From the NCBI RefSeq assembly GCF_014196515.1, contig NZ_JACIDV010000005.1, positions 124,001 to 188,000 of the forward strand: a DNA stretch of 64,000 bases. Reading direction: 5' to 3'. This stretch comes from Rhizobium skierniewicense. Lineage in GTDB: Bacteria > Pseudomonadota > Alphaproteobacteria > Rhizobiales > Rhizobiaceae. The notes under the pieces were generated by a model, which had not been told where the DNA came from, made no database searches, and saw only the letters and a list, made by a program, of their open reading frames with translations. The translations under genes were made by a program, and so were the position numbers. Below are positions 1-64,000 of this stretch, one piece after another (within the stretch, counting starts at the first letter, position 1; each line of letters begins with the position of its first letter).

Positions 1-309
1 TCCAGCCTCACATCGCTCCATTCCCTGCCGCTCACCAAGATCAAGATTGACCACACCTTCGTCCATGAAGTGCAAAGCAATCCGGCCAGCTACAAGATTG
101 TCAAATCCGTGCTGATCCTCAGCCGTGAAATGGGGTTGGACGCTATTGTTGAAGGCGTTGAAACCGCAGAACAAATGGCTGTCATTCGCAATCTCGGGGC
201 CACATTGGTACAGGGATATTACTTCTCTCGCCCCATGGCGGAGAGTGATATAGCCGATTTCCTGTGCGCGGAGGAAATATCGAGAGCCGCAGAACCGCTC
301 GCTTCCTGA
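1..309 (+). CDS. EAL-domain protein, C-terminal fragment (c-di-GMP phosphodiesterase family)
   Basis: The frame is open from the first base of the window, so only the last 102 residues are present. Visible EAL-domain signatures are KIKID near residue 13, VEGVET near residue 60 and QGYYFSRPM near residue 77, in the order and spacing of the final third of an EAL domain. EAL proteins hydrolyse cyclic di-GMP to pGpG. The EAL tripeptide itself and any upstream GGDEF, PAS or membrane regions lie outside the window, so activity cannot be judged. The chain ends about 15 residues after the last domain motif, so no C-terminal domain follows. Confidence 0.85.
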   Translation, partial: SSLTSLHSLPLTKIKIDHTFVHEVQSNPASYKIVKSVLILSREMGLDAIVEGVETAEQMAVIRNLGATLVQGYYFSRPMAESDIADFLCAEEISRAAEPLAS

Positions 310-448
310 CGGGCCGGGAGAGACCAACAAACCGCTGGCAGGAAAGTATTTTCGTTCCGGGCAAACCCTTTGGGCGCAAACCCTGAAACCAGTCCGGCCC
401 CGCTACGCGTCGCATGCCCCATGCTAAATCTAGCTATTTCCTCGCCAT

Positions 449-780
449 GCAACTTTCGCTACGGTTGCAGCGAGACCGGGCGTAACGGACCGGTCTTGGG
501 GCTCGTAACCCCTTAACTGGCGGCCGGTGTCGGCCGTGATGACACCCCTCAGCCATATATAATTATGGCTGAGGCGGTCCATTGTGACTATATAGCTCAT
601 CTGCCTACGGCCGGGGAGGCTCTGACGTATGTTCAAGGCGCAAGCCTAAAGGTCAGGGCGGTCGTCCAGTTACGGCTTACGAACTCCCCGGCCACCAGAG
701 GTCCGTTTCCTCCGGTGGTCGATTTCCCGTTTCAACAAGATGGCGATGGTACTGCGCGTCTTTCGCGTGAGCACCTCTGC
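449..780. other. hairpin-rich non-coding stretch, candidate structured RNA or mosaic element
   Basis: The 486 bases between the EAL gene and the small membrane gene contain consecutive inverted repeats: GCAAC at 449-453 with 464-468; AGACCGG at 473-479 with 490-496; GGGG at 498-501 with 509-512; CGGCC at 521-525 with 532-536; an 11-bp perfect stem at 547-557/564-574; a 10-bp perfect stem GGCCGGGGAG at 609-618/684-693 that encloses CTGAC 622-626/652-656 and an AGGC-GCAA-GCCT tetraloop hairpin at 636-647; a 10-bp stem with one mismatch at 692-701/709-718; and GGT/GCGCG stems across 748-775. I cannot match it to RNase P, tmRNA, SRP RNA or a riboswitch. Bases 310-448 show nothing recognisable. 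Strand is undetermined. Confidence 0.45.
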
Positions 781-795
781 CGATGGGGAAATGCG

Positions 796-1092
796 ATGGA
801 ATCCTATAGTTTTTGGGCCGATCTCTTACACACCTTCCGCATGATGTCCGATCAGGTGAAGGTCTTGCTCATCTACATGCCCTGCGTCTTCGCGCTGGGG
901 TTTGCGGCGCTCTACCTCTATCATTTGCGTAAGCTCAATCCGCCCGTCTGGAAGGAGCCGCAGCCTTACACGCTGCTGCCGCCGGACAGGACGCCACCAA
1001 ACGAGCGTGTTCAGCCCAGTCTGGAGCGCTTGCGAAGGTTGGACGACCGCATGGCCCAGATGAAAGGCGAGCGGGATATCGACCGCCTATAA
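796..1092 (+). CDS. small single-span membrane protein of unknown function
   Basis: 98 residues. One hydrophobic segment at about residues 22-44 (VLLIYMPCVFALGFAALYLY) is followed by a basic and proline-rich tail ending in a charged stretch. I chose the ATG at 796, preceded by GGGGAA. The frame stays open upstream to about 565, but that part runs through the hairpin-rich stretch and does not look coding. It converges on glmM 50 bp downstream, with no clear terminator between them. I do not recognise the family and assign no function. Confidence 0.6.
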   Translation: MESYSFWADLLHTFRMMSDQVKVLLIYMPCVFALGFAALYLYHLRKLNPPVWKEPQPYTLLPPDRTPPNERVQPSLERLRRLDDRMAQMKGERDIDRL

Positions 1093-1142
1093 GCGCCTTC
1101 TTGCCTAGAGCGTTTACGTACGAGATGGAAACGGCAAACCGA

Positions 1143-2495
1143 CTATGCCGCCGTCTTCGCGTTCGATATCACACCGACGAGATCGTTGACGATACGCTCG
1201 ACCTGCGCGCTATCATCGCCTTCCGCCATCACACGGATAAGCGGCTCGGTGCCGGATGGGCGAATGACCAAACGACCATTATTGGCCAGAGCGCTTTCCG
1301 CATCGGCGATAGCCTGCTTGACCACCGGGTTTTCCAATGGCTTGCCACCTGAAATACGGACGTTTTTCAGCAGCTGCGGCACCGGCTCGAACTTGCGGCA
1401 GACTTCGCTCACCGTGCGACCAGACCGCTTGACGCGTGCCAGCACCTGAAGCGCTGCAACCAGGCCATCGCCCGTCGTGCCATAATCCGAGAGAACGATG
1501 TGACCCGACTGTTCACCACCCACGTTGAAATCGTTGTTGCGCATGTGCTCGACGACGTAACGGTCGCCGACCTTGGTGCGCGCAAGCGTCAGACCCTTAT
1601 CATCCAGGAAACGCTCAAGCCCAAGGTTGGACATGACGGTTGCAACGATACCGCCGCCGCGCAGGATATTGTCGTCAGCCCAGCTTGCGGCAATCGTCGC
1701 CATCAACTGGTCGCCATCGACAATCTGGCCGCGCTCGTCCACGATGATCACCCGGTCTGCATCACCATCCAGTGCAATACCGATATCTGCCCGGACCTCA
1801 TGCACCTTCTTTTGCAAGGCATCGGGGTGGGTCGAGCCACATTCGAAATTGATGTTGGTGCCATTCGGCTCGTTACCGATCGTCACGACCTCGGCACCCA
1901 ACTCCCAAAGCGCGGCAGGCGCGACCTTATAGGCGGCGCCATTGGCACAATCGATGGCAATCCTCAAGCCGCTCAAGGTCACGTCGCGCGGCAGGGTGCG
2001 CTTGACGAATTCGATGTAGCGATAGATGTCACCGTCCACGCGCTTGGCGCGACCGATTTCGTGCGGCTTGGCAAGCTGTGCGTAGATATCGCGGTCGAGA
2101 AGCTCTTCGATCTCGAGCTCTAACTCGTCAGAAAGCTTGTAACCGTCAGGTCCGAAAAGCTTGATGCCGTTGTCGGCAAACGGGTTGTGAGAGGCCGAAA
2201 TCATCACGCCGATGTCCGCCCGCAGCGAGCGCGTCAGCATGGCAACCGCGGGCGTCGGGATCGGTCCGAGCAGAAACACGTCCAGCCCTGCTGCCGTGAA
2301 ACCGGCCACCAGCGCGTTTTCCAGCATGTAACCGGACAGGCGCGTGTCTTTGCCGATCACCACACGGTGGCGATGCTGGCCACGTCGAAAAATCGTCCCC
2401 ACCGCGATACCGACGCGCATCGCCAGATCCGGCGTCATCGGGAACACGTTGGATTCCCCGCGAATTCCATCCGTTCCGAAATAGCGACGTGTCAT
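1143..2495 (-). CDS. glmM: phosphoglucosamine mutase
   Basis: Converts glucosamine-6-phosphate to glucosamine-1-phosphate, feeding UDP-GlcNAc for peptidoglycan and LPS in the cytosol. 450 residues, the usual length. The N-terminus [13 protein letters not shown] is characteristic. The phosphoserine loop ISASHNPF, the metal loop DGDADR and the C-terminal phosphate-binding RPSGTEP are all intact. The frame is open 45 codons further upstream, but the ATG at 2495 sits 7 nt after GGAG and matches the family start. It follows ftsH in the same direction, though a strong terminator lies between them, so it probably also has its own promoter in 2496-2650. The ftsH-glmM order is also known in E. coli, where folP lies between them. 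Confidence 0.95.
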
Positions 2496-2654
2496 GTGAG
2501 CTCCAGATTGTTCCACGGAAGCGGCTGCGATCATACGCGCCACACCCTTTGTCCGCTCAATGCCATAAAAGGCTGCCGACAGCACGTCAATTACCGCTAA
2601 CAGCCAATATATGTTGTTACCAAACCTCACGCGCTAACAAGACGTGCTGAAACG

Positions 2655-2685
2655 CAAAAGGGCCGTCCTGACGGACGGCCCTTGA
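2655..2685 (-). terminator. rho-independent terminator of ftsH
   Basis: Perfect 11-bp stem AAGGGCCGTCC with a 4-nt loop (2658-2668/2673-2683). Read on the minus strand it runs into TTTTG. It lies 20 bp after the ftsH stop and before glmM. Confidence 0.85.
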
Positions 2686-2703
2686 ATTTGAATTGCAAAG
2701 CAA

Positions 2704-4650
2704 TCAGCGCGGCTGCGGCTCCATGCCGTCTTCGGCCTCACCGTTGTCCTTGGCTTCGGTCGGGCCGTCCTTCTTGGTGCCAGCCTTCGGCACAGCAGAA
2801 CCACGACCACTCGGCGAATCGTCACCCAGATCACGCGCAGGCTTTTCGCCGCGGATCAAAGCCTTGATTTCCTCGCCCGTCAGCGTTTCATATTCGAGAA
2901 GACCTTCCGCAATGGCGACGAAGCCATCGTGATGTTCGGTCAGAATACGACGCGCTTCCGTATAGGCCTCATCAATCAGGCGACGCACTTCGGTATCGAT
3001 CGTCTGTGCGGTGGCCTCAGAAACATTCTTCGACTGCGAAACGGAATGACCGAGGAACACTTCCTGCTGGTTTTCACCATAGGCGACCTGACCCAGAGCA
3101 TCGGAGAAGCCCCACTGTGTCACCATTGCACGGGCAAGCTTGGTGGCCTGCTCGATATCGGACGAGGCGCCCGAGGTGATGTTTTCTTTGCCGAACGTGA
3201 GCTCTTCGGCGACACGACCACCCATCATGATGACGAGACGAGAGACCATCCACTTGTAGCTCATGGAATAGCGGTCGCCTTCCGGCAACTGCATGACCAT
3301 GCCAAGCGCGCGGCCGCGGGGGATGATCGTTGCCTTGTGCAAGGGATCGGCCACCGGCACTTTCAGCGCCGTAATGGCATGACCGGCTTCGTGATAGGCC
3401 GTCAGTTTCTTTTCGGCCTCGGTCATGGCGGACGAGCGGCGCTCGGCGCCCATCATGATCTTGTCCTTGGCGTCTTCGAATTCCGCCATGGTCACGACGC
3501 GCTTGTTGCGGCGGGCGGCCATCAGTGCTGCTTCGTTGACGAGGTTCATCAGATCGGCACCGGAAAAACCGGGTGTGCCGCGTGCGAGGACCTTGAGATC
3601 TACATTCGGCGCCAGCGGTACGTTGCGCGCGTGAACCTTCAGGATGCGCTCGCGACCGACGATATCCGGGTTCGGAACAACGACCTGACGGTCAAAACGG
3701 CCTGGGCGCAGCAATGCGGGATCGAGGACATCTGGACGGTTGGTCGCGGCAATCAGAATGATGCCCTCATTCGCCTCGAAGCCATCCATTTCCACCAGCA
3801 ACTGGTTCAAGGTCTGCTCACGCTCGTCGTTACCACCGCCGAGACCTGCACCACGATGGCGGCCAACAGCATCGATTTCGTCGATAAAGATGATGCAGGG
3901 CGCATTTTTCTTCGCCTGCTCGAACATGTCGCGGACACGGCTTGCGCCGACGCCGACGAACATTTCCACGAAGTCGGAACCGGAGATCGTGAAGAACGGC
4001 ACATTCGCTTCGCCCGCGACTGACCGTGCGAGCAATGTCTTACCCGTACCCGGAGGACCGACCAGCAGAACGCCGCGCGGAATTTTGCCGCCCAGACGCT
4101 GGAATTTCTGCGGGTCACGCAGGAATTCGACGATTTCTTCCAGATCCTGCTTGGCTTCGTCGACGCCTGCGACGTCTTCAAACGTCACACGCCCATGCGC
4201 TTCGGTCAGGAGCTTGGCCTTGGATTTACCAAAGCCCATCGCGCCACGCGACCCACCCTGCATCTGCCGCATGAAGAACAGCCAGACACCCAGAATAAGG
4301 AACATCGGCAGGAGCGTTCCCAGATAGCTCAGGAAGCCTGACGAACCATCGCTTTCAGGACGCGCGTTGATGGCGACGTTCTTTGCCTGGAGACGCGCCA
4401 ACAGGGCATCGTCAATCACGGGCGAATAGGTCTGAAACGCTGCATTGCTTTCGGTGTAGGTTCCGAGAACACGGTTTCCGGTGACGGTCACCTCACGGAC
4501 GCGCCCTGCGTCGACATCACTCAAAAACTGTGAATAGGCGATCTCTCGTGACGCCGATTGTGACGGCGACGTCTGGAACATGCTGAACAACGCGATCAGC
4601 AACAGAGCGATCACTGCCCACAGGGCGAAATTTCTAAAATTTGGGTTCAT
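2704..4650 (-). CDS. ftsH: ATP-dependent zinc metalloprotease FtsH
   Basis: Membrane-anchored AAA+ protease that degrades misfolded membrane proteins and short-lived regulators. 648 residues. Two N-terminal membrane segments (about residues 7-25 and 103-125) flank a periplasmic loop. These are followed by the Walker A motif GPPGTGKT near residue 196, Walker [12 protein letters not shown], the arginine-finger region RPGRFDRQ and the zinc site HEAGH near residue 420. The C-terminal tail after about residue 605 is rich in Gly, Lys, Asp and Glu, as in other alphaproteobacterial FtsH. It lies downstream of tilS with a 154-bp gap that contains a palindrome, so it may have its own promoter. Confidence 0.97.
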
Positions 4651-4690
4651 CGAACTCCCCGAACTGCAACGTGCGAATATGCGCCCGCCA

Positions 4691-4710
4691 TTATGTTGGG
4701 CTTAACATAA
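4691..4710. promoter_or_regulatory. inverted repeat upstream of ftsH
   Basis: TTATGTT-6 nt-AACATAA, a perfect 7-bp inverted repeat 41 bp upstream of the ftsH start in the tilS-ftsH gap. The AT-rich arms and lack of a T-run fit an operator better than a terminator. The binding protein is unknown. Confidence 0.35.
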
Positions 4711-4804
4711 GGAGGACAGTTGCCGTTGCCAAGGCAGGCGAAGAGATGAGTTGCGATTTGCGGTAAAAACTCTGACAAAAATCGGTTTTACCGCCATTGG
4801 ACCT

Positions 4805-6148
4805 TCAAACAGGCGGCCTGGGATAGGCAAATCGGCCGACAAGCCTCGCAATGGTATTCGCCAACTCGAAATCAAATCGTGTGAGAAAGAGATCATAAGG
4901 CGCAAGCCTGAATTGACTGGTCACCCCTGGCGGTGGCGTCAATGCTGGCGCATCGCCCTCCCCCCCGTAGATCGGCATCGCCTGCAAAGCGCGCTTGACG
5001 ATGCCCGACGGAACGGAGGGCCCGACCTCATCCGGTATCGAGATGTCGCATGTGCCAAATCCGCGCACGGTAATATCGCTGCTCGACAGGTTGGTGATAT
5101 CGAACCGTTCATCCCATCGGATGCTCGCCCCTCTGGCCACCGTCACATGGGGAATATCTCTGTTTTCGCGCATCAGAAAAAGGGTATCCCTGCGTCGCTC
5201 GAACACCACCCGGCTGGCCGTCACCCTGCCCTGCTCTCCGGCTTTGGCGAAGGCCAGAACTTTGTCCATGCTCGCAGCGCCCAAAGCGAACCGCCGACCA
5301 CCGATGACACAGGCAAGAGCAGAAAGCGCATGTCGAACCGTTGTGGAGTTCCCAGCCAGACATCCTGCATCCAGCGCAACGAGCCCATAGCCGCAATATG
5401 TTGCGAATTGTTCGATGAGTCGGGCGGACTCCGATGACATGGCCAATCGGTTGATTGACTGATCAATCAACGTCCGTTGAGCCTCGCGAGGTGTGTTTCG
5501 CACCCGCACGCGTTCGTATGTCGCATCGTCATTGCTGGGGTCGTCGTACCATGATTGTCCCTGTGCAACGAGGAAGTCGCGAATGTCACGTCTTGTCACG
5601 GTCAGGAAGGGACGAAGGACCCAATGGCGCGCGTCGTAGAGCACCGCATCCGCCATGCCGGCAAGACCCAGATTGTCTGGTCGATCACTTCGGGCGCCGC
5701 GCATGGCGATCGTTTCCTGCTGATCACCCAAGGTGTGGCCGACGACAACCATATCGGCCTCGATCTCACCCGCGACCGTTCCGATCAACGCGTAACGCGC
5801 AACCCGCGCCGCCGCAGACAGTCCCGCCTTCGGCTTCTGCCCCTCCCAACGAAGAAGGTGATGCGGGACGCCAAGGGTCAGGCAAAAGGCCGCAACGCCC
5901 TCGGCTTCCTCCCCCGATTCAGGACGAAGCATGTGGTCGATCGTGACTGCCTGAAGAGAAATATCCTGCCTGCCGAGATCGCGAAGGGCCTGATGCAGCG
6001 CCAACAGCAATCCGGTGGAATCGCTACCGCCGGAAATGGCAACGAGAACACAGGACCGACTTGTAATTTTCTGGACAAAAAGCCGAGCAGCCTCAAGGGG
6101 TGCAACCGGCATCGCTGCGGACGACCTGCCATGGTCAGCGGTCGTCAC
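4805..6148 (-). CDS. tilS: tRNA(Ile)-lysidine synthase
   Basis: Modifies C34 of the CAU-anticodon tRNA(Ile) to lysidine using ATP and lysine, which switches decoding from AUG to AUA. 447 residues. The PP-loop signature SGGSDST is near residue 40, followed by the alphaproteobacterial N-type ATPase body (TIDHMLRPES, GHTLGDQ). The start is a GTG at 6148, 4 nt after the cpoB stop. An ATG twelve codons further in is an alternative. Position between cpoB and ftsH matches other Rhizobiaceae. The close spacing to cpoB indicates co-transcription. Confidence 0.92.
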   Translation of the reverse strand: MTTADHGRSSAAMPVAPLEAARLFVQKITSRSCVLVAISGGSDSTGLLLALHQALRDLGRQDISLQAVTIDHMLRPESGEEAEGVAAFCLTLGVPHHLLRWEGQKPKAGLSAAARVARYALIGTVAGEIEADMVVVGHTLGDQQETIAMRGARSDRPDNLGLAGMADAVLYDARHWVLRPFLTVTRRDIRDFLVAQGQSWYDDPSNDDATYERVRVRNTPREAQRTLIDQSINRLAMSSESARLIEQFATYCGYGLVALDAGCLAGNSTTVRHALSALACVIGGRRFALGAASMDKVLAFAKAGEQGRVTASRVVFERRRDTLFLMRENRDIPHVTVARGASIRWDERFDITNLSSSDITVRGFGTCDISIPDEVGPSVPSGIVKRALQAMPIYGGEGDAPALTPPPGVTSQFRLAPYDLFLTRFDFELANTIARLVGRFAYPRPPV

Positions 6149-6152
6149 CGGC

Positions 6153-7163
6153 TCAGCAGCTCAGGCGTTTTTGTTCGCTGGTAACCTTGCCCAGAACAGT
6201 CTTGGATGCGGTGGGGTAGCGCTTGGGCACTTCGCGAAGGGTCGCGCAGGCGGTTTCCTTGTTGTCGAGGGCGGCCAGCGACATACCCAGCTTCAGCAGC
6301 ATTTCTGGCGCTTTTGGCGACTTGCTGTAGGTCTGGTGAGCGTTCAGAAACGTCTTGGCAGCATCAGTAAATTTGCCTTGGCTATACTGGGCTTCGCCCA
6401 GCCAGAAATTGGCATCCGCGGCTTTGGCACCCTTGGGATAGCCCTGGATATACTGCTCGAAACCCGTTTCCGCCGCCTTATAGTCACCTGACAGAACATG
6501 GCTGTAGGCCGCCTGATAGACATCGTTCTCGCTGGTGAGCGCCGCTGTGTTGACAGGATCGGTGGTCGTCGAACGGCCGGTCTCGACACCAGGCAACGTA
6601 CCAGCCGAGTTATTGGCGTTCGGGTTCATCGAACCACCAACAGGCAGCCCACGCGAATCGAGCTCAATGGAACCGAGTGTGCTTTCACCCGGCGCCGCAT
6701 TGCTGCGTGGCGCTGAGGCCAACGGGCCGGTACCCCGTTCGCTGCCGCCCATTGAAGCGCCGCCCTGGGACGGCGTTTCAATGATGGTTGCGACGTCATC
6801 CTGCGGACCTGCCGACGGAATCTCGGCTTCGGCCTTCTTCTTCGGTGCAGGTGACGCACCCTTGCCGCTTTCGAGTTCCTGGAAGCGGAACTCGTTGTCT
6901 TCCTGGGCTTTGCGGATCGTTTCCTGCATTTGCAGCAACTGGAAGCTCATTTCCTCGATACGGCCGTTCAGCTGACGAATCTGCTCCTCGAGTTGCTGGA
7001 CACGATAGGCATCGTTTGCCTGCACCTTCACGACGGGTGCATTTTGCGTGTTCAACGTGCCGAAGGCCCCACCCGAGCCGAACAACGGCCCCGAGACGGC
7101 CGCGCCGCTCAAGCCGGTGAAGGCTGCAAGCCCCAGCATTCCCGCCACGACAAGTTTCTTCAT
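6153..7163 (-). CDS. cpoB: Tol-Pal coordinator CpoB (YbgF)
   Basis: Periplasmic protein that couples Tol-Pal outer-membrane constriction to septal peptidoglycan synthesis. 336 residues from the ATG at 7163 (MKKLVVAGML). It has a Sec signal peptide ending near residue 26, a coiled coil at about 47-85 (LEEQIRQLNGRIEEMS), a Gly/Ser/Pro linker and C-terminal TPR repeats from about residue 215 (VYQAAYSHVLSGDYKAAETG). A longer in-frame start 19 codons upstream would disrupt the signal peptide. It is the last tol-pal gene; a terminator after pal suggests reduced read-through or a separate promoter. Confidence 0.9.
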   Translation of the reverse strand: MKKLVVAGMLGLAAFTGLSGAAVSGPLFGSGGAFGTLNTQNAPVVKVQANDAYRVQQLEEQIRQLNGRIEEMSFQLLQMQETIRKAQEDNEFRFQELESGKGASPAPKKKAEAEIPSAGPQDDVATIIETPSQGGASMGGSERGTGPLASAPRSNAAPGESTLGSIELDSRGLPVGGSMNPNANNSAGTLPGVETGRSTTTDPVNTAALTSENDVYQAAYSHVLSGDYKAAETGFEQYIQGYPKGAKAADANFWLGEAQYSQGKFTDAAKTFLNAHQTYSKSPKAPEMLLKLGMSLAALDNKETACATLREVPKRYPTASKTVLGKVTSEQKRLSC

Positions 7164-7256
7164 GTTGCGTCCTGTCTGGTTGATTTGCGCCCCAACGACG
7201 CAAATCCGGATTTTTTCCATTTGGCGTAAAAAAGCAACTTAAGTTCGGCCAAACTA

Positions 7257-7290
7257 TGGAAAAAAGAAAGGCGGCCCGAAGACCGCCTCT
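7257..7290 (-). terminator. rho-independent terminator after pal
   Basis: On the minus strand GGCGGTC-TTCG-GGCCGCC forms a stem with a C(UUCG)G tetraloop, followed by a T-rich run (A-run at 7258-7267 on the plus strand). It lies in the pal-cpoB gap. Confidence 0.8.
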
Positions 7291-7317
7291 CAAACATGAT
7301 CATACAATCGCGAGACC

Positions 7318-7851
7318 TTAGCGGGCACCGCCCAGAACGGTGACAGCGCGACGGTTCTGCGACCAGCAAGAAATGTCGTCGCAAACGGCAACAGGACGTT
7401 CCTTGCCGTAGGAAATGGTTCTCATGCGATTGGCAGGAACACCCTGCGAAGCGAGGAATTCCTTGGTGGCAGCTGCACGGCGAGCGCCCAGTGCGAGGTT
7501 GTATTCGCGTGTGCCGCGCTCATCGGCGTGACCTTCGACTGTGATGGCGTAGTTCGGATAACGGGCCAACCACTGTGCCTGACGCTGCAGGGTCTGCTGC
7601 GCGTCTGCGCGGATCGACGTGCTGTCGGTATCGAAGAAGATGCGGTCGCCGACATTGACGGTGAAGTCCTGGGCAGAACCCGGCGTCGCAGAGCCTGCAC
7701 CACCACCAAGACCAAGTTCGCCGGCGCTGTTGGGCATGTTCTTCTTGTTGGCACAACCAGCCAGCGCAAGAGCAAGCGTCAAAGCGATAACAGCCGGGTT
7801 ACGGGCAATTTTCTGCATCGGGCCGAGTGCCGAAGTGTTTGTACGGCTCAT
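7318..7851 (-). CDS. pal: peptidoglycan-associated lipoprotein Pal
   Basis: Outer-membrane lipoprotein that binds peptidoglycan and TolB during cell constriction. 177 residues. The N-terminal signal ends in the lipobox LAGC (Cys near residue 33). A Gly/Ser linker leads to an OmpA-like domain with the DAP-binding region HADERGTREYN and the closing motif SQNRRA. GGAGAG lies 7 nt before the ATG. A TTAACCAT sequence sits 75 bp upstream. Confidence 0.95.
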   Translation of the reverse strand: MSRTNTSALGPMQKIARNPAVIALTLALALAGCANKKNMPNSAGELGLGGGAGSATPGSAQDFTVNVGDRIFFDTDSTSIRADAQQTLQRQAQWLARYPNYAITVEGHADERGTREYNLALGARRAAATKEFLASQGVPANRMRTISYGKERPVAVCDDISCWSQNRRAVTVLGGAR

Positions 7852-7925
7852 AGCCGGTCTCTCCTTAGAATTTCAGTAACGTTGCCAGACAATAACCGAA
7901 TGCAGTTAATTGCCCCCAAACAATT

Positions 7926-7933
7926 ATGGTTAA
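7926..7933 (-). promoter_or_regulatory. CtrA half-site-like TTAACCAT upstream of pal
   Basis: Exact TTAACCAT on the minus strand, 75 bp before the pal start in the tolB-pal gap. TTAACCAT is the known half-site form of the CtrA box in alphaproteobacteria. Only the motif is seen; binding is inferred. Confidence 0.4.
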
Positions 7934-8063
7934 CAGAAAGGAAATGTCCCGCTTTTTTTAGCGCCCTCACAACAACTTTGCAGCAAAAGGCGAGACAGGT
8001 CCCGGTATCACATGCGTAGAAAATATAGCGGCATGCTTGCAACATACCGCCATAATCGCGTTA

Positions 8064-9377
8064 TCAATCCAGAAGCGGCGACCATGCCGGGTCGGATGCA
8101 AATGTCGGCGTCTTGATCAGCTGCTCGTTATAGCCGGTCAGATCGATGGAGTAGAGCTGCGGGCCACCGGAACCGGCTGCCTGACGGAAGAACATCAGTA
8201 CGCGGCCGTTTGGTGCCCATGTCGGTCCTTCATTGTGAAAGCCCGAGGTCAGAATACGCTCGCCGGACCCATCCGGCTTCATGACGCCGATGGAGAACTT
8301 GCCGCCAGACTGCTTGGTGAAAGCAATCAGATCGCCGCGCGGAGACCAGACCGGCGTGGAGTAGGAACCATCGCCGAAGGAGATGCGGTTCTGGCCGGAA
8401 CCATCGGCATTCATCACGTAAATCTGCTGGCGACCGCCGCGGTCGCTTTCAAACGCAATGCGCTGGCCATCGGGCGCATAGGACGGTGCCGTATCGATGG
8501 CACCCGTGTTTGTCAGGCGGGTCGTGGTACGCGAACGCAGGTCCATCGTGTAGATGTTGGCATTGCCTTCCTGCTGAAGGCTCATGATGACCTTCTGTCC
8601 ATCTGGCGAAAAGCGCGGCGAGAACGTCATGCCGGGGAAGTTGCCGACGACTTCACGCTGTCCGGTTTCCAGTTGCAACAGATAGACGCGCGGCTGCTGG
8701 CCCTCGAACGACATGTAGGTCACTTCCTGACGGCTTGGCGAAAAGCGCGGCGTCAGAACGAGGTCCTTGGTCGTCGTCAAGTTGCGAACATTGAAGCCAT
8801 CCTGGTCCATGATCGAGAGCGCACGCTTTCGGTCGGTCTTGGGACCGCTTTCGGAGACGAAGACGACACGGGTGTCGAAGTAACCCTTTTCACCCGTGAC
8901 ACGCTCGTAGATCGCATCGGCGATGATATGGGCCACACGACGCCAGTTTTCCGGTTGGGTGAAGAACTGCTGACCGCTCATCTGCTGACCGGCGAACGTA
9001 TCCCAAAGGCGGAATTCGGCGCGCAGTCGGCCATCGGCTTCCTTCGTCACACGGCCCGTGACCAGTGCCTGCGCATTGATGACTTTCCAGTCCTCGAAAC
9101 GGGGCTGCTGATCGGGATTGCTGATCTTCTCGATGAACGCATTCTTGTTGACGGGCGCAAACAACCCGGAACGCTGGAGGTCGGCCGCGATAACCTGCGA
9201 GACCTGCGCACCGATGCCGTCACCCGACATGAAATCGGTGATCGCGATCGGCAACGGCTGAACGTTGCCCTTGTTGATGTTGATTTGAACTTCGGCACTG
9301 GCCGGTGTGACCGCAACGAAAGACAACAGCATGCCAGAGGCAACCATCATCGCGCGCAGGAGAGAGAACTTGATCAT
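8064..9377 (-). CDS. tolB: Tol-Pal beta-propeller protein TolB
   Basis: Periplasmic protein that links Pal to TolA. 437 residues from the ATG at 9377, where AAAGG gives a ribosome site; the alternative start nine codons upstream is weaker. A signal peptide ([11 protein letters not shown] to ASA near residue 28) is followed by the N-terminal TolB domain and a series of PD40 propeller blades with SPDG/APDG-type turns ([27 protein letters not shown]). Lies 80 bp after tolA. Confidence 0.95.
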
Positions 9378-9457
9378 TGAGACAAGCCTTTCAGCTTCAT
9401 ACAAAATTGGACATCGAATTGGGTGTGGTTTTTGTCATAGATCCCAAAACTGTCGGT

Positions 9458-10642
9458 TTAAATCGCAAACTCAGAGGGGTCGAAGTTCAGAACCATCGTG
9501 TTCCATCCCCTTTCACCTTCGTATTTATCCGGCGGAAGGTTTTTTAAAGGCTGGGACTTCAAGATCGCACGACGCGCGCTGCCTTCGACGGCGCGGCGCG
9601 TACCCTCGGGTCCACCAGTGGCCGTCACCTCTGGCTGACCGACAACCATGCCGTTCTGATCGAGTGATACGCGAACGACGACTCTCACCTCGGCCACACC
9701 CGTCAGACCACCGGGCATGCTCCAGTTACCCTGAACCTGACCACGAACACTGTCGATCTCACTAGCGCTCAAACCGGTGCCAATTGTCTTCTTGCCACCA
9801 AGCGACGCTGTTTCGGTAGACCGTTTTGCACCGCCGCCGGACGGGGCCTGCTTGTTCAACAGTTTCGAGATGTCGTCGGCGTTGAACTCGCTGGCCTGCG
9901 AAGCGGCAGACTTGGCGGTCTCCTGCTTGCGGTCTGCCGGTTTCTTGTCGGACGGCTTCTCTGTCGACTTCGCCTGCTCCGGCTTCTTCTCCGCCGGTTT
10001 TTCGGCTGGTTTCGTCTCGGCTGGCTTTTGTTCGGCCTGCTTCGGAGGTTCCGGCTTCGGCTCAGCCGGCTGTGGGCGCGAATTCGGGCGCGGCACATTT
10101 GGCGGCACCGGAATCTCCGCCGGTTCCTGATTTTGCGGTGGTGGCTCCTGAGCCTGCTGTTGCGCGGGCGGCTGCGTCGGCGTCGGTGGCGTTGCTATTT
10201 CCGGCTTGGGAACAGGCAGCGACGCCGTTTCCAATGGCTTTGGCGCAGACGTCTCTTCCTTGACGATGTCTTTCACATCGTTGGGCTTGGTATCGACGAC
10301 AGGCGCTGGCTTTTCCTGCTTGGGAGGAGCAGCAGCACTCTCATTATTGTTGGGCTTTTCCGTCGGCGTCGGCGGCGCTTCGAGATCGACGCTGTTGTTA
10401 CCGGCATTCTGGGCGTTGGCAACGATGTCGGGACGAGTGGTCGGAACAGGCGCAGACTTTTCCGCCTTGGGCGCGTTCTTGTCACCCTGCTGAATCTGCG
10501 TCATCTCTTCCACGGACACCAGATCGACAGGCATCGACTCGGCCTGAGACACCTCGAGCGGCGCTGGCGAGCCCAGAGACACGAGGGCAAAGGCCAGCAG
10601 TGAGGCGTGCACGATCGCAGATGTGGTGACGCTGCCTTTCAT
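9458..10642 (-). CDS. tolA: Tol-Pal energy-transducing protein TolA
   Basis: Spans the periplasm and transmits proton-motive energy from TolQR to Pal/TolB. 394 residues. There is one N-terminal membrane segment (ASLLAFALVSLG near residue 20) and a long low-complexity region (about residues 60-260) dominated by Pro, Lys, Glu and Ala with repeated KPAE/PAEKK units. The C-terminal TonB-like domain starts around ASEIDSVRGQVQGNW. TolA is always poorly conserved in sequence, so the call leans on position between tolR and tolB and on this architecture. Confidence 0.9.
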   Translation of the reverse strand: MKGSVTTSAIVHASLLAFALVSLGSPAPLEVSQAESMPVDLVSVEEMTQIQQGDKNAPKAEKSAPVPTTRPDIVANAQNAGNNSVDLEAPPTPTEKPNNNESAAAPPKQEKPAPVVDTKPNDVKDIVKEETSAPKPLETASLPVPKPEIATPPTPTQPPAQQQAQEPPPQNQEPAEIPVPPNVPRPNSRPQPAEPKPEPPKQAEQKPAETKPAEKPAEKKPEQAKSTEKPSDKKPADRKQETAKSAASQASEFNADDISKLLNKQAPSGGGAKRSTETASLGGKKTIGTGLSASEIDSVRGQVQGNWSMPGGLTGVAEVRVVVRVSLDQNGMVVGQPEVTATGGPEGTRRAVEGSARRAILKSQPLKNLPPDKYEGERGWNTMVLNFDPSEFAI

Positions 10643-10649
10643 ACCGAGA

Positions 10650-11111
10650 TCAGTTGTCCTGTTTCTGTTGTGTTACGAGACCGATATTCTTGAAACCCGC
10701 AGCCTGGATACGCGCCATGACATCGGCAACGATGCCATAAGCGGCAACCGAGTCCGCACGGACGAAAATACGCTCATTGTAGCCGGTGGTCGAAATTGCC
10801 TGCAGTTTGTCGGCCACTTCCGTTGCCTGGATCGGCGTTTCCTGCAAATGGATCACGCCATCGGCATTGACCGAAATGGTAATCGGCTGCGTATCGGAAT
10901 TCAGCGCATTGGCTGATGTCTGCGGCAGATCGACAGGCACGCCGACCGTCATCATCGGTGCAGCCACCATGAAGATTATGAGCAAGACTAGCATGACGTC
11001 GACAAGCGGCGTCACGTTGATTTCGCTGATCGCGCCACCCTTGCGGCGTCCCCGGCCTCGACCACGGCGTCCGCCGGATCCACCGCCGCCACCGCCTGCT
11101 GACATTCCCAT
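10650..11111 (-). CDS. tolR: Tol-Pal proton channel subunit TolR
   Basis: ExbD/TolR family inner-membrane protein, 153 residues. The N-terminus is unusual: Gly-rich, then Arg/Gly-rich (GGRRGRGRGRRKGG), before the conserved INVTPLVDVMLVLLIIFMV membrane segment whose Asp carries protons. The periplasmic domain follows (VPVDLPQTSANAL). Eight bases separate it from tolA and 29 from tolQ, so the three are co-transcribed. Confidence 0.95.
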   Translation of the reverse strand: MGMSAGGGGGGSGGRRGRGRGRRKGGAISEINVTPLVDVMLVLLIIFMVAAPMMTVGVPVDLPQTSANALNSDTQPITISVNADGVIHLQETPIQATEVADKLQAISTTGYNERIFVRADSVAAYGIVADVMARIQAAGFKNIGLVTQQKQDN

Positions 11112-11140
11112 CGTGTTACTCCACTCGCTCGGAAGCGCGT

Positions 11141-11860
11141 TTACTGCGCGGCCTGACGCGTCTGCAGCTTCTCATCGATCTGGCGCGAAAGGATAGCGGA
11201 AAACTCATCCGCAAAACCTTCCATACGCGCAGAGAGCTTGCCTGCATCGCCGGTGAATTTGTTATATGCGATAACGGCCGGAATAGCGGCGACAAGACCG
11301 ATGGCCGTTGCCAGAAGCGCTTCGGCGATACCAGGCGCCACAACCGCGAGGTTGGTGGACTTGGAACCGGCGATCGCCTGGAATGAGGTCATGATACCGA
11401 TAACAGTACCGAACAGACCGATGAACGGACCTGCCGAACCGATCGTTGCCAGCGAACCGAGACGCGCCTCGAAGGTCTCGCCTTCCCGCGCCATGGTCAC
11501 GTCCATCGCCCGGTCTATCCGCATCTGGAGCCCGATCGGCGATCGCGCACCACGCTCGAATGACTTTTTCCATTCGCGCATCGCCGCCACGAAGATCGCC
11601 GCAAGGCCCGTATTCTGGCGCTCGGCCAGCGTCCGGTACAGCTCTTCAAGCGACTGGCCAGACCAGAAGACCTGTTCGAACTGGTCGAACTGGCGCTTTG
11701 CCTTGCCGAAGGACACATACTTGTCGATGACAATGGCCCACGTCCAGACAGATGCGGCTATAAGACCGATCATGACCAGCTTGACGATGAGACCAGCCTG
11801 CATGAACAGCGCCCAAAGACTTACGTCGTGCGTTGCTGCGGCCAAACCTGCCTGTTCCAT
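11141..11860 (-). CDS. tolQ: Tol-Pal proton channel subunit TolQ
   Basis: MotA/TolQ/ExbB family inner-membrane protein that forms the proton channel with TolR. 239 residues from the ATG at 11860 (MEQAGLAAATHD), with GGGGA upstream. The reading frame also has an ATG 12 codons earlier. Three membrane segments: about 20-40, 135-160 (GSAGPFIGLFGTVIGIMTSF, the family signature) and 175-195. It heads tolQRAB. The 260-bp gap upstream holds two TTAACCAT motifs 21 bp apart. Confidence 0.95.
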   Translation of the reverse strand: MEQAGLAAATHDVSLWALFMQAGLIVKLVMIGLIAASVWTWAIVIDKYVSFGKAKRQFDQFEQVFWSGQSLEELYRTLAERQNTGLAAIFVAAMREWKKSFERGARSPIGLQMRIDRAMDVTMAREGETFEARLGSLATIGSAGPFIGLFGTVIGIMTSFQAIAGSKSTNLAVVAPGIAEALLATAIGLVAAIPAVIAYNKFTGDAGKLSARMEGFADEFSAILSRQIDEKLQTRQAAQ

Positions 11861-12039
11861 AAAAATCCAATCCCCGAATCCAAACGCCCGGTGCATGACC
11901 GGGCGATTTAAACGCGCATCAACGTTTGAAGTCCTGCGGCAGTCGCCGAAAACCCCTTGAGCCGTGCCCCGATATGACCATTTAGCCTTCCTTGACCGTA
12001 AATTTGGTAAAAGGAAGGCGTGTGGCGCACAAATACCGA

Positions 12040-12068
12040 ATGGTTAAGGTAGACTACATTATGGTTAA
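12040..12068 (-). promoter_or_regulatory. tandem TTAACCAT motifs in the tolQ promoter region
   Basis: Two exact TTAACCAT copies on the minus strand, at 12061-12068 and 12040-12047, with a period of exactly 21 bp (two helical turns), about 180-210 bp upstream of tolQ. They match the CtrA half-site. Nearby, CCTTCC/GGAAGG forms a further inverted repeat across about 11985-12018. Confidence 0.5.
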
Positions 12069-12120
12069 GAGAGTGTTACGAAATAGGCACGTCTAACAGC
12101 CGTCGCGTGTTTCTTCGCTC

Positions 12121-12561
12121 TTACTTCAGAAATTTCTCTGCAATCGCGTCCGGCAGACGGCGCGGTCTTCCCTTCGAATTGATCACAGCGATAATCACTT
12201 TTGCGACAATGAGTGGCGTTTCGCCGCGTCGTATTTCCTGATTGAGAACCATTTTCGCCCCGCCCGCCTTTTCGGTCAGCGTGGTAATGACCAGCACATC
12301 GTCCATGCGTGCAGGCGACTTGAAGTCGATTTCCATGCGGTGAACGACGAAAACCAGGCCTTCGTCATCGGCGGTCAGAAGCGCGCTCTGCTCACAGCCA
12401 AGGCAGCGCAGGTAATCGGTACGACCTCGCTCCAGAAAATGCAGATAGCGCGCGTGATACACGAGGCCGGAAAAATCCGTGTCCTCGTAATAGACGCGCT
12501 GTGTCAGCCGGTGGCCGTGTTCGATGAGCTCACCGGAGAGGGAAACGGTCAGATCAGTCAT
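12121..12561 (-). CDS. ybgC: Tol-Pal-associated acyl-CoA thioesterase YbgC
   Basis: Hot-dog-fold thioesterase of the 4-hydroxybenzoyl-CoA thioesterase family, 146 residues from the ATG at 12561. The signature YYEDTDFSGLVYHARYLHF contains the catalytic Asp and the Tyr-His pair. The GTG nine codons upstream has no ribosome site. It lies 260 bp upstream of tolQ, its usual place in proteobacteria. Confidence 0.92.
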   Translation of the reverse strand: MTDLTVSLSGELIEHGHRLTQRVYYEDTDFSGLVYHARYLHFLERGRTDYLRCLGCEQSALLTADDEGLVFVVHRMEIDFKSPARMDDVLVITTLTEKAGGAKMVLNQEIRRGETPLIVAKVIIAVINSKGRPRRLPDAIAEKFLK

Positions 12562-12594
12562 GTGAAAGTCCCGGATGTGGAGCGGCACAAAGGT

Positions 12595-13107
12595 TCATTT
12601 ATCATCCAGATTGCGGTCATCCCAAACGACGTGTTGCGTGGAAGTGGGAAGGTTTTCGATCTCACCGGCGATGAAATACGGTGGAATGTCCAGCTGCGTC
12701 AAGGCTTCCGTGGTCGCACGCGCCCAGCGGAACTCCAGCGGATGCTTGCCATCCTGCATGCGGTGGACGATGTCTTCTTCGTGGAAAGGAAAGGTTTCGG
12801 GCAATTCCATCAGATAATAGAAACCAAGCTCGTGCCAGTCCTTGCCCTCATAATGGAAGAAATTCTCTACCACCCAAAGCAGCCGCCCGACCTTGGCCTC
12901 GACACCAAGCTCCTCCACCATTTCACGCGCCAGCGTCTCGCGCGATTGCTCGCCCATTTCCGCCCGGCCACCGGGAAAACTCCAGAATTTCTCGTGCGTC
13001 GCCCGGTGCACCAGCACGTGGCCGTCGCGAAACGCGATACCCGCTACACGCATCTGGAAGAGGCGCTTGGGCTTGAATTTGATGCGGATACGAAGGTCTT
13101 CAGTCAT
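12595..13107 (-). CDS. NUDIX hydrolase
   Basis: 170 residues from the ATG at 13107, which overlaps the DinB stop by 8 nt. The Nudix box is complete: G-x5-E-x7-REMVEELGV within GRAEMGEQ...REMVEELG (about residues 50-72). Such enzymes cleave nucleoside diphosphates linked to another moiety; the substrate cannot be read from sequence. GGAAG precedes the start. Overlap with DinB and 33 bp to ybgC point to one transcript. Confidence 0.85.
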   Translation of the reverse strand: MTEDLRIRIKFKPKRLFQMRVAGIAFRDGHVLVHRATHEKFWSFPGGRAEMGEQSRETLAREMVEELGVEAKVGRLLWVVENFFHYEGKDWHELGFYYLMELPETFPFHEEDIVHRMQDGKHPLEFRWARATTEALTQLDIPPYFIAGEIENLPTSTQHVVWDDRNLDDK

Positions 13108-13681
13108 ATGCTTTGGCTTCCGGGAACATGAGGTCACGCTCCGCCCAACCTAGCGCGTCCAGTTCCGTTTTGCGAACCCTTGCATCATCATCCACGATAA
13201 ACTCGTCCAGCTGGGGTGGTTTGACGGAGCTGCCGGAGAGCATTGCGTGCACCTGACCTCGGTGATGGGTCTGGTGTTGAAAAAGATGGCTTAAAATATC
13301 GTCGCAACGGTCCTGTTGAACTCTCTCTGCACGGTGCACGCGCACGTCTGCTTCCAGATCGATGTCCGTGCATGTATCGACAAAGGCGATGAGGTCGTCG
13401 TCCAGCTGCGATTGCGCCTTCTGGAGAGCGCTCATGTCTGCGAAAGGATCACCGTGAGCGAAAATGTCAGGGCCCCTCGTTCCACCTTTCAGAGCATCGA
13501 TGTAAAACAGGTCGACGAGATAGATGTGGTTCAATGTGGCGCAGATGGTGGGAAAGAAACCATTTCGCGCCGCGACGAATTCGGCGGGAGAAAGCCTGCC
13601 GCAAGCAGCGTGCAGCCTGAGATTTGCCAACCGGTTGTTGCGGGCGAGCTTTCGGAACACGCGACGAGGGTCGTAACTCAT
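13100..13681 (-). CDS. DinB-family protein
   Basis: 193 residues, four-helix bundle of the DinB/YfiT superfamily. The metal-site histidines fit NHIYLVD near residue 51 and HLFQHQTHHRGQVHAML near residue 140. Members often use bacillithiol or mycothiol, or are metal-binding stress proteins, but neither thiol is expected here, so the role is open. Its stop codon lies inside the start region of the NUDIX gene, which suggests coupled translation. Confidence 0.8.
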   Translation of the reverse strand: MSYDPRRVFRKLARNNRLANLRLHAACGRLSPAEFVAARNGFFPTICATLNHIYLVDLFYIDALKGGTRGPDIFAHGDPFADMSALQKAQSQLDDDLIAFVDTCTDIDLEADVRVHRAERVQQDRCDDILSHLFQHQTHHRGQVHAMLSGSSVKPPQLDEFIVDDDARVRKTELDALGWAERDLMFPEAKAYD

Positions 13682-13733
13682 GGCTTTCTCCTATTCTGCG
13701 CAGCGGGGAAAAGACGCGACTGCGTGAAAAGCG

Positions 13734-13952
13734 TCAATCGGCCTTATCGAGCTCCGAATGACTTTTCAGGACCCTGCCGCCGTCTTCCTGCTCGATCAGG
13801 TAAGCGGGCTCGTCCTCGCTTGCCTTCCGCTTGATGACCGAGCCTTCGATCTTGCGCTCGACGTCTTTCGTAAAGCTCTCGGCAATCTTGCCTTCGCCTT
13901 TACCCGAACCCCATTTCCACTGGACTTTGGTACCCTTACGGAATTTCGTCAT
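13734..13952 (-). CDS. DUF2945 (hypervirulence-associated TUDOR-like) protein
   Basis: 72 residues from the ATG at 13952, with a good CAGGAG ribosome site; a longer start 20 codons upstream is not needed. The sequence begins MTKFRKGTKVQWKWG, has GEGKIAESF and ends with a YLIEQEDGGRVLKSHSELD block, the pattern of the DUF2945/HVA1 TUDOR-like fold. It is small, charged and cytosolic. The molecular function of the family is not established. Confidence 0.8.
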   Translation of the reverse strand: MTKFRKGTKVQWKWGSGKGEGKIAESFTKDVERKIEGSVIKRKASEDEPAYLIEQEDGGRVLKSHSELDKAD

Positions 13953-14001
13953 GTCACGCTCCTGGCAAAGAACGTGAAATGGCCGGCAAGCGGGATGGTT
14001 C

Positions 14002-14895
14002 CTATGCCTCACCCAGATCGATCACCACCACCTCTGGCGGCGACATGAAACGGACCGGGGCGATGGAGCAGCCGAGCCCGCCGGAGACGACAAGATGCCT
14101 GTTATCTTCGACAACGTGACCATAGACGAAACGCTCGCCAAAGCGCGACGGCACAGCTGGACGCCAGCCGAACAGATTGACCTGCCCGCCATGCGTATGG
14201 CCCGACAATGTCAGCGATACCCGGTCCGGGACAGAAACGAAGATGTCAGGCTCATGCGCAAGAAGAATGACGGGGGCGTTATCCGTGATCTGCGCAAGTG
14301 TGCCGGGAAGATCGTCCAGACCCGTCGTGCGGCGTCCGGTCAGATAGGCCCATTGGTCTTCTATTCCCGCAATCCAGAAGGGTTGGGTATCGGAACCGCA
14401 ACGCACAGCATGGTTCGAATATGTCTGAATGCCGACCGACCGAAGCGCCTTATGCGCAACCGTTTCCTTCAGCCGCAGCCTCTGCGCTTCAAGGTCCTGC
14501 CACCAATCGTGGTTGCCGCACACGGCGTGCACCCCTTGCGGTGCCTTCAACCCCGAAAGAGCCTTCGCCCAGTCTCCCGGTGGAACGACACCTGTCACCA
14601 GTTTCATGCCGGACATGTAATCGCCCAGCAGCAGAATGACGTCGCCACCCAGCGTGTTGGCGTAATCGCAGATCTTTGCAATGCGCTCGGCAGGCATCCA
14701 TGGCTCGCAGGCGTGAAAATCGGCAAGCGCCACGATGCGCAAGCGTTGCCCCTTGGGCCAGCCGGGCGGATTGATACGATATCGCGTGGTCGATAGCCGC
14801 GCCAAGGGCTCGATGCCACCCGCATAGGCACCAAGAGAAACCAGACCCGCCGCCATGGTGGCAGCCGTCTTGAGCAATGCGCGACGGGTGATCAC
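14002..14895 (-). CDS. metallophosphoesterase, Tat-type signal
   Basis: 297 residues from a GTG at 14895, 2 nt after the ruvB stop and preceded by GAGGA. This start gives an N-terminus with ITRRALLK and a hydrophobic stretch, a Tat-like signal peptide, so the protein is probably exported folded. Calcineurin-type metal ligands are in order: ADFHACEP, GDYMSG, GNHDWW, LLAHEPD and SGHTHGGQVNL. It resembles the YaeI/YkuE family, some of which act on lipid phosphates; the substrate is not known here. Confidence 0.85.
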   Translation of the reverse strand: MITRRALLKTAATMAAGLVSLGAYAGGIEPLARLSTTRYRINPPGWPKGQRLRIVALADFHACEPWMPAERIAKICDYANTLGGDVILLLGDYMSGMKLVTGVVPPGDWAKALSGLKAPQGVHAVCGNHDWWQDLEAQRLRLKETVAHKALRSVGIQTYSNHAVRCGSDTQPFWIAGIEDQWAYLTGRRTTGLDDLPGTLAQITDNAPVILLAHEPDIFVSVPDRVSLTLSGHTHGGQVNLFGWRPAVPSRFGERFVYGHVVEDNRHLVVSGGLGCSIAPVRFMSPPEVVVIDLGEA

Positions 14896-14897
14896 GA

Positions 14898-15938
14898 TCA
14901 GTCGTCCTCGAGCGTCAAACGAAACTGCGCCGCTTCGATATCTTTCGGCGGCTGCAGGTCCAGATGCTTCCACGCCGTTGCGGTCAAGATACGTCCTCGC
15001 GGCGTTCGCTGAATGAAACCCTGCTGGATCATGTAGGGTTCGATAATGTCCTCAATGGCATCGCGTGGCTCCGACAAGCCGGCGGCAATCGTTTCGATGC
15101 CAACGGGACCACCGCCGAAATTCACGGCGATCATCGTCAGATATCGCATGTCCAATTGGTCAAGACCCATATTGTCCACGAGCAGCCGCGTCAGCGCCTC
15201 GTCGGCAATCTGTCGCGTCACGGATTCTGCCCGCGCCACCTCGGCAAAATCACGAACACGGCGCAACAGCCGCCCGGCGATGCGTGGGGTGCCGCGCGAA
15301 CGACGCGCCACTTCGCGTGCGCCCTCTTCCGTCATCGGCAAACCCATGATGCGCGCACCACGGCGCACGATCAGTTCGAGTTCTTCCACCGTGTAGAAAG
15401 ACAGGCGAACGGGAATGCCGAAGCGATCTCGCAACGGATTTGTCAAAAGGCCGAGACGCGTGGTGGCCGCAACCAGCGTGAATTTCGACAGATCGATTTT
15501 TACGGACCGCGCAGCCGGTCCCTCACCGATGATCAGATCGAGCTGAAAATCCTCCATCGCAGGATAGAGGATTTCTTCCACGGCAGGGCTCAACCGGTGG
15601 ATTTCATCGATGAACAGAACATCCCGTTCTTCCAGATTGGTCAGAAGCGCCGCCAGATCACCGGCCTTGGCAATCACCGGTCCGGACGTGGACTTGAAGT
15701 TGACCCCCAGCTCCTTGGCCATGATCTGCGCCAGCGTCGTCTTGCCAAGACCCGGTGGCCCGACGAACAGCACATGATCCAGCGCCTCGCCACGGTTCTT
15801 CGCCGCTTCGATGAAAATCTTGAGGTTCGCCCGCGCCTCCGCCTGGCCGGTAAAGTCATCCAGCGTTTGTGGGCGAAGCGTCGTATCGATATCTTCGCCG
15901 CGCTTTTCCGAAGAAATCAGCCGTGCCGCGTCACTCAT
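14898..15938 (-). CDS. ruvB: Holliday junction branch migration helicase RuvB
   Basis: AAA+ motor that drives Holliday junction migration with RuvA. 346 residues. Walker A GPPGLGKT near residue 60, Walker [12 protein letters not shown], the RSKF-equivalent strand [16 protein letters not shown] and the C-terminal winged helix ([11 protein letters not shown]) are present. It is 203 bp downstream of ruvA, an unusually large gap for ruvAB that contains a short TCATGG/CCATGA inverted repeat. Confidence 0.97.
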
Positions 15939-16141
15939 GTCAGAAGTTCCATTCCGGGTATTTTGCGTGCGGCTCTCTGATCGAATGTGTCAATCATCTG
16001 TCACCAGGCTTTCAGCCGAGCTGATCTAGAACACGCTTTTGGACCAGTCGTTTCGCCTTTGGATGTCATGGTCGTCTGGAGCCCCATGACGACCTCTGTT
16101 CTTAGTTTTTAAAGATCGCAAGGAAAATAACACAGGGCGTT

Positions 16142-16759
16142 CTACCGCGAAAGCTCCTTCAAGCCCAACCGGATCAGCTTGGCGCTATCGCCACCCTCAC
16201 CGCCATTCTTCAGCGCGGCCGCCACGGCATTGGCGGCCTGATCGCGGGAATAGCCAAGGTTGGTGAGGGCAGACACGGCATCGGCCACGGGTGCGGATGC
16301 GACGCCTTCGCCCAGTTCCTGTTTGAAGCCGATGGAGGACGATACCTCACCAGCAAAGGCAGGCGCCTTGTTGCGAAGTTCCGTGACGATGCGCACGGCA
16401 ACTTTCGGCCCGACACCGGGCGCACGCGACACGACGACCTTGTCCTGAAGGGCAATCGCGTTGGCCAATTCAGAGGGCGTCAATGTTGACAGTACCGCAA
16501 GCGCAACCTTGGCACCCACCCCCTGAACGCTTTGCAACAGGGTGAACCACTCCCGTTCCAGTGCTGTCAGGAACCCGAACAGCCGCAACTGGTCTTCGCG
16601 CACATAGGTTTCGATGAAGAGGACCACGGCCTCGCCTGCAGAGCCAAGGCGCGACAGAGTTCGCGCCGAACAATAGGCCACGTAACAGACACCGTGAACA
16701 TCAACGACCACATGGTCATCGCCAATTTCATCGATCGTGCCTTTGAGTTTTCCAATCAT
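16142..16759 (-). CDS. ruvA: Holliday junction DNA-binding protein RuvA
   Basis: 205 residues. N-terminal OB fold ([20 protein letters not shown]), two helix-hairpin-helix motifs ([17 protein letters not shown] and [17 protein letters not shown]) and the mobile C-terminal domain III ([16 protein letters not shown]). It lies 24 nt after ruvC. Confidence 0.97.
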
Positions 16760-16783
16760 GGGAATGCCTGTGAAAAGAGGAAA

Positions 16784-17296
16784 TCAGCTTGCGGCCAGCA
16801 CGCGGCGCATGCGCTCGCCCGCCCTGTTGTGTGCATGGCAAATGGCGATGGCAAGAGCATCAGCTGCGTCATTACCCTTGAACTCAGCCTTAGGCATCAA
16901 AATTTTCAACATCATGTGAATCTGCTGCTTTTCGCCATGCCCGACACCGATCACGGCTTTCTTGACGGCATTCGGTGCATATTCCGCTACCGGAAGGCCC
17001 GCGCGTGCGGGAACCAGCATCGCGATACCGCGCGCCTGACCAAGCTTTAGCGTCGCCACAGCATCCTTGTTGACGAAGGTCTGCTCCACCGCCGCCTCGT
17101 GCGGTTGGTGGGAATGGACGATTGCGGAAAGGCCGTCATGGAGCTGGCAAAGGCGCGACGCCAGGTCCATATCGCCATCGGACGTGACAGTGCCGGAGGC
17201 CACGAAGCGCAGGCTGTTGCCCAGCGTTTCTATGACGCCCCAGCCCATTCGCCGAAGCCCTGGGTCAATCCCGATAATTCGAATCGCATTTGTCAT
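16784..17296 (-). CDS. ruvC: Holliday junction resolvase RuvC
   Basis: Endonuclease that cuts Holliday junctions. 170 residues. The four acidic catalytic residues fit IGIDPG (Asp near 9), AAVEQTF (Glu near 70) and NDAADALA (two Asp near 142-145). First gene of the ruvC-ruvA-ruvB series. Confidence 0.97.
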
Positions 17297-17527
17297 GTGG
17301 CACCCTACCGTTCAGGCGCGAAACCTGCCAGCGATAAGTGAACAAAACGACAACATTGCACAAGATGGCATGGCCGCTCACGCTGGGTCTGATCGAAACG
17401 GGCTCCGTAACCACCGCATATGTGCACCAGTTTTTTTGATCCATCGTTCAATTCGGCGCGATTGCACTGGCAAATTTGGCCATGAAACTTACATCTAGCA
17501 CAACCCGAAACGCATCAGGAGCGTCCT

Positions 17528-18529
17528 ATGATTCCCTTTTCCATTCTCGATCTGTCGCCCATCGGTGAAGGCGAGAACGCGAGCAAGGCGCTTGAGAATT
17601 CGCGCCGCATGGCCATCAAGGCCGAAGAACAAGGCTACGAGCGCATCTGGCTGGCCGAACACCACGGCATGCCCGGCATTGCCAGCGCCGCCACTGCCAT
17701 TGTGATTGCCCATGTCGGTGCCGCAACGTCGCGCATCCGCGTCGGCTCCGGGGGTGTCATGCTGCCAAACCACTCGCCGCTCGTCATCGCTGAACAATTC
17801 GGCACGCTCAATGCCTTGTTGCCGGGCCGCGTCGATCTTGGTCTCGGTCGTGCACCCGGCACGGACATGCGCACGGCGCGCGCCTTGCGACGAAATCTCG
17901 ATGCCGGTGCTGAAAATTTCCCGCATGATATTATCGAACTGCAACAATATCTGGGTGCACCGCAGCCAGACCAGTCGATCCTGTCTGTACCCGGAATGCA
18001 TTCCAATGTGCCGATCTGGCTGTTGGGGTCCAGCACCTACAGCGCGCATTTGGCGGCCATGCTTGGCCTGCCCTATTCCTTCGCATCGCATTTTGCGCCG
18101 GATATGCTGATGGACGCCATCGCTATTTACCGGGAGCGCTTCCAGCCCTCGGCAACGCTGAAAAAACCCTATGTGATGGTTGGCGTCATGGGCGTGGGCG
18201 CTGACACCGACGCGGAAGCGGAGCACCTGTTTACTTCAGCCCAACAGCAATTCGTCAATTTGCGAAAGAATATCCGAAGCCAGTTCCCACGGCCGGTCGA
18301 CAGCATGGATGACTATTGGAGCGATATGGAGCGCATCACGGTCGACCATACGCTGAGATACGCGGTTGTCGGTTCTCACGCGACGGTGGAACACAAACTC
18401 GGTGAGTTCCTCGCGGTAACCGGCGCTGACGAGTTGATCGTCTCCATGCCAGTCCATGACATCCAGAAGCGCCTACGCTCTGTAGAAGTTTTCGCCGAAG
18501 TTCGGGGCGAACTGAGGCAGGCTGCCTAA
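17528..18529 (+). CDS. LLM-class flavin-dependent oxidoreductase (MsnO8-like)
   Basis: Bacterial-luciferase-like monooxygenase, 333 residues, using reduced FMN. It begins [47 protein letters not shown] and [15 protein letters not shown] are characteristic of the group 1 luciferase-like family. CAGGAG gives the ribosome site 7 nt from the ATG. It is divergent from ruvC across 231 bp. The substrate is unknown and no reductase is adjacent. Confidence 0.88.
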
Positions 18530-18551
18530 CGGCGTCTCCTCAAACCTCATG

Positions 18552-18586
18552 AAAAAAGCCTCCGCGCATCGCTGCCGGAGGCTTTT
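18552..18586. terminator. bidirectional terminator between the LLM gene and yebC
   Basis: AAAAGCCTCCG (18554-18564) pairs perfectly with CGGAGGCTTTT (18576-18586) across an 11-nt loop. T-runs occur on both strands, and the genes converge here. Confidence 0.85.
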
Positions 18587-18606
18587 ACATTGCAATGGAA
18601 TATGGA

Positions 18607-19353
18607 TCAGGCCGAAAGCCTGGACATGATTTCTTCCGATACTTCGAAGTTTGAGTAGACGCTCTGGACGTCGTCGTCATCTTCGAGGTTGTCGATCAGC
18701 TTCATCAGCGACTGCGCTTTTTCCTCATCCACAGGCACCGTGTTCTGCGGTTTCCAGATGGACTTGACGCTTTCGGCTTCCCCGAGCACCGCTTCGAGAG
18801 CCTTGGAAACTTCGTTCATCGCTTCAAAGCCGCAGATGATCGTGTGGCCGTCTTCGCTGCTTTCCACGTCATCGGCCCCGGCTTCTATCGCCGCTTCCAT
18901 GACGGTATCCGCGTCGCCGACAGAGGCCTTGTAGGTGATTTCGCCAACGCGGTCGAAGGAGAAGGATACTGAACCGGTTTCACCCAGCGCGCCACCGGCC
19001 TTGGTGAAGATCGAGCGGACGTTTGACGCCGTGCGGTTGCGATTGTCCGTCAGCGCTTCAACGATAACCGCCGTGCCGCCCGGACCATAACCTTCGTAAC
19101 GCACGTAATCGTAGTTTTCAGCATCCGCACCGGATGCCTTCTTGATGGCACGGTCGATGTTGTCCTTGGGCATGGACTGCGCCTTGGCGTTCTGGACCGC
19201 CAAACGCAACGCAGCGTTCATGCTCACATCCGGCAGACCGGACTTCGCAGCAACGGTGATTTCACGCGCAAGTTTGGAGAACATCTTCGAACGGATCGAA
19301 TCCTGTTTTCCCTTGCGATGCATGATGTTCTTGAACTGTGAATGGCCAGCCAT
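18607..19353 (-). CDS. yebC: YebC/PmpR-family protein
   Basis: 248 residues from the ATG at 19353 ([18 protein letters not shown], the family hallmark), with AGGGGT upstream. A frame extension of 32 codons is not part of the protein. Family members are annotated as transcription regulators, and some act on translation of polyproline or ribosome pausing. The conserved [14 protein letters not shown] and the acidic C-terminal domain are present. Monocistronic, ending at the bidirectional terminator. Confidence 0.93.
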
Positions 19354-19452
19354 GGCACCCCTGATCGGATCGTTTGTTTGGATTGCGGTGCTTATAAGTG
19401 CGATGGCCCGCCTGTTCAAGCCCAGATGCCCACTCTTCTCGCAACACATTAA

Positions 19453-19477
19453 GGAACTGAAATGTTCGCTCTTCGTT
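19453..19477 (+). promoter_or_regulatory. EcfG-type (general stress) promoter of the pyridoxamine-oxidase-like gene
   Basis: GGAAC at 19453-19457, exactly 16 nt, then CGTT at 19474-19477. This matches the alphaproteobacterial general stress sigma factor consensus GGAAC-N16/17-CGTT. The predicted start near 19484 leaves a ~70-nt leader to the ATG at 19553. Confidence 0.65.
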
Positions 19478-19552
19478 TGGTTACCAGTACGAAGCGGGCA
19501 GCCTTGCCCACTGATCGTGACGATAACGAGAAACGTGAAGGAGACACATTCA

Positions 19553-20056
19553 ATGGTCAGTCTGAGTGAAGCACGCGAAGCCCCTGCCCGTCAGCTTTGG
19601 GACGAAATCAATTCCGTGCATGCCGGGATGCTGGGCCTTGAAGGCCTCCACAACCATATGCAGCCAATGGCACCACATGCTGATCCAAAGACCAACACCA
19701 TCTGGTTTTTCACCAAGAAAAGCGCCGATCTCGTTCAAACTCTCAAGTCCGGCGCCCGCGCCCACTTCTGCGTCATTGGTAAGGACCACGATTATCATGC
19801 GTGCCTTTCTGGCAAGCTGGAGGTGCGAGAGGACAAGGCGAAGCTCGACGAATACTGGAATTCCGTCACCGCCGCGTGGTATGAACACGGCAAGAGCGAC
19901 CCCGATCTAACCATGCTTGCTTTGCACGTCGATGATGCAGAAATCTGGGCATCCACCGACAGCACGCTGAAATTCGGCTGGGAAATCGCCAAGGCGAATT
20001 TGTCAGACGACAAGATGCCAAACATTGGCGTGCGTCAGCATCTGACCTTCGCATAA
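19553..20056 (+). CDS. pyridoxamine 5'-phosphate oxidase-like general stress protein
   Basis: 167 residues, split-barrel flavin-binding fold of the general stress protein 26 group. The ATG at 19553 has a strong AAGGAGA ribosome site; the long in-frame extension upstream is antisense to yebC and not coding. Recognisable features are the [19 protein letters not shown] and [21 protein letters not shown] strands and a conserved [22 protein letters not shown] end. Family members bind FMN or FAD, and the exact reaction is unknown. The EcfG-type promoter upstream fits the stress name. It converges with a hydrolase gene after 22 bp. Confidence 0.88.
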
Positions 20057-20078
20057 TATCACTCCCGCCACCGCTCAT

Positions 20079-20930
20079 TCACATGCCTTGCGGCACGAGA
20101 ATCTGCGGCTGGCGGGGAAGACTTCGCATAGAGACGCGAATGACAGGATCGTTGGCGTAAGCGATCTTGAATTGGGGACCGAATGTCACCAGAAACTGCT
20201 CCAGACCGCTTGGCTGGTGCATAGGCAAAATAAGCGCAGACCGCAGCCGTTTCACGATACGGCTCATACTATCGGCGCCCATCGTCAACCCACCGTCAAC
20301 CGGCACCATCAAGATATCGAGACGGCCGATTTCCGCATACTGGCTCTCCGTCAGTTCATAGTGAAGGTGACCGAGGTGGCCGATGCAAAGGCCAGCGACT
20401 TCAAAAATGAAGATAGAATTTCCATCCTTTTGCAATAAGCCACCACCACCCCAGCGATTGCGAATATCGGACGTGACGTTGCGGATATAGACATCCCCGA
20501 CCTGCAGTTTATGCACAGCCTTTTCGCCAGGCACATCGCCCCAGCCATGCAGCACGTTTTTGATCGCAGGGTCCGGGTGCAACGTATAGTGCGTCGAGTG
20601 AGCGTTGTTCATCGTCACGACATCGGGCGTAACGGGTGGGAGGTAGACACCGTTATAATCTGTTGCGATCGTCACACCATCCGGTGACGTGATCAGAAAG
20701 GTCGAGTGACCAATATACTGGATGTTCACCTCTTCCTTGGTGGCTTGGATGCGCTGCAGGTCCGAAGGTTTGAAGCTCGCGAAACTGGCCCCGGGCATTG
20801 ATTGGGCAATCGCTTGGCATTGACTGATCGGCGGGCGATTGACCAAGGGTCGGGTGGGCTGTTGCTGGGCCTGCGTCGAGGCTGCACCCAACAGAAATCC
20901 GGTCAATGCGAGCATCAGCATGCGAAGCAT
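20079..20930 (-). CDS. exported metal-dependent hydrolase (beta-lactamase-like fold)
   Basis: 283 residues from the ATG at 20930, with GGGAG 6 nt upstream. Signal peptide to about residue 20 (MLRMLMLALTGFLLGAASTQAQ). The body has IQYIGHSTFLITSPDGVTIATDY, the opening of the UlaG-like/metallo-beta-lactamase family, then NNAHSTHYTLHPD, LCIGHLGHLHYELTE and PVDGG. The first motif lacks the classical HxHxDH and instead reads NNAHSTHY, so the metal site is of the UlaG-like variant. The substrate is unknown. Probably periplasmic. Confidence 0.75.
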   Translation of the reverse strand: MLRMLMLALTGFLLGAASTQAQQQPTRPLVNRPPISQCQAIAQSMPGASFASFKPSDLQRIQATKEEVNIQYIGHSTFLITSPDGVTIATDYNGVYLPPVTPDVVTMNNAHSTHYTLHPDPAIKNVLHGWGDVPGEKAVHKLQVGDVYIRNVTSDIRNRWGGGGLLQKDGNSIFIFEVAGLCIGHLGHLHYELTESQYAEIGRLDILMVPVDGGLTMGADSMSRIVKRLRSALILPMHQPSGLEQFLVTFGPQFKIAYANDPVIRVSMRSLPRQPQILVPQGM

Positions 20931-21093
20931 TACGCCACTCCCTTCACGAGGTGAATGGACAGCAGGATGCGGCAAGGTACCGGCATCGTAAAGCAACGAT
21001 CAGGTCGAGGCGCTCACATTCACGTCATTTTAGGTAAGGCGAGTAAGGCTGACCTCTCTGCGAGATTTCAAACGCCGCTAGACCCAGATGCAG

Positions 21094-21918
21094 TCAAACC
21101 CAGAATGGCGGGATGGTCTCTGCGAGCCGTGGCCCAATCCGCAAAGGCGCGATCTTTTCGGCAAGACCTGTGCTGTCGGAAATCTCGACGCCCACGCCGC
21201 AAATCGTCGCTGGCCCGCTGGCCGCTTCAAACCGGCCTTTTGGCATTTTCGAGATAAAGCGGTTGATCGGTTCTTCCTTTTCCATGCCAAGCGATGAGTC
21301 GTAATCGCCGCACATGCCGGCATCCGACATATAGGCCGTACCACCGTTCAAGATTTGCGCGTCAGCCGTCGGCACATGCGTGTGGGTACCGACGACAAAA
21401 CTTGCGCGACCATCGACGAAGTGGCCGAAGCACTGCTTTTCGCTGGTCGCCTCTGCGTGAAAATCAAAGACGATGGCATCGGCCTGTTCACCCAGTGGGC
21501 AGGCACCGAGAATGCTTTCTGCCGAGGAAAATGGATCGTCCAATTCCGGATGCATGAAGACGCGGCCCATGATGTTGGCCACGAGAATGCGGGCGCCGTT
21601 GCGGCCGTAGAACAGACCCGAACCCTTGCCCGGCGTCCCCTTCGGATAATTGGCAGGCCTTAAGAACTGGTCGTGCCGCTCGCAAAAGGTCACGGCTTCC
21701 TTCTGGTCCCAGACATGGTTGCCGGTCGTCACCACATCGGCACCGGCATTGATCGTCTCAAGGTAGATTTCTTCCGTAATGCCGAAACCACCAGCGGCGT
21801 TCTCGCCATTGACGATGACGAAGTCCAGATTGAGATCGGAGATCAGTCCCGGAAGACGCTCCCACACCGCTGTGCGGCCCGCCTTGCCAACCATATCCCC
21901 CAGAAACAGTAATCTCAT
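21094..21918 (-). CDS. ymdB: YmdB-family metallophosphoesterase
   Basis: 274 residues, TIGR00282 family. Motifs FLGDMVGKAGR, NGENAAGGFGI, TTGNHVWDQKE and VGTHTHVPTADA carry the dinuclear metal ligands. The Bacillus homologue hydrolyses 2',3'-cyclic nucleotides. The ATG overlaps the stop of the upstream cyclo-ligase gene (ATGA), so the two are translationally coupled. Confidence 0.9.
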   Translation of the reverse strand: MRLLFLGDMVGKAGRTAVWERLPGLISDLNLDFVIVNGENAAGGFGITEEIYLETINAGADVVTTGNHVWDQKEAVTFCERHDQFLRPANYPKGTPGKGSGLFYGRNGARILVANIMGRVFMHPELDDPFSSAESILGACPLGEQADAIVFDFHAEATSEKQCFGHFVDGRASFVVGTHTHVPTADAQILNGGTAYMSDAGMCGDYDSSLGMEKEEPINRFISKMPKGRFEAASGPATICGVGVEISDSTGLAEKIAPLRIGPRLAETIPPFWV

Positions 21919-22508
21919 TCCGTCGTCCTGCCGTTGAAATATCGTAGGCCGCTCTCGGTCAGAACGGCATGCAGTGCCACATCATGAGGCTGCGCGGGCA
22001 CTGATGGCACTTCCTGGCAGTCGAATGCAATGCCGACGAGGGTTGGTGCAAGCCCTTTTGTGTGAAGACGGGCGATTGCGCGGTCGTAATGTCCGGCACC
22101 ATAGCCAATCCGTTGGCCCGTCATATCGAAAGCGGCGAGAGGAACCAGGAGGATATTCGGATCCAGCACCTGCGAACGTTCGTCCGGACCGGTCGTCCCG
22201 AAGCCGGTCTTGACCAGCTCTGCGTCCTTCGCAAACTCTCGAAATACGATCGTCTCGCGGTCTAGGATAACCGGAAGGCAAAGGCGTGCACCGCGCACGC
22301 GCAAACCATCCATCAAGGGGCGCAAGTCTGCCTCTGAGCGAATGGGCAGAAAACCCGAAATTGTCGCCCCCGCCTCGAATTTCAACTCCGCTGCGCCACG
22401 GGCGGCAATGCTGAGACTTTTGTCGAGGCGCTGCTCAACGGAAAGAGCGTCCCGCAAGGCAAGACGCTCAATTCTGATCTGTGCTTTATCGAGGTGACCC
22501 GACGTCAT
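21915..22508 (-). CDS. 5-formyltetrahydrofolate cyclo-ligase
   Basis: Converts 5-formyl-THF to 5,10-methenyl-THF with ATP, returning the storage folate to the one-carbon pool. 197 residues from the ATG at 22508, whose A is the last base of the upstream stop (TGATG). Signatures are KAQIRIERLALRD near the start, GFLPIRSEADLRPLM and the closing RIGYGAGHYDRAIARL. The longer open frame upstream lies inside the CNNM gene. It lies downstream of the 6S RNA candidate and zapA, an arrangement recalling E. coli zapA-ssrS-ygfA, although here one gene intervenes. Confidence 0.92.
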   Translation of the reverse strand: MTSGHLDKAQIRIERLALRDALSVEQRLDKSLSIAARGAAELKFEAGATISGFLPIRSEADLRPLMDGLRVRGARLCLPVILDRETIVFREFAKDAELVKTGFGTTGPDERSQVLDPNILLVPLAAFDMTGQRIGYGAGHYDRAIARLHTKGLAPTLVGIAFDCQEVPSVPAQPHDVALHAVLTESGLRYFNGRTTE

Positions 22509-23815
22509 CAGGCTGCCCGGCTGACCAGCACCTTGTCGATGCGGTGACCGTCCAGGTCGATGACTTCGAAACGCCAGCCGTTGCGGGTGATGTGCTCGCC
22601 CAGTTCCGGCAAACGGCGGAACTCGTCCAGCACCAGACCGGCCACCGTTTCGAATTCGGCATCGTCGGAAATCTGGAAACCCATACGGTCGGCAAACTCG
22701 TCGGCAGGCATCCACCCAGCCACGAGGAAGCTGCCATCTTCGCGCTCCACCATGGCTGGCTCTTCGCCGTCGTCTTCCTGGAAGGCACCTGTGATGGCCT
22801 CCAAAACGTCGCCGGAGCTAATGATACCTTCGAAATGGCCGTATTCGTCGTAAACGAGAACCATATGAACCGTTGAGCGACGTAGCGATTGGATAACATC
22901 AACCGCACTCGTCAGGTCTGAAACGACAGGGACTTCGCGCAGCAATTCGCGAATATTGAGTTCCTTGCCGAAAGCAAACGCATCAAACGCATCCTTGACG
23001 AAGAGGACGCCGAGAATTTCATCGGAAGCGCCATTGCGCACGGGCAAACGTGAGCGCTGCGTGGCACGCAATTGCTCACGGATTTCCGCTGCCGAATCCT
23101 CGATATCAACGACTTCCACATCGCGGCGTGGCGTCATGAGACCACGGGCATTGCGATCTGCAAGCCGCATGACGCTGGTGATCATGGCCGATTCTTCGGT
23201 CTCGATCACGCCGGCACTGTGCGCTTCGGCCAAAACGGTGCGAATCTCATCGTCTGTGACCGATGCGTTGGACTCGCCGCTATGGCCGAGGATCGCGAGC
23301 AACAGCTTGCCGGAGCGATCCAAAAGCCAGACAACCGGCGCACCGATCTTCGACAGCATCACCATGGCGGGAGACACCCGCACGGCAACCTTTTCAGGAT
23401 CACGCAAGGCAATCTGCTTGGGAACCAATTCGCCGACGATCAGGGACAGGTAGGTAATCGCAAGAACCACGGAACCCACACCGATGGCGTCGGCGGCACG
23501 GTCGGGCACACCCTGCTCCAAAAGCCAGCCGGTAAAGCGGGCACCCAGTGTCGCACCGGAAAACGCACCCGACAGAACGCCGACGAGCGTGATGCCGATC
23601 TGTACAGTGGAAAGGAAACGTCCTGGGTTTTCGGAAAGAGTCAGCGCCATTGCGGCGCCTCTGCTGCCTTGGGCGGCAAGCACTTTAAGCCTCGCCGGTC
23701 TGGAGGAGACAACGGCAAGCTCGGACATGGCAAGCACACCGTTCAGTACGGTGAGCAGAACCACGGTCATAATTTCAATAAACAAGTTTAGCTCTTCTGG
23801 GCTGTTGAACGGCAT
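22508..23815 (-). CDS. CNNM/HlyC-CorC-family membrane protein with CBS domains
   Basis: About 435 residues from the ATG at 23815. Three to four membrane segments in the DUF21 region (IMTVVLLTVLNGVLAMSE, TVQIGITLVGVLSGAFSG, VVLAITYLSLIVGELVPKQ) are followed by a CBS pair (RNARGLMTPRRDVEVVD, VVSDLTSAVDVIQSL) and a C-terminal CorC/HlyC domain. The family is linked to Mg2+/Co2+ efflux; older annotation is hemolysin. Start is uncertain: a TTG at 23785 has a better-placed GAAGAG ribosome site and fits homologues starting at (M)FIEI; the frame also extends upstream to 23989. First gene of the three-gene overlapped operon. Confidence 0.85.
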   Translation of the reverse strand: MPFNSPEELNLFIEIMTVVLLTVLNGVLAMSELAVVSSRPARLKVLAAQGSRGAAMALTLSENPGRFLSTVQIGITLVGVLSGAFSGATLGARFTGWLLEQGVPDRAADAIGVGSVVLAITYLSLIVGELVPKQIALRDPEKVAVRVSPAMVMLSKIGAPVVWLLDRSGKLLLAILGHSGESNASVTDDEIRTVLAEAHSAGVIETEESAMITSVMRLADRNARGLMTPRRDVEVVDIEDSAAEIREQLRATQRSRLPVRNGASDEILGVLFVKDAFDAFAFGKELNIRELLREVPVVSDLTSAVDVIQSLRRSTVHMVLVYDEYGHFEGIISSGDVLEAITGAFQEDDGEEPAMVEREDGSFLVAGWMPADEFADRMGFQISDDAEFETVAGLVLDEFRRLPELGEHITRNGWRFEVIDLDGHRIDKVLVSRAA

Positions 23816-24039
23816 GTCGCGGCTGCAACCACAATCGCTAGAGTTGAAAGCGGGAGCGGACATACCAACACGGATAATAAGGAATTGTTCCGCCAATGCA
23901 ATGACCGGAAGATGAAAAACGAATGATACAGTCGCTGCACCGTGCATCGCCTTAAGCAACCACACGTTTAAGATGCGCACTGCGCTCATTTCCTTGGCGG
24001 AGAGCTAAGCAACGAAGCTTGGTCGATCAATCGAAAAGA

Positions 24040-24198
24040 GTGCGATCCGCGGCGACCGATGGAGTTTTACGATCCTGGGTGCCTACAAACGTAGGTGGGC
24101 GCCATATGTCCAAGCCCACGGGCCTGGCCAGGGACAGCTCCCTTTGGATCGAGTATGGCCCCAGGGATTGAGTTTCCTGTCGAGAAGCGCAGAACGCA
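24040..24198 (-). ncRNA. ssrS: 6S RNA candidate
   Basis: About 159 nt downstream of zapA. Read on the minus strand, the 5' segment GCGTTCTGCG pairs with the 3' segment CGCGGATCGC (9 of 10 positions). Next, a CCCAGGGAT/ATCCTGGG stem (about 24073-24080 with 24160-24168 on the plus strand) closes a large central region. A GTAGG-CCTAC hairpin (24091-24104) sits within the apical part. A long rod with a central bubble is the 6S RNA shape that mimics an open promoter for RNA polymerase. A TATATA -10 element lies at 24204-24209 and a TTTT stretch (24035-24038 on the plus strand) follows the 3' end. The exact ends are estimates. Confidence 0.7.
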
Positions 24199-24314
24199 TC
24201 TTCTATATAGGGTGGTTTGATGAAATGCGGAAGGGGCAACCGACTGCAATATCGTGGAAAACAGCTTCTCCGCTACAAAAGACCAGGTTTGCAGGAAACC
24301 CTTGAGGAGAAACC

Positions 24315-24692
24315 TTAATTCACGACCGGCTTCGGACGCGCCACCAGCTTTTCGGTAATGCCGTTCAAGCGGGTGGACAATTCGGAGATAGCATCCACCA
24401 GCATTTCCTCTGTCTTGGCCTTGCTTTCCGCCATTCCATCGCGGTTTTGCTGTAAGGTCGCGACCTTGGCCTCCAGCGCCTCGATCTTGCGGGAAAGCTC
24501 CGACATCTCGTCGGTGATCATGATGCCCGCCATGACCGTCAGCCTGAGATCACCGATTTCACCGAACTGGCTCTTCAGATGGCCGACATACTGGTCGAAC
24601 TGGCTGGCGAGATCGGTCAGGTGCGCTTCCTGCCCCGCCTCGCATGCCATGCGGTAAGCCTTGCCGTCGATCATCACCGTGACTTGAGCCAT
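24315..24692 (-). CDS. zapA: cell division protein ZapA
   Basis: 125 residues. N-terminal MAQVTVMIDGKAYRMACE with the following LTDLASQFDQYVG is the ZapA globular domain; the C-terminal half (residues 60-105) is a coiled coil for tetramer formation. ZapA crosslinks FtsZ filaments at the septum. It follows the small DUF4164 gene by 14 nt and precedes the 6S RNA candidate. Confidence 0.9.
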   Translation of the reverse strand: MAQVTVMIDGKAYRMACEAGQEAHLTDLASQFDQYVGHLKSQFGEIGDLRLTVMAGIMITDEMSELSRKIEALEAKVATLQQNRDGMAESKAKTEEMLVDAISELSTRLNGITEKLVARPKPVVN

Positions 24693-24706
24693 GATATCCT
24701 AAATCC

Positions 24707-24979
24707 TTATCGATCCAGCACTGCGCGGATTGTCTCCATCGCGGTCACCAAGCGGCGGGAAACCTCACGGTTGACCTCTTCGAGACGGTTGGCACGAAAT
24801 TGCGACTGGTCAAGCTCCTGCGCCAGCCGGGCACGGTCCACATGCACACGCTTCACTTCGCTCTCGACCTCGCCATTTTCCCGTTGACGCTCGATCCGCA
24901 TGTCGATCGCGTTTTCAAGGCTGTTGATGGCGGAGCTGAGCTCCGTCAACGCAATCTGTATGGTTTTTTCCGCCGTCAT
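24707..24979 (-). CDS. DUF4164 coiled-coil protein
   Basis: 90 residues from the ATG at 24979, with GGAAG 6 nt upstream; a TTG four codons earlier is the alternative. Almost the entire sequence is heptad-like and charged (LSSAINSLENAID, RARLAQELDQSQFRANRLEEVN), so it should form a long helical coil. Association with zapA suggests a division-linked role, but the family function is not established. Confidence 0.78.
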   Translation of the reverse strand: MTAEKTIQIALTELSSAINSLENAIDMRIERQRENGEVESEVKRVHVDRARLAQELDQSQFRANRLEEVNREVSRRLVTAMETIRAVLDR

Positions 24980-25212
24980 CGTTTCTTCCAAACCGCCAGA
25001 GCCAAGCCGAATCGTTGTCTCTTGGTGTCAATCAGGGCGCTTGCACGATATGACCTGATTAACGCCCACGTCAATCAAACCAATACATTCAAACACTTTG
25101 CGCTGTGGATGAATGCAGCACGGCAGGGGCCGATTGTGGGCGGCGGCCCGAATATTGCCAGAATACAAAACGATTTTTGTTGCTGATCGAACCGCAAGCA
25201 CCCCTCGTTTTA

Positions 25213-25240
25213 TTGACAGCCCCGCCCTACCTGCTATGCA
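25213..25240 (+). promoter_or_regulatory. sigma-70-type promoter of tkt
   Basis: Perfect -35 TTGACA at 25213-25218, a 16-nt spacer and TATGCA at 25235-25240. The predicted start near 25247 leaves a ~57-nt leader. The rest of the 324-bp gap after the DUF4164 gene (24980-25212) shows no other feature I can support. Confidence 0.6.
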
Positions 25241-25265
25241 TCAACCCGCTTTTTGGATAGTCATA

Positions 25266-25307
25266 ATGGCTATCTCCTTTCACCCGGAACAGACGGAAAA
25301 GCCATGA
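25266..25307 (+). CDS. putative 13-codon leader reading frame overlapping the tkt start
   Basis: ATG at 25266 opens [13 protein letters not shown]. Its TGA stop overlaps the tkt ATG as ATGA at 25304-25307. GGATAG lies upstream at a plausible distance. It falls entirely inside the predicted tkt leader. It may be chance; it is listed because of the exact ATGA coupling geometry. Confidence 0.25.
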
Positions 25308-27286
25308 TTTCTCGCGACAAACACGACCGGATGGCCAATGCAATCCGCTTTCTTGCCATGGACGCTGTGGAGAAGGCCAATTCCGGCCATCCAGGCCTGC
25401 CATTGGGCGCTGCAGATGTGGCCACGGTCCTCTTCACACGGTATCTGAAATTTGATCCGAAGGCATGGCAGTGGCCAGACCGCGATCGTTTCGTGCTGTC
25501 AGCCGGTCACGGCTCCATGCTGCTCTACTCACTCCTTTACCTCACGGGGTATGAGGACATGACGATCGACGAGATCAAGCGCTTCCGTCAGTTGGGTTCC
25601 AAGACCGCAGGTCACCCGGAATATCACCACGCGACCGGCATCGAAACCACCACTGGTCCACTGGGTCAGGGCATTGCCAACGCAGTCGGCATGGCCATCG
25701 CCGAGCGCAAGCTGGAAGAAGAGTTCGGCTCCGATCTCCAGAGCCACTTTACCTATGCGCTGTGCGGTGACGGTTGCCTGATGGAAGGCATCAGCCACGA
25801 AGCGATTGCGTTGGCTGGCCACCTGAAGCTCAACAAGCTCGTTCTCTTCTGGGACAACAACAACATCACCATCGACGGCGAGGTCGGCCTGTCCGACTCA
25901 ACGGACCAGATCGCGCGCTTCAAGGCCGTTCACTGGAACACCATCGAAATCGACGGTCACGATCCCGAAGCAATTGCCAACGCCATCGAGGCTGCTCACC
26001 AGTCCGACCGTCCGACCTTCATCGCCTGCAAGACCATCATCGGTTTTGGCGCGCCGAACAAGCAGGGCACGCACAAGGTACACGGCAATCCGCTGGGTGC
26101 CGAAGAAATTGCCGCGGCCCGCAAGAGCCTGAACTGGGAAGCCGAACCCTTCGTCATTCCAGAAGACGTGCTCGACGCCTGGCGTCTAGCCGGCCTGCGT
26201 TCCACCAAGACGCGCCAGGAATGGGAAGCGCGCCTGGAAGCAACCGAGACCGACAAGAAGACTGAGTTCAAGCGCCGCTTTGCAGGCGATCTGACCGGCA
26301 ACTTCGACAGCTCCATCGACGCATTCAAGAAGAAGGTTTCGGAGAACAATCCGACCGTCGCCACCCGTAAGGCATCCGAAGACACGCTGGAGGTCGTCAA
26401 CGGCATCCTGGCCGAAACCATCGGCGGCTCTGCCGACCTGACGCCATCCAACAACACCAAGACCAGCCAGATGAAGTCGATTACACCGGCAGACTTCTCG
26501 GGCCGTTATCTCCACTACGGCATTCGCGAACATGGAATGGCAGCAGCCATGAACGGCATCGCGCTGCATGGCGGTCTTATTCCCTATGCTGGCGGCTTCA
26601 TGATCTTCTCGGACTATTGCCGTCCGTCGATCCGCCTTGCCGCGCTCATGGGCATCCGCGTCGTTCACGTACTGACGCACGATTCCATCGGCGTTGGTGA
26701 AGACGGCCCGACGCACCAGCCGGTCGAGCAGATCGCAGCCCTGCGTGCCATTCCAAACCTTCTGGTCTTCCGCCCGGCGGATGAAACGGAAACGGCGGAG
26801 GCCTGGCAGTTTGCCCTTCATCAGAAGAACCGCCCGTCTGCCCTCGCGTTGACCCGCCAAAACCTTACGCCGGCCCGTAAGGATTACGAGGAAAAGAACC
26901 TCGTTTCCTACGGCGCTTACGAGCTGGTTTCGGCAAGCGATGCCAAGGTCTCGATCTTTGCTTCGGGTTCTGAAGTCGAGATTGCGCTGAAGGCTGCGGC
27001 CGACCTCAAGGTCAAGGGTATCTCGACCCGCGTCGTTTCCGTTCCATGCTTTGAACTCTTCAAGGAGCAGCCGGAGACCTACCGCAAGGCGATCATCGGC
27101 AATTCTCCGGTGAAAATCGGTGTCGAAGCGGCCATCCGCCAGGGCTGGGATTACTTCATCGGCAACGATGGCGCGTTCATTGGCATGAATTCCTTCGGCG
27201 CATCCGCACCGGCCAAGGATCTCTACAAGCAGTTCGGCATCACTGCAGAAGCTGTGGTCGCTGCTGCGGAAGAAAAGCTCGGCTGA
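25304..27286 (+). CDS. tkt: transketolase
   Basis: Thiamine-diphosphate enzyme that moves two-carbon units between pentose, triose and hexose phosphates. 660 residues from the ATG at 25304 ([20 protein letters not shown]). Signatures: [32 protein letters not shown], the ThDP motif [18 protein letters not shown] with a downstream NN, and the pyrimidine-domain block [19 protein letters not shown]. First gene of the tkt-gapA-pgk-fba central carbon cluster; gapA follows after 95 bp. Confidence 0.97.
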
Positions 27287-27381
27287 CCGCCTGAACAGAA
27301 CCGGGAGTGGCGTGACGGCCAACGTCTGCGCCGCTCCAAGCATTCGCACAAAATTCGAAGATATTGACAGGGAGTAGCTCA

Positions 27382-28392
27382 ATGACTGTAAAAGTTGCCA
27401 TTAACGGTTTTGGCCGCATCGGCCGTAACGTCCTTCGCGCCATCGTCGAATCCGGCCGCACGGATATCGAAGTGGTTGCCATCAATGACCTCGGCCCGGT
27501 TGAAACCAATGCGCATCTGCTGCGCTATGACAGCATCCACGGCAAGTTCCCGGCGGACGTTAAGGTCGAAGGCGACACGATCATCGTAGCCGGTGGCAAG
27601 CCGATCAAGGTGACAGCCGTCCGCGATCCTGCACAGCTTCCGCACAAGGAACTCGGCGTCGATATCGCGCTTGAATGCACAGGCATTTTCGTTGCCCGTG
27701 ACAAGGCCGCCGCCCACCTCACCGCAGGCGCCAAGCGCGTCATTATCTCGGCACCTGCCGAAGGTGCGGACCTGACGGTCGTCTTCGGTGTCAACCACGA
27801 CCAGCTGACGAAGGATCACCTCGTCATCTCCAACGCTTCCTGCACCACCAACTGCCTCGTGCCGGTTGTGAAGGTTCTGGATGACGCTGTTGGCATCGAT
27901 CATGGCTTCATGACCACGATCCATTCCTACACGGGCGACCAGCCGACACTGGACACCATGCACAAGGATCTGTACCGCGCCCGCGCCGCAGCCCTGTCCA
28001 TGATCCCGACCTCGACCGGCGCGGCAAAGGCCGTTGGCCTTGTTCTTCCGCACCTCAAGGGCAAGCTCGACGGCACGTCCATCCGCGTTCCAACACCGAA
28101 TGTCTCGGTTGTCGACTTCAAGTTTGTGGCCAAGAAGGCAACGACAGTTGAAGAAATCAACGAAGCCATCAAGGCTGCTTCCAACGGCAAGCTCAAGGGC
28201 ATTCTCGGCTACACCGACGAGCCACTGGTCTCCAGAGACTTCAACCACGACAGCCACTCTTCTATCTTCGCAACGGACCAGACAAAGGTCATGGAAGGCA
28301 ACTTCGTGCGTATCCTCACCTGGTACGACAACGAGTGGGGCTTCTCCAACCGCATGTCCGACACGGCAGTGGCACTGGCCAAGACCATTTGA
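27382..28392 (+). CDS. gapA: glyceraldehyde-3-phosphate dehydrogenase, type I
   Basis: 336 residues from the ATG at 27382, preceded by AGGGAG. Rossmann start [18 protein letters not shown], catalytic [19 protein letters not shown] with Cys near 154, and the C-terminal [12 protein letters not shown]. It serves glycolysis and gluconeogenesis and probably shares the tkt promoter. It ends at a strong terminator, so pgk is transcribed separately. Confidence 0.97.
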
Positions 28393-28413
28393 TTTTCGCA
28401 GATTGCGAATAAG

Positions 28414-28447
28414 CAAAACCCGGCGGGAGCGATCCTGCCGGGTTTTG
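28414..28447 (+). terminator. rho-independent terminator of gapA
   Basis: AAAACCCGGCGGGA pairs with TCCTGCCGGGTTTT (one mismatch) around a GCGA loop and runs into TTTTG. It also contains A-runs that could serve higA on the opposite strand. Confidence 0.88.
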
Positions 28448-28476
28448 TGTTTGAAGGTGTCAGTCCTCAGGCAAAG

Positions 28477-28803
28477 TCAGCATGATCGGGTCGTCGATTG
28501 GCTTGGACGGAACTGTGCGACGTGAATGTCACCTTCACGCTTGCGCGCCTGAGCAATGTCAAAGCTATTCTGCATCCTCATGAGCGTATCCATAGACACC
28601 CCAAAGGCCTTCTCTATTCTCAACGCCATCTCTGAAGACAGATTTGACCGCTCATTCAACAGCGCCGATAACGCCGCGCGCGTAACCCCGAGCACCTGTG
28701 CCGCAGCCGTGACCGACAGCTCCAGCGCTTCGATAATCTCGCTTTTAATGAAACCGCCGGGATGAGCAGGGTTTTTAAGACGGATGCCTTGCAACGCATT
28801 CAT
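28477..28803 (-). CDS. higA: HigA-type antitoxin, XRE-family DNA-binding protein
   Basis: 108 residues from the ATG at 28803, with AGGAGG 5 nt upstream (a GTG two codons earlier is possible). The helix-turn-helix reads LSVTAAAQVLGVTRAALSALLNERSNLS, the VapI/HigA pattern. It should neutralise the toxin and repress the promoter. It lies downstream of the toxin by 9 nt, the reversed order typical of higBA. Confidence 0.9.
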   Translation of the reverse strand: MNALQGIRLKNPAHPGGFIKSEIIEALELSVTAAAQVLGVTRAALSALLNERSNLSSEMALRIEKAFGVSMDTLMRMQNSFDIAQARKREGDIHVAQFRPSQSTTRSC

Positions 28804-28812
28804 GGCCACCTC

Positions 28813-29103
28813 CTAGTGGTAGTCTTCGTAGTCGAGATCGACAATCTCGATTTCAGTTTGATCGATCCGAAGCGTGATCCGCCAGTTCTTGGTCACGAAC
28901 AGGCTCCAGGTGCCTTTACGATCACCGGTAAGTTGATGCGCCTTCCAGCTCGGAACCGTGCGCAACTCGTCTTCTCGTTCCATGTCTTGAAGGAAAGAAA
29001 CGATGCGAAGCAGTTTCGGTACTACCGCCGACGGCAAGCCGGTCGCGTCATCGTCTTCGATGAGACGGCGTAAACCTTTATGGATCACGTTTCGAATTTT
29101 CAT
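28813..29103 (-). CDS. higB: HigB-type toxin, RelE/ParE superfamily
   Basis: 96 residues from the ATG at 29103. The sequence has the RelE-like pattern with IHKGLRRLIEDDDATGLP, SWKAHQLTGDRKGTWSLFVTKNWRITLRI and a closing DLDYEDYH, as in HigB mRNA interferases that cut ribosome-bound mRNA. No ribosome site precedes the ATG, and the promoter predicts a transcript starting at or next to it. The pair sits between gapA and an antiporter gene. Confidence 0.88.
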   Translation of the reverse strand: MKIRNVIHKGLRRLIEDDDATGLPSAVVPKLLRIVSFLQDMEREDELRTVPSWKAHQLTGDRKGTWSLFVTKNWRITLRIDQTEIEIVDLDYEDYH

Positions 29104-29108
29104 ATTAA

Positions 29109-29145
29109 AAGCTAGCAAATCGCATGAAAAGCGTCAAGCTACGCT
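29109..29145 (-). promoter_or_regulatory. higBA promoter and probable operator
   Basis: On the minus strand TTGACG (29132-29137), a 17-nt spacer and TAGCTT (29109-29114). AGCGT-6 nt-ACGCT (29130-29145) is an inverted repeat covering the -35 element and is a likely HigA site. The inferred start falls at 29102-29103, the first base of the higB ATG. Confidence 0.5.
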
Positions 29146-29422
29146 ATACACATCAACACCGATGTTCTCTGCGGTTGTGTTCGAAAGTACATCTTTCATG
29201 AATTTCCCGCCACCGCCTTGCTCTGGTCCACTTTGCCCCGGAAAAATCGAACCTAGGGATTCGGTCGCGTGCAATGCGCATCGTGCCCTGCCGTATCAAT
29301 CGATACACCCGCTTGCCCTGCCCTGCGCACCTCCGTGCGCCAAGGCCGTCCAACACCCGGGCCGGATTGACTGCTGACGTGCAGAGCATGCCTTGCAACG
29401 ACCTTCACAAAAGGACGTGTGC

Positions 29423-31297
29423 TTGGAATCGTTTTACATATTGCTACTGGTCGCCACGGTCCTCGTTCTCGTTGCAGCGTTTTCAAGCCTGATTGCCTAC
29501 CGCTTCGGCGCGCCTCTGTTGCTTCTTTTCCTGATGATTGGTCTCGCCGCAGGGACGGACGGATTGGGCATTCATTTCAGCAACAATCCGCTGGCCTATA
29601 TGCTGGGGTCGTTGGTCCTGGCCGTCATCCTGTTCGATTCCGGTTTCGGCACCTCCGTGCAATCCTTCCGGCTGGCGGCGGGTCCGTCGATCGCGCTGGC
29701 CACTGTCGGCGTGGTGCTGACATCGATCTTTTTCGCAGGCGCTGCGGCGTTGCTGCTCGGTTTTTCCTGGCTGGAAGGCCTGTTGCTCGGGTCGATCGTG
29801 GCATCCACAGATGCAGCGGCGGTGTTCTTCCTCCTGCGCATCGGTGGCATCCACATCCGTGATCAGGTGCGTTCGACGCTTGAAGTCGAATCCGGCACCA
29901 ACGATCCGATGGCCATCTTTCTTACCATTGCACTGGTGGAAGTGGTCGCCAAGGGTCAGGGTCTCGCAGGCTTCGATACGAGCTTTCTTCTGCTGTTCGT
30001 GCAGGAAATGGGGCTTGGTGTCATCTTCGGTGTGCTTGGCGGACTGATGATCGCCAATGTCGTCAACCGTTTTCAGGTGGACCGCGGCCTCGTGCCCATC
30101 CTTGTTCTGGCGTTGGCGCTGCTCGTCTTTTCCTTCACCGGCGCACTGCATGGCAGCGGCTTTCTGGCGGTCTATGTGGCGGGCATCGTTGCTGGCAACC
30201 GCACCGTCTTTGCCAAGGGCGCGATCCGCCGTTTTCACGAGGGCATGACCTGGCTGGCGCAGATCATCATGTTCCTGATGCTCGGCCTTCTCGCCACACC
30301 CTCGCAGTTTCCGGCCATTATCGTACCTGCGGTCCTTTTGGCACTTTTTCTGATCTTCATCGCCAGACCGCTGGCCGTGTGGCTCAGTCTGCTACCGTTT
30401 AACTATACCCAACAGGAGACGACCTTCGTTGCCTGGGTCGGCCTGCGCGGCGCGGTGTCCATTTTGCTCGCCATCCTTCCAGCTTTGGGCGGGCTGGACG
30501 GCGCGGAGACCTATTTCAACGCGGCCTTCATCATCGTCCTTGTCTCTCTCTTGATACAGGGCTGGACCATCAAGCCGGTCGCCACCCGGCTCGGCCTCAT
30601 CGTCCCGCCACGCATGGGCGATGTCGACAAGCTGGAGGTGGATCTGCCCGGCACCGCCAACCACGAACTCATCTCCTATCGCGTCGCCAAAGGCAGCGCC
30701 GTGCTGCAGGGCGAGCGGATTCCGCGTTGGGCCATGCCTTCACTGGTGGTTCGGGACGGCAAATCCATCCGTTATCAATATGCGGGCCGACTGCGGGAAA
30801 AAGATCTGGTCTATCTCTTCGTCATGCCCAGCTACACGCGCCTTCTCGACCGGTTGTTTGCCAGCGCCAAGCCCGTGACAAAAGACGACGAGGACATTTT
30901 CGGTACCTTTGCCATCTCACCTCAACGTCCGGCAAAAGAACTGGAGGCGTCATATGGTCCCGGCCTCCTCTCTCCTCAGGAACTGTCGCTGACCGTTGGC
31001 GAACTCATCCAGAACCGCTTTGGTGGCAAAGCGGAATATGCCGACCGCGTGAGGCTGGGCTCCCTCATTCTCATTGTCCGCGATCTCGATGAAAACCATG
31101 CCATCTCCAGTGTTGGCATCTCGCTGGAACCCGTGGAGCCTGCCACGGAACTCCCCGTCTTCATCAATCTGAAGGAAATCGTCCAGCGCAGCCGCGCCCG
31201 TCTGGCGAAACGAAAACTAACCCGCACGATGACGGCCTCCGGTAACAAGATACCGGGATCAAACTCAGGTCCCGGTCAGGCAGAAAATGATGACTGA
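29423..31297 (+). CDS. potassium/proton antiporter, NhaP2/CvrA type
   Basis: 624 residues from a TTG at 29423 with AAAGGA 7 nt upstream; an earlier TTG at 29393 has no ribosome site. About 12-13 membrane segments fill residues 5-400, with SIVASTDAAAVFFLLR and EVESGTNDPMAIFLTIAL, the CPA1 ion-site motifs with conserved Asp residues. The cytosolic tail has a TrkA-C-like region (VDLPGTANHELISYRVAKGSA) and a CorC/HlyC-like end domain. This fits CvrA/NhaP2 exchangers that control K+ and cell volume. Monocistronic as far as seen; bases 29146-29422 upstream hold no other feature. Confidence 0.88.
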   Translation: MESFYILLLVATVLVLVAAFSSLIAYRFGAPLLLLFLMIGLAAGTDGLGIHFSNNPLAYMLGSLVLAVILFDSGFGTSVQSFRLAAGPSIALATVGVVLTSIFFAGAAALLLGFSWLEGLLLGSIVASTDAAAVFFLLRIGGIHIRDQVRSTLEVESGTNDPMAIFLTIALVEVVAKGQGLAGFDTSFLLLFVQEMGLGVIFGVLGGLMIANVVNRFQVDRGLVPILVLALALLVFSFTGALHGSGFLAVYVAGIVAGNRTVFAKGAIRRFHEGMTWLAQIIMFLMLGLLATPSQFPAIIVPAVLLALFLIFIARPLAVWLSLLPFNYTQQETTFVAWVGLRGAVSILLAILPALGGLDGAETYFNAAFIIVLVSLLIQGWTIKPVATRLGLIVPPRMGDVDKLEVDLPGTANHELISYRVAKGSAVLQGERIPRWAMPSLVVRDGKSIRYQYAGRLREKDLVYLFVMPSYTRLLDRLFASAKPVTKDDEDIFGTFAISPQRPAKELEASYGPGLLSPQELSLTVGELIQNRFGGKAEYADRVRLGSLILIVRDLDENHAISSVGISLEPVEPATELPVFINLKEIVQRSRARLAKRKLTRTMTASGNKIPGSNSGPGQAENDD

Positions 31298-31372
31298 GCG
31301 ACTTGCACCGCTGGTCAGGCATAGTATGGTCGCGCGCAAAGCCATTCCGTTCAACGATATCAGGATCGATAT

Positions 31373-32575
31373 ATGCCCGCCTTCAAGACCCTCGATCACC
31401 TCACCGACATCTCTGGAAAGCGCGTCCTCGTCCGCGTCGATCTCAATGTGCCGGTTGCCGACGGCAAGGTAACGGACAAGACCCGCATCGAACGCGTTGC
31501 GCCGACGATCCTCGAACTGTCGAACAAGGGCGCGAAGGTTATTCTGCTTGCCCATTTCGGCCGCCCGAAGGGTGAGCCCGTTGCCGATATGTCGCTCTCG
31601 CCCATCGTTTCGTCAGTCGAATCCGTCCTGGGCCACCCGGTTCACTTCGCCTCCGACGCCATCGGCTCACAGGCTGCAGACGCCGTCGCCAAGATGAACA
31701 ACGGCGATATACTGCTTCTGGAAAACACCCGCTTCCACAAGGGCGAGGAAAAGAATGATGCCGCCTTCGTGGCAGAGCTTGCGAAGAACGGGGACATCTA
31801 TGTCAATGACGCGTTCTCGGCAGCGCACCGCGCGCACGCCTCCACCGAAGGCCTGGCCCGCCACCTGCCTGCCTACGCCGGCCGCACCATGCAGGCCGAG
31901 CTTGAAGCTCTGGAAAAAGGCCTCGGCGCGCCTGCCCGTCCTGTCGTTGCCATCGTCGGCGGCGCCAAGGTATCGAGCAAGATCGATCTGTTGATGAACC
32001 TTGTGAAAAAGGTCGATGCTCTCGTCATCGGTGGCGGCATGGCCAACACATTTCTTGCAGCGCGTGGCACCCTTGTCGGCAAGTCCCTGTGCGAGCATGA
32101 TTTGGCCGAAACCGCAAAGCAGATCATGATCGAGGCTGCGACTGCGGGCTGCGCTATCGTGCTGCCGGAAGACGGCGTTGTAGCCCGCGAGTTCAAGGCA
32201 AATGCCGACAATGAAGTCGTCGATATCAACGACATCCCGGAAGACGCGATGGTGCTCGATGTCGGTCCGAAATCGGTCGAAGCCATCAAGGGCTGGATTT
32301 CCCGCGCTGAAACACTGGTCTGGAACGGCCCGCTCGGGGCCTTCGAAATCGCCCCGTTCGACACAGCCACCGTTGCAGCCGCCCAGCACGCCGCAGAATG
32401 CACCAGAAACGGCAAACTCGTCTCCGTTGCCGGTGGTGGCGATACGGTGGCAGCGCTGAACCACGCAGGCGTCGCAGATGACTTCACCTACATCTCCACC
32501 GCAGGCGGCGCGTTCCTGGAATGGATGGAAGGCAAGGTTCTGCCCGGCGTCGCTATCTTGCATGAACAGAAATAA
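31373..32575 (+). CDS. pgk: phosphoglycerate kinase
   Basis: Transfers phosphate from 1,3-bisphosphoglycerate to ADP. 400 residues. [57 protein letters not shown] and the C-terminal [10 protein letters not shown] nucleotide loop are intact. Lies 75 bp after the antiporter gene. A palindromic element and a 9-base C-run follow it before fba. Confidence 0.97.
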
Positions 32576-32601
32576 GACGACCCTTATATCCAACACGTTT
32601 A

Positions 32602-32634
32602 CCGTCATCCTTGGACTTCACCCGGGGATGACGG
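32602..32634. repeat. REP-like palindrome with adjacent C-run after pgk
   Basis: CCGTCATCC (32602-32610) and GGATGACGG (32626-32634) form a perfect 9-bp stem with a 15-nt partly complementary loop; this resembles CGTCATCC/GGATGACG intergenic palindromes common in rhizobia. It is followed by nine consecutive C at 32641-32649. It may also stop pgk transcripts, but no T-run follows. Confidence 0.5.
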
Positions 32635-32693
32635 GATCGACCCCCCCCCAACCGTCTGGCATTTAAAAAATTTTAAAGGTTTCCTAAAGTTTC

Positions 32694-32720
32694 AAACGAT
32701 TGAAATCATTTCAATCGTTT
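32694..32720 (+). promoter_or_regulatory. 27-bp palindrome upstream of fba, probable operator
   Basis: AAACGATTGAAAT-C-ATTTCAATCGTTT, a perfect 13-bp inverted repeat around one base, 78-104 bp upstream of the fba start. A further TTTCAATG (32719-32725 region) extends the pattern. TTTAAAA-AA-TTTTAAA (32662-32677) is a second AT palindrome just upstream. The symmetry fits a dimeric repressor such as the LacI-family carbon regulators; the protein is not identified. Confidence 0.6.
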
Positions 32721-32797
32721 CAATGATTTAGCCTGCCATTTTCCTGCCTCGGAACTTCTGATAACCCGGATTTACTGGTTCGAAGGGAGATTGAAAA

Positions 32798-33823
32798 TTG
32801 ACTGAGCGTCTTGAAGATATCGCAGTGAAAATGGTCGCCAATGGCAAGGGTCTGCTGGCTGCGGACGAGTCCACCGGCACCATCAAGAAACGTTTCGACA
32901 GCATCAATCTGGAATCGACGGAAACGAGCCGTCGCGACTACCGCGAAATGCTGTTTCGCACAGACGAGGCGATGAAAGAGTGCATCTCCGGCGTTATCCT
33001 CTACGAAGAAACGCTTTTCCAGAAGGCTGCCGACGGAACGCTTTTCGTTGACCTCATCAAGGCGGCGGGCAGCATTCCAGGTATCAAGGTCGACACCGGC
33101 GCCAAGCCGCAGGCGTATTTTCCGGGTGAAACAGTCACCGAAGGCCTCGATGGCCTCGCTGATCGTCTGAAGACATATTACGATGCCGGTGCACGCTTCG
33201 CCAAATGGCGCGGCGTCATCAACATTGGTAACGGTCTGCCGACATGGGGCTCCATCAAGGCGGATTCACAGGCGCTCGCCCGTTACGCAGCGCTTTGCCA
33301 GCAGGCTGGCATCGTGCCGATCGTTGAGCCTGAAGTGCTGATGGACGGTGAACCCGGCACCCACAGCATCGACCGCTGCGCCGAAGTCACCGAATGGGTT
33401 CTGCGTACCGTATTCACCGATCTTTACGACGCCCGCGTCAACCTCGAAGGCATGATCCTCAAGCCGAACATGGTCATCGACGGCAAGAACGCCCGCAAGG
33501 CATCTGTCGATGAAGTGGCAGAAAAGACCGTCAAGGTTTTGAAAGCGACCGTGCCATCCGCCGTGCCAGGCGTTGCCTTCCTGTCCGGTGGCCAATCGGC
33601 GGAAGAAGCAACCGCGCATCTCTCGGCCATGAATGCAGGTTACGACCTGCCATGGGCACTGACCTTCTCCTACGGTCGCGCACTTCAGGATACGGCGCTC
33701 AAGGCTTGGGGCGGCAAGGCTGAAAACGTCGCCGCCGGCCAACGCGCCTTCCAGCACCGTGCTGAAATGAACTCGCTGGCGGCGCTCGGCAACTGGACAC
33801 AGGATGTCGAAAAAGCCGCTTGA
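32798..33823 (+). CDS. fba: class I fructose-bisphosphate aldolase
   Basis: Reversible aldol cleavage of fructose-1,6-bisphosphate through a Schiff base. 341 residues. The start is TTG at 32798, set by GAAGGGAGA 8 nt upstream; no better ATG exists. Class I features are GKGLLAADESTGTIKKRF, WRGVINIGNGLPT, IVEPEVLMDG, the Schiff-base Lys in MILKPNMV and FLSGGQSAEEATAHL. Metal-free class I aldolase is usual in rhizobia. Last gene of the carbon cluster, with its own palindromic control region. Confidence 0.96.
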   Translation: MTERLEDIAVKMVANGKGLLAADESTGTIKKRFDSINLESTETSRRDYREMLFRTDEAMKECISGVILYEETLFQKAADGTLFVDLIKAAGSIPGIKVDTGAKPQAYFPGETVTEGLDGLADRLKTYYDAGARFAKWRGVINIGNGLPTWGSIKADSQALARYAALCQQAGIVPIVEPEVLMDGEPGTHSIDRCAEVTEWVLRTVFTDLYDARVNLEGMILKPNMVIDGKNARKASVDEVAEKTVKVLKATVPSAVPGVAFLSGGQSAEEATAHLSAMNAGYDLPWALTFSYGRALQDTALKAWGGKAENVAAGQRAFQHRAEMNSLAALGNWTQDVEKAA

Positions 33824-33846
33824 GCCAACGTCTTTACCAAACTGGT

Positions 33847-33883
33847 CAAACCCGCCGCTCGCAACCTGGTTGCGGGCGGTTTG
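33847..33883 (+). terminator. probable terminator of fba
   Basis: CGCAA-CCTGG-TTGCG is extended by CGCC/GGCG and AAAC/GTTT with small bulges, 25 bp after the fba stop. The trailing T-run is weak (TTTGGTTTG), so termination strength is uncertain. Confidence 0.5.
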
Positions 33884-33910
33884 GTTTGTGGAGTTGGGCG
33901 AAATCCCCCT

Positions 33911-34066
33911 TCAAGGCCGCAGCAACAGCACCAAACTCCAGATAACAAAAGCAGAGACAGCGATCTTCCAGCAATCGCCACGCTTGCGCAAACCTGGCAA
34001 GCCGAGCGGACGAATGATCTGGATGCACATTGCCAAAAGCAGAAAAAGCCCGATTGCCTTCGTCAT
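33911..34066 (-). CDS. 51-residue membrane protein
   Basis: The frame runs from the ATG at 34066, with AAAGG 7-8 nt upstream, to a TGA at 33911. It encodes two hydrophobic stretches, MTKAIGLFLLLAMCIQII and WKIAVSAFVIWSLVLLL, separated by a basic loop (LPGLRKRGD), a compact two-helix hairpin. Codon use and hydrophobic pattern look real. It lies between fba and the MFS gene, on the opposite strand. No family recognised. Confidence 0.55.
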   Translation of the reverse strand: MTKAIGLFLLLAMCIQIIRPLGLPGLRKRGDCWKIAVSAFVIWSLVLLLRP

Positions 34067-34198
34067 CCCGAAACCTTTTGGCTTTATTGAAACAGCGTCA
34101 CAGGCTGGACATTTTTAATGTTCACCAAGGACAGGCAACCTATTCGCGCGTCGTCGACCCAGATTGACATCTTGAATCGCTTAGCATGAGAGTGGCTT

Positions 34199-35473
34199 AT
34201 GAGCAGAAACCTTCTACCCGTATTCGCTCTTTTATCCAGCACCTTGTTTCTGTTTCTGGGCAACGGTCTTCAGGGCCTTCTTCTACCGGTCAGAGGATCG
34301 GCCGAAGGGTACTCCAACGAAGTGCTTGGTTTTCTCGGCACGTCGTGGGCCGCAGGCTTCGTTGTTGGTTGTTTCGTGGCGCCCGCCATCGTCCGGCGTG
34401 CCGGTCATATCAGAGCATTCGGCAGTTTCGTCGCCCTGATCTGCCTGACCATATTGCTGACCGGGCTCTTCATCGACGACGTGTCATGGGTCGCCCTGCG
34501 CGCGTTGACGGGTTTCTGCACCGCAGGCACCTCGATGATCATCGAGAGCTGGCTGAACGAGCGTGCCACCAATGAAAGCCGTGGGGCGATCTTCTCGCTC
34601 TACATTGCCATCACGCTGTTCGGGGTCGTCGCGGGTCAGTTGATCGTGCCGTTTGGCAATGTAAGCACCACGTCGCTCTTCATGGTCTGCGCCATCATCT
34701 ATTGCGTCGCCATTATGCCGGCCATGCTGTCAAAAGCCGAAAGTCCAAAACCGCTGAAAAAAGTCAAGCTGGATCTACCGGCGCTTTACCGAAACTCGCC
34801 GGTCTCCTTTATCGGCATTCTGCTCATCGGCATCGCCAATGGCGCCTACGGAACGCTGGGCGCGGTGTTTGGCGCGCGGGCGGGACTTGATGCGACGACC
34901 ATCGCCATCATGGTCAGCGTCACCATTTTCATCGGGGCGCTCGCGCAGTTCCCCGCAGGCAAGCTGTCCGACAGGATAGACCGGCGATATGTGCTGGCGG
35001 GTCTTTCCGGTGTGGCGGCACTCGCAGGTCTTGCGGTCACGATTGTCCAGCCCGGCCACGTCTATGTGCTGATCGGCATGATCGCAGTCTATGGCGCAAC
35101 TGCAAACGCGCTCTATCCCATCGCCGTAGCGCATGCCAACGACTACGCTTCATCGGAAGATTTTGTCAAAGTGTCGGGCGGGTTGCTGCTGCTCTACGGC
35201 ATCGGCACCATCATCGGCCCGACGCTGGGCGGCCCGATCATGACATCCTTTGGCCCCTATGCCCTGTTCTGGGTCACGGCCATCTCGCATCTCCTCATCA
35301 CGGCCTACGCCATGTTCAGATCCAGACAGCGTGCGGCGCTGCCAACAGAAGAGAAAGACAATTTCTCGACCACGGCCATGGCGCAGATTACACCGGAAAG
35401 CGTCTCGCTCGATCCGCGTGCACCGCAATACCCCGAGGATGAGGCAGAGTTGGAAAAAGGAGCTGGAATATGA
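34199..35473 (+). CDS. MFS transporter (YcaD-like)
   Basis: 424 residues, 12 predicted membrane segments in two halves with a basic central loop (KAESPKPLKKVKLD near residue 185). ARLDRR-type loop signatures occur in KLSDRIDRRYVLAGL. The N-terminus MSRNLLPVFALLSSTLFLFLGNGLQG and the GLEAA-like layout resemble the YcaD group of permeases; the substrate is unknown. The stop overlaps the next start (ATGA), so the DUF1192 gene is translationally coupled. Confidence 0.85.
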   Translation: MSRNLLPVFALLSSTLFLFLGNGLQGLLLPVRGSAEGYSNEVLGFLGTSWAAGFVVGCFVAPAIVRRAGHIRAFGSFVALICLTILLTGLFIDDVSWVALRALTGFCTAGTSMIIESWLNERATNESRGAIFSLYIAITLFGVVAGQLIVPFGNVSTTSLFMVCAIIYCVAIMPAMLSKAESPKPLKKVKLDLPALYRNSPVSFIGILLIGIANGAYGTLGAVFGARAGLDATTIAIMVSVTIFIGALAQFPAGKLSDRIDRRYVLAGLSGVAALAGLAVTIVQPGHVYVLIGMIAVYGATANALYPIAVAHANDYASSEDFVKVSGGLLLLYGIGTIIGPTLGGPIMTSFGPYALFWVTAISHLLITAYAMFRSRQRAALPTEEKDNFSTTAMAQITPESVSLDPRAPQYPEDEAELEKGAGI

Positions 35474-35673
35474 GCGTCTTCGATGATGAACCGTTGAAAC
35501 AGCAGGCCACGACTCACGTTATCGGTGGCGACCTTGCACTTTTATCCGTCGATGACCTGACCGCCCGCATCAATATTTTGCGAGACGAGATCAAACGTCT
35601 GGAGGTCGAGCGGGAAAAGAAGTCAGCCGGGAGAAAGGCAGCAGAAAGCCTGTTTCGATCCTCATCCCTTTAG
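35470..35673 (+). CDS. DUF1192 protein
   Basis: 67 residues, overlapping the MFS stop by 4 nt. It begins MSVFDDEP and carries LSVDDLTARINILRDEIKRLEVEREKK, a short coiled helix typical of DUF1192, followed by a basic Ser-rich tail. It is common next to rcdA in Rhizobiales. Function unknown. Confidence 0.85.
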   Translation: MSVFDDEPLKQQATTHVIGGDLALLSVDDLTARINILRDEIKRLEVEREKKSAGRKAAESLFRSSSL

Positions 35674-35719
35674 CAACGTTTTATTAACGTTACACAAAGG
35701 ATCAGATTTCCGTTTACCA

Positions 35720-35754
35720 TTAACGAAAAATTAAGCTTTTTAAGTGAATATTAT
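35720..35754 (+). promoter_or_regulatory. CtrA box and -10 element of the putative small RNA
   Basis: Perfect TTAA-N7-TTAA at 35720-35734, with another TTAA at 35740-35743, and TATTAT at 35749-35754. The second half of the box overlaps the -35 position relative to that -10. This is the layout of CtrA-activated promoters. The predicted start is near 35761. Confidence 0.55.
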
Positions 35755-35760
35755 ACATGT

Positions 35761-35859
35761 TCAGTCCTGCTGAACCTCAGGCAGTTTCTCCTATCGGCGA
35801 TTTGGTCTGATTTTTCTCCCTGTTTTACCTTGAGAGCCGCTTTTGCGGCTCTTTTTTTG
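35761..35859 (+). ncRNA. putative ~99-nt trans-acting small RNA upstream of rcdA
   Basis: No reading frame of note. The 5' hairpin CTGCTGA/TCAGGCAG (35767-35773/35777-35784, one bulge) is followed by an unpaired pyrimidine-rich stretch containing UUUCUCC twice (35785-35791 and 35813-35819), then a strong terminator stem. UUUCUCC can pair with GGAGAAA, so both copies are anti-Shine-Dalgarno-like. Hairpin, single-stranded seed and U-tailed terminator is the classical architecture of a trans-acting small RNA. Preceded by a CtrA box promoter. Confidence 0.55.
35832..35859 (+). terminator. rho-independent terminator of the putative small RNA
   Basis: AGAGCCGC (35833-35840), TTTT loop, GCGGCTCT (35845-35852), then seven T. 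Perfect 8-bp stem. It would also end read-through from the MFS-DUF1192 operon. Confidence 0.9.
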
Positions 35860-35890
35860 TCTCGCGTCACTATTACCAAAGCTGTGGGTA

Positions 35891-35905
35891 TTAACCTTTC
35901 TTTAA
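35891..35905 (+). promoter_or_regulatory. CtrA box upstream of rcdA
   Basis: Perfect TTAA-CCTTTCT-TTAA, 114 bp before the rcdA start and 55 bp before the EcfG-type element. It is the full CtrA consensus TTAA-N7-TTAA. Confidence 0.6.
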
Positions 35906-35959
35906 TAATCAGCTTGCGCATTTGCGTTATTGATATCATCCTGAAAATACAAAGAGGCC

Positions 35960-35984
35960 GGAACTATTAAGCCTCAGTCCCGTT
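35960..35984 (+). promoter_or_regulatory. EcfG-type (general stress) promoter of rcdA
   Basis: GGAAC at 35960-35964, exactly 16 nt, CGTT at 35981-35984, a perfect match to the alphaproteobacterial stress sigma consensus. The predicted start near 35991 leaves a ~28-nt leader. Confidence 0.65.
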
Positions 35985-36018
35985 GCCTTAGTATGGTGCG
36001 TAAGCAGGATTCGAAAAA

Positions 36019-36534
36019 ATGTCAGAACAGGTTTTGAATACCATAAGTTTTGCAGGCCGTGCTGCGGCATCCAACCAGTTTAAGTCTCTCTATTCTGAGG
36101 GAATGACTTTGGTGGAAGAAACGGCGACTTACCTGGACGGTTCCGGACGTGCCGCGTCCAAAGTATTGCCACGGATGGCTTCTGTTCTCTACGCGGCAGA
36201 GTCGATGCGACTGACCACACGCCTGATGCAGATGGCCTCTTGGCTTCTTCTCCAGCGCGCCGTCAACAATGGCGAAATGAGCCGGGATCAGGTTCTGAGC
36301 GAGAAGAACAAGGTTCGTCTCGATAACTTCAACGTTGATCGTAGCGCACCGGGCTGGGGCGACCTGCCTGAATCCTTCCGTGATCTGGTTGAGCGTTCCC
36401 TTCGTCTCCAGAATCGCGTTGCCCTGCTGGATCGTGAAATCTACCGTCCGTCTGAAGCCAACAAGGTTCCAGATAACGAGAACAGCGTTCAGGCACAGCT
36501 CAACCTGCTGCGGACCGCGTTTTCCGGCAACTAA
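36019..36534 (+). CDS. rcdA: RcdA (DUF1465), regulator of CtrA degradation
   Basis: 171 residues, all-helical DUF1465 family. In Caulobacter, RcdA is an adaptor in the hierarchy (with CpdR and PopA) that delivers CtrA to ClpXP at the pole. The sequence has FKSLYSEGMTLVEETATYLDG, AAESMRLTTRLMQMASWLLLQRAV and RNALLDREIYRP-like ends (LQNRVALLDREIYRP). The protein ends in a disordered tail. Upstream DNA carries a perfect CtrA box and a perfect EcfG-type promoter, so both its own target and stress may control it. Followed by a strong terminator. Confidence 0.9.
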   Translation: MSEQVLNTISFAGRAAASNQFKSLYSEGMTLVEETATYLDGSGRAASKVLPRMASVLYAAESMRLTTRLMQMASWLLLQRAVNNGEMSRDQVLSEKNKVRLDNFNVDRSAPGWGDLPESFRDLVERSLRLQNRVALLDREIYRPSEANKVPDNENSVQAQLNLLRTAFSGN

Positions 36535-36557
36535 GGCGCTGGATGCTGAAAATGAGG

Positions 36558-36583
36558 AAAGCAGGCTTCGGCCTGCTTTTTTG
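36558..36583 (+). terminator. rho-independent terminator of rcdA
   Basis: AAAGCAGGC-TTCG-GCCTGCTTT, a perfect 9-bp stem with a C(UUCG)G tetraloop, followed by TTTT. Confidence 0.92.
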
Positions 36584-36652
36584 TTTCGGCAATGTCCACA
36601 TCCCGCCCCCTGCCCTTCAGATCGCCGGCATCATTCCCGAATCTCAAACAAC

Positions 36653-36682
36653 AAAAAACCCCGGATCACTCCGGAGTTTTTT
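36653..36682. terminator. terminator of rpmE, symmetric
   Basis: AAAAAACCCCGGA and TCCGGAGTTTTTT (36653-36665/36670-36682) pair with one mismatch around a TCAC loop. T-runs appear on both strands; it mainly serves rpmE on the minus strand. Confidence 0.88.
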
Positions 36683-36703
36683 CTGTCTCGACAGTCAAGA
36701 GGA

Positions 36704-36925
36704 TTAGAGGCCGAGGCCGCCAAAGCGCTTGTTGAACTTGGAAACGCGACCGCCACGGTCCATCAGCTGCTGGTTGCCGCCGGTCCATGCCGGGTGCGAC
36801 GTTGGATCGATTTCGAGGTTCATGACCTGACCCTCAGAACCCCATGTGGAGCGTGTTTCGTATTCTGTGCCATCAGTCATGACCACTTTGATCATGTGAT
36901 AGTCGGGATGAATTTCAGCCTTCAT
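36704..36925 (-). CDS. rpmE: 50S ribosomal protein L31, zinc-free type
   Basis: 73 residues. It begins [19 protein letters not shown] and ends [13 protein letters not shown], the L31 signature. There are no cysteines, so the CxxC zinc ribbon is absent (C- form). Single gene. Confidence 0.95.
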
Positions 36926-37175
36926 GACAATCTTCCTGCTTTGGTAACGTGCGGACCATTTGCCGCAATTGCGTCAACTGAGCCAATTCAATAATGAAGC
37001 TCCAGACCATTTGGCCATGGCTTCCCAATTCGATGCGGAGCCTATACATGAAGGTCGCCGAGATAACAAGTGCCTGCCGATGCCTGGCTTCACACTTGGC
37101 GACACACAAAAGACGCTGAGCTTGCCGCAGGCTGGCAAAAGCCATTCGTCAAGCCGGCAGATGCAGGAGTAGATC

Positions 37176-38987
37176 GTGGCAGACATTGAGGACCAGAAAT
37201 CGTCCGCGCGCAAGACGCCGAAACCGCTGGCCAGTCTCCTGCCTTATCTGAAGCGATATCGCGGGCTGGTGGCGGCTGCCGTCTTCGCGCTCGTCCTGTC
37301 GTCGGCCACCACGCTTGCCCTGCCCCTCGCCGTTCGGCGCATCATCGACCATGGCTTCGAAGGAGCAGATGGCGCGATGATCAACAGCTATTTCGCCGTC
37401 CTCCTGGCGATCGCCGTCGTGCTCGCACTTGCCAGTGCCATGCGCTATTATTACGTCATGTCGATCGGCGAAAGGGTCGTGGCCGACCTGCGCCGCGACG
37501 TGTTTGCCCATCTGACATCGCTCTCCCAGGCCTTTTTCGACGTCAACCATTCCGGTGAACTGGCCTCGCGCCTGACCGCCGACACGGTGCAGATCCGCTC
37601 GGCCTTCGGCTCGTCTGCGTCGCAGGCACTGCGCAATATCCTGCTCTGTCTCGGTGGAGTGGCGATGATGGTCTATACAAGCCCCAGCCTCTCGGGTCTG
37701 GCACTGCTGGCCATCCCCCTCATCGTCTTCCCGCTGATCGCCTTCGGTCGTTCGGTGCGTTCGCGGTCCAGAACGACGCAGGATACGCTGGCGACTTCCT
37801 CTGCCTTTGCCGCCGAAACCATTTCCGCCAGCCGCACAATCCAGTCCTTCAATGCCGAAAGCCTGGCCAACTCACGCTACAATGACGCCGTCGAGAAAGC
37901 CTACCGTGGCGCCCGCTCTGCCATCAGCGCACGCGCTGTGCTGACGGCTGTCGCCATCAGCTTCGTCTTCGGCAGCGTCGTCGCCATCCTGTGGTATGGC
38001 GCGCATGGCGTGCTCATCGGCACGATTTCTGCCGGTACACTCAGCCAGTTCGTTCTCTATTCCGTTATCGCCGCAAGCTCGCTTGGCCAGCTTTCTGAAG
38101 TCTGGGGTGAGCTTTCGCAGGCCGGCGGTGCAGCTGAACGTCTGTCTGAATTGCTTCAGGAAAAATCCCCCGTCACGGATCCGGCAACGCCCGTTCCCCT
38201 GCCTGCCCCGGCTCGCGGTGAAGCGAGCTTCGAAAATGTCAGCTTCCATTACCCACAAGGCGGAGGCAGACCTGTCGTCACCGATTTGTCCCTCAAAGTC
38301 GCAGCGGGCGAAACGGTTGCCATCGTCGGCCCGTCCGGCGCCGGCAAAAGTACGATCTTTTCGCTGTTGATGCGGTTTTACGATCCACAAAGTGGACGCA
38401 TCACGGTCGATGGCACGGATATACGCTCGGTGACGCTGGAAGAGCTGCGCTCCCGGCTGGCGATCGTACCGCAGGATGTCGCGATCTTTGCGACTTCCAT
38501 CCACGACAACATTGCCTTTGGCAAACCGACAGCGACCCGTGAAGAGGTGCGCACCGCCGCCATCGCCGCACAGGCCGACGGCTTTATCGCCAATCTCGAC
38601 AACGGTTACGACACCATCGTGGGGGAGCGCGGCGTCACACTCTCCGGCGGCCAGCGTCAGCGTATCGCCATTGCGCGTGCCATCCTTCGAGATGCGCCCG
38701 TTCTGCTGCTCGACGAGGCAACCTCTGCATTGGATGCCGAAAGCGAGACACTGGTACAAAAGGCGCTGGATCAGCTGATAGCCAAACGCACCACCATCGT
38801 CATCGCCCATCGCCTTGCCACCGTGCTGAAAGCCGACCGCATCCTGGTCATGGACGAGGGCCGGATCATCGAGGAAGGCACCCATCAGAGCCTCACCAGA
38901 CAAGGTGGCCTCTATGCAAAACTCGCCCGCCTCCAGTTCGAAACACCTGGAAGCGAGGCGGTCGTACCGCTGGTAAAATCGAGCTAA
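37176..38987 (+). CDS. ABC exporter, fused membrane and ATPase domains (MsbA-like)
   Basis: 603 residues from a GTG at 37176, with AGGAG 6 nt upstream. Six membrane segments in residues 25-310, then the ATPase domain: Walker A GPSGAGKST near 385, Q-loop IVPQDVAIFA, signature LSGGQRQR, Walker B VLLLDEAT and H-loop IAHRL. This is the lipid/multidrug exporter type; as a homodimer it would flip lipid or drug substrates. The substrate cannot be read from sequence. The stop codon lies within an intergenic repeat. Confidence 0.92.
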   Translation: MADIEDQKSSARKTPKPLASLLPYLKRYRGLVAAAVFALVLSSATTLALPLAVRRIIDHGFEGADGAMINSYFAVLLAIAVVLALASAMRYYYVMSIGERVVADLRRDVFAHLTSLSQAFFDVNHSGELASRLTADTVQIRSAFGSSASQALRNILLCLGGVAMMVYTSPSLSGLALLAIPLIVFPLIAFGRSVRSRSRTTQDTLATSSAFAAETISASRTIQSFNAESLANSRYNDAVEKAYRGARSAISARAVLTAVAISFVFGSVVAILWYGAHGVLIGTISAGTLSQFVLYSVIAASSLGQLSEVWGELSQAGGAAERLSELLQEKSPVTDPATPVPLPAPARGEASFENVSFHYPQGGGRPVVTDLSLKVAAGETVAIVGPSGAGKSTIFSLLMRFYDPQSGRITVDGTDIRSVTLEELRSRLAIVPQDVAIFATSIHDNIAFGKPTATREEVRTAAIAAQADGFIANLDNGYDTIVGERGVTLSGGQRQRIAIARAILRDAPVLLLDEATSALDAESETLVQKALDQLIAKRTTIVIAHRLATVLKADRILVMDEGRIIEEGTHQSLTRQGGLYAKLARLQFETPGSEAVVPLVKSS

Positions 38988-39094
38988 AGCATGTCGCATT
39001 TCATTGTCCTCAATGAAACGATAACGTACAAGCGACAAACCTAGAGCTAAAGCGTGTCGCAGTGAATCCTATTCACAGAGACACGCTTTAGCTC
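38981..39094. repeat. two copies of a GAGCTAAAGC palindromic repeat
   Basis: GAGCTAAAGC-R-TGTCGCA occurs at 38981-38998 (R=A) and 39044-39061 (R=G). The second copy has a perfect 15-bp partner at 39080-39094, enclosing GTGAAT-CCT-ATTCAC (39062-39067/39071-39076). The first has its own inner hairpin TTTCATTG-TCCT-CAATGAAA (38999-39006/39011-39018) but a decayed outer arm. Both copies supply the TAA stop codons of the converging genes. Confidence 0.75.
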
Positions 39095-40734
39095 CCAACG
39101 CTCCTGCCCGCGACCCTACCGGAAAACAGGCACCCTCCCAGAAATGTGCCTTCGAGCGCGTTGTAGCCGTGCATGCCCCCACCGCCGAACCCGGCGACTT
39201 CGCCTGCCGCGTAAAGTCCAGGCACGGGCGCACCGGCTCCGTCCAGCACGCGACCCTGGAGATCGGTGTGGAGACCGCCCAGCGTCTTGCGGGTGAGGAT
39301 GTGCAGGCGCACCGCAATCAGCGGCCCGGCTGCCGGGTCTAGAAGGCGATGTGGCTTTGCCGTGCGCATCAGCTTGTCGCCGAGATAATTGCGCGCACCG
39401 CGTATCGCTGTGATCTGCGCATCCTTGCTGAAACCATTGGTGAGCTCCCGGTCCCGCGCTTCTATCTGAGTGCGGATATGACCGGCATCCAACGCTCGCT
39501 CACCGGTCATGGCGTTCATCGCGTCCACAAGATCCTCAAGCGTTTCGCGAACGGCGAAATCTTCGCCACGCTCCATGAAGGCCTTGACCGGGCCCGGCGG
39601 CTCCTTGCCCAGACGTTTCAGCAGCAAGCGGATATTCTTGTCTGTCAGGTCAGGGTTTTGCTCGGAACCCGATAGTGCGAATTCCTTCTTGATGATCGCC
39701 TTTGTCAGAATGAACCAGCTGTAATCGCTGTTCCGTTCGCGCAGGATTTTAAGCGTTCCCAGCGTGTCGAAGCCAGGCATGGCAGGGGCAGGCAGGCGAT
39801 CACCGCGTGCATCGCACCAGAAGGACGATGGGCCGGGGAGAATACGAATGCCATGATTGGGCCAGATCGGGTCGTGGTTTTTCACGCCCTCGGTATAATG
39901 CCACATACGATCACGGTTGATGACCTTGCCGCCCGCCGCCTCGGTAATGCCGATCATGCGCCCGTCCACATGGGCTGGCACACCACAGACCATCTCCGCT
40001 GGCGGTTGGCCCAGCCGCTCCACCGGCCAGTTCTGCCGAACCAGATCATGATTGCCGCCGATGCCACCCGATGTGACCACCACAGCCGAGGCATCAACAC
40101 GGAAGGTGCCAATCCTGTCGCGGTTGCTGGTTTCGCCGCGCCGTACCGGATCATGGTCCAGAACAGTCCCGGATATGCCAGTGACCACACCATTGGTATT
40201 TTCAAGCGCATCCACCTGATGGCGGAATCTGAAGACAATTTTGCCGTCGGCCTCTAGGGCTTTTGCTTTCGTCACGAAGGGCTCCAAGACGCCGGGGCCG
40301 GTGCCCCAGGTGACATGAAAGCGCGGCACGGAATTGCCGTGACCGTGGGCGTGCGATCCGCCACGCTCTGCCCAACCGACGACCGGAAACCAGCGCATGC
40401 CAAGCCCATGCAGCCATGCACGCTTTTCACCCGCGGCAAAATTCAGATAGGCCTCAGCCCAAAGGCGCGGCCAATGGTCTTCAGGCCGGTCAAACGCTGC
40501 CGAACCCAGCCAGTCCTGACGGGCGAGATCGAGACTGTCTCTGATACGCATGAAACGCTGCTCCGGGCTGTCGACGAAGAACAACCCTCCGAGTGACCAG
40601 AACGCTTGCCCTCCCAGGTTCTGCTCGCCTTCCTGATCCAGCAGGCAAACCCGCAGCCCACGCTCTGCTGCCTCGATCGCGGCCACCAGACCGGCAAGCC
40701 CGGCGCCCACAACAATAACGTCAAATCGCTCCAT
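39088..40734 (-). CDS. FAD-binding dehydrogenase (fumarate reductase/KstD-like)
   Basis: 548 residues from the ATG at 40734, with GGGAGGGG upstream. The dinucleotide motif VVGAGLAGLVAAIEAAERG is near residue 8, and the FAD-linked C-terminal block GLYAAGEVAGFGGGGMHGYNALEGTFLGG is near residue 505. Full-length match to the 'FAD-binding dehydrogenase' subfamily related to 3-ketosteroid dehydrogenases and soluble fumarate reductases. The physiological substrate is unknown. It converges with the ABC gene at the palindromic repeat. Confidence 0.85.
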   Translation of the reverse strand: MERFDVIVVGAGLAGLVAAIEAAERGLRVCLLDQEGEQNLGGQAFWSLGGLFFVDSPEQRFMRIRDSLDLARQDWLGSAAFDRPEDHWPRLWAEAYLNFAAGEKRAWLHGLGMRWFPVVGWAERGGSHAHGHGNSVPRFHVTWGTGPGVLEPFVTKAKALEADGKIVFRFRHQVDALENTNGVVTGISGTVLDHDPVRRGETSNRDRIGTFRVDASAVVVTSGGIGGNHDLVRQNWPVERLGQPPAEMVCGVPAHVDGRMIGITEAAGGKVINRDRMWHYTEGVKNHDPIWPNHGIRILPGPSSFWCDARGDRLPAPAMPGFDTLGTLKILRERNSDYSWFILTKAIIKKEFALSGSEQNPDLTDKNIRLLLKRLGKEPPGPVKAFMERGEDFAVRETLEDLVDAMNAMTGERALDAGHIRTQIEARDRELTNGFSKDAQITAIRGARNYLGDKLMRTAKPHRLLDPAAGPLIAVRLHILTRKTLGGLHTDLQGRVLDGAGAPVPGLYAAGEVAGFGGGGMHGYNALEGTFLGGCLFSGRVAGRSVGS

Positions 40735-40943
40735 CAACCCCTCCCGGACAGAATCGATTTACTTTTACGCAAACGTCAAAAGGATGCAACGGGTGAGGGT
40801 GAGAGGGCATCCGGTTGAAGAATCAAAGTGATCGTGACCTGGGCAACGAGAGGCAGGGTACATCCCCTTGCTGGAGGGCAAAGCGACCCTATCCGCCGAA
40901 CCTATGCCGAGATGGCAGCCAGTCCCGCGGCTGCACCTCTACC

Positions 40944-41975
40944 TCACCGCTCCGTCAGTTTCAGCTCGATCCTGCGGTTCTGAGAACGGGCTTCCGGTGT
41001 ATCGCCCTCGGCCAGCGGCTGGTATTCGCCAAAACCGGCAGCAACGAGGCGATTGGCCGGAACGCCTTTGGAAACGAGGTATTTGACCACCGAGGTCGCG
41101 CGTGCTGACGAGAGTTCCCAATTGTCTCGGAAACGGCCATTGCCCGAAAGCTGGACGTTGTCGGTATGACCGTCCACGCGCAGCACCCAATTGATTTCGG
41201 GCGGAATTTCCTTTGCGAGATCAATGATGGCAGTCGCAAGCTTGGCCATCTCGGTCTGACCGTCCGGGTTGAGATCATTGCCACCGGACGGAAACAGCAC
41301 TTCCGACTGGAAGACAAAGCGGTCACCGACGATACGGATGTTTTCCCGATCCGAGAGGATTTCCCGCAGACGTCCGAAGAAATCCGAGCGATAGCGGTTG
41401 AGTTCCTGCACGCGCTGCGCAAGCGCCACATTCAGGCGGCGACCGAGATCGGCAATCTTGACCTGTGAGGAGGTGTCTTTTGCTTCGGACGCCTGCAAGG
41501 CGGATTCGACCGACGCGATCTGCGCGCGAAGCGCTGCGATCTGCTGGTTGAGAAGATCGATCTGCGCCGAGGCACGTGCGCCGGACTGTCGTGCGTCCTC
41601 AAGCTCACCAGACAATTGGCCAACGCGGGCATTGGCGGCGGAACTGTTGCCCGCGCCGGAATCCAGCAAGGATTGCAGCCGCGAGCGTTCGCTTTCCGAT
41701 ACGGCTAATGTCGATTGCAGATTGGCCAGCGTATCTTCGATGTCCTGCTTGCTGCCCTTTTCGAGTGCCAGCAACTCGGTGAGTTCGGAAATCTGGTTGT
41801 TGAGCCGGTTCAGCACCTCATCCTTGCCGGAAATTTCCCGCGAGAGAATGAATTGTGCCAGCACGAAGACCGTAAGCAGGAACATGACGGCCATGAGCAG
41901 CGTCGACAGGGCGTCAACGAAGCCCGGCCAATAATCGACACTGCGATCGCGACGGCGATTGCGCCCAAGCGCCAT
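40944..41975 (-). CDS. MotB-like peptidoglycan-binding protein with coiled coil and OmpA domain
   Basis: 343 residues from the ATG at 41975, with GGGAG upstream. A basic N-terminus is followed by VDYWPGFVDALSTLLMAVMFLL, one membrane helix with an Asp just before it as in MotB. Residues 50-190 form a long periplasmic coiled coil (ISELTELLALEKGSKQDIED, LLNQQIAALRAQIASVE), and an OmpA domain follows with VDGHTDNVQL, NWELSSARATSVV and SQNRRIELKL. It starts 2 nt after the MotA-like stop and forms an ion-driven stator-like pair with it. No flagellar genes are near. A 206-bp gap before the FAD gene holds nothing I recognise. Confidence 0.88.
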   Translation of the reverse strand: MALGRNRRRDRSVDYWPGFVDALSTLLMAVMFLLTVFVLAQFILSREISGKDEVLNRLNNQISELTELLALEKGSKQDIEDTLANLQSTLAVSESERSRLQSLLDSGAGNSSAANARVGQLSGELEDARQSGARASAQIDLLNQQIAALRAQIASVESALQASEAKDTSSQVKIADLGRRLNVALAQRVQELNRYRSDFFGRLREILSDRENIRIVGDRFVFQSEVLFPSGGNDLNPDGQTEMAKLATAIIDLAKEIPPEINWVLRVDGHTDNVQLSGNGRFRDNWELSSARATSVVKYLVSKGVPANRLVAAGFGEYQPLAEGDTPEARSQNRRIELKLTER

Positions 41976-41977
41976 GA

Positions 41978-42997
41978 TCAATCGCTCCCGTTATCGTGGC
42001 GGGTGGAGCGGCCGGTGTTTTTCTGCTCGGCGTCGATGCGGGCCGACAGCCTGTCCAGCGTACGGCGCAGGGATTTCGATTCCTCCTGCTGCGCTTCGAT
42101 CCAGTCACGCAGCATCTGCTGTTCACCGCGCATGTTCTTGACAAGACCCTGAATACCCTCGGCAAGGCTGGTCATGGCAGCGAGCGAACGTTCGGTGCCG
42201 ACGGCACCGTAAGCGGCAGGCCGGCCCTCGCCGACAACGTCATTGCCAGGATCGGTCACGGACGACAGCCAGTTTTCCAACTCGGTGTAAAACCGGTTCT
42301 GGGCACGCCCGGCCTGAAGATCGAGAAAGCCGAGAATGAGCGAGCCGGACAGACCCAGCAGCGAGGACGAGAACGCCGTACCCATGCCGGAAAGGGGCGC
42401 GGTCAGACCCGATTTCAAAGAGGAGAGAATGTCGTTGGTATCACCCGCTGTGGGGTCGAGCCCCTGAATGACGTCGCTAATGGCAGCGATGGTGCCGATC
42501 AAACCCCAGAAGGTGCCGAGCAGACCGAGAAAGACCAAGAGACCGATGAGATAGCGCGATGTGTCGCGCGATTCGTCCAGACGCGTGGCGATCGAATCCA
42601 GCAGCGAACGTTGGGTGACGGTGGACAGGCGAACCTCGGCGCGCCTGTCGAGAACCGAGCGCATGGGAGCCAGCAGCTTTGGCGCTCGTCCAGCCTTGTC
42701 CACGGTGCCAGCCGCCTGAAACCGGTTGAACCAGCTCACCTCGGGGCGAAGCGAAAGAATCTGGGTGAACACCAGAATGATGCCAATAACCAGAACGCCG
42801 AGAATGAAGCCGTTCAGGCCTGGATTGGTCATGAACGCGGTTTGCGCCTGCCGAAAGAGGATTGCAGCGAGGAAGGCGACGATGATGAGGAAGAGGACCA
42901 TCGTCCACAAAAACGGCGTGGGGCTCGACAGCTTATGATGATATTCTTTCGTGACCGACCTCTCGACGCCGACATCGAGCCGTTCCGTATCCGCCAT
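41978..42997 (-). CDS. MotA/TolQ/ExbB-type proton channel protein
   Basis: 339 residues from the ATG at 42997, with GAGGGA 9 nt upstream (an ATG three codons earlier is too close to it). Four membrane segments near residues 30-52, 62-85, 150-180 and 200-228. The last two have GTFWGLIGTIAAISDVIQG and MGTAFSSSLLGLSGSLILGF, a proton-channel pattern shared with MotA. The cytosolic C-terminus is a short coiled coil (MRGEQQMLRDWIEAQQEESK). Partner of the MotB-like gene downstream. Confidence 0.88.
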   Translation of the reverse strand: MADTERLDVGVERSVTKEYHHKLSSPTPFLWTMVLFLIIVAFLAAILFRQAQTAFMTNPGLNGFILGVLVIGIILVFTQILSLRPEVSWFNRFQAAGTVDKAGRAPKLLAPMRSVLDRRAEVRLSTVTQRSLLDSIATRLDESRDTSRYLIGLLVFLGLLGTFWGLIGTIAAISDVIQGLDPTAGDTNDILSSLKSGLTAPLSGMGTAFSSSLLGLSGSLILGFLDLQAGRAQNRFYTELENWLSSVTDPGNDVVGEGRPAAYGAVGTERSLAAMTSLAEGIQGLVKNMRGEQQMLRDWIEAQQEESKSLRRTLDRLSARIDAEQKNTGRSTRHDNGSD

Positions 42998-43209
42998 AAT
43001 GCTCATTCCCTCTGGACCTGCCGCGACGTCCGCGTAAACGCGCCTGAAAGCGGTTCGGCATCGCGTCATCGCTGTTATGACGGGAAGCTAGTGGAAAATT
43101 ACGACGAATTGAAGTGAAAAGCCGGAGGCCAAAGGGTTTTTGCAAGATGTCTTGATAACAGGGCCGTGGGGAGGACCGTTTGCGTCATCCCGCATCTTAT
43201 GCCGGACAG

Positions 43210-43233
43210 GTGCGATCAACCCCTTGATCGCAC
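43210..43233. repeat. GTGCGATCAA hairpin in the suhB-MotA gap
   Basis: Perfect 10-bp inverted repeat GTGCGATCAA-CCCC-TTGATCGCAC. GCGTCATCC at 43182-43190 and GATGAC near 43292 may mark the ends of a larger mosaic element like that after pgk. No T-run follows. Confidence 0.45.
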
Positions 43234-43304
43234 AACATTACTTTGCACAGTCAACGTAACAGTGCTGAATTCCGGCTCAAGGCCCGAATGATGACATGAC
43301 AGCA

Positions 43305-44105
43305 TTAACGCCCTGGTATCGGACGGTTGATGACTTCGCTCAGCGCTTTTTGGATATATTCGTTTCCGGCAACGACGCTCCCTGTCCCGAGAATGTCCTG
43401 TCCGCCCTTCATGTCGCTGACGAAGCCGCCAGCTTCACGAATCAGAACGAGACCAGCGGCCATGTCCCAAGGCGCCAGCTCCGCCTCCCAAAAACCGTCA
43501 AGACGACCAGCCGCAACATAAGCGAGATCCAGCGAAGCCGCACCGAAGCGGCGGATGCCAGCGACCTCACCCATGGCGTGACGAAGCTCAACGAGAAACT
43601 TGCCGTGATTGCCACGACCCAGATGCGGAACGCCGCAACTGACGACACAATCGGTAATCTGCTTGCGTGCGGCGACACGAATGCGGCGATCGTTAAGAAA
43701 CGCGCCGCTGCCACGCTCGGCGGTGTAAAGCTCGTCTGTCGCAGGGTTGAAGATCACGCCGGCAACAATTTCGCCGTTGCGCTCCAGCGCGATGGAGACG
43801 GCAAACTGTGGGATGCCGTGCAGAAAGTTGGTGGTTCCGTCCAGGGGGTCGACGATCCAGCGATGGGCGCCGTCGGAACCCTTTTCCTCGCCGCCTTCTT
43901 CGCCAAGAAAGTCGTAGGTCGGGCGGGCCTTCATCAACTCGTCATGGACGATCTTCTCAGCCTTGAGATCGGCCTGCGAGACGAAATCGCCAGGGCCTTT
44001 GACTGAGACCTGCAGGTTCTGCACTTCACCGAAGTCACGCGACAACGATTTTCCAGCCTTGAGGGCGGCCTGAACCATGACGTTGAGAAGGGCTGAACGG
44101 GCCAT
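43305..44105 (-). CDS. suhB: inositol monophosphatase family protein (SuhB-like)
   Basis: 266 residues. Metal-site motifs: EEGGEEKG near residue 66, WIVDPLDGTTNFLHGIPQFAVSIAL near 82-106 and WDMAAGLVLIREAGGFVSD near 218. Mg2+-dependent, Li+-sensitive phosphatases of this family act on myo-inositol-1-phosphate and similar substrates; SuhB homologues also act in rRNA antitermination. Single gene. Confidence 0.9.
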   Translation of the reverse strand: MARSALLNVMVQAALKAGKSLSRDFGEVQNLQVSVKGPGDFVSQADLKAEKIVHDELMKARPTYDFLGEEGGEEKGSDGAHRWIVDPLDGTTNFLHGIPQFAVSIALERNGEIVAGVIFNPATDELYTAERGSGAFLNDRRIRVAARKQITDCVVSCGVPHLGRGNHGKFLVELRHAMGEVAGIRRFGAASLDLAYVAAGRLDGFWEAELAPWDMAAGLVLIREAGGFVSDMKGGQDILGTGSVVAGNEYIQKALSEVINRPIPGR

Positions 44106-44247
44106 GACGATGTTCCTGAAAGGTGGCTGAACCTGCTAGCCGAAATTTCCGGCAGGCACGCAAATGCGGTTTCTGATTGAAAGTTTGCGGTTCAAGACCA
44201 CAAAACGCGCTGGAATTCAAGGTAAAAAGCCGAAAGACGATAGGAAC

Positions 44248-45456
44248 TCAACTCGGACGGAAACGGTTCGCGGCGTCGATCGCTTGTCTCTGCTGGTCCT
44301 CTTCGATGCCGAGATAGAAATCCTCCAGACTTGCGTCTTTGAGGCCCGCGCGGCGTGACAGCACATACCATTTCGCAGCTTCGACCGGATTGGGCTTGGT
44401 CCCAAGTGCCTGAATGTAGAGATGGGCGACCTTGTTCTGGGCAACGACATTGCCGCGTTGGGCCGCGCCATAGAGCCAGCGGAAGCCTTCTTCCAAATTG
44501 CGCTCGCCGCCCACGCCGTTGATCAACCAGACGCCGAGATCAACCTGTGCGGTATCGAAGCCGGCTTTTGCCGCACGCGTCAGCCAGTCACGGGCTTTCG
44601 CTTTTTTGGCAGCCGGGATGTCCTTGAGGTTCCAATAGATTTGCGAAACGGCATATTGCGCGTCGGCTATGCCTTTTTCAGCGGATCTTTCATAAAATGG
44701 GAGGGCAGCCTGCAAGCCATTGGCCCCGGGCGTCTGCGACACAAGGATTTGCGCCCAGTTGAATTCGGCCTCGCCATTTCCCGCTTGTGCAGCGCGGCGC
44801 ATGTAATCGTCGGCCAGGGTCTTGTCGTGCTTGACGATTTTGCCGTCTATCAGCAGCAGGGCATATTTGAACATGGCGACCGCATCGCCACCCTTGGCAG
44901 CCTGCTCGTACCAGAAGGCAGCGGTCTTTTCGTCGCGCGCAATACCGAACCCACGGGACATCATTTCGGCAACCAGCGTCTGCGCCGCCGCGTCGCCCGC
45001 CTGGGCGCGGGTCAGCGCTTTCGACAGTGCCTGAACATATTCGCCGCGCTGATAGTGACCAAAGGCTTCATCGACCTTGCCCAGAAATTTCTTTTCCGGC
45101 GGAAGTGCCGGAAGATCGGCGCCCATACGCTGGTAAACGTTCACACCTTCGGACGGCTGCAGATCCTTCTGGTCGCTCGTACCGACGCGGCCCTTGCGGA
45201 TCGGATCGGCATTCGGATCGGATGGACGCGACAGAATCTCGGGCGCACCGGCCTTGGCAGGCCCAAAATCCGTATCCCCATCCGTCGGCGTCACGTCAGG
45301 CTGCGGCGCGTTGGCTCCGACACCCGGCAATAAATCGGCCTGTGGCTGGGCCGGGGCCGTGGTCGGATCTTGCGCAAAAACGCCATGCGAGATGGAGGCG
45401 CAAGCCAGCGCGAGAGCCAAAACAGACGGTTGCAAACGAAGGAAACGAGCGATCAT
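44248..45456 (-). CDS. exported Sel1-repeat protein
   Basis: 402 residues from the ATG at 45456 (a TTG four codons upstream is possible). Signal peptide MIARFLRLQPSVLALALACA... to about residue 28. A Pro/Asp-rich linker is followed by six or so Sel1 repeats, with AQTLVAEMMSRGFGIARDEKTAAFWYEQAAKGGD, EAEFNWAQILVSQ and DLGVWLINGVGGERNLEEGFRWLYGAA-type units. Sel1 arrays are protein-binding scaffolds. Lies 8 nt after the ThiE-like gene. Confidence 0.85.
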   Translation of the reverse strand: MIARFLRLQPSVLALALACASISHGVFAQDPTTAPAQPQADLLPGVGANAPQPDVTPTDGDTDFGPAKAGAPEILSRPSDPNADPIRKGRVGTSDQKDLQPSEGVNVYQRMGADLPALPPEKKFLGKVDEAFGHYQRGEYVQALSKALTRAQAGDAAAQTLVAEMMSRGFGIARDEKTAAFWYEQAAKGGDAVAMFKYALLLIDGKIVKHDKTLADDYMRRAAQAGNGEAEFNWAQILVSQTPGANGLQAALPFYERSAEKGIADAQYAVSQIYWNLKDIPAAKKAKARDWLTRAAKAGFDTAQVDLGVWLINGVGGERNLEEGFRWLYGAAQRGNVVAQNKVAHLYIQALGTKPNPVEAAKWYVLSRRAGLKDASLEDFYLGIEEDQQRQAIDAANRFRPS

Positions 45457-45464
45457 CGCCTGTA

Positions 45465-46118
45465 TCAACCGCCAAACCGTGGCGCTTTTTCGTCAAGCAA
45501 CGCATTCGCTTCGGCAACGGCCTGAGCCACACCGCCAGCATGGCCAAAAACCGCGTTGCGCAGCGCCACAAATTCGACGCCGCTTTCGGCAACGGCAACC
45601 ACCGAAGCGACATCCGAACCGCCCATGACGACGGCCGGGATTTCGATCATCGAGGCCCACCATTCGCCCAGCGCCACATTTTTCGGATGCGCTTCCGGCT
45701 TGATATCGCCGTCCAGCTTGCCGAAGAACATGTAATCCGGGTTGCTTTCACCCTGCTCCAGCGCCTTGTGACGGTCATCGGCATTACCGCCGCCAACGAT
45801 GAGCTTTGGCGAAAAACTCTCGACGGCTTCGGACAGGGCTTCAGCACCGCCATTGACGTGCAGACCATCGGCCTTGACGCGACTGGCCGTCCGGCTATCG
45901 CCCGCCACAAGCGCTGCGGCACCCGCTTCCTGAACGATCGGCACCAAAGTTTCGGCGAGCTTCTGGAAGGTCGCATCATCGAGACCGTATTGCGGAATGA
46001 TGACGGAGGCCACGTCGCCGCCGCGCAATGCATCCTCCAAGGTCCTGGCTTGGTGATCGGCGTCGTCGTGCGCAGGAACGATCAGAACGAGTCGGCAGCG
46101 GTCTTTGGGTGCAGTCAT
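45465..46118 (-). CDS. ThiE-like (thiamine phosphate synthase/TENI family) protein
   Basis: 217 residues from the ATG at 46118, with GGAAA upstream. Barrel-type sequence with VLIVPAHDDADHQ, AAALVAGDSRTASRVKADGLHVNGG (where ThiE has the HLGQ/D pocket), GKLDGDIKPEAHPKN and VVMGGSDVASV near the C-terminus, the phosphate-binding glycine region. HVNGG replaces the usual HLGQ, and no thi gene is nearby, so catalysis is doubtful. It overlaps or abuts the Sel1 gene. Confidence 0.75.
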   Translation of the reverse strand: MTAPKDRCRLVLIVPAHDDADHQARTLEDALRGGDVASVIIPQYGLDDATFQKLAETLVPIVQEAGAAALVAGDSRTASRVKADGLHVNGGAEALSEAVESFSPKLIVGGGNADDRHKALEQGESNPDYMFFGKLDGDIKPEAHPKNVALGEWWASMIEIPAVVMGGSDVASVVAVAESGVEFVALRNAVFGHAGGVAQAVAEANALLDEKAPRFGG

Positions 46119-46224
46119 CGGTTTTTCCATTTTCCGCAGACGGGACGCTTCCTGCGTTATCTGCACTCGTTTTCATGAGATACTTCCGATAAACCGGACT
46201 GACGAAAGGATCAACCGTCCATCC

Positions 46225-46992
46225 ATGCTGACCGATTTCCATTTTTTCCTCGTCGCCATCCCGGCAGTCATCCTCGTCGGCCTTTCCAAGGGCGGGCTGG
46301 GCGGCGCTTTGGCATTGATGGGTGTGCCTTTGATGGCGCTGGCCGTGCCGCCGGTTCAGGCCGCCGCGATCTTTTTGCCGATCCTCGTGGTCATGGATTT
46401 GGTCGCACTGATGGCTTGGCGCAAATACAATCACCGCCAGACCCTGCTGCTCATGCTGCCTGGGGCGATTGCAGGAATTACGCTCGGATGGGCGATGTCC
46501 AGCATGATTTCGGCCGATGCGATGCGCCTTGTAGTGGCAAGCGTCACCATCATCTTCGTGATCCGCTATTTCTTCGAGGCTTATCGCACCGCCCGCGGCG
46601 GGCAGGAAGCGCCGGCCAACGCCCAGAGCCCCGTGAAAGCGACCATCTGGTCCAGCCTTTCAGGCTACGCCAGCTTCGTTGCACATGCCGGTGGCCCGCC
46701 CTTCCAGATTTATGTGCTGCCGTTGAAACTGGACCCGAAAGTCTACACCGGGATGAGCGTTCGCTTCTTTGCGATCATGAACGCAATCAAGCTCATACCC
46801 TATTTTGCCCTTGGTGCACTGGATGTTAACAACCTTACCACCTCAGCCATACTGTTGCCCGTTGCCATGGCCGCAACCTTCGCGGGGGCAAAAATCGTGA
46901 AATACATGAAGCCCGCGATTTTTTATCCGCTGATGTACAGCATGGCGTTCCTGGCAGCGTTGAAGCTTCTGTGGGACGGGCTGCCTTTTTAG
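46225..46992 (+). CDS. TSUP-family (TauE/SafE) permease
   Basis: 255 residues from the ATG at 46225. Seven to eight membrane segments. LSKGGLGGALALMGVPLMAL near residue 18 and LSGYASFVAHAGGPPFQIYVLPL near 145 are the paired TSUP repeats. Such proteins move sulfite, sulfoacetate or other organic anions. A longer open frame upstream overlaps the ThiE-like start and is not used. Divergent from the ThiE-like gene. Confidence 0.88.
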   Translation: MLTDFHFFLVAIPAVILVGLSKGGLGGALALMGVPLMALAVPPVQAAAIFLPILVVMDLVALMAWRKYNHRQTLLLMLPGAIAGITLGWAMSSMISADAMRLVVASVTIIFVIRYFFEAYRTARGGQEAPANAQSPVKATIWSSLSGYASFVAHAGGPPFQIYVLPLKLDPKVYTGMSVRFFAIMNAIKLIPYFALGALDVNNLTTSAILLPVAMAATFAGAKIVKYMKPAIFYPLMYSMAFLAALKLLWDGLPF

Positions 46993-47011
46993 AAGCGAGA
47001 CGGTTACACAA

Positions 47012-47045
47012 ACAAAAGGCCCTGATCGCGAGAGCAATCAGAGCC
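47012..47045 (-). terminator. rho-independent terminator of the minus-strand DUF465 gene
   Basis: On the minus strand GGCTCTGATTGC-TCTC-GCGATCAGGGCC forms 12 pairs (two G-U) and runs into TTTTGTTTG. It also faces the end of the TSUP gene. Confidence 0.85.
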
Positions 47046-47103
47046 GGGCTTTCAGGCTGCGACGTAAACTATACTGACGTCAGGCAACAAAGATATGATT
47101 TGA

Positions 47104-47280
47104 TCAATGCTTGGTGGAGGCTTGCAGCCTCTGCATTTCGTCCTTCAGGCGCAGTTTCTTGCGTTTTAGATCCACAATCTGCTTATCATCCGAAGAGGGG
47201 GAAGCGAGAACGGTTTCGAGCTCCTCCTCAAGAGCACCGTGTTTCTTTTCCAGCGATGCTATATGAGCCTGAATGGTCAT
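47104..47280 (-). CDS. DUF465 (YdcH-like) protein
   Basis: 58 residues from an ATG at 47280, with AAGGAAGGA upstream, to the TGA at 47104. Coiled, charged sequence: MTIQAHIASLEKKHGALEEE, KQIVDLKRKKLRLKDEMQRL. This is the DUF465 helical hairpin; the rest of the family has no proven function. Divergent from a second DUF465 gene across 236 bp. Confidence 0.82.
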   Translation of the reverse strand: MTIQAHIASLEKKHGALEEELETVLASPSSDDKQIVDLKRKKLRLKDEMQRLQASTKH

Positions 47281-47308
47281 GCGGCACGTCCTTCCTTGTT
47301 GAACCTAC

Positions 47309-47492
47309 CTCCAGCGCTCCATCGCTGGAGTTTCAGGTTTACGACACCAATGTGACACGGAAGGCAGCTGTTGTCGAAGGAGAAATCAAGGCAATATCGG
47401 GGCAAAATGCTGACACGGGAAACTTCCCGTTACCGTCATTTAATGGTACAGGCACGAAAGCTGAAAACAAAATGGCCGGATGGCGGTCCGGC
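47309..47492. other. three hairpins between the two DUF465 genes
   Basis: CTCCAGCG (47309-47316/47323-47330), ACGGGAA (47416-47422/47425-47431) and GCCGGA (47475-47480/47487-47492) are perfect inverted repeats in the 236-bp divergent gap. The first lies just upstream of the minus-strand gene, the last 24 bp upstream of the plus-strand start. They may be operators or leader hairpins. Confidence 0.4.
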
Positions 47493-47516
47493 TGTATCAT
47501 ATGGGGACCACAAGAG

Positions 47517-47720
47517 ATGCCCGATCAGGATCAAGCCGACGTTCGGCTGGTGCTTGCGCGACTTCGCCAGGAGCATGAAGACTATGATGCCGCGATCAAT
47601 GCCATGATCCAGACCAATTGCGAGGCATTGCGGATCCAGCGCATGAAAAAGAAAAAGCTGGTCATCAAGGACAAGATGACCCAGATCGAAGACCATATTA
47701 TCCCCGACATCATCGCCTGA
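47517..47720 (+). CDS. DUF465-type protein, second copy
   Basis: 67 residues: [41 protein letters not shown] and [22 protein letters not shown]. The [11 protein letters not shown] block matches the DUF465 pattern of the neighbour on the other strand (KRKKLRLKDEM). It lies 13 nt before the purE start and may be co-transcribed with purEK. Confidence 0.78.
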
Positions 47721-47733
47721 TACGGAGAGACCG

Positions 47734-48234
47734 TTGAGCACAGAGACACCGCCCGTCGCCATCATCATGGGAAGCCAGTCCGACTGGGAAACCATGAAAA
47801 ACGCAGCCGATACGCTGGATGCGCTGGATGTGGAATATGAAGCCCGCATCATTTCCGCCCACCGCACGCCCGAGCGCATGTTCAGCTTCGCCAGCGGCGC
47901 GCGCGAGGAAGGTTTCAAGGTCATCATTGCCGGTGCCGGTGGTGCAGCCCACCTGCCAGGGATGACAGCAGCCCTGACCCCGCTTCCGGTGTTCGGTGTT
48001 CCCGTTCAATCGAAAACCATGTCGGGTCAGGACAGCCTCTATTCCATCGTCCAGATGCCCGCAGGCATTCCCGTCGGCACGCTCGCCATCGGCCGGGCCG
48101 GTGCCATCAACGCAGCCCTTCTGGCAGCATCCGTTCTGGCGCTGTCCGACGAGGATCTGGCTGACCGGCTGGATGAATACCGCGCGCGCCAGACGGCCGC
48201 GATTGCGGAATACCCCATGGACACCCCGCAATGA
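47734..48234 (+). CDS. purE: 5-(carboxyamino)imidazole ribonucleotide mutase
   Basis: Converts N5-CAIR to CAIR in purine synthesis. 166 residues from a TTG at 47734, set by CGGAGAG. Conserved [41 protein letters not shown] and [22 protein letters not shown]. It overlaps purK as ATGA. Confidence 0.96.
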
Positions 48235-49340
48235 GCCTGGACGTGACCGGCAAATCAGGAACCATCGGCATCATCGGTGGCGGTCAGCTTGCACGCATGC
48301 TGGCCATGGCTGCGGCCCGGCTCAACTTCCGCACCATCGTACTCGAGCCACAGGCCGACTGTCCGGCAGCGCAAGTCTGTAACCGCCAGATCGTCGCTGC
48401 CTATGATGACGAAAAAGCGCTGGCCGAACTGGCAAATGTCTGCGACGTCGTGACTTACGAGTTCGAAAACGTCCCCGTCGTCGCAGCCCAGACGTTGGCG
48501 GCCTCCGTTCCCGTCTATCCGCCAGCGGAAGCACTCAGCGCCTCGCAGGACCGATTGACGGAAAAACGCTTCCTCAATGATTGCGGTATTCCCACAGCCG
48601 ACTTCGCCCAGGTGGACGATCAGGCGAGCCTTGAAGCCGCGCTGTCTGATTTCGCAGGCAAGGGCGTCCTGAAGACCCGCCGAATGGGCTATGACGGCAA
48701 GGGCCAGCGCGTATTCAAGGGCGGCGAAGACCTGGCCGGTGCGTTCAACGCACTGGGCGGCGTTCCGCTGATTCTGGAAAGCTTTGTACCCTTCGAGCGC
48801 GAAATCTCGATCATCGCAGCCCGCTTTCGGGATGGCACGGTCACCTGTTACGATCCGGCAGAAAACGTGCACCTGAGCGGCATTCTCCACACCTCGACAG
48901 TTCCGGCGCAGCTTTCCGACGCCGCGAGAACCGTTGCGGTGGAATCGGCAGAAAAGCTGCTGGCCGCTCTCGACTACATCGGCGTGGTCGGTATCGAATT
49001 CTTCGTATTGCCGGATGGTTCACTGGTGGCAAACGAGATGGCCCCGCGCGTGCACAACACCGGCCACTGGACGGAGGCTGCTTGTGTGGTCTCCCAATTC
49101 GAGCAGCACATTCGCGCCGTGGCAGGTCTTGCCCCCGGCTCGACGCAGCGCCATTCAGACTGCGTGATGACAAATCTGATCGGCGACGACATCAGCGCGG
49201 TGCCGCATTGGCTGGCGAAAAACGATTGCCTCGTGCACCTTTACGGCAAGACCGAAGCACGCGCAGGCCGCAAGATGGGCCATGTCACACAGCTGACGAA
49301 CCCCGGAAAACCAAGTCTTTCCCGGCAAAATACGCCTTAG
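48231..49340 (+). CDS. purK: N5-carboxyaminoimidazole ribonucleotide synthetase
   Basis: ATP-grasp enzyme that makes N5-CAIR for PurE. 369 residues. [58 protein letters not shown] and [11 protein letters not shown] are the family motifs. ATGA overlap with purE implies coupled translation. A terminator follows. Confidence 0.96.
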
Positions 49341-49384
49341 CGTGTTGACAGGCTGGGACTGACGGGGTATTTGCCTGCCAACCG

Positions 49385-49413
49385 AAAAAAGCGCGCCCTC
49401 GTAGCGCGTTTTT
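49385..49413 (+). terminator. rho-independent terminator after purEK
   Basis: AAAAA-CGCGC pairs with GCGCG-TTTTT (one bulged G), ending in TTTTTG, 45 bp after the purK stop. Confidence 0.75.
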
Positions 49414-49467
49414 GATTGTTTATACATGCGTGGCAAGAAGCGTCACGCCAAACTGCGGACCAGAAAA

Positions 49468-49593
49468 ATGAAAATCAAGAACTCGCTTAAAGCGCTTAAG
49501 GCCCGTCACCGCGATAACCGTCTGGTTCGCCGCAAGGGCCGCGTCTACATCATCAACAAGATGAACCCACGTTTCAAGGCTCGTCAGGGCTGA
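49468..49593 (+). CDS. rpmJ: 50S ribosomal protein L36, zinc-free type
   Basis: 41 residues, [19 protein letters not shown]... ending NPRFKARQG. No cysteines, so this is the C- (YkgO-like) form without a zinc knuckle. The ribosome site is poor. An in-frame ATG 14 codons upstream (49426) would add a very basic [14 protein letters not shown], but that start is not better supported. Single gene just after the purEK terminator. Confidence 0.95.
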
Positions 49594-49694
49594 TTACCCT
49601 CTTCACGCGTGCCCGTCCGGTCGAGACGGATCACATTGTTGATAGACTGCAGAATTTAATTCCATAATTGGCGCAGGCGGATTACGTTAACCGC

Positions 49695-50330
49695 ATGCGC
49701 CAATTTCGTTTTCAGACCTTTCTCGCAGTCGCCCTCGGGTTTTTGACCCTCAGCCCCCTGCCCTCCGCCCATGTTTCCGCAGCACGGGCTGCCGAGCTGG
49801 CAAGCAGCGCGCCCACGCAACAGACAGCGGTTGCACCAGAAGCAGCGCCAAAAACCTCCATCGACAATCTGTTCTCCAGCTTGAAAAAAGAGCGCGACGC
49901 CCAGAAAGCCCGCGTCATCGCCAACGAAATTGTCAGCGAATGGACGGATTCCGGCAGCGCGACCATCAACCTTCTGATGACGTGGTCGCAAGAAGCCGCG
50001 GAAAAGAAGCGCAAGGCAGCAGCTTACGATTTTCTGGATCAGGCGATCTATCTTGAACCCGACTTCGCACAGGCCTGGTACCGCCGCGCTCTTGTCCATT
50101 ATTCCGATGGCGATACACGCAAGGCCATGTCTGACCTGAACAGCACGCTGGAAAAAGAACCACGCTATTTCCCGGCGCTCGCCAGCCTTGCCAATATTCT
50201 TGAGAGCAACGAACGCAATGAGCTGGCGCTGAAGGTTTGGGAGCAATATCTGGCGCTCTACCCGGCAGACAAGGACGCGCAGAAGGAAGCCACCGACCTT
50301 ACGGAGAAATTGGCGGGAACGCGCAGTTAA
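49695..50330 (+). CDS. exported TPR protein
   Basis: 211 residues from the ATG at 49695. Signal peptide MRQFRFQTFLAVALGFLTLSP with Ala-rich cleavage near residue 34. After a short Ala/Thr/Pro linker come TPR-type helices: KKERDAQKARVIANEIVSEW, KRKAAAYDFLDQAIYLEPDFAQAWYRRALVHY and NELALKVWEQYLALYPADK. Periplasmic protein-binding role likely; no partner is obvious. Converges with kdsD 18 bp downstream. Confidence 0.82.
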   Translation: MRQFRFQTFLAVALGFLTLSPLPSAHVSAARAAELASSAPTQQTAVAPEAAPKTSIDNLFSSLKKERDAQKARVIANEIVSEWTDSGSATINLLMTWSQEAAEKKRKAAAYDFLDQAIYLEPDFAQAWYRRALVHYSDGDTRKAMSDLNSTLEKEPRYFPALASLANILESNERNELALKVWEQYLALYPADKDAQKEATDLTEKLAGTRS

Positions 50331-50348
50331 GGATCTTTTCGGAGACGC

Positions 50349-51344
50349 TTATGCGACGCCGATGCGCAGCAGGTCGTGGAAGTGTACCAGACCGATGGGA
50401 CGGTTGTCGTCATCAACAACGATGAGAGCGCCGATATGATGCTTCTCAAGCGTGGCGAGAGCAGCCGTCGCCAGAACGTTTTTCGTCACTACCTTCGGCG
50501 ATGTCGTCATCACCTCATCGACGCTGAGTTCTGACAGGTTGCGCGTGAGATTACGCGCCATGTCGCCTTCGGTCACAATCCCGCACAAGCGGCCATCGTG
50601 ATCCAGCACCGCCACACAGCCGAAATGCTTGCGCGCCAGAATGCTGACAGCTTCGGGCATGGATGTCCCCTTGGAGACGAGCGGCAGACGCTCGCCCGTA
50701 TGCATGATGTCGCCAACAAGCGTGAGTGATGCTCCAAGTTTTCCACCCGGATGGAACACGCGAAAATCACCAGCCGTAAAGCTGCGTGCCTCCAGAAGGG
50801 CGACAGCGAGGGCATCGCCCAGCGCCAGCTGCATCATCGTCGACGTCGTCGGTGCCAGGCCATGCGGGCAGGCTTCCTGTTCATCGGGAATGAGAAGCAC
50901 GATATCGGACGCTTTCGCAAGCGAGCCCTGCTTTGCGCAGGTCAATGCGACCAGCGGAATGGAAAATCGCCTCGTGTAATTGATGATGCTACGGAGTTCC
51001 GCACTCTCTCCGCCTTTGGAAATAGCCATTACCACATCATGACTGCCGATCATGCCCAGATCGCCGTGGTTGGCTTCAGCCGCATGAACGAAAAAAGCAG
51101 GTGTTCCGGTGGAGGCAAAAGTAGCGGCAAGCTTGGAGCCGATATGGCCGCTCTTGCCAACGCCCGTAATAATGAGGCGGCCGCCCGATTTACCAATAAC
51201 GTCGATGGCGCGGCAGAACTCGTCGCCCAAGGGCCCTTGCAAGGCGTCTTCCAGCGCCGACAAACCACCCTTTTCAATCGAAATGGTTCTCAAAGCCGAT
51301 TCGACGGCGTTATTTTCCACCAGTGTGACAGCTCTCGTAATCAT
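50349..51344 (-). CDS. kdsD: arabinose-5-phosphate isomerase (KdsD/KpsF family)
   Basis: Makes D-arabinose-5-phosphate from ribulose-5-phosphate for KDO of LPS. 331 residues. SIS domain with RLIITGVGKSGHIGSKLAATFAST, EANHGDLGMIGSHDVVMAISKGGES and the CPHGLAPTTSTMMQLALGDALA block. Two CBS domains follow (IMHTGERLPLVSKGTSMPEAV and VMTTSPKVVTKNVLATAALA). Single gene; divergent from the outer-membrane barrel gene, with a TTAACCAT site between. Confidence 0.93.
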   Translation of the reverse strand: MITRAVTLVENNAVESALRTISIEKGGLSALEDALQGPLGDEFCRAIDVIGKSGGRLIITGVGKSGHIGSKLAATFASTGTPAFFVHAAEANHGDLGMIGSHDVVMAISKGGESAELRSIINYTRRFSIPLVALTCAKQGSLAKASDIVLLIPDEQEACPHGLAPTTSTMMQLALGDALAVALLEARSFTAGDFRVFHPGGKLGASLTLVGDIMHTGERLPLVSKGTSMPEAVSILARKHFGCVAVLDHDGRLCGIVTEGDMARNLTRNLSELSVDEVMTTSPKVVTKNVLATAALATLEKHHIGALIVVDDDNRPIGLVHFHDLLRIGVA

Positions 51345-51435
51345 GGCGCGACTGATACTCCTTTCGAGAAATCATGTCTATCGGCCAATATCGATGACCA
51401 CGCCGTTTTATCAGGTCATCGATTTTCACAGACTG

Positions 51436-51443
51436 TTAACCAT
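51436..51443. promoter_or_regulatory. CtrA half-site-like TTAACCAT between kdsD and the barrel gene
   Basis: TTAACCAT, extending to TTAA-N7-ATAA, which is one base from the full CtrA box. It is 92 bp upstream of kdsD and 165 bp upstream of the barrel gene. Confidence 0.4.
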
Positions 51444-51607
51444 AAAATAACCCGGCACGGGCACCATGGCGGTTCAACGACGCATTTCCAAACATGTATT
51501 CTGCCAAGAAAACCATAGGCTTATCCTATTCTTCGGCAGAGCGGACGGAATCGAGATGCAGTATCTGCGATTGGCTGAGAATTCAAACTGGATGGGTAAG
51601 AGCACGT

Positions 51608-53119
51608 ATGGTTCATGAGAACACCGCAAAACGTCAGGTGACGTGGCGGAAAGCAGCTGCAACGCTGCTGGCGTGCACCCTATTGTGCCCGGTCTATCCG
51701 GCTTTTTCCCAGTCCTCCTCGTCTCAGCCTGCCGCCGCGACATCGTTGCGAACGCTGACCAGCGCCGACCCCAACATCGGCCAGAACAATCTCTCCGTCG
51801 TAGATCCGGACAGTGCGGCGCGTGACGATGCGCGAACGGCTACTGCCGCCGACACTGTGACAACTGGCAGCCTTCGTCCATCGTCTACGCCCGGCGAGAC
51901 CATTTCCGAGCCGCCGGATGAAGCGACCGTGGTTTATGAGGAGCCGCAAAACCCGTATGAGCCGACGGTCGATGGTGGCCAGAACATCCAGGCCGATGAC
52001 GGCCAGGCACCGGGCATCCGTATCGGTACGATGACGCTGCGCCCGTCCATCAGCCAGTCGATAAACCATGAGAACAAGACGTTCCCCGGTGGATCGAGCA
52101 GCCGCAATTATCTGACGACAGGCATTCGCGGCACGCTGACCAGTGACTGGTCGCGTCACGCATTGACGATCACCGGCGACGGGGCATACCAGCGCAATCT
52201 GGGGGGAGGCAGTGCCGGGCAAGAGCCGAGCGCAAATCTTGGTGCCGACTTGCGCCTTGATTTGGGCGATGGCACACAGGCCAATCTGACCGCAGGTTAC
52301 GCCTTCAGCCGTGAAGACACCAACGATCCCAACGCCGTCTCCGGCGCCTCCGTGCAGGGCGGCGAGCATGTCTTTACCGCTGGCGCGTCGGTTGAGCGCA
52401 ATGTCGGAATCTTGAAAGCGCTCGCTGCTCTCGATCTCTCGCGTACCCTCTATACGGACGCCAAGGGCGTCAACGGCCAGGCCATCAGCCTGAGCGACCG
52501 TGACCGCTACGGTGCAGGACTTCGCGCTCGCGTGGGTTATGAGCTGTCACCTGCACTGGTTCCGTTTCTGGAAGCAACTGCGGGGCTGACAAATTACGAC
52601 CAGACCCGCGACAACACAGGCTATGAGCGCTCTTCGCAAAGCTATGGAGCAAAGGTCGGCACGCAGATCGATCTGGGTGAAAAGCTGCGCGGTGAGGCGG
52701 CCATCGGCTATCTGCGCAAGGAATATGACGACAGCCGACTGTCGGCGGTCAATGCCATGTCGCTGGATGGCAACCTCGTCTGGTCGCCGCAACGCGGCAC
52801 GGATGTCAGCCTTGGTCTGCGAACGACAATCGAGGATTTTGCAGGCGGCGCGCAGGGCGGCTGGGTTTCGCGCGAACTCATCGCCGGGCTGACGCAGCAG
52901 TTGCGCCGCGATCTCGTGGCGCGGTTGACCGCAGGTTTGGAACGCAGAAACTATCAGACATCGTCTCTGCGAGACGAAACCGAATATCTCATCGGTGCGG
53001 GACTGACCTGGAGCATCAATCGCTATCTCGATTTCACCACCGACATCAGCTACGAGACGACGCCAGTGACCGATAACAGCACATGGCGCATCGGTGCAGG
53101 CCTGACGTTGAAGCGTTAG
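51608..53119 (+). CDS. outer-membrane beta-barrel protein
   Basis: 503 residues from the ATG at 51608; a longer frame from 51494 is open but would bury the signal peptide. Signal TWRKAAATLLACTLLCPVYPAFS ends near residue 34. A disordered acidic Ser/Thr/Pro-rich stretch (about 35-135) precedes many amphipathic strands of alternating residues, such as ALTITGDGAYQRNLG, ADLRLDLGDGTQANLTAGYAF and DYSYETTPV-like (DISYETTPVTD). The C-terminus WRIGAGLTLKR ends short of the usual aromatic. Matches the general 'outer membrane beta-barrel' class (BBP2-like); specific function unknown. Confidence 0.78.
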   Translation: MVHENTAKRQVTWRKAAATLLACTLLCPVYPAFSQSSSSQPAAATSLRTLTSADPNIGQNNLSVVDPDSAARDDARTATAADTVTTGSLRPSSTPGETISEPPDEATVVYEEPQNPYEPTVDGGQNIQADDGQAPGIRIGTMTLRPSISQSINHENKTFPGGSSSRNYLTTGIRGTLTSDWSRHALTITGDGAYQRNLGGGSAGQEPSANLGADLRLDLGDGTQANLTAGYAFSREDTNDPNAVSGASVQGGEHVFTAGASVERNVGILKALAALDLSRTLYTDAKGVNGQAISLSDRDRYGAGLRARVGYELSPALVPFLEATAGLTNYDQTRDNTGYERSSQSYGAKVGTQIDLGEKLRGEAAIGYLRKEYDDSRLSAVNAMSLDGNLVWSPQRGTDVSLGLRTTIEDFAGGAQGGWVSRELIAGLTQQLRRDLVARLTAGLERRNYQTSSLRDETEYLIGAGLTWSINRYLDFTTDISYETTPVTDNSTWRIGAGLTLKR

Positions 53120-53125
53120 CCACAA

Positions 53126-53155
53126 AAAAATCCCGGCACAGAGGCCGGGATTTTT
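53126..53155. terminator. bidirectional terminator between the barrel gene and galU
   Basis: AAAAATCCCGGC-6 nt-GCCGGGATTTTT, a perfect 12-bp stem (53126-53137/53144-53155) with T-runs on both strands. Confidence 0.92.
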
Positions 53156-53173
53156 CATTTGAAGCCAGAAAGC

Positions 53174-54061
53174 TTACTTCAGCTTGCTGACCATTGCCTT
53201 CAAAGGTTCTTCGATGGATGCGCGAATGTCGGCGCGTTCCAGTGCGAAAGCAAGGTTTGCGAGAATGAAGCCATCCTTGGCACCGCAATCGAATGTTTCG
53301 CCGTTGAAACGATAACCGGCAAATTCCTGGCTCTTGGCAAGAGCCAGCATGCCGTCCGTCAACTGGATCTCATTGCCTGCACCGCGTTCCTGATTCTCGA
53401 GAATGTTGAAAATCTCGGGCTGCAGGATGTAGCGACCGTTGATGTAGTAGTTAGACGGAGCCGTTCCCTTGGCAGGCTTTTCGACCATTTCGGTGATCTT
53501 AAAGCCTTCACCGACGGTTTCGCCGACACCGACGATGCCGTATTTATGCGCCTGATCAGGTTCGCATTCCTGAACCGCAATCACGTTGCCGCCGGTCTGG
53601 TCGTACAGATCGACCATGCCCTTCAGGCAGCTTTTCTGCGAATGCATGATCATGTCGGGCAAAAGAACCGCAAAGGGCTCGTCGCCGACGATATCGCGGG
53701 CGCACCAGACCGCATGGCCGAGACCCAGCGGCACCTGCTGACGGGTGAAGCTTGCGGTCCCTGCCTTGGGCAGAATGTCGGCAAGAAGTGTCAGCTCGGC
53801 ATTCTTGTTGCGTTCGCGGAGCATCTGCTCCAGTTCGAACTGGATGTCGAAGTAGTCCTCGATCACGCCCTTGCCGCGACCGGTCACGAACACGAAGTGC
53901 TCGATGCCCGCTTCGGCAGCTTCATCCACCACATACTGGATGACCGGCTTGTCGACCACGGTCAGCATTTCCTTCGGAACAGCCTTTGTTGCAGGCAGGA
54001 AACGCGTCCCAAGACCGGCCACCGGGAAAACTGCTTTCCGAATTTTTTTCTGTTCTACCAC
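53174..54061 (-). CDS. galU: UTP-glucose-1-phosphate uridylyltransferase
   Basis: Makes UDP-glucose for exopolysaccharide, LPS and glucans. 295 residues from a GTG at 54061, with AGGAGGG upstream. [39 protein letters not shown] and AVLLPDMIM match the family. Divergent from the transglycosylase gene. Confidence 0.95.
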
Positions 54062-54259
54062 ACATCCCTCCTAAGAGATTTCATCACTGTCATTAAGCAC
54101 GCACGACTTTGTTATCAAGAAAGTGGCAAACTTTTGTAAAGGTGACGTTACCTTTGGTTAATGGTAAAGAATTTGTTGACCTTGAGTTGCTATGACATCG
54201 TTAAGCCCGATGCGTATCTCGCAATCGATATGAAATTCGAGAGAAACGAAAGACTGCCG

Positions 54260-55495
54260 ATGAAAAAGCTGACCCTTTCCCCCATCCGCTCCCAAATTTG
54301 CAAATTTGGCTGCATCGCATTTGCAGGTATTGCAATAGCGCTTGCGCCTGCAACCGCCAATGCCGACGCAGGCTTCCGCCAGTGGATCAACCAGTTCTAT
54401 GCCACCGCTGCCAAGCAAGGTATCACCAAATCGACCTATCAGAAAGCGTTCGCAGGCGTGACCGAGCCCGACCCGGATGCCCTGCGCAAGGCAACCTTCC
54501 AGCCGGAATTCACCACCAAGATCTGGGATTACGTCGATAGCCGCGTCAATCCCTATACGGTGCGCATCGGCCGCGAAATGAAGATGAAGCATGCCACGAC
54601 GCTCAATTGGATCGAGCGCAATTTCAAGGTGGACAAGCACATCATTCTGGCCATCTGGTCGATGGAATCAAACTACGGCGCGGTTCTGGAAAAGCCCGAA
54701 CGGCTCCACAACATCACACAGGCCCTGGCGACGCTCGCCTATTCCGATCCCAAGCGGGGCAAATTTGCCCGCAACCAGTTGATTGCGGCGCTGAAAATCC
54801 TGCAGAACGGCGACGTGACGCCAAAACAACTGACCGGCTCCTGGGCCGGTGCCATGGGCCACACGCAGTTCATCCCCACCAGCTATCTGCTGTATGCCGT
54901 CGATGCTGACGGCAATGGCAAGCGGGATATCTGGCACTCCATTCCCGACGCGCTGGCAACGGCTGCAAACCTTCTCGCCAAGAACGGCTGGGAACCGGGC
55001 CGGACCTGGGGCTATGAGGCCGTCGTACCCAACGGTGGCGCACGGTATGAAGGCCAGACCAAGAGCATGGCCGAATGGCAGAAGCTCGGCTTTGCCCGCC
55101 CCAGCGGCAAGGGCTTTCCGCGCGGCGCAGACCGCGCCATGCTGAAAATGCAGGGTGGCGACAACGGCCCCGGCTTCCTGATGACGAAAAACTTTTTCAC
55201 CATCAAAAGATACAATGCGTCCGACAGCTATGCGCTTGCCGTTGGCCTTCTCGCAGACGAGATTGCCGGCACAGGCGGCATGCAGCAGCGCTGGCCGCGT
55301 CCGGACAACACGCTCGACGTCAAGGAAAAGTTCGAATTGCAGTCGCGCATGAAAGAACTCGGCTATTATGACGGCGAGGTGGACGGCAACTTCGGCTCCG
55401 GCTCGAAAGCTGCCATCAGCGCGATCCAGAAACGCATGGGCATGGAAAACGACGGCGAACCTTCCCGCCTGTTGCTGCGCGCCCTGCGCAATTGA
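54260..55495 (+). CDS. MltB-family lytic murein transglycosylase with peptidoglycan-binding domain
   Basis: 411 residues from the ATG at 54260. Signal peptide MKKLTLSPIRSQICKFGCIAFAG ending at ATANA near 35. The SLT_2 domain has WSMESNYGAVLE, whose Glu is the catalytic acid, and GSWAGAMGHTQFIPTSYLLYA. A C-terminal PG_binding_1 domain (RMKELGYYDGEVDGNFGSGSKAAISAIQ) completes it. Cleaves the glycan strand to form 1,6-anhydroMurNAc. Followed 61 bp later by a DUF459 hydrolase. Confidence 0.92.
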   Translation: MKKLTLSPIRSQICKFGCIAFAGIAIALAPATANADAGFRQWINQFYATAAKQGITKSTYQKAFAGVTEPDPDALRKATFQPEFTTKIWDYVDSRVNPYTVRIGREMKMKHATTLNWIERNFKVDKHIILAIWSMESNYGAVLEKPERLHNITQALATLAYSDPKRGKFARNQLIAALKILQNGDVTPKQLTGSWAGAMGHTQFIPTSYLLYAVDADGNGKRDIWHSIPDALATAANLLAKNGWEPGRTWGYEAVVPNGGARYEGQTKSMAEWQKLGFARPSGKGFPRGADRAMLKMQGGDNGPGFLMTKNFFTIKRYNASDSYALAVGLLADEIAGTGGMQQRWPRPDNTLDVKEKFELQSRMKELGYYDGEVDGNFGSGSKAAISAIQKRMGMENDGEPSRLLLRALRN

Positions 55496-55556
55496 CACCC
55501 GCCTGTGGCGGACCCAGAATAACAAAAACAATCGGACCCGTCCGGGAGGTTCATCT

Positions 55557-56786
55557 GTGGTGAAAAAGAAAGCGGGCCGTTTTGCAGGCATGACGCGGCG
55601 GACCATCGCTGTGTTGATCGCGCTTGTCATATCCCTGCCCGTCACATCGCATAAGGCCGACGCGCAGGAAATGCGTGAACGCCGCACTCTGTTTGAAATG
55701 ATGTTCGGTTCTCCCAACAGGCGCAACGACCGCATGTATGCGCCCGACCCCAACCAGCAGCGGATGCGACGCGCGCCACCGCGCGACAACCGCGCAGTCA
55801 CCCGCCCCTCTGCCCCGCGCAAGACGCCATCCGTGGTGCAGATGCGCACCGAAAAGCCAGCACCCGTGGCCAAGCTTGAAAATGCCCGCCGTGTTCTCGT
55901 CATCGGCGACTTTCTGGCGGGCAACATGGGTGAAGCGCTGGTATCCACCTTCCAGAGTTCGCCCGCGATCACGATCGATGTGCGCTCGAACGGCTCCTCC
56001 GGCCTCGTGCGCACGGATTATTATGACTGGTTTGGCAACCTGCCGCAATTCCTGACGGAGACAAAGCCCGCCACCGTCGTCATCATGATCGGCTCCAACG
56101 ACCGCCAACAGATGGAGATCAACGGCACGAAAGAGAAATACGGCACCGATCTGTGGTTTAAGGAATATGAGCGTCGCATCGATGCGCTGATCACCCTTGC
56201 CAAACGCCAGCAGGTGCCGGTTCTCTGGGTCGGCCTGCCTGCGTTCCAGTCGCCATCGCTCACCGCAGATTTCGTCGGCTTCAACCGCCTTTATCGCAGC
56301 CACATCGAAAAGGCGGGCGGAGAGTTCGTGGACGTCTGGGATGGCTTCGTGGACGAAAACGGAAAATTCGTGACCACCGGCTATGACGTCAACGGCCAGC
56401 AGGCGCGTCTGCGCGAAGCCGATGGCATCGGCATGACGCAGGCCGGCAAGCAGAAGCTCGCCTTCTACGTCGAGAAATTCGTGCGGCGCCATCTGGATGG
56501 CGCAAGTCCTGACCTCACGACACTCGACGGCAGCAACCTGCCAGCCCTCACCTCGCTACCAGCCCTGGGCATCGACGCCCAACAGGTCCGCACCCAGCCC
56601 ATCAGCCTGACCGACCCAGACCTCGATGGCGGCGACGTGCTCTTGGGCGACAAACCCGCAGCCAAATTCTCAGTCGTGCCTTCCCCTCGGGAAAGGCTCA
56701 CAAAACAAGGCTTGATGGACGCAGCACCGCTGGGCCGCGTAGATGATTATCGCCTGCCAGCGCCAGGGGAAACGGCGGCGAAGTAG
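55557..56786 (+). CDS. DUF459 SGNH-hydrolase family protein
   Basis: 409 residues from a GTG at 55557, with GGGAGG 8 nt upstream; the frame extends further but overlaps the transglycosylase. N-terminal membrane anchor or signal (RTIAVLIALVISLPV near 25), a basic Arg/Pro-rich linker (about 50-105) and the hydrolase core: VLVIGDFLAGNMGEAL (block I position, with Asp where Ser is expected), VIMIGSNDRQQM and VPVLWVGLPAFQSP, ending in GIGMTQAGKQKLAFYVEKFV. DUF459 members are thought to act on cell-wall or polysaccharide esters. Block I reads GDFLAGN, lacking the GDS serine seen in true SGNH hydrolases. Confidence 0.82.
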   Translation: MVKKKAGRFAGMTRRTIAVLIALVISLPVTSHKADAQEMRERRTLFEMMFGSPNRRNDRMYAPDPNQQRMRRAPPRDNRAVTRPSAPRKTPSVVQMRTEKPAPVAKLENARRVLVIGDFLAGNMGEALVSTFQSSPAITIDVRSNGSSGLVRTDYYDWFGNLPQFLTETKPATVVIMIGSNDRQQMEINGTKEKYGTDLWFKEYERRIDALITLAKRQQVPVLWVGLPAFQSPSLTADFVGFNRLYRSHIEKAGGEFVDVWDGFVDENGKFVTTGYDVNGQQARLREADGIGMTQAGKQKLAFYVEKFVRRHLDGASPDLTTLDGSNLPALTSLPALGIDAQQVRTQPISLTDPDLDGGDVLLGDKPAAKFSVVPSPRERLTKQGLMDAAPLGRVDDYRLPAPGETAAK

Positions 56787-56947
56787 GCGGTGACGTCAGT
56801 GCCAAGTCGATGAGCTTTCGCCGTTGAATTGTCGTGGGCAAAATAAATGGCTAAACTCTTCTGTTGGCGTAACCGTTTGTTTCCAAAGAAGAAGCAACTC
56901 GATCGTTCTCCCGTGCAACAAGGCTTTGCCTGTGCTACACATCCTTC

Positions 56948-58123
56948 ATGGCACTTATAACTCTTGCCGTATCCGGCTACCGTTCACTTCGCAGTCTCGT
57001 GCTCCCGCTCGAAAGGTTGAACGTGGTTACGGGTGCGAATGGAAGCGGGAAGTCGAGCCTTTACCGCGCACTGCATCTCCTCGCGGATGTTGCGCAGGGT
57101 CAGGCGATTGCTTCACTCGCTGCCGAGGGAGGTCTACGGTCGACGATGTGGGCCGGCGGCTCAGGCTATTCGACCGCCATGCGCTCAGGACGATCCCCGA
57201 TGCAGGGAAACATCGGACGTGGACCGGTTTCGCTTCGCCTCGGTTTCGCGTCGGATGACTATGGCTACGCAATCGACTTGGGTCTTCCCATCCCCGGACC
57301 CGGCGCTAGCCGAGAGGATGCTTCACTCTTTGGCGACGATCCGGTTGTGAAAGCAGAAGCCGTGTGGGCCGGAGAGAGGCTGTCACGGCACAACACCATC
57401 GCAAGACGCGGCAACGCATCGGTTCTGGTGCAGGATTCGAGCGGTCGCCTGCGCCCTGTCGTGACCGATCTCGCATCCTTCGAAACGATGATGATGCGTG
57501 CGGCCGATCCGACCAACGCGGTTGAATTGCTCCTTCTGCGTGAGCGCATGAAAGCATGGCGCTTCTACGATCACTTCCGCACTGACCGTGATGCTCCATC
57601 GCGCATTCCCCGCATCGGTACGCGCACGGTCGCACTGGCATCCGATGGCTCCGATCTGGCTCCAGCCGTTCAGACGGTGCGCGAGATCGGCAATGGACCA
57701 GCTTTCGACGCAACAATCGAGGATGCCTTCCCTGGATCGTCTGTTGAGATCGATGCAGCGAATGGCTTGTTTCGCCTTTCGATGCGCCAAAGCGGGCTTC
57801 ACCGCCCTCTTGATGCATCGGAACTTTCGGACGGCACCTTACGGTATATTGCGCTGGCCACCGTGCTCCATACGCCGCGACCACCGGAGTTAATGGTCCT
57901 AAATGAGCCGGAGGGCAGCCTGCATCCAAGTCTGCTTGAACCGCTCGCACGAATGATTGCCGCCGCCAGCGCATACAGTCAGGTCATCGTCGTCAGTCAT
58001 GCCAAAGCGCTTGTCGATGCCCTTGCCGATCATGGTGCGCAGATGCTGGGATTGGAAAAGGAAAATGGCGAAACGATTGTCGCAAACGTCGAGCCTCCAG
58101 CATGGGCATGGCCGGAACGCTGA
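56948..58123 (+). CDS. stand-alone AAA-type (RecF/OLD-like) ATPase
   Basis: 391 residues, COG4637-like. Walker A VVTGANGSGKSSLYRAL near residue 29, an ABC-type signature-like ELSDGTLRYIALA near 300, Walker B LMVLNEPEGSLHPSL (Asn where Asp is usual, followed by the catalytic-type Glu) and the H-loop-like IVVSHAKALVD. This is an SMC/RecF-type fold without long coiled coils and without a fused or adjacent TOPRIM nuclease. Role unknown; proteins of this shape are seen in DNA repair and defence. No operon partner. Bases 56787-56947 upstream show nothing clear. Confidence 0.8.
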   Translation: MALITLAVSGYRSLRSLVLPLERLNVVTGANGSGKSSLYRALHLLADVAQGQAIASLAAEGGLRSTMWAGGSGYSTAMRSGRSPMQGNIGRGPVSLRLGFASDDYGYAIDLGLPIPGPGASREDASLFGDDPVVKAEAVWAGERLSRHNTIARRGNASVLVQDSSGRLRPVVTDLASFETMMMRAADPTNAVELLLLRERMKAWRFYDHFRTDRDAPSRIPRIGTRTVALASDGSDLAPAVQTVREIGNGPAFDATIEDAFPGSSVEIDAANGLFRLSMRQSGLHRPLDASELSDGTLRYIALATVLHTPRPPELMVLNEPEGSLHPSLLEPLARMIAAASAYSQVIVVSHAKALVDALADHGAQMLGLEKENGETIVANVEPPAWAWPER

Positions 58124-58229
58124 TTCGTTTGAGAGCCTTCCTTCAGACGAAGAAAACGGTGGTCTTATGCGGCTGAACTGCCATGCCTCACCCCGCACCA
58201 ATAATCTCTCGATTATGGCTCACCAACAA

Positions 58230-58262
58230 AAAAAGCCTCCGAAGGCAAAACCCTCGGAGGCT
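58230..58262 (-). terminator. rho-independent terminator of gltBD
   Basis: AGCCTCCGA-11 nt-TCGGAGGCT perfect stem (58234-58242/58254-58262). On the minus strand it runs into TTTTTTTG. It sits 23 bp past the gltD stop. Confidence 0.88.
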
Positions 58263-58284
58263 ATATATTTAGACCGATCCCGCC

Positions 58285-59742
<1,458 letters not shown>

Positions 59743-59855
59743 GTTATATCCTCACATCAAAGCAGGGCACCCGTCGGGCCCCAGTACGTCTAAGCGCCGC
59801 CCACGGCTGCTCTCAGTACGATAAACTCAAGTCTGATCTCGCTGCCCGTCCAAAA

Positions 59856-59877
59856 GGTCGCCGTGGGAACGGCGACC
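59856..59877 (-). promoter_or_regulatory. intercistronic hairpin between gltB and gltD
   Basis: GGTCGCCGT-4 nt-ACGGCGACC, a perfect 9-bp stem, followed on the minus strand by TTTTGG. A weak T-run makes it a partial terminator or an RNA-stability element rather than a full stop. It lies 47 bp past the gltB stop. Confidence 0.5.
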
Positions 59878-59923
59878 GTGATCAGGAGCAAGATCAGTCG
59901 GTGGTGTGTCTTTACGCGTCGGA

Positions 59924-64000
<4,077 letters not shown>

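Follow-up and report, generated by a model that had tools for sequence, protein, structure and literature searches.

Small RNAs of rhizobia and agrobacteria that were catalogued separately are the closest described relatives of the locus studied here. In Sinorhizobium meliloti, Sm84, identical with SmelC671, is a 100-nt RNA on the + strand at 2986421-2986520 (PMC2573895, PMC2873474, PMC7143759), located between SMc03988> and SMc03989> and conserved in Sm, Rl, Re and At. Valverde et al. (PMC2573895) predicted a sigma-70 promoter for sm84, and the promoter column of a 2020 review table (PMC7143759) carries no entry for Sm84/SmelC671. Reinkensmeier et al. (PMC3927594) named ReC71 of R. etli as a relative, described extensive microsynteny for the SmelC671 model, in the available text without naming the genes, and listed relatives in Rhizobiaceae, Brucellaceae, Phyllobacteriaceae, Bradyrhizobiaceae and Methylobacteriaceae, with Bradyrhizobiaceae counted elsewhere in the same text among the families partly lacking the SmelC291 and SmelC671 models. 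In A. tumefaciens C58, Lee et al. 2013 (PMC3738593, Table 4) reported C2_824767F, a 97-nt intergenic RNA at 824767-824863 of the linear chromosome, which the table gives without a function; it was detected by RNA-seq and by Northern blot as a band of ~100 nt, compared with a Northern signal of ~80 nt for Sm84 (PMC2573895). The RNA described below belongs to this already known, functionally blank family, whose microsynteny was reported earlier. In the accessible literature, we found no experiment on the promoter or function of the RNA, and no tie of it to CtrA or naming of rcdA as its partner, the latter a weak negative with supplements and most subscription papers outside its scope.

The window analysed here is a stretch of 64,000 nucleotides (64 kb) of Rhizobium skierniewicense. 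From its letters, an earlier note had proposed a CtrA-controlled, non-coding small RNA of ~99 nt immediately upstream of rcdA, starting near 35761 and ending at 35859 in an 8-bp stem and seven T. Ungapped alignment matched window 35743-35859 to 824748-824864 of the relative genome G006, which we take to be A. tumefaciens C58, and this places the C58 transcript at window 35762-35858, within one base of both proposed ends (Table 1). The perfect TTAA-N7-TTAA box that had been noted at the -35 position of TATTAT is likewise present. RPKM values of C2_824767F with and without TEX were 5276/595, 6043/1432, 2292/642 and 914/259 in four conditions (PMC3738593), that is, an enrichment of 3.5 to 8.9 times across the tabulated conditions, as for a primary transcript. 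RPKM was higher in rich medium than in AB medium or under induction (PMC3738593), an excess that is uninformative on the cell cycle.

Table 1 Features of the small RNA locus and its surroundings (window coordinates)
Feature	Position	Strand	Basis or remark
DUF1192 gene, upstream of the RNA	35470..35673	+	profile match
CtrA-type box TTAACGAAAAATTAA	35720..35734	+	-42 to -28 relative to the mapped start, at the expected place of a -35 element
-10 element TATTAT	35749..35754	+	sequence; 7 bases from its end to the mapped 5' end
Small RNA, 97 nt, homologue of Sm84/SmelC671 and BjrC1505	35762..35858	+	C2_824767F mapping; model R1 match 35760-35858
Hairpin 1	35762..35772	+	fold; 3/5 pairs change on both sides
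Hairpin 2 (UCAGGC...GUCUGA), containing the first, non-conserved UUUCUCC (35785-35791)	35777..35810	+	fold; no two-sided changes
Unpaired pyrimidine stretch with UCUCCCUGUUUUACCUU, probable seed	35811..35831	+	fold and conservation
Intrinsic terminator with seven T	35832..35858	+	stem 35832-35853, T run to 35858; 8 pairs
Second TTAA-N7-TTAA box, rcdA promoter region	35891..35905	+	pattern scan of the window
CTTGCG, probable -35 of rcdA	35913..35918	+	sequence
rcdA (DUF1465, PF07323)	36019..36534	+	profile match, E 7.6e-60
rpmE (L31)	36704..36925	-	profile match
MFS transporter		+	gene content

The 99 nt were predicted to fold at -31.2 kcal/mol (z -4.6), which none of 200 shuffles equalled, and the 98 nt from the mapped start gave z -3.3, with 3 of 200 shuffles as good. 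Pairing in the three helices stood at 99.2% across 22 Agrobacterium-Rhizobium-Ensifer-type sequences, 21 of them distinct, compared with 28.5 to 44.1% when the helices were slid by 1-3 columns. Two-sided changes in the 21 distinct sequences affected three pairs of hairpin 1. No such change occurred in helix 2 and the terminator's 8 pairs were invariant, so that helices 2 and 3 are without covariation support.

The earlier note had also seen the heptamer UUUCUCC twice in an unpaired region, where it could block ribosome sites. Both copies are present (35785 and 35813) and the second is unpaired, but the first lies inside hairpin 2, which the note had missed along with the second box before rcdA; only for the second one would blocking be plausible. 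With 10 occurrences in the window vs 8.5 expected, the heptamer is unremarkable in frequency, and among 79 relatives two copies occurred in only 16, one in 60, none in 2 and three in 1. Doubling was rejected as a family feature on this count. Unlike the doubled heptamer, UCUCCCUGUUUUACCUU is the sole near-invariant seed-like element, and UCUCCCUGUUUUACCUUGAGAGCCGC is exact in 75 of the 79 named loci. Most copies from other families contain CUCCCUGUU; most of them carry GACGCCUCCC and a different hairpin 2, and the consensus prediction and one of two single folds place their CCUCCC in a small stem's loop.

Conservation of hairpin, seed and terminator reaches well beyond this strain. The RNA was found in all 39 genomes of the genus examined. 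A set of named loci was drawn from an RcdA alignment scan, from which the best 80 of 589 were retained, so that it leans toward near kin; 79 had enough upstream DNA (L143 ends at a contig edge), and all of these carry CCCTGTTTTACCTT upstream of rcdA. Model R1, built on the RNA part alone from 28 sequences, none from the window's own genus and 7 from other genera in its family, had a sole good match in the 64-kb window (E 9.6e-7; next best E 0.98) and recovered 22 of the 22 loci given from Agrobacterium, Rhizobium, Ensifer and kin at the expected place, with 34.6 to 48.1 bits. Across the order, RF02356 (BjrC1505) matched 166 of 199 genomes and PF07323 179. The window copy scored 37.6 bits (E 1.1e-5) against BjrC1505, under the Rfam gathering cut-off of 50, and is thus a homologue of BjrC1505 and not a member by the Rfam rule. 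The two share CUCCCUGUU and the terminator, the position upstream of rcdA recurs in 30 of the 30 best-scoring matches of the order, and synteny and profile support the link to distant copies. The BjrC1505 match spans window 35713-35858 and so begins 49 bases ahead of the 5' end mapped in C58; the model's first third may therefore represent promoter DNA, with the CtrA box in it.

The same RNA lies between the DUF1192 and DUF1465 genes in S. meliloti Ak57, with the sequence match seen in both Ak57 and 4H41; from the Ak57 gene order, SMc03988 and SMc03989 would be the DUF1192 gene and rcdA. The window RNA agrees with SmelC671/Sm84 in its position between DUF1192 and rcdA, its strand, and a ~100-nt transcript (in C58) with a typical terminator. 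A 6S RNA (RF00013, 79.9 bits) was also observed at window 24040-24198 (-), 11.6 kb upstream of the small RNA, and the pair recurs in Ak57. In S. meliloti the 6S RNA lies 14.2 kb upstream by 1021 coordinates vs 12.8 kb in Ak57, a discrepancy of ~1.3 kb.

The position immediately upstream of rcdA held far more widely than had been supposed, in 79 of 79 named loci and in 126 of 127 genome pairs of the order, a large group of bacteria from soil, plants and animals; in these 126 rcdA follows the RNA in the same orientation (125 of them within 600 bp; median gap 224), and in the one exception RNA and rcdA lie on different contigs. This count draws on 136 of the RF02356 matches listed and on 127 PF07323 matches listed for those genomes, nine genomes having no PF07323 place among the matches listed, and omits second matches per genome, G000, six genomes without PF07323, G113, G205 and G232. 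Those six genomes (G181, G210, G258, G077, G191 and G180; loci L162-L167) keep RF02356 above the cut-off, with no rcdA-like frame in the locus stretch and no PF07323 match genome-wide, and an L31 frame lies near the RNA in at least five of the six (L162-L164, L166, L167). A further genome with RF02356 but no PF07323 is G110. The RNA thus seems to persist where rcdA has gone. Class-wide, RF02356 matched 25 of 240 genomes, two of them within the order; among eight class-scan loci, rcdA adjoins five (L176, L177, L182, L183 and the in-order L180) and is absent beside three (L178, L179, L181). At L178 and L181, which are outside the order and without rcdA, the RNA adjoins frames that by eye resemble a quinone oxidoreductase and a Cys/Met-metabolism enzyme. 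The boxes of L178, L179 and L181 are perfect TTAA-N7-TTAA. One further match, L047, was rejected as a family copy, as it covers the terminator part alone and has no rcdA.

In the window, perfect TTAA-N7-TTAA occurs at two sites, the box of the RNA and the one before rcdA, where shuffles expect 0.12 and none of 100 gave two. Across the genome the perfect pattern has 38 sites and its reversed control 41, so the pattern by itself is not enriched and the weight of the box comes from its conservation. It is perfect in 55 of the 79 named loci, with one mismatch in 20 and two in 4, and perfect in 27 of 40 non-redundant ones. In 200 shuffles, which leave shared ancestry in place, perfect boxes averaged 0.5 (max 3), and boxes within one mismatch, frequent by chance, averaged 8.9 of 79 (max 16) against 75 observed. 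Of the 55 perfect boxes, 49 lie at one of the six most frequent distances (-99 to -93 from CCCTG). Spacings N4, N5, N6, N8, N9 and N11 gave no site in the 79 loci, N3 gave 10, N10 1, N12 13 and N13 1. A further 46 distinct places had a box with no mismatch (24) or one (22); single one-mismatch sites are weak here because the box was taken as the best site within the scanned stretch. These places came from 57 loci given, of which 49 were parsed (duplicates L044/L072, L045/L063 and L068/L168; unparsed L066, L073, L077, L079, L165, L166, L182 and L183); five are outside the order, and L042 has its box at an odd distance. In families f35 and f41 the box reads TTTAC-N6-TTAA. Between the RNA and rcdA, a perfect box is present in all 79 named loci, and the CTTGCG behind it recurs in many, not all, of the relatives printed. 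A terminator-like inverted repeat was also observed in the rcdA leader, at window 35982-35959 (-).

A scan of 35650-36050 for sigma-70-type promoters found none with 0.8 expected by chance, and as a sigma-70 promoter has been predicted for sm84 (PMC2573895), the missing -35 element is weak evidence. Pini et al. 2015 (PMC4433202) reported CtrA binding at the S. meliloti rcdA promoter by ChIP-seq and rcdA mRNA unchanged on CtrA depletion; Schluter et al. 2013 (PMC3616915) likewise listed an rcdA start with a CtrA motif upstream of it. Ahead of atu3742 (rcdA), PMC10469942 describes more than one start along with possible CtrA sites; its available text makes no mention of a small RNA there. The box at a nearly fixed place, together with the S. 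meliloti ChIP-seq, strongly suggests that CtrA would control the RNA, as the earlier note had it, and we infer that this control is activation. CtrA binding at the S. meliloti rcdA promoter and the unresponsive rcdA mRNA would be reconciled by a CtrA-driven small RNA there.

Targets were sought in 8 genomes of the family as start codons (ATG) with AACAGGGAG no more than 18 bases away (83 matches; 75 stretches read, with 5 places left out; 56 frames of at least 40 aa). Among the 56 readable frames, carD/cdnL was the sole orthologue group to recur in 7 of 8 genomes (none in G049), and its duplex ranged from -17.0 to -25.0 in the six genomes computed, where 49 window start regions had a mean of -10.0 and a best of -16.5; these values ignore accessibility and the background consists of mechanical ORF starts. 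The exact extended site was present in 39 of 101 relatives, including 36 of 39 genomes of the genus. But AACAGGGAG occurred in only 3 of the 30 best-scoring carD loci of the order, most others having CAGGAG, so that carD may just own a matching Shine-Dalgarno sequence, and it was rejected as an order-wide target. As the best predicted target it is a lead, and a tentative one, for the Agrobacterium-Rhizobium group. In the carD/cdnL leader (G000:C6:137664-137783, L210), AACAGGGAG is preceded in the seven genomes inspected by a long stretch that is rich in GC and probably structured. The one other seed-matched pair from two genomes consisted of two transporter-type binding-protein-like frames. 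The start region of rcdA gave -14.1, with 5 of the 49 window start regions stronger. A module acting back on ctrA, as the earlier note had envisaged, found no support from pairing in this genome: the ctrA start-region duplex was -10.1 here and -12.2 in C58, about the average of the 49, and ctrA was rejected as a target. In four other genera, computed with the window's core, ctrA reached -14.9 to -16.9 and could be a target there.

The constant same-strand position upstream of rcdA would also fit a cis leader, with a long rcdA mRNA cut short at the terminator to give the RNA and with read-through setting the RcdA level (attenuation); the TSS study (PMC10469942) gives several rcdA starts in all three agrobacterial lineages, the distal ones being regarded as secondary starts of rcdA. 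However, rcdA has its own perfect box in 79 of 79 loci, the best-conserved unpaired stretch is not part of the terminator, and a free ~100-nt band is seen in C58 (PMC3738593). The six loci that keep the RNA with neither an rcdA-like frame in the stretch nor PF07323 in the genome show that it is not merely an rcdA leader, and we consider attenuation improbable. A tiny reading frame in place of a non-coding RNA is practically negligible: 17 codons are open in the window from an ATG at 35757, but this ATG precedes the mapped start at 35762, and length changes within hairpins 1 and 2 and between them shift the frame across relatives, in line with the earlier statement that the RNA has no coding content.

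CtrA can also repress, and the box might do so, or serve rcdA at a distance, while another factor drives the RNA. The sigma-70 promoter predicted for sm84 (PMC2573895) and the S. meliloti ChIP text (PMC4433202), which does not separate the two boxes, agree with this, but the box overlaps the -35 position and, with a single mismatch, persists in all 4 of the 6 rcdA-less loci that were parsed (L162-L164, L167), which makes this reading unlikely. Somewhat less doubtful, though still only possible, is that the RNA acts on metabolism in general as an anti-Shine-Dalgarno RNA like AbcR/MmgR, with no cell-cycle role, and that its adjacency to rcdA is historical. The weak 3' similarity to suhB/mmgR (RF00519) and SorY, the retention of the RNA without rcdA and the pair of transporter-type frames point that way; against it, the scores of 25.7 bits (gathering score 41) and 19.4 bits both lie under the cut-offs, and the box is widely kept.

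We consider it quite likely that the RNA is a real, independently transcribed, trans-acting member of a known family under a CtrA-type box. Its established parts are the 97-nt transcript of a sister species, the conserved hairpin 1, the unpaired near-invariant UCUCCCUGUUUUACCUU, the terminator, the conserved box, the rcdA neighbourhood and the retention of the RNA in genomes where rcdA is not found. The CUCCCUGUU stretch would probably pair with Shine-Dalgarno regions, likely with the help of Hfq, and repress translation; with slightly less assurance, phosphorylated CtrA would bind the box and switch the RNA on in the CtrA-high phase; a possible target in the Agrobacterium-Rhizobium group would be carD/cdnL. 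A wider and speculative reading is an old arm of the CtrA regulon in Hyphomicrobiales and some neighbouring orders, in which paired boxes might fire both the RNA and rcdA, CtrA's proteolysis adaptor, and the RNA might tune growth by blocking the translation of carD/cdnL and others. If CtrA drives the RNA, a defined small RNA would be expected in CtrA-high cells across most of the order, and the unexplained CtrA ChIP peak at rcdA gains a candidate purpose.

EcpR1 (SmelC291), which the earlier note took as the natural comparison, is likewise a rhizobial small RNA of ~100 nt tied to the cell cycle, but it lies at a different locus beside divK-pleD/rpmG, has a GC-rich loop seed and is Hfq-independent, whereas the window RNA adjoins DUF1192 and rcdA. 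EcpR1, GspR and PmaR were ruled out as the identity of the RNA by their other loci. CcnA of Caulobacter, compared by description and not by sequence, is also a non-coding RNA presumed to be CtrA-activated; it differs in lying at the replication origin and acting on ctrA and gcrA. The text portion of the Hfq RIP-seq study (PMC4201532), tables aside, does not name the RNA. SorY matched 36 of 240 class genomes, none above the cut-off, its match in the window's own genome being another locus (G000:C19), and in some class genomes, G425 among them, SorY and RF02356 match at the same place. With AbcR1/MmgR (suhB group) and SorY, the window RNA has in common a CU-rich, anti-Shine-Dalgarno-like stretch before the terminator. 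Its own kin are the catalogued RNAs from which we started, and four such orphans come together here as a single family that shares a constant genomic partner and a CtrA-type box that is conserved.
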